Positions 1 to 22,164 of a stretch of 22,164 nt of DNA are shown here, piece by piece. Origin of the DNA: a virus. Location: positions 1 through 22,164 of the IMG/VR virus record IMGVR_UViG_3300025769_000943. One strand, given 5' to 3'. How positions within the stretch are numbered: the stretch's first letter is position 1; each line of letters opens with the position of its first letter. Position numbers and translations under genes: made by a program. Under the pieces are notes generated by a model. That model saw nothing but the letters and a program-made list of their open reading frames with translations, did no database searches and was not told the origin of the DNA.

Positions 1-1
1 A

Positions 2-121
2 AAAGAGTTAGGTGTTGATTTACCTAAAACAGTAACAAATAAAATAGATAGTAGTCAGGCAGAAAAAGCAGAACATCAAAAGTACTTATCAAAAATAAGT
101 GCAATGTACAATATGTTTTAA
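2..121 (+). CDS. C-terminal end of an unidentified phage protein (5' truncated)
   Basis: The second forward frame is open from the window edge to a TAA at 119-121, giving 39 residues that start KELGVDLP and end in YNMF. The fragment is hydrophilic and Lys/Glu/Ser-rich, probably helical. It lies 11 bases before the next gene, in the same direction and with the same A-rich spacing, so it is likely the tail end of a cotranscribed late gene. Too little is present to name a family; a structural or assembly role is only inferred from the capsid genes that follow. Confidence 0.55.
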   Translation, partial: KELGVDLPKTVTNKIDSSQAEKAEHQKYLSKISAMYNMF

Positions 122-132
122 AATAAAATAAT

Positions 133-507
133 ATGAGAGAAGATATACTACAAGCATTAAGCGAACTAATAAAAGAAAAGACAGAACTTAAAGCTGAAAA
201 GATTGAGTTGGGTTTAGTAGATGATATAAAACAATTACACGCAAATATTATAGCTAAAAAATCTGTAGTAAAAAAACAACAAAACAAAGCAATAGATACT
301 GTAAGAGAAGTTAAAATGGATATAGTAAAAATAAAACAAGATGCAGTTGAAGCTATAAATAAAATTGAAAAATTTAAAAAAGCAGCAAAAGAACTTGGTA
401 TTGATTATCCAAGTATTATGCAAAAAATTGAAAAAGATTTAGAAAAAGCTTTTAAAGAATCAAAAGATACTCAAGGTAATGTTGAAAAAGCATTACAATT
501 ATTATAA
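133..507 (+). CDS. Small coiled-coil protein of unknown function upstream of the capsid block
   Basis: This encodes 124 residues, almost entirely charged and helical, with Lys/Glu/Ile/Leu/Ala heptad-like spacing over roughly residues 5-60 and 60-122. There is no Cys, no signal peptide and no membrane segment. The ATG at 133 follows an A-rich leader 11 bases after the previous stop. I do not recognise a family. A long-helix protein next to a scaffold-like protein and the major capsid protein could be an assembly or internal virion protein, but that is inferred from position. The ORF is long for such AT-rich sequence and its composition is protein-like, so it is probably real. The antisense ORFs over it are Phe/Tyr/Cys-rich shadows. 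Confidence 0.75.
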   Translation: MREDILQALSELIKEKTELKAEKIELGLVDDIKQLHANIIAKKSVVKKQQNKAIDTVREVKMDIVKIKQDAVEAINKIEKFKKAAKELGIDYPSIMQKIEKDLEKAFKESKDTQGNVEKALQLL

Positions 508-510
508 AAA

Positions 511-541
511 TCAAACAAACAATAATTAATTCTATTATATA
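511..541 (+). promoter_or_regulatory. Candidate phage late promoter, copy 1 (AAAC / TATTATATA)
   Basis: TCAAACAAA at 511-519 is followed by TTCTATTATATA at 530-541; AAAC and TATTATATA are 16 bases apart. The same pair with 16-17 base spacing occurs in front of three other late-type units (2805, 18291, 19885). The box ends 12 bases before the ATG at 554. The spacing is that of a -35/-10 promoter, and AAC is common in -35 elements of ECF sigma factors. It does not match the host TAnnTTTG consensus. Promoter function is inferred. Confidence 0.65.
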
Positions 542-553
542 AAAAAAAGACAA

Positions 554-1204
554 ATGGATTTAAAACAACAAATATTAGTAGCACTTGGTCTTGACAAACA
601 AGAAGAAAGTGTTTCTCTCGAGTATCAAGCGAAACTTGAAGATGGTACTATAATAGTTTCTACTGCTGAATCATTAGAAGCAGGAGTGGATGTATCAGTT
701 CTTACAGAAGATGGAACAACTATGTTACTTCCTGTTGGAGAATACAAGACCGAAGATGGTCAAGGTTTTTCTGTTGAAGTTGAAGGTGTAGTTGCTGAAC
801 TTTACGAAAAAGAAGAAGAAGTAGTAGAAGAAGAAGCTACAGAAGAAACTGATAAGGAAGAAATGAACGAAGAAATTACTGAAGAAGTTGAAGAAACTGA
901 AACAGTAGAATTTGATTCGGTTGCTTTTATGGATGAAGTTAAGTCCGTAGTAGTTGATCTAATGAGTAATGTAAATACTGAGATTGAAACATTAAAATCT
1001 GAGTTAGCAGAACTTAAATCAACAAATGAAGAATTATCTTCAGAAAAAGAAAAACTATCTGCACAAGTAGTAGAGTTATCAAATGAACCTGCTGCTAGTC
1101 CTGTAGATATTAATAAATTTAGTGCATTAGGCAAAGAGCTTTCTAGTAAAGATATTGCTAAAATGTCTAAAAGAGAAAGAATATTATATAACATAACTAA
1201 ATAA
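554..1204 (+). CDS. Putative capsid scaffolding/assembly protein
   Basis: The 216-residue product has three visible parts. Residues about 15-85 look like a small beta-rich domain, with a repeated pattern of short strands around 'EDGT'. Residues about 86-120 are an extremely acidic Glu/Thr/Val linker, and about 125-180 form a predicted coiled coil with Leu/Glu/Lys heptads. The C-terminus is basic and contains DIAKMS (about 200-205). An acidic, coiled-coil, low-complexity protein directly before the major capsid gene (8 bases between them) is the usual layout of a phage scaffold. No protease motif is visible, so cleavage of the scaffold, if any, would need another protein. The assignment rests on position and composition, not on a recognised domain. 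The gene sits just behind the copy 1 late-promoter motif. Confidence 0.6.
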   Translation: MDLKQQILVALGLDKQEESVSLEYQAKLEDGTIIVSTAESLEAGVDVSVLTEDGTTMLLPVGEYKTEDGQGFSVEVEGVVAELYEKEEEVVEEEATEETDKEEMNEEITEEVEETETVEFDSVAFMDEVKSVVVDLMSNVNTEIETLKSELAELKSTNEELSSEKEKLSAQVVELSNEPAASPVDINKFSALGKELSSKDIAKMSKRERILYNITK

Positions 1205-1212
1205 ATAAAAAA

Positions 1213-2130
1213 ATGGCGTTTAACGTAACATCAAACTATTCAGGAAAAGCATTCGGACAATATATTTCGGCTGCTTTAAAAGAAGCTAAATCTTTAGAAG
1301 GTTTAACTGTCTTAGAAAATATTAAATACAAAGAGAACATTAGAAAAATGGCAGGTTCTAGCTTAGTAGCAGATGCAACTTGTGATTTTACTGATGCAGG
1401 TACTTTAGCTTTAACAGAAAAAGTATTAACTCCTAAAAACTTACAAATTAACGTAGACCTATGTAAGAAAACTTTACTATCAGGTTGGGAAGCAGAAGAA
1501 ATGAAAGCAGGTTCTTTTAACAGAAATGCACCAACTTTTGATCAGTATGTATTATCTTACTTTGGAGAATTAATTGCAGATTCAGTAGAAGGTTCTATTT
1601 GGTCAGGTGCAGATGCAACAGGTGGACAATTTGAAGGATTCTTAACGGCTACTACAGGTGCTTTTGCAGTTGATGGTGGTGTAGTACAAACTGATAACAC
1701 AGGTGGTGCAGGTACTGCTTATTCAGCTACAAACATTATCTCTAACCTACAGACATTAGTTGCAGCTATTCCTGCTAACGTATATGGTAGAGAAGATTTA
1801 AGAATCTATATGAACATGAAAACTTACAGATTCTACATTTCAGCTATCTCTACATTAGGATATGTTAATGCTTACAATATGCAAGGAGATTACATCCCTG
1901 TATTTGAAGGTATCACTATCCAACCATGTCCAGGTATGCCAGATGATGAATTAGTTGCTGCTGAAACTTCTAACTTATTCTTCGGAACAGATTTGATTTC
2001 AGATATGGGAGCTTCAATCAAAATGCTTGATATGACTGACCTAGATGGTTCAGACAATATGAGAGTAGTTGCTAAGTTCTCAGGAGGTGTACAAGTTGGA
2101 GTAGGTTCTGATGCAGTACAACAAAACTAA
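1213..2130 (+). CDS. Major capsid protein
   Basis: The 305-residue product is soluble and Ala/Gly/Thr-rich and lacks a signal peptide or membrane segment. It resembles the major capsid proteins of Bacteroidota siphoviruses: an N-terminal helical stretch around residues 15-45, a central segment with a Gly/Ala/Thr loop (about 130-170), and a C-terminal part ending in a 'VQVG' strand pattern. Position supports it: it follows the scaffold-like gene by 8 bases and is followed by a UUCG hairpin, as expected for a highly expressed message. Codon use leans towards C-ending codons (AAC, TTC, ATC) more than in neighbouring genes, consistent with high expression. The HK97 fold is presumed for tailed phages and cannot be proved from the sequence by eye. 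Confidence 0.8.
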   Translation: MAFNVTSNYSGKAFGQYISAALKEAKSLEGLTVLENIKYKENIRKMAGSSLVADATCDFTDAGTLALTEKVLTPKNLQINVDLCKKTLLSGWEAEEMKAGSFNRNAPTFDQYVLSYFGELIADSVEGSIWSGADATGGQFEGFLTATTGAFAVDGGVVQTDNTGGAGTAYSATNIISNLQTLVAAIPANVYGREDLRIYMNMKTYRFYISAISTLGYVNAYNMQGDYIPVFEGITIQPCPGMPDDELVAAETSNLFFGTDLISDMGASIKMLDMTDLDGSDNMRVVAKFSGGVQVGVGSDAVQQN

Positions 2131-2141
2131 TAACTGATTAA

Positions 2142-2170
2142 AAGGGAGTAGCTTCGGCTACTTTCTTAAC
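2142..2170 (+). terminator. UUCG-loop hairpin after the major capsid gene (partial terminator)
   Basis: AGTAGC (2147-2152), loop TTCG (2153-2156) and GCTACT (2157-2162) pair perfectly. The stem can extend to 11 pairs (2142-2167) with two G-U wobbles. The following tract, TTTCTTAACTTT, is a weak U-run, so this is probably an attenuating terminator or an mRNA-stabilising 3' end. It lies 12 bases after the capsid stop, and the next gene (2187) has no promoter motif of its own, so readthrough is likely. Confidence 0.75.
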
Positions 2171-2186
2171 TTTAAAAATAAATAAT

Positions 2187-2753
2187 ATGTCTTGTAATTT
2201 AACAAAAGGAAGAAATATAACTTGTAGAGATACAGTAGGTGGGATAAAGGCAATTTATTTCGCACAGTTTGATGAGGTTGCTTCTTATGTAACTGCTTCA
2301 GGCGAATTGACTGACTTTGACTTAGGTGCTTCTGATGACATATATAAATACACTTTAAAGAGGGGTACTGCTTCTTGTACAGAAACTTTAACAGGTTCTA
2401 GCGAGAATGGTACAGTATTTTATACTCCATCAGTTCAAATAATGTTACACAAGTTAACAAAAGAAGATCAAAACCAAGTAAAACTATTAGCTTCTAATAG
2501 ATTGGTAATCTTTTTAGAATTAAACGAAGTATTGACTGCTAACTCACATAATGTATTGTTAGCTTTAGGATTAGAAAATGGTATGGAACTAAACTCAGGC
2601 ACAGGTGCTACTGGTGCTGCGTTTGGGGATATGAATGGCTACACTTGGACTTTTGATGGTATGGAAAGAGATCCAATGGTAACAGTAGCTGACTATACTA
2701 CTACTCCATTAGATAATTCAGCGTTTACTTTCCAAAGCATAGTTACTTCGTAA
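2187..2753 (+). CDS. Virion structural protein, possible major tail tube protein
   Basis: The 188-residue product begins MSCNLTKGRNITCRDTVGG and is dominated by alternating polar/hydrophobic beta-strand patterns, with Gly/Thr-rich loops near residues 130-150 ('SGTGATGAAFGDMNGY'). This type of protein is familiar from Bacteroidota phages, where it follows the major capsid protein and is annotated as a structural protein. A tail-tube role is plausible from size and beta content but is inferred; a head-decoration role is an alternative. It lies between two strong UUCG hairpins, which suggests it is made abundantly from the capsid transcript. The ATG at 2187 follows an A-rich leader with no Shine-Dalgarno sequence. 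Confidence 0.65.
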   Translation: MSCNLTKGRNITCRDTVGGIKAIYFAQFDEVASYVTASGELTDFDLGASDDIYKYTLKRGTASCTETLTGSSENGTVFYTPSVQIMLHKLTKEDQNQVKLLASNRLVIFLELNEVLTANSHNVLLALGLENGMELNSGTGATGAAFGDMNGYTWTFDGMERDPMVTVADYTTTPLDNSAFTFQSIVTS

Positions 2754-2776
2754 ACTATTGTTTTCATATTTCTTAG

Positions 2777-2803
2777 AGGACTACTTCGGTAGTCCTTTTT
2801 TTT
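2777..2803 (+). terminator. Strong intrinsic terminator with UUCG tetraloop
   Basis: AGGACTAC (2777-2784), TTCG (2785-2788) and GTAGTCCT (2789-2796) form a perfect 8-base stem capped by the stable UUCG loop, followed at once by an unbroken T tract to 2803. This is the clearest terminator in the window. It closes the scaffold-capsid-2187 unit. The next late-promoter motif starts at 2805, so one unit stops and the next begins within about 60 bases. Confidence 0.93.
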
Positions 2804-2804
2804 A

Positions 2805-2835
2805 TCAAACAAAAACGACTTTTTTCTATTATATA
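2805..2835 (+). promoter_or_regulatory. Candidate phage late promoter, copy 2 (AAAC / TATTATATA)
   Basis: TCAAACAAA (2805-2813) and TTCTATTATATA (2824-2835) repeat copy 1 exactly in both boxes and in the 16-base gap between AAAC and TATTATATA, although the bases in between differ. The motif comes directly after a strong terminator, where a new promoter is needed. The box ends 15 bases before the ATG at 2851. Confidence 0.7.
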
Positions 2836-2850
2836 GTAAGTAAACACATT

Positions 2851-3333
2851 ATGATACACGCAACTTATGGTTCTACTGCAACATTCTACACTACTACGGA
2901 AGAAAAACGTATAGATACGGCAGTACCTAAAACACAGATAAGGTATTTATGTAAGTTTACAAATAATATGTCTAAAAGTGTGGTATATGGCTACGGACAA
3001 AGTCAATCGGTTAATGATAGATATACTAGCTTTCAAATACTACACAATACGACAGAAGATGTCTATACAGGTGCTATTGATTTTTTACCTAATGGATATT
3101 GGACATACGAGATATTTGAAGTATCTTGGCAAGGTGCAAGTGTAGTGTTAGGATCGGGAACTGCACCAGTAAATGAGAATGATATTTTAACACCACCTGC
3201 TAACACTAAGGGGGTTGTGAAAGGAAGTGTGGAGAAAGGAAAATTATTAGTATCAGAAGAATCAGGACAAGAAGAAGTACAATATACAGAACATCCTGAA
3301 CCAAGTGGTACAAATTACATATACGTTAGTTAA
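2851..3333 (+). CDS. Small phage structural protein, unknown (possible head fibre/decoration)
   Basis: I start this gene at the ATG at 2851, giving 160 residues. The longer reading frame from 2758 would run through the terminator and promoter. The product starts MIHATYGSTATFYTTTEE and has beta-rich character with many Tyr/Thr/Ser residues to about residue 115. A flexible Gly/Lys/Glu tail with PANTKGVVKGSVEKGK follows. The C-terminal segment 'VQYTEHPEPSGTNYIYV' looks like an exposed strand. Proteins of this kind occur in Bacteroidota phage head modules, but I cannot give a precise function. It leads a unit with the two following genes, so all three may build the same surface structure. Confidence 0.6.
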   Translation: MIHATYGSTATFYTTTEEKRIDTAVPKTQIRYLCKFTNNMSKSVVYGYGQSQSVNDRYTSFQILHNTTEDVYTGAIDFLPNGYWTYEIFEVSWQGASVVLGSGTAPVNENDILTPPANTKGVVKGSVEKGKLLVSEESGQEEVQYTEHPEPSGTNYIYVS

Positions 3334-3349
3334 TAATAAATAAAAAATT

Positions 3350-3610
3350 ATGGTAATAGAAAACAATAATGAATTATTAAGAGAGCAGTTAGGGAAAGGT
3401 ACTGTAGAAGTATTTACAACTACTGCACAAACAGGTAAAGATTATTATGCAGTACAGTTTGTACTAGAAAGTGTAATATCTAGTTTAACTGTAGCAGATT
3501 GTACAGGAGAGAGTAACTTAGTTACTACTATACCTGCTGGTACAACTCTTTTTATGAACATTACGGCTATAACTCTTACGAGTGGATTAGCTATCGGATA
3601 TAAAGAATAA
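3350..3610 (+). CDS. Small structural protein, unknown
   Basis: This encodes 86 residues. A short charged N-terminus (NNNELLREQLGKG) is followed by a beta-rich segment with Thr/Val/Ile alternation and the pattern TTIPAGTTLFMNITAITL. It resembles small beta-structured phage virion proteins of the head-fibre or spike type, but no family is certain. It sits 16 bases after the previous gene and 3 bases before the large LamG protein. That spacing suggests cotranscription and possibly a base on which the large protein assembles (inference). Confidence 0.6.
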   Translation: MVIENNNELLREQLGKGTVEVFTTTAQTGKDYYAVQFVLESVISSLTVADCTGESNLVTTIPAGTTLFMNITAITLTSGLAIGYKE

Positions 3611-3613
3611 AAT

Positions 3614-6600
3614 ATGTTAGCATTAGCGAACAAGCTATCTCTTAATACTCAACCTATCTATAGGTTTGTAAATAAGTATTCTATTGACTTTGATGGAGTA
3701 GATGATAGGATAGTTACTGATGGTGCAGATACAGTTGCACAACCTACTACTTATTCTTTTTGGTGTAAAGCAAGTGAAACAGGGCAAAATAAAGGTGTAT
3801 TTGGACACGGTGGAAGTAATAGGGGTGCTTTTCATTTTAATTGGTCATCAAACAGACCATTGTTATATTTAGGTGGAAATTACTTTGTATATTGGAATGA
3901 CAATTCTGCACAAGATGATGGAGAATGGCATCATTGGGTAGTTTATTCAGACCCTAACAATCTAAATAATTGTAAATTATATGTAGATGGAGTTTTACAA
4001 ACAGTAAATACTACTGAATCATCAGGAAGTTTAAATGCTTACACAGAAAGTTTAACAATAGGTAGCGACAATCAAGTAGGTGGTAATAGTTTTGAAGGAC
4101 AGATAGATGAGTTTGCAGTTTACGATAGAGAACTCACACAAGCAGAGATTACTCGTATGTATAATACTTACTACTCTCCTAACCGAGTAGCTAATGGTAA
4201 CTTTGCTCAGATTGGAAACGAAGAAGTAACTAATGGAGATTTTAGTCAGATAGGTTCAGAGCAAGTAACTAATGGGGATTTTGATTCAGGTAGTAATTGG
4301 TCTACACCAACAGGTTGGGAAATAATTGATGGTAAATTAAAAGGAACAAATGTAAATGCAGTTTCTTCAACACAGGGTGGACATACATTTTTAAATAAAT
4401 CTTTTAAAGTAGTTTATACAGTTTCTGATTATGTGCAAGGAGATGTTAGGATATATTTAGGTGGTACGCAGCAAACTCCAAATAGAAGTGCTAATGGTAC
4501 ATATACTGAATATATAACTATTACTACTGCAAATACAACTCTATATATACAGGGTATTAACAATTTTACAGGCTCAATAGACAACATATCAATAAAAGAG
4601 GTTGGGCAAGATTGGAGTTTTAATACAGGTTGGAGTATGGGAGATGGTAAGGCATTAGCATTAGCTGTTAATGGAGATTCTTTACAACAAAGTGTAAGTC
4701 TTGATAATACTAAGATATATCAAATACAATTTGAAATTAGCGATTATGTAGAAGGAGAAGTTAGAGTTAGATTTGCAGGGGGTGGTAGTGCAGTCAGCAC
4801 AGCTTATGCTAGTGGTAACAATACTCATACTTTATATTTACAATCAACAGGAAATACACTACTTAGATTACAAGGTCAAAATGATTTTACAGGAAGTATA
4901 GACAACATATCAGTCAAAGAAGTAGGGCAGCATTGGACATTAAATGGTACTGCTACTATTTCAGATGGTAAAGCACATATAAATTCTCCAAGTGGAGAGT
5001 TAGCTGAAATAACACAAACAGGTTCTTTAGTAATAGGTAGAAATTATAGATTAACTTGTGATTTAGATAAAACAAGTGGAGATACTCAATTTGTTAATGG
5101 AGGTACATTTATATTAGTAGATGGTTTTAATACAATAAATTTTACTGCTAATTCAACAAATGTTTATTTTAAAAGAGGTGCAGGTTCTGTTATATCCTCT
5201 TTAGACAACATAGTAGTACAAGAACTAAAGCACGATGCTACAAACTTAATGCTTAATGCAGGTGCTTATCAGTCAGCTAATCCACTAATCACTTCTACTA
5301 AGAGTATGGAGTTTGATGGTACAGATGATTATTTACAATTAAGCGAACCTTTTAGCTATACTAATCATACTATTACAGGTTGGTTTAAATTAAACATAAA
5401 TAATGCAACTATAGCAATATTTGATACAAGAGATAGTGGTAATGATGGTATAGTTGTATATATAGATACAGGTGGTCAACTTACATACAGAGTAGGAGAT
5501 GGTAGTGGTTCAACTATAAATTCTAGTTCTTTAGATATTAATAAATGGTATAATTTTGCTTGTACTTATGATGGCACTACACAAACATTATATCTTGATG
5601 GTGTAAATGTATCAAATACAACAACATCAAAAACTATATCTACTACAACTAATGCTGCTATTGGTAAATCAACTTACGTTGATTCAATTTATTTTAATGG
5701 TCAAATAACAGAAGTAGGTGCTTATAACAGAGCATTAACTGCATTAGAAGTAGCATCACTATACAATCAAGGAGTACCTACTGATCTATTAGTAAGCAGA
5801 GGAGATTATGTAGCTACTAACTTAGTAGGATATTGGAAGATGGGAGATGGTACTAATGATGAGTACCCTGTTATCTATGACCAAACTAATCCTACTAATA
5901 GTGCTGATGTTTATGATAATGATATAGATGAAGCAGTAAATGGTGGTGGTTGGACAGATAATGGAGATGGTACTTTTACAGTAACAGGTACAGGTATTGT
6001 AAGTACAGGTATAGGTGTAAGAGATACTAATGCTTCGTATTTAACACAAGGTAAAGTTTATAAATGGACTGTAGATGGAGATAATACAACTTTAGCAGTT
6101 TACAATTCTGGTTTTGGTTTAGAAGCAAGTGGAACTAGCCCACTTTATTTTACTGCAACTTCTCAAAATAGACTTTACATATCTCCTACTAATGGTATAA
6201 CTTCTACTTATTCTAATGTACTAATTAAAGAGGTACAAGGCAATAGTGCTTATATGACAAATATGGTAGAGGGTAATATCACTAACCAATATCCCCTAAC
6301 AAAGATTAGAAACTACTATAGAATGGGAGATGGTATATTAGATGGTTATCCTATCATACAAGACCAAACAAGTCCTAATCTTGCACATATACCTACTACT
6401 AATCTTTTACCTTATAGTGAAGATTTTAGTCAATGGACTGCAACAGATTGCAGTATAACAAGTGGGTTTACTGCACCTGATGGAAGTAATACTGCTTATA
6501 AAGTTAGTGATAATGGAGCTCCTAATGGTCTTTTATATTATAGTGGTGTTTCGGCAGCAGACCAAGCAAGAACAATATATGCAAGAACTGTTAGTGGAAC

Positions 6601-7438
6601 AGGAACTGCACAATTAACATCATTTAATGGTAATACTAACAATATTTTTAATTTAACAGAAGATTGGCAAAGATTTGAAGTTAATACAACTACTGATGTT
6701 GCAACTATATTTTATGCTATAGATTTTAGAGGTAGTGGAACTCTTAGCGAGGTATTATTGTGGGGTGCACAAACTGAAGAACAATCACAAGCTACTGCAT
6801 ACATAAAGTCAGATGGTATAGCAGCAGTAAGAAAATCATCTACTACTAACTTAATAGAATATAGTGAAGATTTTAGTCAAAGTAGTTGGGCTAACTCTAA
6901 TATTTCTGCATCAATATCAAATGTACTTAGTCCTGATGGCACAAGTTATTCTTATAAACTAACAAATAATGCAGTAAGTGGAAATCACTTTCTTAGAGAT
7001 ACTATAACAGTTACAAATGGATTACCTTATACCTTAAGTGTTTTTATTAAAAAAGGCACAAGAGATATTGTTTCTATTTCTGATGGTTTTAATGTTAATG
7101 TTTTAGCAAGTTTTGATTTAACAAACGGAACTGTAACAAACGCATCTGCTACAAGTTCAAGTATTGAAAGTCATAATAATGATTGGTTTAAATGTATTGC
7201 TACTATGACACCATCAAGCACTACTTTAGGTTTTATGATTATGAGTGGAACTGTGTATGCAGGAACAGATGAAAGTGGAGATTTTTATGTTTGGGCTGCA
7301 CAGGTAGAACAACAAACCCAAGCAGAAAAGTATGCTAAGACAACAGGATTACCTGTAACAATAGATTTATTTACAGAAAACAACTATGGTACTATGACAA
7401 ATATGTCTGCATCAGATATAGTAGAAGATACACCTTAA
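3614..7438 (+). CDS. Giant LamG and carbohydrate-binding repeat protein, likely receptor-binding/decoration protein
   Basis: The product is 1274 residues with visible modules. LamG/concanavalin-like domain 1 lies at about 22-187 (SIDFDGVDD, WHHWVVY, LYVDGVL, GQIDEFAVYDREL). Tandem beta-sandwich carbohydrate-binding-like modules of about 107 residues follow at about 225-332 and 333-439, each ending in FTGSIDNIS-KEVGQ, with a third, diverged copy to about 540. LamG domain 2 is at about 563-722 (SMEFDGTDDYLQL, YLDGVNV, GQITEVGAYNRAL). Linkers with MGDG-YP-I-DQT occur at about 742 and 903. Two 'NL--YSEDFSQ' modules lie at about 930-1070 and 1079-1243. LamG folds bind glycans or proteins in many phage fibres, so host-surface binding is the natural inference. 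The gene lies between the small structural genes and portal rather than in the tail block, so capsid decoration is a real alternative. There is no enzyme motif or signal peptide. Confidence 0.85.
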   Translation: MLALANKLSLNTQPIYRFVNKYSIDFDGVDDRIVTDGADTVAQPTTYSFWCKASETGQNKGVFGHGGSNRGAFHFNWSSNRPLLYLGGNYFVYWNDNSAQDDGEWHHWVVYSDPNNLNNCKLYVDGVLQTVNTTESSGSLNAYTESLTIGSDNQVGGNSFEGQIDEFAVYDRELTQAEITRMYNTYYSPNRVANGNFAQIGNEEVTNGDFSQIGSEQVTNGDFDSGSNWSTPTGWEIIDGKLKGTNVNAVSSTQGGHTFLNKSFKVVYTVSDYVQGDVRIYLGGTQQTPNRSANGTYTEYITITTANTTLYIQGINNFTGSIDNISIKEVGQDWSFNTGWSMGDGKALALAVNGDSLQQSVSLDNTKIYQIQFEISDYVEGEVRVRFAGGGSAVSTAYASGNNTHTLYLQSTGNTLLRLQGQNDFTGSIDNISVKEVGQHWTLNGTATISDGKAHINSPSGELAEITQTGSLVIGRNYRLTCDLDKTSGDTQFVNGGTFILVDGFNTINFTANSTNVYFKRGAGSVISSLDNIVVQELKHDATNLMLNAGAYQSANPLITSTKSMEFDGTDDYLQLSEPFSYTNHTITGWFKLNINNATIAIFDTRDSGNDGIVVYIDTGGQLTYRVGDGSGSTINSSSLDINKWYNFACTYDGTTQTLYLDGVNVSNTTTSKTISTTTNAAIGKSTYVDSIYFNGQITEVGAYNRALTALEVASLYNQGVPTDLLVSRGDYVATNLVGYWKMGDGTNDEYPVIYDQTNPTNSADVYDNDIDEAVNGGGWTDNGDGTFTVTGTGIVSTGIGVRDTNASYLTQGKVYKWTVDGDNTTLAVYNSGFGLEASGTSPLYFTATSQNRLYISPTNGITSTYSNVLIKEVQGNSAYMTNMVEGNITNQYPLTKIRNYYRMGDGILDGYPIIQDQTSPNLAHIPTTNLLPYSEDFSQWTATDCSITSGFTAPDGSNTAYKVSDNGAPNGLLYYSGVSAADQARTIYARTVSGTGTAQLTSFNGNTNNIFNLTEDWQRFEVNTTTDVATIFYAIDFRGSGTLSEVLLWGAQTEEQSQATAYIKSDGIAAVRKSSTTNLIEYSEDFSQSSWANSNISASISNVLSPDGTSYSYKLTNNAVSGNHFLRDTITVTNGLPYTLSVFIKKGTRDIVSISDGFNVNVLASFDLTNGTVTNASATSSSIESHNNDWFKCIATMTPSSTTLGFMIMSGTVYAGTDESGDFYVWAAQVEQQTQAEKYAKTTGLPVTIDLFTENNYGTMTNMSASDIVEDTP

Positions 7439-7450
7439 AAAATTAAAATT

Positions 7451-7696
7451 ATGATATATACAACACCAAACACAAGTTTATTGACTGAAGTAGATGCAGA
7501 AGGAAACCCTGTATGCGACTTTTCACAAATAGTAGAAGATTCTCCTGCAACTGTAAGAAAGTCATTAGATGGTACATTATTTATTGCTAAATTTATGGGC
7601 GAAACTCCATCTTTTTTAGAGGGGTTAGACCAATATACTCACGAGGAGATATTAGCAATAGTAAGAGGTTCTGATTGGACACCTGAACAAGAATAA
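7451..7696 (+). CDS. Small conserved-type phage protein next to the LamG protein
   Basis: This encodes 81 residues, acidic, with mixed alpha/beta character and no Cys cluster beyond one residue. It lies 12 bases after the LamG gene and 9 bases before portal. The phrase 'QIVEDSPATVRKSLDGT' echoes the LamG protein's end ('DIVEDTP') and its internal 'AAVRKSS', so the small gene may be a broken-off or coevolved piece of the same fibre system (inference from short similarity). The end is helical and acidic (EILAIVRGSDWTPEQE). I do not recognise a family. A chaperone or adaptor for the large protein is one possibility. Confidence 0.6.
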   Translation: MIYTTPNTSLLTEVDAEGNPVCDFSQIVEDSPATVRKSLDGTLFIAKFMGETPSFLEGLDQYTHEEILAIVRGSDWTPEQE

Positions 7697-7705
7697 AATT
7701 AAATT

Positions 7706-9667
7706 ATGGAAAATATACTAAGTGTAGATTTATCAAGTGAAACAAGTCCTGTCGTACAAGAAGTACGAGGGAGAGAATATATAGAGTATGGTACTGAGCA
7801 TTGGAGAAACCTTTACCCTCAGTTCTTAATTGATCTATATTATAATTCTAGTACACACGCAGCTATTATAAATACTACTGCTGAGATGATTGCAGGAGAG
7901 GACATTGTAGTAGATGAAAGCGAAAACCTAGATCAATTTGTTAAACTTAAAAAATTCTTTGCTGAAGCTAATGGTAAAGAAACACTACACGAAGTAATTA
8001 AAAAGATTTCATTTGACTTTAAACTACAAGGGGGATTTGCTTTACATATTATATGGAATAGAGCAAAGACAGAAATAGCTGAGATACACCATGTACCTGT
8101 AGAGAGAGTAAGAGCAGCAAAACCTAATGCTATGGGTAAAGTAGATTGCTACTATGTTTGTGCAGATTGGAGTAACACAAGAACTAACAAACCTATGAAG
8201 TTAGCAGCTTTCAATACTAAGGATAGAACTAATCCTAGTCAGTTATTATATACAGGTTTATATAGTCCTAATATGGACATCTATCATACTCCTGATTACT
8301 TAGCTGCAAACAACTGGGCATTAGTAGATCAAAGAGTTGCTGAGTTTCATCTCAATAATATCTCTAATGGTTTTTCGGGATCGTATGTAATCAGTTTCGC
8401 AAACGGAATTCCATCTCAGGAAGAAAGATTTCAAATAGAGAGAAGTTTAGCTGAGAAGTTTACAGGGGCTAGTAATTCAGGAAAGTTTGTACTTACGTTC
8501 TCAGATGATAAAACTAGAACTCCTGAGATTACACCAATTACTGTAGCAAATCAGGACAAACAATATCTTGCACTCCAAGAACTTCTCGTACAAAACATAC
8601 TTACAGGTCATAGAGTTACTTCTCCTATGCTTATGGGTATTAAAAACGACACAGGACTAGGTTCTAATGTTGATGAAATGAATGCAGCTTTTGAGATATA
8701 CTTAAACACAGTTGTAATACCTTTCCAAAAACACATAGTAAAAACACTATCTAAGATTTTTGAAATTAATGGTATTAATATACCTTTTTCATTTGTACAA
8801 GCTAAACCTATTACATCTAAGTTTACTATAGAAGATATGAAGGAAGTAATGACACAAGATGAGATTAGAGAAGAACTAGGTCTAAAACCTTTAAATGATG
8901 AAGAACTAACGGCAGAAGATGAAGATAACTACAACTTAGAAAAAGATTGTGATTGCAGCAAAAACATAGGAACTTGTGATAAAAATTGTTTAGACAAAGA
9001 ATGTGATTGTGGTAAAGGCAAAGACAAGTGCGACAAGAGTTGTTATGAAAAAACTGAGTTAGATGCTTTCTTAGAAACTGTAGAAGATATACCTGAAGGT
9101 TGGGAACTAATAGATGAAGAAGTAGTAGATGGAGAACACGCAGATTTTGACTTTGAAGAAGAACTAAATCAGATAGCTAGTGAGAAAGTAGAGTTAGCTA
9201 CTACAGGAGTTGCAAGACCTGACAGTAAATCTGAGCAAGATGGTATATCTAAAAAAACATACGATTACTATAGAGTTAGATATGTATATGCAGAAGATAA
9301 CTTTTTAAGTAGAAAATCAGGAAAACAAAGAGATTTCTGTCAAAAAATGATGGCTGCTAAAAAACTATATAGAAAAGAAGATATAGCTAGAATGTCTACT
9401 AAAAGAGTTAATCCAGGTTGGGGTAAAGGTGGTGCAGACACTTACGATATATTTTTATACAAAGGAGGTGGAAATTGTCATCACTTTTTCCTAAGACAAA
9501 TATACAGAACAGAACTAGGTATATCTGTAAGTACAAAAATTAAAGATGCAGATTTAGTAGGATATACTAAAGCTAGAAGTGAAGGGTTTACTGCTAAGAA
9601 AAACGACAAGAGAGTAGCAATAGCACCTAAGAGAATGAAAAATAACGGATTCGTAAAAAAGAGATAA
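7706..9667 (+). CDS. Portal protein with Cys-rich linker and extra C-terminal domain
   Basis: Residues about 25-390 match phage portal proteins: an N-terminal 'THAAIINTTAEMIAGE' segment, the core 'QGGFALHIIWNRAKTEIAEIHHVPVERVRA', a long helix region around 'QYLALQELLVQNILTGHRVTSPMLMG', and 'DEMNAAFEIYLNTVVIPFQ' before 'TQDEIREELGLKPL'. Portals form the dodecameric DNA gate at one capsid vertex. Two copies of C-D-C-x6-C-D-K-x-C lie at about 415-447, a candidate metal-binding or disulfide linker. The last 150 residues form a separate basic domain (RDFCQKMMAA, EDIARMS at about 558-564, GGADTYDIFLYKGGGNCHHFF). This domain occurs fused to Bacteroidota phage structural proteins, but I do not know its function. 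At 653 residues the protein is longer than many portals (about 400-500). It abuts the connector candidate with a 1-base gap. Confidence 0.88.
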   Translation: MENILSVDLSSETSPVVQEVRGREYIEYGTEHWRNLYPQFLIDLYYNSSTHAAIINTTAEMIAGEDIVVDESENLDQFVKLKKFFAEANGKETLHEVIKKISFDFKLQGGFALHIIWNRAKTEIAEIHHVPVERVRAAKPNAMGKVDCYYVCADWSNTRTNKPMKLAAFNTKDRTNPSQLLYTGLYSPNMDIYHTPDYLAANNWALVDQRVAEFHLNNISNGFSGSYVISFANGIPSQEERFQIERSLAEKFTGASNSGKFVLTFSDDKTRTPEITPITVANQDKQYLALQELLVQNILTGHRVTSPMLMGIKNDTGLGSNVDEMNAAFEIYLNTVVIPFQKHIVKTLSKIFEINGINIPFSFVQAKPITSKFTIEDMKEVMTQDEIREELGLKPLNDEELTAEDEDNYNLEKDCDCSKNIGTCDKNCLDKECDCGKGKDKCDKSCYEKTELDAFLETVEDIPEGWELIDEEVVDGEHADFDFEEELNQIASEKVELATTGVARPDSKSEQDGISKKTYDYYRVRYVYAEDNFLSRKSGKQRDFCQKMMAAKKLYRKEDIARMSTKRVNPGWGKGGADTYDIFLYKGGGNCHHFFLRQIYRTELGISVSTKIKDADLVGYTKARSEGFTAKKNDKRVAIAPKRMKNNGFVKKR

Positions 9668-9668
9668 T

Positions 9669-10244
9669 ATGGCATATGTACTATTTATATCAGAAGATAA
9701 ATTAAAGGACTCTACATCTATAAGTTTAAACGTTGATCCTGAGTTCTTACTTCCATTCATTAAACAAAGTCAAAAACTTTATGTAGAGACCAAGCTAGGC
9801 ACACATCTTAATAATAAATTAAAAGACCTTATAATAGCAGGTACAATTAATGATCCTGCTAATGCTAATTACAAAACACTATTAGATACTTACATAGGAG
9901 ATTATTTGCCCAATATGGCTTTATTCCACGCAATACCTTTTTTACGTTTTAAGATAGAAAATGGTAACATATACTCTAAGACATCAGAAAATGGAGTTGC
10001 TTTAACAACAGAAGAAGCACAACATTTAAGAAGTGAAGTATTAAATACAGGAGAATATTATATGGAACGGATGATTGACTATATTAAAAACAATATAAGT
10101 TACTTTCCTGAATACTCACAAAATTCTCGTGAGGATGTATCTCCTGATAGCAACGCATACTATGCAGGAATGAATTTAGAAAGACCACAAGGACAAGGTA
10201 ACAAGATTACTTTAAGAGATTTTTTAACACCTGATCTTACATAA
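9669..10244 (+). CDS. Head-tail connector-like protein (DUF6712-like)
   Basis: The 191-residue product is largely helical. The N-terminal part 'LFISEDKLKDSTSISLNVDPEFLLPFIKQSQKLYVETKLGTHL' resembles the Bacteroidota phage family DUF6712, usually found just after portal and thought to act as a head-completion or connector protein. Its middle holds 'YKTLLDTYIGDYLPNMALFHAIPFLRFKIENG', and the C-terminus has 'NNISYFPEYSQNSRED' and a Pro/Gln-rich end. It begins one base after the portal stop. A role in closing the portal vertex is inferred from family and position. An antisense ORF over its start is not credible. Confidence 0.65.
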   Translation: MAYVLFISEDKLKDSTSISLNVDPEFLLPFIKQSQKLYVETKLGTHLNNKLKDLIIAGTINDPANANYKTLLDTYIGDYLPNMALFHAIPFLRFKIENGNIYSKTSENGVALTTEEAQHLRSEVLNTGEYYMERMIDYIKNNISYFPEYSQNSREDVSPDSNAYYAGMNLERPQGQGNKITLRDFLTPDLT

Positions 10245-10387
10245 TGAAGAAAAGATATAAAGTAAAAGAAGTAAATAAGATTAAATTAAAAACATATTTG
10301 ACAAATGCCAATACAAAAAACAGTACAGGACACTCTAGAAGTAGCAGCAATAAACGGAACAGTCCTAAGTGTAACAACATTTTCTAA
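10244..10387 (+). CDS. Possible 47-residue basic microprotein (TAATG-coupled)
   Basis: An ATG at 10244-10246 overlaps the preceding stop as TAATG, the coupling arrangement seen elsewhere in this window. It opens 47 codons starting MKKRYKVKEVNKIKLKTYL and ending at a TAA at 10385-10387. The first 20 residues are strongly basic and helical; the rest is Ser/Asn-rich and overlaps the next gene in another frame, which weakens the case. It may be real only in its first half, or be leader sequence. Low confidence. Confidence 0.25.
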   Translation: MKKRYKVKEVNKIKLKTYLTNANTKNSTGHSRSSSNKRNSPKCNNIF

Positions 10388-10487
10388 TTTAGAACTAGCA
10401 CTAAAGATTATACTGCTAGTTATTTCTATTGCGTACACGATAGATAAATGGTATAATCAAAAGAAAAGAAATGCCAAAAAAAATTAA
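10305..10487 (+). CDS. Small membrane protein, holin candidate 1
   Basis: This encodes 60 residues. A short polar start is followed by a moderately hydrophobic stretch (about 12-26) and a strong membrane helix (about 30-46, LALKIILLVISIAY). The tail is very basic (DKWYNQKKRNAKKN). Small size, one or two membrane helices, a positively charged end and a place just before the lysis-enzyme candidate are typical of phage holins, which form the membrane lesion that releases the endolysin. Holins share little sequence, so this is inferred from shape and context. Its last 17 bases overlap the next small gene. The leader contains CATATTTG ending 4 bases before the ATG, a near miss to the host -7 box. 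Confidence 0.6.
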   Translation: MPIQKTVQDTLEVAAINGTVLSVTTFSNLELALKIILLVISIAYTIDKWYNQKKRNAKKN

Positions 10488-10596
10488 ATCTTATACAATC
10501 ATTAAAAAAACTCCTACAAAACGTAAAGGAGTACATTCTAAAAATGCTTCCAAAGGTCAAGTTGGTTTCAAGAAAAAAAGTAGAGGGCAAGGTTAA
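10471..10596 (+). CDS. Tiny, highly basic phage protein (41 residues) overlapping both neighbours
   Basis: The ATG at 10471 opens 41 codons to the TAA at 10594-10596. The product starts MPKKIKSYTIIKKTPTKRKG and ends KSRGQG, with about a third of residues Lys or Arg and no acidic residues. The pattern 'KRKGVHSKN...RGQG' resembles short basic proteins I know from marine and Bacteroidota phages, usually near structural or lysis genes; their function is unknown, and nucleic-acid or virion-surface binding is a guess. It overlaps the holin candidate by 17 bases and the DUF5675 gene by 53 bases in another frame. Confidence 0.6.
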   Translation: MPKKIKSYTIIKKTPTKRKGVHSKNASKGQVGFKKKSRGQG

Positions 10597-10993
10597 TCTT
10601 GTTCTTGAGAGAGAAATATTTACAGATAATTCTATAATAGGTAGATTGTATCTGAATAAAGAATATGTATGTGATACCTTAGAAAATCCATACATTAATA
10701 ATGAACGCAATATAAGTTGTATACCTGAAGGTAAATACAATGTTAGGATGCGTACACCGAGAGAGAGTGCTACAAGAGATTATTTACATCTTTTAGTACA
10801 GGAAGTACCTGATAGAAGTTATATCTTATTTCACAAAGGTAATAGACCTGAACATACACAAGGTTGTATTCTAGTAGGAATGAACAATGAACAGGACTAT
10901 GTTAGTAAGTCAAGTTATGCTATGGACTTTTTGATGAGGAGAATACTTAATTTAGGTGGCGAGAATATTAAATTATTAATAAAAAATAAATAA
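10544..10993 (+). CDS. DUF5675 family protein, candidate lysis enzyme
   Basis: The 149-residue product matches the DUF5675 pattern found in phages of Bacteroidota and others: 'REIFTDNSIIGRLYLN' (24-38), 'CDTLENP' (43-49), 'IPEGKYNVRMR' (60-70), and the conserved end block FHKGN (96-100) with HTQGCILVG (104-112). The pairing of His97 with a Gly-Cys at 107-108 is reminiscent of the L,D-transpeptidase active site (H-x-G ... S/T-x-G-C). The family's enzyme activity is not established to my knowledge, so cell-wall action is inferred from this likeness and from the flanking holin-like genes. The ATG at 10544 is the only upstream ATG in frame. Its first 17 codons overlap the tiny basic gene, so an internal non-ATG start is possible. 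Confidence 0.7.
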   Translation: MLPKVKLVSRKKVEGKVNLVLEREIFTDNSIIGRLYLNKEYVCDTLENPYINNERNISCIPEGKYNVRMRTPRESATRDYLHLLVQEVPDRSYILFHKGNRPEHTQGCILVGMNNEQDYVSKSSYAMDFLMRRILNLGGENIKLLIKNK

Positions 10994-10994
10994 A

Positions 10995-11183
10995 ATGAAA
11001 GAGTATTTAATAATGACAATGTTAAAATCAAAGAAAGTATGGTACACTATAGCAGCTATTGTAGTACCTTTTATAGCAAGATCATTAGGTGTAGATGAAG
11101 TTCACGTAAGCGAAATATTTTGGGCTTTATTAGCACTAATAGGAGTTACAGGTTTACAGGACTTCGGTAAGGATGCGAAGTAA
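10995..11183 (+). CDS. Small two-helix membrane protein, holin candidate 2
   Basis: This encodes 62 residues. A basic N-terminus ends in KSKK, followed by a membrane helix (about 15-30, VWYTIAAIVVPFIAR), a polar turn (DEVHVSE), a second membrane helix (about 40-54, EIFWALLALIGVTGL) and a charged tail. Two helices in about 60 residues after the lysis-enzyme candidate fit a class II holin or an anti-holin/spanin partner. It starts one base after the previous stop. Alternative in-frame ATGs at 11013 and 11019 would trim 6 or 8 residues and keep both helices. Which of the two membrane proteins is the holin cannot be told. Confidence 0.6.
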   Translation: MKEYLIMTMLKSKKVWYTIAAIVVPFIARSLGVDEVHVSEIFWALLALIGVTGLQDFGKDAK

Positions 11184-11892
11184 TAGATACAGATTAAAAC
11201 CACACGAGGTTGTGGCTTTACAAAAAATGAGGGAAGCTGACACTAGAAACATTCTAGTTGTTGGCGACCTTCATATTCCTTTTGAATTAGATGGGTATTT
11301 TGATTTTTGCTTAGAACAATACGAAACTTACAACTGTAACCATGTAATTTTTATAGGAGATATTTTAGACAATCATGCTTTTTCATATCATGAAGCTGAT
11401 CCTGATGGTTTATCGGCAGGTAAAGAATTAGAATTATCTATAGAAAAAGTTAAAAAATGGCATGATGCTTTTCCTTATGCAGATGTCTGTATTGGCAATC
11501 ATGATCGTTTAGCTGCAAGAAAAAGTTTTACAGGTGGTATACCTAAAGCATGGATTAAAACATATAATGAAGTATTAGGAACTCCTACTTGGAATTGGGT
11601 AGAAAGCATAGTATATGATGATGTACTTTTTGAACATGGAGAAGGAGGTCAAGCGAAAACAAAAGCAAAGAATAACCTAATGTCAAGTGTGTGTGGGCAT
11701 ACACATACTGAAGCATATACAATTTGGTTTGTCGGAAAACGATATAGAGTGTTTGCAAGTCAGACAGGTTGTGGTGTAGATAGTTCAAGTTATGCAGCAA
11801 ATTATGCTAAAAACTTTAAGAAACAAGCAATAGGATGTCTTGTTGTACTAAACAATGGTACACTACCTATTAACCTTTTAATGCCCTTATAA
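11173..11892 (+). CDS. Calcineurin-like metallophosphoesterase
   Basis: The 239-residue product carries the full metallophosphoesterase motif set in order: GDLH (31-34), GDILDNH (62-68), GNHDR (108-112), H155 in 'EHGEGG' and GHTHTE (175-180). These residues hold two metal ions and catalyse phosphomonoester or phosphodiester hydrolysis. The substrate cannot be told; phage members of this superfamily may act on nucleic acid ends, nucleotides or proteins. The core is complete and no motif is missing. It overlaps holin candidate 2 by 11 bases and is the last gene before the early promoter region, so it is probably cotranscribed with the lysis genes. The RNA would have to end or read through after 11892, where I see no clear hairpin. 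Confidence 0.88.
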   Translation: MRSNRYRLKPHEVVALQKMREADTRNILVVGDLHIPFELDGYFDFCLEQYETYNCNHVIFIGDILDNHAFSYHEADPDGLSAGKELELSIEKVKKWHDAFPYADVCIGNHDRLAARKSFTGGIPKAWIKTYNEVLGTPTWNWVESIVYDDVLFEHGEGGQAKTKAKNNLMSSVCGHTHTEAYTIWFVGKRYRVFASQTGCGVDSSSYAANYAKNFKKQAIGCLVVLNNGTLPINLLMPL

Positions 11893-11923
11893 TCAATAAC
11901 TTATATATATTAACATTCTAATT

Positions 11924-11971
11924 GTTAATAACTTATTTAATTACTTTGTTAATTAGCAAGTTAATTATTTG
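11924..11971 (+). repeat. Four 12-base tandem repeats (GTTAATTA-type) in the early control region
   Basis: Reading in steps of 12 from 11924 gives GTTAATAACTTA, TTTAATTACTTT, GTTAATTAGCAA and GTTAATTATTTG. The first eight bases follow GTTAATTA with at most one mismatch per copy. They occupy most of the 105-base gap between the lysis and replication blocks and end exactly where the TATATTTG promoter box begins. Exact periodicity suggests a protein-binding array (operator or origin iterons). The region is very AT-rich, so chance is not excluded. Confidence 0.5.
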
Positions 11972-11979
11972 TATATTTG
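11945..11979 (+). promoter_or_regulatory. Host-type (Bacteroidota) early promoter
   Basis: TATATTTG at 11972-11979 is a perfect TAnnTTTG -7 element. TTTG at 11945-11948 can serve as the -33 element with 23 bases between, at the long end of the accepted range. The box lies 18 bases before the ATG at 11998 and opens the replication block. The 12-base repeats overlap the spacer and the -33 region, where a bound protein would block or assist polymerase. Confidence 0.75.
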
Positions 11980-11997
11980 TACCATAAAATAAAAATT

Positions 11998-12210
11998 ATG
12001 AAAACAAACTATACAGTAATTAATAAAAAGTCAAACAATAGACATATACTTAATAATAAAGAAAAAGAAAACTTTTATAAAATTCAATGTAAGTATGATT
12101 ATTACGAATTAAAAGAAGAAAAAGAATCATTCTTAGAAGAACTAGGTTTAGGTTTTTTAGCAGTAGCAATAGTTATTTGTCTAACTGAAATTATAATGCA
12201 ATGGATTTAA
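11998..12210 (+). CDS. Small early protein with C-terminal membrane helix, unknown
   Basis: This encodes 70 residues from the ATG at 11998. An in-frame TTG at 11977 lies inside the promoter box and is rejected. Residues 1-48 are charged (KEEKESFLEEL) and 51-69 form one membrane helix (LGFLAVAIVICLTEIIMQW). As the first gene behind an early promoter, a membrane-anchored takeover or superinfection-exclusion role is conceivable, but nothing in the sequence proves it. It overlaps the following zinc-type gene by 10 bases. Confidence 0.65.
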   Translation: MKTNYTVINKKSNNRHILNNKEKENFYKIQCKYDYYELKEEKESFLEELGLGFLAVAIVICLTEIIMQWI

Positions 12211-12455
12211 ATTACGAAGATTGGTTAAAAGGAACTTACGAGCATTGTATTGATCCTACATTAAATATATACGTTGATGAAGATACAAGATGTGTTATAT
12301 GTGGAGATTATGATGAGTGTGGTTGTGAAGAAGAATGGAGTAATAAAAGTAACTGCTGCGAAGCAAAGATGGACACAGATTTAAAAATCTGTAGTAAATG
12401 TGGAGAGCATTGTGAAAGTGCTTGGGAATATGATAATAATTTAATAAATAAATAA
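12201..12455 (+). CDS. Cys-rich zinc-ribbon-like small protein
   Basis: The 84-residue product contains ten Cys. The arrangement CVICGDYDECGC (about 31-42) and then CCEAK...CSKCGEHC (about 53-71) suggests one or two zinc-binding knuckles. It is acidic overall (Asp/Glu-rich), which argues against simple DNA binding and for protein contact. Similar acidic zinc-ribbon proteins are common in the early regions of Bacteroidota phages, without known function. It overlaps the membrane protein gene by 10 bases and is followed at 2 bases by the SSB-like gene. Confidence 0.65.
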   Translation: MDLNYEDWLKGTYEHCIDPTLNIYVDEDTRCVICGDYDECGCEEEWSNKSNCCEAKMDTDLKICSKCGEHCESAWEYDNNLINK

Positions 12456-12457
12456 AT

Positions 12458-12874
12458 ATGAAAAATAGTAAAGTAGTAAACGTACAAGGTTCAGGGATGT
12501 TTAAAGAACTATATGTATTTGAAGTAGAATTAGATAACGGAGATGTAGGTAAAATATATCGTAAGTCAAATGATTCTAAATTGTCTAATGGTCAAGATAT
12601 TTCTTATACCATAAACGACAAAGGAAGTATTAAGATTGTAACAGATTATCAAAAGAATAATCAAAGTCAGTCAAGTCCTAAACAAGATGATGTACAGAAA
12701 CTTATTGTAAAGCAGTCAAGTTTAAAAGCTGCCGTTGATTATGATAATAAATGTACACCTGAAGATGTACTTAAAAATGCACAAATGTTTTATGAATGGG
12801 TATGGGGATTAACTCCTACACAAAGTAAAATAAATAAAGTAGCTGAAAAGATAGATTCAGATTTACCATTTTAA
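12458..12874 (+). CDS. Single-stranded DNA-binding-like protein with acidic C-terminal tip
   Basis: The 138-residue product has a beta-rich N-terminal half (about 1-63) with the alternating pattern of an OB-like barrel ('KELYVFEVELDNGDVGKIYRK', 'DISYTINDKGSIKIV'). A Gln/Ser-rich linker (about 64-82) and a short helical region follow. The last six residues are DSDLPF, close to the bacterial SSB tip DDDIPF that recruits replication and repair proteins. The tip after a disordered linker is the strongest clue. No standard SSB domain signature is evident, so it may be a diverged phage SSB or a protein that mimics the tip. Its place directly before a DnaA-like and an initiator-like gene supports a replication role. 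Confidence 0.55.
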   Translation: MKNSKVVNVQGSGMFKELYVFEVELDNGDVGKIYRKSNDSKLSNGQDISYTINDKGSIKIVTDYQKNNQSQSSPKQDDVQKLIVKQSSLKAAVDYDNKCTPEDVLKNAQMFYEWVWGLTPTQSKINKVAEKIDSDLPF

Positions 12875-12875
12875 T

Positions 12876-13391
12876 ATGACAGATAGAGAACAATTTGAAC
12901 TAATTTGCGACCTTACTACAGAGATGGTAGGGTTGCAACAAGGTTCTTTAGCTTTTAATACAAGAAAACAAGAAGTGCTAATACCTAGAATGGTAGCATC
13001 AGTAATAGGAATAATAGCTAAAGATATTCACGTAACTGTTATAGCAGATATAATTAAAAAGGATCGTACTTCTGTATTGCATTATAAGAACTCACATAAA
13101 TCTAATTATGATAGTTTTCCTTATTATAGAAATATCTTTAATAAAGTATATAATGCTTATACTGAATCTGAAAAGATTAAAGTAGTTTTTCCTAATAGAC
13201 ACGAATTATGTAAATGTTTAATAGATGCAGGTATAAAGATTTCTGCTAAACCACAAGTTAAAATTAAGATAACAAGTGGTAAGGCAAAATATATGCTACC
13301 AACGACCTATTTGGATTTTTCAAAAAATATTGATATAATTAAACACGCATTTAGAGAAGTTGATTACTCTACAGAAATTATAACATTATGA
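12876..13391 (+). CDS. DnaA domain IV-like DNA-binding protein
   Basis: Residues about 25-75 resemble the C-terminal DNA-binding domain of DnaA (Bac_DnaA_C): 'TRKQEVLIPRMVASVIGI' matches the basic first helix, and 'HVTVIADIIKKDRTSVLHYKNSH' matches the helix-turn-helix with the signature D-R-T-S-V-L-H (in DnaA, D-H-T-T-V-x-H). The ATPase domain is absent. The remaining 95 residues have no recognised domain. Phages use such proteins to mark an origin or to interfere with host DnaA; both are inferences. It overlaps the following gene by 4 bases (ATGA), implying translational coupling with the initiator-like protein. Confidence 0.75.
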   Translation: MTDREQFELICDLTTEMVGLQQGSLAFNTRKQEVLIPRMVASVIGIIAKDIHVTVIADIIKKDRTSVLHYKNSHKSNYDSFPYYRNIFNKVYNAYTESEKIKVVFPNRHELCKCLIDAGIKISAKPQVKIKITSGKAKYMLPTTYLDFSKNIDIIKHAFREVDYSTEIITL

Positions 13392-14002
13392 ACGAAAAAC
13401 CAAGCTACTACGCAATAATACCTGCAAACGTAAGGTACTCTGATCTTAAACCTAATGCTAAATTATTATACGGAGAGATAACTGCATTAAGTAATAAGCA
13501 CGGCTTCTGCTTTGCTTCTAACAATTACTTTGCTGAATTATATAACGTAAATAAAAATACTATAAGTTCTTGGATTTCAGAACTTAATAAAAAAGGTTTT
13601 ATAACAGTTAAAATAGAAAGGGATTTAAGGAACGTAATCACGAAAAGATGTATAGGTATACTGCGAAATGCGAACCACCCTATACCGAAAATCACGGAGT
13701 ATAATAATACAAGTATTAATACTACAAGTAATAATATATCTAAGAGGGAAGGTTTTATTAATCACGTTATGTTTTTTGATTACCCTAAACAAATGAAACA
13801 AGAGTTTATAGATTATTGGACAGAAAAAAGTTCTGATAGAGTTAATGCTAAAATGAGATATGAGAAACAAGCTACGTTTGATGTTAAGTTGCGACTTTCT
13901 CGTTGGGCAAAAAATTCAGCAAAGTGGGAAAGTAAAAAGACAGGAACTTCAAAATTAGATGCACAGATAGATGAATGGCAAAAAGCAAAGAACTTAATAT
14001 GA
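13388..14002 (+). CDS. Winged-helix replication initiator-like protein
   Basis: The 204-residue product starts 'KPSYYAIIPANVRYSDLKPNAKLLYGEITALSNKHGFCFASNNYFAELYNVNKNTISSWISELNKKGFI', the classic HTH_36-type winged helix of phage replisome organisers and plasmid initiators (about residues 8-90). After an Asn/Thr-rich linker (about 100-120), the C-terminal domain (about 125-204) has a helical 'FIDYWTEKSSDRVNAKMRYEKQATFDVKLRLSRWAKNS', resembling the region that often contacts a helicase or loader. Likely it binds origin DNA and recruits the host replisome, since no polymerase, primase or helicase is seen in this window. It is coupled by ATGA overlaps at both ends. Confidence 0.75.
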   Translation: MNEKPSYYAIIPANVRYSDLKPNAKLLYGEITALSNKHGFCFASNNYFAELYNVNKNTISSWISELNKKGFITVKIERDLRNVITKRCIGILRNANHPIPKITEYNNTSINTTSNNISKREGFINHVMFFDYPKQMKQEFIDYWTEKSSDRVNAKMRYEKQATFDVKLRLSRWAKNSAKWESKKTGTSKLDAQIDEWQKAKNLI

Positions 14003-14205
14003 TAAAAGAATATAAGCAGATGATATACTTAGAAAAGCTATATAAAAAAAATACTATAGATTTGGATAACTATTTTAAGTATAGTGGAAAGTTAGAGATA
14101 GGTAAAAAATTTAAAGAACCTAAAGGAGATTATGTATATGTACATAGGAGATTAATAAAAAATGATATGTCTAAATATAAATTTAAAAAAAATAAAAATG
14201 GATAA
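13999..14205 (+). CDS. Small basic early protein, unknown
   Basis: I start at the ATG at 13999, which forms an ATGA overlap with the previous stop and gives 68 residues. An in-frame ATG at 13975 would add 8 residues overlapping the upstream gene by 28 bases. The product is Lys/Tyr-rich (MIKEYKQMIYLEKLYKK... YVYVHRRLIKNDMSKYKFKKNKNG), with no Cys and no membrane segment. A nucleic-acid-binding function is possible from charge alone. No family is recognised. Its end overlaps the next gene by 8 bases. Confidence 0.6.
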   Translation: MIKEYKQMIYLEKLYKKNTIDLDNYFKYSGKLEIGKKFKEPKGDYVYVHRRLIKNDMSKYKFKKNKNG

Positions 14206-14407
14206 ATTAGATTTTAACGAAAACATTATAGAAGATTTAAATTTAACTGAATTACAAATTTTAAATATTATTTCTAAATGGTACACAAATGGTATGATGC
14301 CTGATATTATATGGGATTGTGAGTGTAGAGAATTAGATGAGATAGTAGAAGATTTATTTTTTCAAAAATTAGAAGAAGAAAATTTAATAAAAAGTATAAA
14401 ATTATGA
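14198..14407 (+). CDS. Small acidic early protein, unknown
   Basis: Starting at the ATG at 14198 (ATGGATAA overlap with the previous stop) gives 69 residues; the longer frame from 14162 lies wholly inside the upstream gene. The product is acidic and helical (DLNLTELQILNIISKWYTNGMMPDIIWDCECRELDEIVEDLFFQKLEEE). The sharp charge contrast with its basic neighbour could mean the pair interact, but that is a guess. The end overlaps the next ATG as ATGA. Confidence 0.6.
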   Translation: MDKLDFNENIIEDLNLTELQILNIISKWYTNGMMPDIIWDCECRELDEIVEDLFFQKLEEENLIKSIKL

Positions 14408-14766
14408 AAACATTAGAAAACGAAAACTTAAAAGAACTAACAGAAAAAACATTAGACCTAATTGCTAAGACATCAGTAGAGTTAGGACACAGGGCAGATG
14501 CTAAAACAATGGCATCACTTGCAAAGATATTAGCTGAAGATTTACAAAAAGAAAATAGATTTAGAAGAATGTATTTTAATCAAATACAAGATTCTTTTTA
14601 TCAAGGAGTAAGGTTTTGTAATTTTGATCCTTTTCTTAATATAAGAACTTTCTATCGTTGGATAATAGAACACAAGAAAAGAATATCTGATGCAATTTAT
14701 AGGACTGAAACTTTGAAGCAGAAGAATGTAGAATTTTATCAACCACAATTAAAACAAATAAAATGA
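14404..14766 (+). CDS. Conserved-type helical early phage protein, unknown
   Basis: The 120-residue product is almost all helical. The N-terminal part 'LTEKTLDLIAKTSVELGHRADAKTMASLAKILAEDLQKEN' is followed by 'FRRMYFNQIQDSFYQGVRFCNFDPFLNIRTFYRWIIEHKKRI' (about 57-98). The second block, with the F-x-P-F-L-N-I-R-T-F-Y-R-W-I pattern, is one I associate with early genes of Bacteroidota phages, function unknown. It could bind DNA through the basic HKKRI region or act as a loader for the helicase. It starts in an ATGA overlap and ends in a 4-base overlap with the HTH_55 gene. Confidence 0.65.
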   Translation: MKTLENENLKELTEKTLDLIAKTSVELGHRADAKTMASLAKILAEDLQKENRFRRMYFNQIQDSFYQGVRFCNFDPFLNIRTFYRWIIEHKKRISDAIYRTETLKQKNVEFYQPQLKQIK

Positions 14767-15041
14767 AAACAATAACTATAACACAAGATGAAATTAAAAC
14801 TGCAACTGATGCAATTAAATGGCATCTTAAAAACTATGGACATATAACAACGTGGGAAGCTATAACTGAATATGGATATACAAGATTACCTGATGTTATA
14901 TATAAATTAAAAAAACAAGGTTATAATATACATACTACTGAAATAGTAAAAACTTCAAGATTTGGTATGAAAACAACTATAGCTAAATATCTATACTTTA
15001 AACCAAAACCACAATACGAACAAAAATTAATATGGGGGTAA
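14763..15041 (+). CDS. HTH_55-type winged helix-turn-helix protein
   Basis: The 92-residue product fits the small phage winged-helix family HTH_55. 'DAIKWHLKNYGHITTWEAITEYGYTRLPDVIYKLKKQGYNIHT' (about 16-58) gives helix 1, helix 2, the recognition helix (TRLPDVIYKLKKQG) and the start of the wing; the wing continues through 'TEIVKTSRFGMKTTIAKYLYF'. Members are thought to be transcription or replication regulators of phages, but their targets are not known. Overlaps of 4 and 10 bases with its neighbours place it in the middle of the replication operon. Confidence 0.8.
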   Translation: MKTITITQDEIKTATDAIKWHLKNYGHITTWEAITEYGYTRLPDVIYKLKKQGYNIHTTEIVKTSRFGMKTTIAKYLYFKPKPQYEQKLIWG

Positions 15042-15451
15042 AGAAACCTATAAGCAAACTAAAAAAAGAGTTAGACAAATGGTTTAGCTTATACATTAGA
15101 TTAAGAGAAGCTACTGATACAGGTGCAGCACAATGCTTTACTTGTGGTAAGGTTGCACATTATAAATCAGGAGGTATGCAATGTGGTCATTTTCAATCTC
15201 GTAGACATAATGCTACTAGATGGGATAATAAGAATTGTCAAGTACAATGTGTTAAGTGTAATATGTTTGGACAAGGAGAGCAGTATAAGTTTGGAATGTA
15301 TTTAGATGCTAAGTATGGACTAGGAACTTCTGAAGAATTAGAAATATTATCTAAACAACCTTTTAAAATTAGCAGGATTGATTATGTAAATTATATTAGT
15401 TATTACAAAGACATTGTTAATAAAATAAAAAAGGAAAAGAATATAGAGTAA
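15032..15451 (+). CDS. ninG: NinG family recombination protein (Rap-like nuclease)
   Basis: The 139-residue product has the NinG (lambda Rap) signature: 'KKELDKWFSLYIRLREATDTGAAQCFTCGK' at the N-terminus with C35-x2-C38, then 'GGMQCGHFQSRRHNATRWDNKNCQVQCVKCN' with Cys at 51, 69, 73 and 76 and an HNH-like arrangement around H53 and N68. NinG proteins are structure-specific endonucleases acting on recombination intermediates. With the NinB-like protein at 17925 the phage has both lambda ninR-type recombination functions, though in separate operons. It overlaps HTH_55 by 10 bases and ends the first early operon 9 bases before the next promoter. Confidence 0.88.
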   Translation: MGVKKPISKLKKELDKWFSLYIRLREATDTGAAQCFTCGKVAHYKSGGMQCGHFQSRRHNATRWDNKNCQVQCVKCNMFGQGEQYKFGMYLDAKYGLGTSEELEILSKQPFKISRIDYVNYISYYKDIVNKIKKEKNIE

Positions 15452-15460
15452 TTAATTTTC

Positions 15461-15468
15461 TATATTTG
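15461..15468 (+). promoter_or_regulatory. Host-type -7 promoter box before the sigma-factor operon
   Basis: TATATTTG at 15461-15468 is the same octamer as at 11972 and matches TAnnTTTG. It ends 3 bases before the ATG at 15472, so the RNA would start at or next to the start codon. No TTG lies at the usual -33 distance (the nearest upstream is at 15414-15416, 44 bases away), so the promoter may be weak or activated. Confidence 0.6.
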
Positions 15469-15471
15469 ATT

Positions 15472-15828
15472 ATGGAGAAACCAATATTTGCAAACACTAC
15501 ACATCAAATAGTTGTAAACGATTATTTAAACCTGATGTTATCATTTGTAAAAGAGATTTCTTCAGAAACAAAATATAATAATTTTAAAGAAGTATTGCAG
15601 GTTATTATAGAATATCATAATAGTTATGGTAAAGATGTAGATCAAGGTAATTGGGATGATTGGCTAACACTTATACCTTCACATACTTCAGTAATGGTAA
15701 ATGGATATTTTGCAGGAATACAAACAAAAAGAAATTTAGAAGCTATAAGAGCATACAAGCTATTACTAGACAATGCTTTAGAAATGGTTGTAAGAGATTT
15801 AAGAGATATAAAGAATAACAATGAATAA
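15472..15828 (+). CDS. Unknown early/middle protein, first gene of the sigma-factor operon
   Basis: I start at the ATG at 15472, giving 118 residues; the in-frame TTG at 15466 lies inside the promoter box. The product starts MEKPIFANTTHQIVVNDYLN and appears helical throughout, acidic in the middle (GKDVDQGNWDDWLTLIPSHTSVMVNGYFAGIQTK) with a basic-acidic helical end. I do not recognise a family. It overlaps the sigma-like gene by 8 bases, so the two are translationally coupled; an anti-sigma or co-factor role would fit the position but has no direct support. Confidence 0.6.
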   Translation: MEKPIFANTTHQIVVNDYLNLMLSFVKEISSETKYNNFKEVLQVIIEYHNSYGKDVDQGNWDDWLTLIPSHTSVMVNGYFAGIQTKRNLEAIRAYKLLLDNALEMVVRDLRDIKNNNE

Positions 15829-16384
15829 AATATATCAAGCAGTAGCAGATTGTAGAGAAACATTTGTAGAAATGTCATACACCTACTCGCAAGATATAAA
15901 TGAAATAGAAGAATGTGTACAAGAATGTCTTATGTATTTTCTGCAAATGAATCCTCAAGTCCTAAAAGATATATACAATAAAGATGGACAGAAAGGTTTA
16001 ATAAGATATGGTGCAGTAGTATTAAGAAGAAGTTTTACATCAGTAAGAAGTCCTTACTATTATAAGTACAAGAAATACTATACTAACTTAGATGCACAGG
16101 CAAGTAGTATAACATATGACATAACAGAAACAGGAGAAATGTCAAACGAGAAACATTTATACAATATACCTAATCCTGAAGAATACCAACAATGGCAAAA
16201 GCTAGAACTTATCGATAAGGCATTAGAAGATATATATTGGTACGATGCTTCGGTTTTTCGATTGTACTATTACGAGGGTAATACACTAACAGGTCTAGCA
16301 AAGAAAACAGGTATAAGTAGAAATAGCTTGTTCACGACTATAGACAAAGTAAGAGAATATCTAAAAGAAAAATTAGATGATTAA
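15821..16384 (+). CDS. RNA polymerase sigma-70/ECF-like factor
   Basis: The 187-residue product has the size and two-part layout of an ECF sigma factor. Residues about 5-75 form a helical block (YSQDINEIEECVQECLMYFLQM, then GAVVLRRSF) comparable with region 2, which binds polymerase and the -10 element. A Tyr/Lys-rich linker (78-120) follows, then a region 4-like domain (about 127-185) with 'LELIDKALEDIYWYDASVFRLYYYEGNTLTGLAKKTGISRNSLFTTIDKVREYLKEKL'. The helix-turn-helix at about 155-180 is clear, and 'VFRLYYYEGNTLTGLAKKTGIS' parallels the region 4 pattern. Region 2 is diverged, so a transcription factor with only the region 4 fold is an alternative. It sits in the operon preceding four late units that share a non-host promoter-like motif. 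Confidence 0.72.
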   Translation: MNKIYQAVADCRETFVEMSYTYSQDINEIEECVQECLMYFLQMNPQVLKDIYNKDGQKGLIRYGAVVLRRSFTSVRSPYYYKYKKYYTNLDAQASSITYDITETGEMSNEKHLYNIPNPEEYQQWQKLELIDKALEDIYWYDASVFRLYYYEGNTLTGLAKKTGISRNSLFTTIDKVREYLKEKLDD

Positions 16385-17021
16385 TATTACAAACGAAGAT
16401 AATATGGAGTTAATGTCAAGATATGAGGATAATCATTTTGACTTAGCAATAGTTGATCCACCTTATGGAATAAATGCAGACAAAAAAAATAGTGTTAAAA
16501 AATTACAATCAAATAAATCAAGTGCTTTAAGTAAAGATTATGGAAATCAAGAATGGGATTTTGATATTCCAGATGATAATTATTTTAAACAATTAAAAAG
16601 AGTTAGTAAAAAACAAATAGTTTGGGGAGCTAATTTTTTTAATCTACGAGGTGGAATGTTATATTGGCATAAAAGAGTTACAATGCCAACTTATAGCCAA
16701 GGAGAATTGGCTTGGTTGTCTTGGTTAAAAAAAGTTGATTTTGTTGATATTGCATGGCATGGTATGATTCAGCATGATATGAAAAACAAAGAGATAAGAA
16801 TACACCCAACACAAAAACCAGTAAAACTTTATGAATGGTTACTTATGAACTACGCAAAAGAAGGAGATAAGATTTTAGATACACATCTTGGAAGTGGCTC
16901 AATAGCAATAGCTTGTCATAACTTAGGTTACGACCTTACTGCTTGTGAGCTTGACAAAGAATATTATGATGCAGCTATAAAAAGATTAAATGAACATACT
17001 GCACAACTAAGAATATTATGA
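16377..17021 (+). CDS. Orphan DNA N-methyltransferase (N6-adenine or N4-cytosine type)
   Basis: The 214-residue product holds the catalytic motif DPPY at 27-30 near the N-terminus and the AdoMet-binding motif DTHLGSGS at 168-175 near the C-terminus, the permuted order of beta-class amino-methyltransferases. HPTQKP at 143-148 is the usual motif between them. DPPY is typical of N6-adenine enzymes. No restriction gene is adjacent, so it is probably an orphan enzyme protecting phage DNA against host restriction or marking it for regulation. The recognition site cannot be read from sequence. It overlaps the sigma-like gene by 8 bases and the next gene by 4. Confidence 0.9.
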   Translation: MINITNEDNMELMSRYEDNHFDLAIVDPPYGINADKKNSVKKLQSNKSSALSKDYGNQEWDFDIPDDNYFKQLKRVSKKQIVWGANFFNLRGGMLYWHKRVTMPTYSQGELAWLSWLKKVDFVDIAWHGMIQHDMKNKEIRIHPTQKPVKLYEWLLMNYAKEGDKILDTHLGSGSIAIACHNLGYDLTACELDKEYYDAAIKRLNEHTAQLRIL

Positions 17022-17416
17022 GTAATTTTTTTGTTAAAAACGAGGTGTATGAAGAACGTATAGCATTATGTAGAGAGTGTGTATATTACTTTAAACCTAC
17101 AGGTACTTGTAAGGTATGTCTTTGTTTTATGAAAGTAAAAGCTAGAATAGGAATTATGGAATGTCCTCAGAAGTATTGGAGTAAAACAACAGAAGTAGAA
17201 AGACCTGATGATATACCTGAAGAATTAATAGAAGAATGTCTTTTAATTTGGGATGATATAAAGACAGGAGTAGCAAAAAACGTAACAGTAAAAAAGAAAA
17301 TGGTCGAACTGTACAACACAATATATGGTACTAGATACAAACCTACTAGTAATTGTGGTACTTGTCTAAACAACTGTTTTCAAGGAATTAAACAAATAAA
17401 AGAAAAATATGGATAA
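17018..17416 (+). CDS. Cys-rich zinc-binding phage protein (DUF6171-like)
   Basis: This encodes 132 residues. The N-terminal 55 contain 'ALCRECVYYFKPTGTCKVCLCFMKVKARIGIMECPQKYW', with Cys at spacings that suit one zinc site (C-x2-C ... C-x2-C-x-C ... CP), as in DUF6171-like phage proteins. A helical middle (about 65-105) leads to a second Cys cluster, 'TSNCGTCLNNCFQG'. The second cluster could be a separate zinc knuckle. Function is unknown; such proteins are usually early. It starts in an ATGA overlap with the methyltransferase and ends overlapping the DUF3310 gene by 8 bases. Confidence 0.65.
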   Translation: MSNFFVKNEVYEERIALCRECVYYFKPTGTCKVCLCFMKVKARIGIMECPQKYWSKTTEVERPDDIPEELIEECLLIWDDIKTGVAKNVTVKKKMVELYNTIYGTRYKPTSNCGTCLNNCFQGIKQIKEKYG

Positions 17417-17627
17417 AAGAATACCTGATTATTATATAGGAAAGAATTATAAATACGAAGCTAGGAAAGTTGTATCTGATTGGGAACTTTCTTACAATGT
17501 GGGAAACGCAGTAACTTATTTGTTAAGGGCAAATTTTAAGCATAATAGACCTGAAGAATGTATAAAGAAAGCTATTGCACATTTGGAGTTTGAGTTAGAT
17601 GATTTAAAACTAAATAAGGGAGAGTAG
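17409..17627 (+). CDS. DUF3310 family protein (T7 gp1.7-like)
   Basis: The 72-residue product shows the DUF3310 pattern: 'IPDYYIGKNYKYEARKVVSDWELSYNVGNAVTYLLRANFKHNRPEECIKKAIAHLEFELDDL'. Key features are W25 followed by the GNAVTYLLR motif (32-40) and the Lys-Ala-helix with 'HLEFEL'. In T7 the related gp1.7 is a nucleotide kinase-like protein; small DUF3310 members such as this keep only the core, and their activity is not established. It is the last gene before the stem-loop region at 17615-17680. Confidence 0.8.
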   Translation: MDKRIPDYYIGKNYKYEARKVVSDWELSYNVGNAVTYLLRANFKHNRPEECIKKAIAHLEFELDDLKLNKGE

Positions 17628-17680
17628 GCATATTGCCACTAATAATATATTAAATGTTTTTTTACTCTCCTTTATTTTTA
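17615..17680 (+). terminator. Long-stem RNA structure with inner hairpin, possible terminator
   Basis: TAAGGGAGAGTA (17615-17626) pairs with TACTCTCCTTTA (17663-17674): 12 pairs, one of them G-U, enclosing 36 bases. The loop contains a small hairpin, GGCA-TAT-TGCC (17627-17637). The right arm is followed by TTTTTA, so an intrinsic terminator is possible, though the enclosed loop is longer than usual and the arm overlaps the DUF3310 stop codon. It lies in the only gap of the middle operon (64 bases), so it may instead be a processing or regulatory structure. Confidence 0.5.
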
Positions 17681-17691
17681 AACTAAATACT

Positions 17692-17925
17692 ATGTTAAAA
17701 TATCAATGTAATGAATGTGGTAATACTAAGGACTTAGCTAAAGCTACATTAGAAGTAGTGGGTGGTAAAGTTAGAACTCGTGAGGCACAATGTGAATGTG
17801 GAGAATATATGCAGGAGATAGCTAAAGAGTTTGGTGGCTTTCCAAGTATAAGAAGAACAGAACCATCACTAAGTAAAAGAAAAGATAGAATGTGGAAAGA
17901 AACTAAAGAGAAGTTTACAAGCTAA
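17692..17925 (+). CDS. Small zinc-ribbon protein of phage type
   Basis: The 77-residue product starts 'LKYQCNECGNTKDLAKATLEVVGGKVRTREAQCECGEYMQEI': C-x2-C and C-x-C pairs (C6, C9, C34, C36) form a four-Cys zinc ribbon over about residues 3-45. The rest is basic (SIRRTEPSLSKRKDRMWKETKEKF), suiting RNA or DNA contact. The leader contains TTAAACTAA (17679-17687), the same nonamer as in late-promoter copy 4 but without a -10 box. The gene ends in a TAATG overlap with the NinB-like gene. Confidence 0.7.
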   Translation: MLKYQCNECGNTKDLAKATLEVVGGKVRTREAQCECGEYMQEIAKEFGGFPSIRRTEPSLSKRKDRMWKETKEKFTS

Positions 17926-18308
17926 TGAAATTTGTAATTCACGATAAAAAAGATAAGATGCAATTAGTAAACTATTTAAAAGATATGGAAAGTCCATATA
18001 CTGTAGAGGTTAAGAAACACAGAAACACAAGATCAAACGTACAGAACAATTACTATTGGAAATGTATAGTACAAGTATTAGCTGAAGAATTGGGCTACTT
18101 TAATGATGAAATTCATGATATTTTAAGGGCTAAGTTTCTGAATGAATGGGAAATGATAGAGATAAACAATAACAAAATAGGACTAAACAAAATAGTAAGT
18201 ACAACATCTTTAAATACTAAAGAGTTTGAGAATTATACAGAAAAGATTAGAATATGGGCATTGTCTGATCTAGGGATAAGATTAATGCTACCAAACGAAT
18301 ACCAATAA
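17925..18308 (+). CDS. ninB: NinB-like recombination protein
   Basis: The 127-residue product resembles the NinB family: 'VEVKKHRNTRSNVQNNYYWKCIVQVLAEELGYFNDEIHDILRAKFL' (about 28-72) carries the R-S-x2-Q-N-x-Y-Y-W signature, and 'VSTTSLNTKEFENYTEKIRIWALSDLGIRLMLPNEY' closes the domain. Lambda NinB (Orf) binds single-stranded DNA and acts with host recombination proteins in place of RecFOR. The N-terminal half is slightly diverged, so I hold the name below certainty. It is the last gene before the terminase unit, and its final codons contain the upstream half of late-promoter copy 3. Confidence 0.8.
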   Translation: MKFVIHDKKDKMQLVNYLKDMESPYTVEVKKHRNTRSNVQNNYYWKCIVQVLAEELGYFNDEIHDILRAKFLNEWEMIEINNNKIGLNKIVSTTSLNTKEFENYTEKIRIWALSDLGIRLMLPNEYQ

Positions 18309-18321
18309 TTTCTATTATATA
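18291..18321 (+). promoter_or_regulatory. Candidate phage late promoter, copy 3 (terminase unit)
   Basis: CCAAACGAA (18291-18299, inside the ninB end) is followed by TTCTATTATATA (18310-18321); AAAC and TATTATATA are 16 bases apart, as in copies 1 and 2. Here the -10 side forms a perfect 18-base palindrome (18310-18327), not seen at the other copies. The terS ATG lies 30 bases downstream. Confidence 0.65.
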
Positions 18322-18351
18322 ATAGAATTGAATAATCAATTTAAATCAATT

Positions 18352-18621
18352 ATGGACAAGAGAATAAACAATGGTGGTAAAAGAGAGGGTGCAGGTCGTA
18401 AAAGTAAAGCAGAAGAACAAAAGCTAATAGAGAACTTAACACCTATGAACCCTGATGCTCTAAAGTCATTAGAGATAGGTTTAAAGAATAAAGAACAATG
18501 GGCAGTAAAGTTATTCTTTGAATACTTTTATGGTAAACCACAACAAAGAGTTGATGTAACGAGTAATAGCGAAACATTAAACATACCAATAATAAACTTC
18601 GTTGAATCCGAAACTGAATAA
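18352..18621 (+). CDS. terS: Terminase small subunit
   Basis: I start at the ATG at 18352 (89 residues, MDKRINNGGKREGAGRKSKA). The alternative TTG at 18328 would lie directly after the -10 box and partly in the palindrome. The product has the basic GGKREGAGRKSK motif and a helical part 'LKSLEIGLKNKEQWAVKLFFEYFYGKPQQRVD', both typical of small terminase subunits in Bacteroidota phages. It binds packaging-start DNA and recruits the large subunit. Its last 20 bases overlap the large subunit gene, which uses a TTG start. Confidence 0.82.
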   Translation: MDKRINNGGKREGAGRKSKAEEQKLIENLTPMNPDALKSLEIGLKNKEQWAVKLFFEYFYGKPQQRVDVTSNSETLNIPIINFVESETE

Positions 18622-19810
18622 AAAGTATAGTGCATTATTTTCTTCTGACTGTAGGTATTATATAATTACAGGTGGGCGAGGATCAGGTAAGTCCTATGCA
18701 GTTACAGTATTCTTAACACTACTTACTATGTCGCAAGGTGTAAGAGTATTGTTTACAAGATATACTATGGTTTCTGCTCACTTATCTATTATACCTGAGT
18801 TTTTAGAAAAGATAGGTATATTAGGTTTAGATACAATCTTTAGTATAAACAAATCAGAAGTAGTCAATACATCTACAAAGAGTGATATACTATTTAGAGG
18901 TATTAAGACATCATCAGGTAATCAAACTGCTTCTCTTAAATCTTTACAAGGTATTAACTGTTGGGTACTTGATGAAGCTGAAGAACTTATTGATGAGAAT
19001 ATATTTGACACTATAGACCTTAGTATTAGAGAAAAGAAAGTACAAAATAGAATCATCTTAGTATTAAACCCTGTAACTAAAGAACATTGGATATATAAAC
19101 GATTCTTTGAGGAGAGAGGTGTTTTAAGTGGATTTAACGGCATTAAGGACAATGTGTGCTATATACACTCTACGTATTTAGATAATAAAGCTAACCTATC
19201 TAAAAGTTTCTTAGAAAGGATTTATAGAATTAAAAGCACTAACATTAAGAAGTATCAACACAAAATCTTAGGTGGTTGGTTAGATAAAGCTGAAGGGGTT
19301 GTATTTGAGAACTGGACAATAGGAGAATTTAATCCTGATAACTTACAGACATCTTGTGGTATGGACTTTGGGTTTTCTGTTGATCCTGATTCACTAACAG
19401 AAGTAGCTATAGATAAAAAGAAAATGAAGATATATATTAGAGAGCATATATATCGTAATGGTTTAAAATCACACGAGTTAGCTAAGATAATATTAGAGAA
19501 GGTAGAAAACAAGCTAATTATAGCAGATAGTGCAGAACCAAGATTAATAGAAGATTTAAGACACTTAGGAGTAAACATAAAACCTGTAAAGAAAGGAACT
19601 ATAGAAAGTGGTGTAACTCGTATGCAAGATTATCAGTTAGTAGTTACTTCTGAATCAACAAACATAATCAAAGAGTTAAACAATTATGTCTATGCAGACA
19701 AAGGTAGTAAGTTATATGTAGATAGCTATAACCACGCAATAGATGGTATAAGATATAACGTAATATATCACTTAGACAATCCTAATGCAGGTAGATATTT
19801 CGTACAATAA
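18602..19810 (+). CDS. terL: Terminase large subunit (ATPase/nuclease)
   Basis: The 402-residue product carries the packaging-ATPase motifs and the RNase H-like nuclease. Walker A is GGRGSGKS (24-31), Walker B WVLDEAEE (121-128), and the coupling motif 'LNPVTKEHW' is at about 155. Nuclease acidic residues appear in 'GMDFGFSVDPDSL' (D255), 'IIADSAEPRLIEDLR' (D309) and 'YNHAIDGIRY' (D381). It is a Terminase_3/PBSX-type enzyme that powers DNA translocation through the portal and cuts the concatemer. The start is TTG at 18602: a stop lies in frame at 18593-18595, and the first in-frame ATG (residue 43) would delete Walker A. The overlap with terS suggests coupling. Confidence 0.95.
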   Translation: MNPKLNKKYSALFSSDCRYYIITGGRGSGKSYAVTVFLTLLTMSQGVRVLFTRYTMVSAHLSIIPEFLEKIGILGLDTIFSINKSEVVNTSTKSDILFRGIKTSSGNQTASLKSLQGINCWVLDEAEELIDENIFDTIDLSIREKKVQNRIILVLNPVTKEHWIYKRFFEERGVLSGFNGIKDNVCYIHSTYLDNKANLSKSFLERIYRIKSTNIKKYQHKILGGWLDKAEGVVFENWTIGEFNPDNLQTSCGMDFGFSVDPDSLTEVAIDKKKMKIYIREHIYRNGLKSHELAKIILEKVENKLIIADSAEPRLIEDLRHLGVNIKPVKKGTIESGVTRMQDYQLVVTSESTNIIKELNNYVYADKGSKLYVDSYNHAIDGIRYNVIYHLDNPNAGRYFVQ

Positions 19811-19812
19811 GA

Positions 19813-19842
19813 AAAGGTGCAACTCCGAAGAATTACACCTTT
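19813..19842 (+). terminator. Weak hairpin after terL, possible terminator
   Basis: AAAGGTG (19813-19819) and CACCTTT (19836-19842) pair over 7 bases around a 16-base loop, just after the terL stop. No T-run follows directly (GAAAAACAAAAACTTTTT), so termination would be weak. The 108-base gap to the next gene also holds late-promoter copy 4. Confidence 0.4.
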
Positions 19843-19884
19843 GAAAAACAAAAACTTTTTGAAAACTCGGCAAACATAACGATT

Positions 19885-19916
19885 TTAAACTAAATAACAA
19901 ATAATTCTATTATATA
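19885..19916 (+). promoter_or_regulatory. Candidate phage late promoter, copy 4 (tail unit)
   Basis: TTAAACTAA (19885-19893) and TTCTATTATATA (19905-19916) repeat the late motif with a 17-base gap between AAAC and TATTATATA, one more than in the other copies. The box ends only 2 bases before the ATG at 19919, so transcription from it would give a leaderless mRNA. That fits best if the -10 hexamer is TATTAT (19908-19913). Confidence 0.65.
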
Positions 19917-19918
19917 TT

Positions 19919-20563
19919 ATGCAAGTAAACATTAAGAAGGATGGTAAGAAAAATACTTACAATCTAATTAAGAGTTGGGATGATGTAACACTTGAAAAAT
20001 GGGCTAAACTTATTGATGGTAATAATAAGTCAAAACCTAAAGAAGCATTAGATACGATAACTATGTTATCAGATATACCGAGAAAACTTGTAAAAGAGTT
20101 AAGTATAAATGATGTATCTAATATTTTAAACAGGGTAGCTGAGTTGCAAAACAAAGCTAAAGGTAGGTTAAAGAAGATAGTTAAGGTAGATGATGTAGAG
20201 TATGGGTTTCATCCTGATCTGTCTGAGATAACACTCGGAGAGTACGCAGACATAGAAACATACATACAAGCAGGAATAGAAAACAACCTAGCTAAGATGA
20301 TGGCAGTTCTTTATAGACCAATAGTTGAGAAGAATGGTAAACACTATACTATAAAGAGATATGATGGTAGCGAGGTTAGGATGAGGGCAGAGAAGTTTAA
20401 GAAGATGAAAGCAATAGATGTAAATAGTTGCTTGGTTTTTTTTTGGACTTTAGGCAACGAACTATCAACGATTTTGCCGTTGTATTTGATGGAACGGATG
20501 AAGGAAATGAAACAGTCAGTACAGATGAAAAGTTCGCAAAGAAGTGGGGATGGTTTGGAGTAA
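19919..20563 (+). CDS. Tail assembly chaperone, short form (G-like)
   Basis: The 214-residue product is helical and charged, with an N-terminal 'YNLIKSWDDVTLEKWAKLIDG', a middle 'LSEITLGEYADIETYIQAG' (about 100-120) and a basic 'MMAVLYRPIVEKNGKHYTIKRYDGSEVRMRAEKFKKMKA'. Size, place after terminase at the head of the tail block, and the frame architecture match lambda-type gpG tail chaperones, which hold the tape measure protein before tube growth. After residue 175 a -1 slippery run of nine T (20436-20444) offers the long form. The zero-frame end after the slip is low-complexity (MERMKEMKQSVQMKSSQRSG), as expected if it is only a by-product tail. No Pfam family is certain by eye. Confidence 0.7.
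   Translation: MQVNIKKDGKKNTYNLIKSWDDVTLEKWAKLIDGNNKSKPKEALDTITMLSDIPRKLVKELSINDVSNILNRVAELQNKAKGRLKKIVKVDDVEYGFHPDLSEITLGEYADIETYIQAGIENNLAKMMAVLYRPIVEKNGKHYTIKRYDGSEVRMRAEKFKKMKAIDVNSCLVFFWTLGNELSTILPLYLMERMKEMKQSVQMKSSQRSGDGLE
20436..20482 (+). promoter_or_regulatory. Candidate programmed -1 ribosomal frameshift site
   Basis: Nine T lie at 20436-20444. In the zero frame they contain the heptamer T-TTT-TTT at 20437-20443, which permits both tRNAs to re-pair after slipping back one base. Nine bases downstream, GGCAA (20453-20457) can pair with TTGCC (20474-20478); alternatively CAACG (20466-20470) pairs with CGTTG (20478-20482). Either could be the stimulatory structure. Confidence 0.7.
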
Positions 20564-20688
20564 TGTATAGATTGACAAATGGAGATATAAGTAAATTAGG
20601 TGCTATAACAAATATGAACTTATATGAATGTTTAACTTGGCTAACTTATGAAGTTGATTTAAACGAAACAAAAAAAGTTAAGAGATGA
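20443..20688 (+). CDS. Frameshift extension of the tail assembly chaperone (GT-like T domain)
   Basis: The -1 frame is open through the T-run from 20428 and continues to a TAG-free stop at 20686-20688, adding 81 residues (LDFRQRTINDFAVVFDG ... ) to the first 175 of the short form, for about 256 in all. The segment 'EKFAKKWGWFGVMYRLTNGDISKLGAITNMNLYECLTWLTYEVDL' is of the type I associate with the T domain of Bacteroidota phage tail chaperones. In lambda the T domain binds the tail tube protein. An ATG at 20563 (TAATG with the short-form stop) could start a separate 41-residue protein, but the conserved-looking KWGWF part lies upstream of it, which favours frameshifting. It overlaps the next gene by 4 bases. 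Confidence 0.68.
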   Translation: MDFRQRTINDFAVVFDGTDEGNETVSTDEKFAKKWGWFGVMYRLTNGDISKLGAITNMNLYECLTWLTYEVDLNETKKVKR

Positions 20689-21179
20689 CACACTTTAAGA
20701 ATTATAACAATACAATAGATACTCTAAAGCAGTTAGGAGATAATCAGTATCAAATTAAAACTGTAACAACAGGAGATATATTTGAAATTGACTTAGAAAA
20801 GAATACTCTATATCCATTAATGCACATCAATCCTGTAAACGCAGTAGCACAAAATAATCAAATGACTTTAAACTTTCAGATATTTATAATGGACTTAGTA
20901 TTTCCTGATCAATCAAATGAACAAGAAGTATTATCAGATTGTTTAAGTATTTGTAATGACTTGATAGGCACACTAAAGAACGGAGAGAGTTTATATTTGT
21001 CTAATGCAAGTCAAGGAGAAAGTCCTGCATACTTTACAGAAGGAGATATAACAATAGAGCCGTTTACAGAACGATTTGATAACTCAGTAAGTGGATGGGT
21101 GTTTACATTACCAATAATAATAGAGAATGATTACAACACTTGTATAGCACCACAAGCTACAACTTATGCAGGTAAATAA
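20685..21179 (+). CDS. Tail or neck structural protein, unknown (possible tail terminator/completion)
   Basis: The 164-residue product mixes helices and strands: 'NTIDTLKQLGDNQYQIKTVTTGDIFEIDLEKNTLYPLMHINPVNA' at the start, 'FQIFIMDLVFPDQSNEQEVLSDCLSICNDLIGTLKNG' in the middle, and 'ITIEPFTERFDNSVSGWVFTLPIIIENDYNTC' at the end. The last block (ERF-DN-V-GW-F--PI) is one I know from Bacteroidota phage tail genes. The general layout, with size about 160 and an alpha/beta fold, resembles tail terminator or minor tail proteins. The name is inferred. It overlaps the chaperone extension by 4 bases and the tiny ORF behind it by one base. Confidence 0.6.
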   Translation: MTHFKNYNNTIDTLKQLGDNQYQIKTVTTGDIFEIDLEKNTLYPLMHINPVNAVAQNNQMTLNFQIFIMDLVFPDQSNEQEVLSDCLSICNDLIGTLKNGESLYLSNASQGESPAYFTEGDITIEPFTERFDNSVSGWVFTLPIIIENDYNTCIAPQATTYAGK

Positions 21180-21247
21180 TGTTTAAAATAAAAATAGGAA
21201 AATTAACAATACAATTAATACCACCGAAGATTACTTATGAACTATGA
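21179..21247 (+). CDS. Possible 22-residue microprotein
   Basis: An ATG at 21179 overlaps the preceding TAA as TAATG and opens 22 codons (MFKIKIGKLTIQLIPPKITY, then EL) ending at a TGA at 21245-21247 inside the next gene. The peptide is amphipathic with alternating Lys and hydrophobic residues. The coupled start and the otherwise unusual 57-base gap between genes support it, but a peptide this short may not be functional. Confidence 0.35.
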   Translation: MFKIKIGKLTIQLIPPKITYEL

Positions 21248-21587
21248 AGATATATTAGAGAAGCTAGAAGAAATTAGTATAGGACTAGAAAGCTATAACG
21301 ACTATCCTGATTCAGCTAGTAACAACGCAAAGAGAGCAATAGAATACAAAGAAAAAAACGGAAGTGATTGTGGTACTAGAGTAGGATGGACTAGAGCAGG
21401 ACAACTAGCAAGAAAAGAAAATATTAGTAGAGATACTATAGCAAGGATGGCTTCATTTAAAAGACATCAACAAAATAAAGATGTACCTTATAGCGAAGGG
21501 TGTGGGGGTATAATGTGGGATGCTTGGGGTGGTACTTCAGGAATAGAATGGGCAATAAATAAATTAAAACAAATAGATAATAAATAA
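21237..21587 (+). CDS. Phage structural-associated protein of the 'TIARM...WGG' type, unknown
   Basis: The 116-residue product has a helical acidic start and then 'SNNAKRAIEYKEKNGSDCGTRVGWTRAGQLARKENISRDTIARMASFKRHQ' (about 28-78) and 'EGCGGIMWDAWGGTSGIEWAINKL' (about 87-110). The motif set (N-A-x-R-A-I-E, TRVG, TIARM, MWDAWGG, GIEWA) is a known phage module that in other phages is fused to portal, protease or capsid-maturation proteins; here it stands alone. Its biochemical role is not known to me. The TIARMAS helix (67-73) echoes the DIARMS of this phage's portal tail. It starts 10 bases before the microprotein stop. Confidence 0.65.
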   Translation: MNYEDILEKLEEISIGLESYNDYPDSASNNAKRAIEYKEKNGSDCGTRVGWTRAGQLARKENISRDTIARMASFKRHQQNKDVPYSEGCGGIMWDAWGGTSGIEWAINKLKQIDNK

Positions 21588-21589
21588 TT

Positions 21590-22033
21590 ATGGCAGATTT
21601 AACGACAACAGTAACAGAGAATGTTACAATTAATGGAAGTGTTAGGGGAAGCACAAATACAGTAACTACAACAGGTATAAACAACGTTTATGAGAGAGTA
21701 GTAACGTGTACGACTTCACAAACTACACACATAGCAGCTTTTGATACTAACTCTTATGGTTCAGCAGTACAGATAGACAAAGAAGATGTTAGATATATTA
21801 GAGTAACTAACTTAGATTCTACGAACTCATTAGAACTAGCAGTAGTAGGTGCAGCTACATTATACCAAGTATTACTTAAGGCAGGACAATCACATATCTT
21901 ATGTGCAGCAGAAGATGTAATGTTAGCAGAAGCAGATACATCTCCTAGCTTTGGTACTATGGCAGATTTAACTAGCTTACAGGTTAATCCTGCTGCTACT
22001 TTAGATGTAGAAATATTTGTTGCTAGTGTGTAA
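21590..22033 (+). CDS. Virion structural protein of marine-phage type
   Basis: The 147-residue product starts 'MADLTTTVTENVTINGSVRGSTN' and is Thr/Val/Ala-rich with clear beta-strand alternation: 'RYIRVTNLDSTNSLELAVVGAATLYQVLLKAGQSHILC' in the middle, then 'LTSLQVNPAATLDVEIFVASV' at the end. Such proteins are frequent in marine phage genomes, near tail or neck genes, and look like a small jelly-roll or tail-associated virion component. The exact location in the particle is unknown. It begins 2 bases after the previous stop and shares a TAATG overlap with the next gene. Confidence 0.65.
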   Translation: MADLTTTVTENVTINGSVRGSTNTVTTTGINNVYERVVTCTTSQTTHIAAFDTNSYGSAVQIDKEDVRYIRVTNLDSTNSLELAVVGAATLYQVLLKAGQSHILCAAEDVMLAEADTSPSFGTMADLTSLQVNPAATLDVEIFVASV

Positions 22034-22164
22034 TGGAAGCATTGGAACGATACTTAAATAGTTTCGGTAAGTATGTAGTAAAACAATCTAGGGCTAACCT
22101 AACAAGGAAGAAAAAGAATGTTAGTAAAGAATTGTATAACTCCTTAGAATTTAAAGTTGTAAAA
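22033..22164 (+). CDS. N-terminal part of a neck/tail-completion-like protein (3' truncated)
   Basis: The ATG at 22033 (TAATG) opens 44 codons to the window edge, starting MEALERYLNSFGKYVVKQSR, then a basic helix (NLTRKKKNVSKELYNSLEF). The pattern 'F-KYV--QSR-NLT--KKNVSK-LYNSL' is familiar from Bacteroidota phage neck or tail-completion proteins of the HK97 gp10-like size class. Only the first part is present, so the function is tentative. Confidence 0.55.
   Translation, partial: MEALERYLNSFGKYVVKQSRANLTRKKKNVSKELYNSLEFKVVK

Follow-up and report, generated by a model that had tools for sequence, protein, structure and literature searches.

How does a phage pass from promoters of the host type to its own late genes? 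The question is raised by the segment between positions 15461 and 16384 of the window, which is the whole stretch of DNA that has been analysed (22,164 nucleotides of the IMG/VR virus record IMGVR_UViG_3300025769_000943). Phage-encoded sigma factors that switch the host polymerase to later genes are known from T4 (gp55) and SPO1 (gp28 and gp33-34). A preliminary description had proposed a factor of this kind here, in an operon served by a host-type promoter, and it had delimited the segment correctly: the span holds the promoter box, a partner gene and the sigma gene (Table 1).

Table 1. Features of the window and motif-preceded gene starts of the Nonlabens phage P12024S.
Feature	Positions	Strand	Basis or context
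Late promoter 1 (predicted), AAACAAA-N10-TTCTATTATATA	513..541	+	12 nt before ATG 554
Late promoter 2 (predicted), AAACAAA-N10-TTCTATTATATA	2807..2835	+	15 nt before ATG 2851
Host-type -7 box TATATTTG	11972..11979	+	before early (replication) operon
Host-type -7 box TATATTTG of the sigma operon	15461..15468	+	3 nt before ATG 15472
118-aa partner gene	15472..15828	+	first in sigma operon; 8-nt overlap with sigma start
Phage ECF-type sigma factor, 187 aa	15821..16384	+	open frame; TIGR02937; AF2 models and VIA-align
Late promoter 3 (predicted), AAACGAA-N10-TTCTATTATATA	18293..18321	+	30 nt before terS-like ATG 18352, then terL
Terminase large subunit	18602..19810	+	3' of late promoter 3; phrog_2 E=8.4e-46; 60% identity to P12024S TerL
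Late promoter 4 (predicted), AACTAAA-N10-TTCTATTATATA	19888..19916	+	2 nt before ATG 19919; unit after terL
Motif-preceded gene starts in P12024S (L232, NC_018271)	179, 3031, 5412, 21280, 23961, 25201, 26802		unannotated in record

The 187-aa protein is an ECF-type sigma factor by both sequence and fold. The region 4-like helix-turn-helix and the possible region 2 that had been noticed in it are both present. The NCBIfam sigma70-ECF model TIGR02937 covers residues 7-185 (E=4.6e-9, with a score of 36.1 bits that lies under the curated cut-off of 42.9) and matches 57 of 57 diverse relatives of the protein (E up to 1e-3, the best being 9.1e-14), in whose alignment residues 162-178 are nearly unchanging. 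The Pfam Sigma70_r4 match was below the gathering threshold, and the comparison with PHROGs gave only weak regulator and Q-like matches (E 0.005-0.04). Relatives are very common in IMG/VR, where about 230 loci with 50-99% identity were found. The window sigma had no tblastn match in 50,697 phage records, a distant relative likewise matched no named phage, and the 22,164-nt window itself gave no megablast match to named phages.

Two AlphaFold2 (AF2) models show an N-terminal domain of four helices and, beyond a loose linker, a helix-turn-helix domain at the C terminus; these parts correspond to region 2 (about residues 1-86), the flexible linker (about 87-120) and region 4 (about 121-187). The region 2 fold, for which a structure prediction had been suggested as a check, is present in the predicted structure, with a mean pLDDT of about 92 over residues 1-70 in one model. 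The linker, of about 35 residues, was modelled with low confidence and without a helical domain, which gives the protein an ECF layout in which regions 1.1 and 3 are absent and regions 2 and 4 are joined by a short connection. The pTM of both models was low (0.48 and 0.45), so that the arrangement of the domains is not predicted. The best Foldseek match was the Mycobacterium tuberculosis ECF factor SigL within its initiation complex (probability 1.0). In the VIA-align comparison the second AF2 model gave a Z of 9.9 over 160 residues with SigL and of 9.8 with Escherichia coli sigmaE, both taken from initiation complexes, and region 4 alone gave a Z of 9.3 (2.7 A, 68 residues) with sigmaE region 4 on -35 DNA (2h27_A), values of about 9-10 being modest for helical proteins. 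Region 2 superposed on that of SigR at 1.7 A over 70 residues.

The offset between the stop of the partner gene and the start of the sigma gene is identical in 181 of 223 loci. No Pfam match over the cut-off and no PHROG match was obtained for the partner protein, which, as a guess, might be an anti-sigma factor or a co-activator; ECF factors often have their cognate anti-sigma encoded alongside. The last 8 nt of the sigma gene are shared with a gene for an N6/N4 DNA methyltransferase (16377-17021), probably a further member of the operon.

The host-type box reported upstream of this operon was found again in relatives: of 142 distinct upstream regions, 124 have TAnnTTTG at 3-5 nt ahead of the partner-gene ATG, with variation in the two middle bases; shuffling gave a mean of 0.78, so a chance match is excluded. 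The box agrees with the -7 element of the Bacteroidota primary sigma, which in Flavobacterium johnsoniae is TAHHTTTG with the transcription start 4-5 nt downstream (PMC6847099). Given that distance and the position of the box just ahead of the ATG, the mRNA of the sigma operon would begin at or near the AUG. Many relatives carry, as the window does at 11972, a TAnnTTTG box at the matching place before the early operon, followed by a leader that is short but longer than that of the sigma-operon box. A scan of the window for E. coli-type sigma-70 promoters stayed at chance level (109 found versus 103.7). Upstream of the early-operon box, GTTAAT-like repeat units spaced by about one helix turn extend over 11900-11979 and occur also in relatives; an operator or an AT-rich upstream element is a possible function for them.

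A different motif, shared by the late units, had also been described, and its presence was borne out: the pattern AAAC-N15-18-TATTATATA occurs four times in the window versus 0.08 expected, a number reached in 0 of 100 shuffles, with all four sites on the plus strand. It has been refined to AAMYRAA-N10-TTCTATTATATA. The unit behind late promoter 1 leads into a capsid-like gene at 1213, and late promoter 2 precedes the next unit. Strong terminator-like hairpins are located directly upstream of late promoters 2 (2775-2798) and 4 (19813-19842, called on the minus strand), which suggests that the late units are separated from what precedes them. An inverted repeat (AATTGAATAATCAATT, 18326-18341) lies in the stretch from late promoter 3 to the ATG of terS. 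Its symmetry is kept in relatives with altered letters (GATTGAATAATCAATC, TTGATTAATCAA and ATTAGTTAACTAAT), and it may act as an operator or form an RNA hairpin where the terS mRNA begins.

The same bipartite motif was observed in hundreds of related IMG/VR contigs, before terS and other late genes. The core TTCTATTATATA was counted 125 times on the strand of the sigma gene versus 11 on the opposite strand in the near clade, and 149 versus 2 in the far clade, where sigma identity is 50-65%; as many of these genomes are related, neither the motif counts nor the sigma counts are independent. When the core was the only criterion for choosing sites, AAMYRAA stood precisely 10 nt before it in 305 of 329 distinct sites. 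Conversely, sites picked by AAMYRAA-N10 alone had an exact core in 312 cases, one mismatch in 40 and two in 7, and the distribution of mismatches was bimodal, with a separate chance peak beyond two. The motif precedes the ATG of an open reading frame at 320 of 334 distinct sites, mostly at a distance within 2-32 nt (2 nt at 121 sites, 4 nt at 69 and 30-32 nt at 69). Each of 42 records, most of them of 25-33 kb, contained 1-5 sites, nearly all of them on a single strand within a record, and a reversed control pattern had a single occurrence in the same set. The fixed spacing fits what is expected of an ECF promoter, namely an AA-rich -35, a separate -10 and a spacer of about 16-17, the labels -35 and -10 resting here on geometry. 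The motif stays near-exact while the sigma drops to 50% identity and the spacers and flanks diverge.

Co-occurrence of the gene and the motif in related phages, another of the checks proposed at the outset, has been confirmed to the extent that no sufficiently long motif-bearing relative without the sigma was found. A scan of IMG/VR with the motif alone returned at least 120 stretches, and among the matches listed all 12 tested motif-bearing records of at least 25 kb encode the sigma. In shorter loci spanning the region, the sigma gene lies about 1-5.5 kb upstream of the motif on the same strand. Five shorter motif-bearing records (15-20 kb) showed no sigma match, likely due to fragment ends. 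One contig (L307) was considered as a case of the motif without the sigma and rejected: it opens with genes that lie 0.8-2.4 kb 3' of the sigma in three relatives (L205, L228 and L112), and it appears as an exception because it begins after the sigma gene. Within this main group the link between sigma and motif could be due to common descent alone, and only the contrast with a cousin group breaks it.

The cousin group is that of the Nonlabens phages P12024S and P12024L, which by TerL (60%) come closest among named phages. In P12024S (NC_018271) the gene directly upstream of terS, gp33, is annotated as a hypothetical protein with Sigma-70 region 2 and matches ECF models; the hhalign comparison between the window sigma family and the P12024S type gave a probability of 35%, and the two are not clearly orthologous. 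The P12024S genome contains no TTCTATTATATA. Its late motif is AAACAAA-N13/14-CGTTAATA, and the pattern AAAC-N16/17-CGTTA is found before seven gene starts, which account for 7 of its 9 genome-wide matches (1.99 expected in all). P12024S shares with the window phage an ECF-like sigma gene placed upstream of terS, the AAAC -35-like element, a motif that ends 2 nt before the ATG and a TATATTTG box upstream of the gene cluster that holds the sigma, whereas its -10 is CGTTAATA instead of TTCTATTATATA and its partner gene encodes a VRR-NUC protein. This pairing of a different sigma with a different -10, while the AAAC-type -35 and the spacing to the ATG are unchanged, argues most strongly for a motif dictated by the sigma rather than by shared ancestry alone. 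The pattern AAACAAA-N14-CGTTAATATA was found in 25 IMG/VR stretches; those with an ATG 2 nt after it come from phages of the P12024 type, as does their sigma wherever the stretch includes that region. The remaining stretches look like chance matches. In the Riemerella phage RAP44 (TerL 44%), the gene at the comparable place matches no sigma family. With about even chances of being right, it is proposed that marine flavobacterial phages offer a natural series of pairs of sigma and late promoter, along which replacement or divergence of the ECF-type sigma went hand in hand with a change of the -10 (TTCTATTATATA versus CGTTAATA), the AAAC-type -35 and the 2-nt position staying constant and many late mRNAs being leaderless or nearly so.

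The TAnnTTTG promoters and the host of P12024S suggest that the hosts of the sigma-bearing phages are probably Flavobacteriia. The 36 kb contig that bears a close relative with 83% sigma identity (L082) is assigned to a Pseudooceanicola MAG, most likely through wrong binning of phage DNA.

The reading preferred here, with a probability of about 0.87, is that the phage ECF-type sigma directs the host core RNA polymerase to the AAMYRAA-N10-TTCTATTATATA late promoters after an early phase governed by the host sigma. Through its TAnnTTTG elements, the host primary sigma would first transcribe two operons, the early one (box at 11972) and the one that holds the partner and sigma genes (box at 15461). 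The phage sigma would then accumulate and bind the host core RNA polymerase, with region 4 reading AAMYRAA as the -35 and region 2 reading TCTATTATATA as the -10, and the late units (terS/terL, the capsid unit and other structural units) would be opened next in the presumed time course.

RinA/ArpU-type regulators, in phages of Gram-positives, and Xpf of PBSX have a role in late transcription and are encoded directly before terS, a place that the window protein shares. The protein could accordingly be a late activator of this kind, with its helix-turn-helix bound upstream and recruiting the host holoenzyme, whose own sigma would read TATTATATA, and the weak PHROG matches to a transcriptional regulator and to Q-like proteins point in the same direction. 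However, RinA/ArpU-type proteins have a region-4-like domain without region 2, whereas the window protein is modelled with high confidence as having a complete region 2, which agrees with known structures of sigma region 2. The late -10 is moreover unlike the Bacteroidota TAnnTTTG (PMC6847099) and changes with the sigma type between the two phage groups, which makes such an activator unlikely. The motif might instead be read by an alternative sigma of the host, or be an operator of another sort, tied to the sigma gene by ancestry only; every motif-bearing genome does come from related phages, and ECF factors are plentiful among Bacteroidota, the presumed hosts. This explanation is nevertheless very unlikely, given a motif that is near-exact even where the sigma reaches 50% identity and a cousin group in which another sigma goes with another -10. 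Long, nearly invariant promoters are typical of T7-like polymerases, and a phage single-subunit RNA polymerase encoded outside the window would be consistent with the near-invariance of the motif. The search for PF00940 left 26 records (most of 27-36 kb) unmatched, a weak negative in view of control genomes that were unmatched too, but a sigma factor better suits both the gap between -35 and -10 and the linkage to a sigma gene, and a polymerase of this type is improbable in the extreme.

A switch directed by the phage sigma can be compared with known systems. T4 gp55 reads a lone -10-like TATAAATA and needs gp33 and the sliding clamp, whereas the window sigma has both region 2 and region 4, with a -35-like element before the late genes. 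Closer in type are phiEco32 gp36 and SU10 gp32, ECF-type phage sigma factors for middle and late genes (PMC4281155, PMC4331800). As in the window phage, their genes are first served by host-type promoters, and the element that the sigma recognises ahead of middle/late genes is conserved and AT-rich (tAATGTATAtA in their case). These phages differ in being podophages that infect enterobacteria, with genomes of about 77 kb, and in the sequence of the motif. No -35 element figures in the cited reports, whereas the window phage has the fixed -35-like AAMYRAA; and phiEco32 has a known RNA polymerase inhibitor/activator, where the window phage has only the 118-aa partner gene of no known family. No sequence match between the gp36 family and the present one was detected by tblastn among 50,697 phage records, a result compatible with distant homology.

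The statement of the preliminary description that no ECF-like example was known in this phage group stands in part. No earlier sigma/late-promoter system of this kind in flavobacterial phages was found in the open-access literature, where the papers found on these phages mention neither sigma factors nor promoters and no description of the P12024S promoters was found. It has to be corrected, as phages of the phiEco32/SU10 type are known to encode ECF-type sigma factors for middle/late genes (PMC4281155) and gp33 of P12024S was already annotated with Sigma-70 region 2. What is newest is that sigma and -10 element change as a pair.

The phage-encoded sigma strategy is thereby probably extended to a large group of viruses, likely infecting marine flavobacteria, which very probably re-program the host RNA polymerase from early to late genes. 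With motif and sigma gene linked in dozens of near-complete genomes, abundant uncultured marine phages acquire a testable transcription programme, from early promoters of the host type to a late regulon of the phage sigma, which would explain how early and late genes are separated in phages of hosts with the unusual TAnnTTTG promoters. The late motif permits the annotation of operons and of their timing straight from metagenomic contigs, and the two phage groups, with their differing sigma types and -10 elements, constitute a natural data set on the joint change of ECF sigma factors and promoters. The sigma/promoter pairs are also possibly orthogonal expression parts for Bacteroidota.
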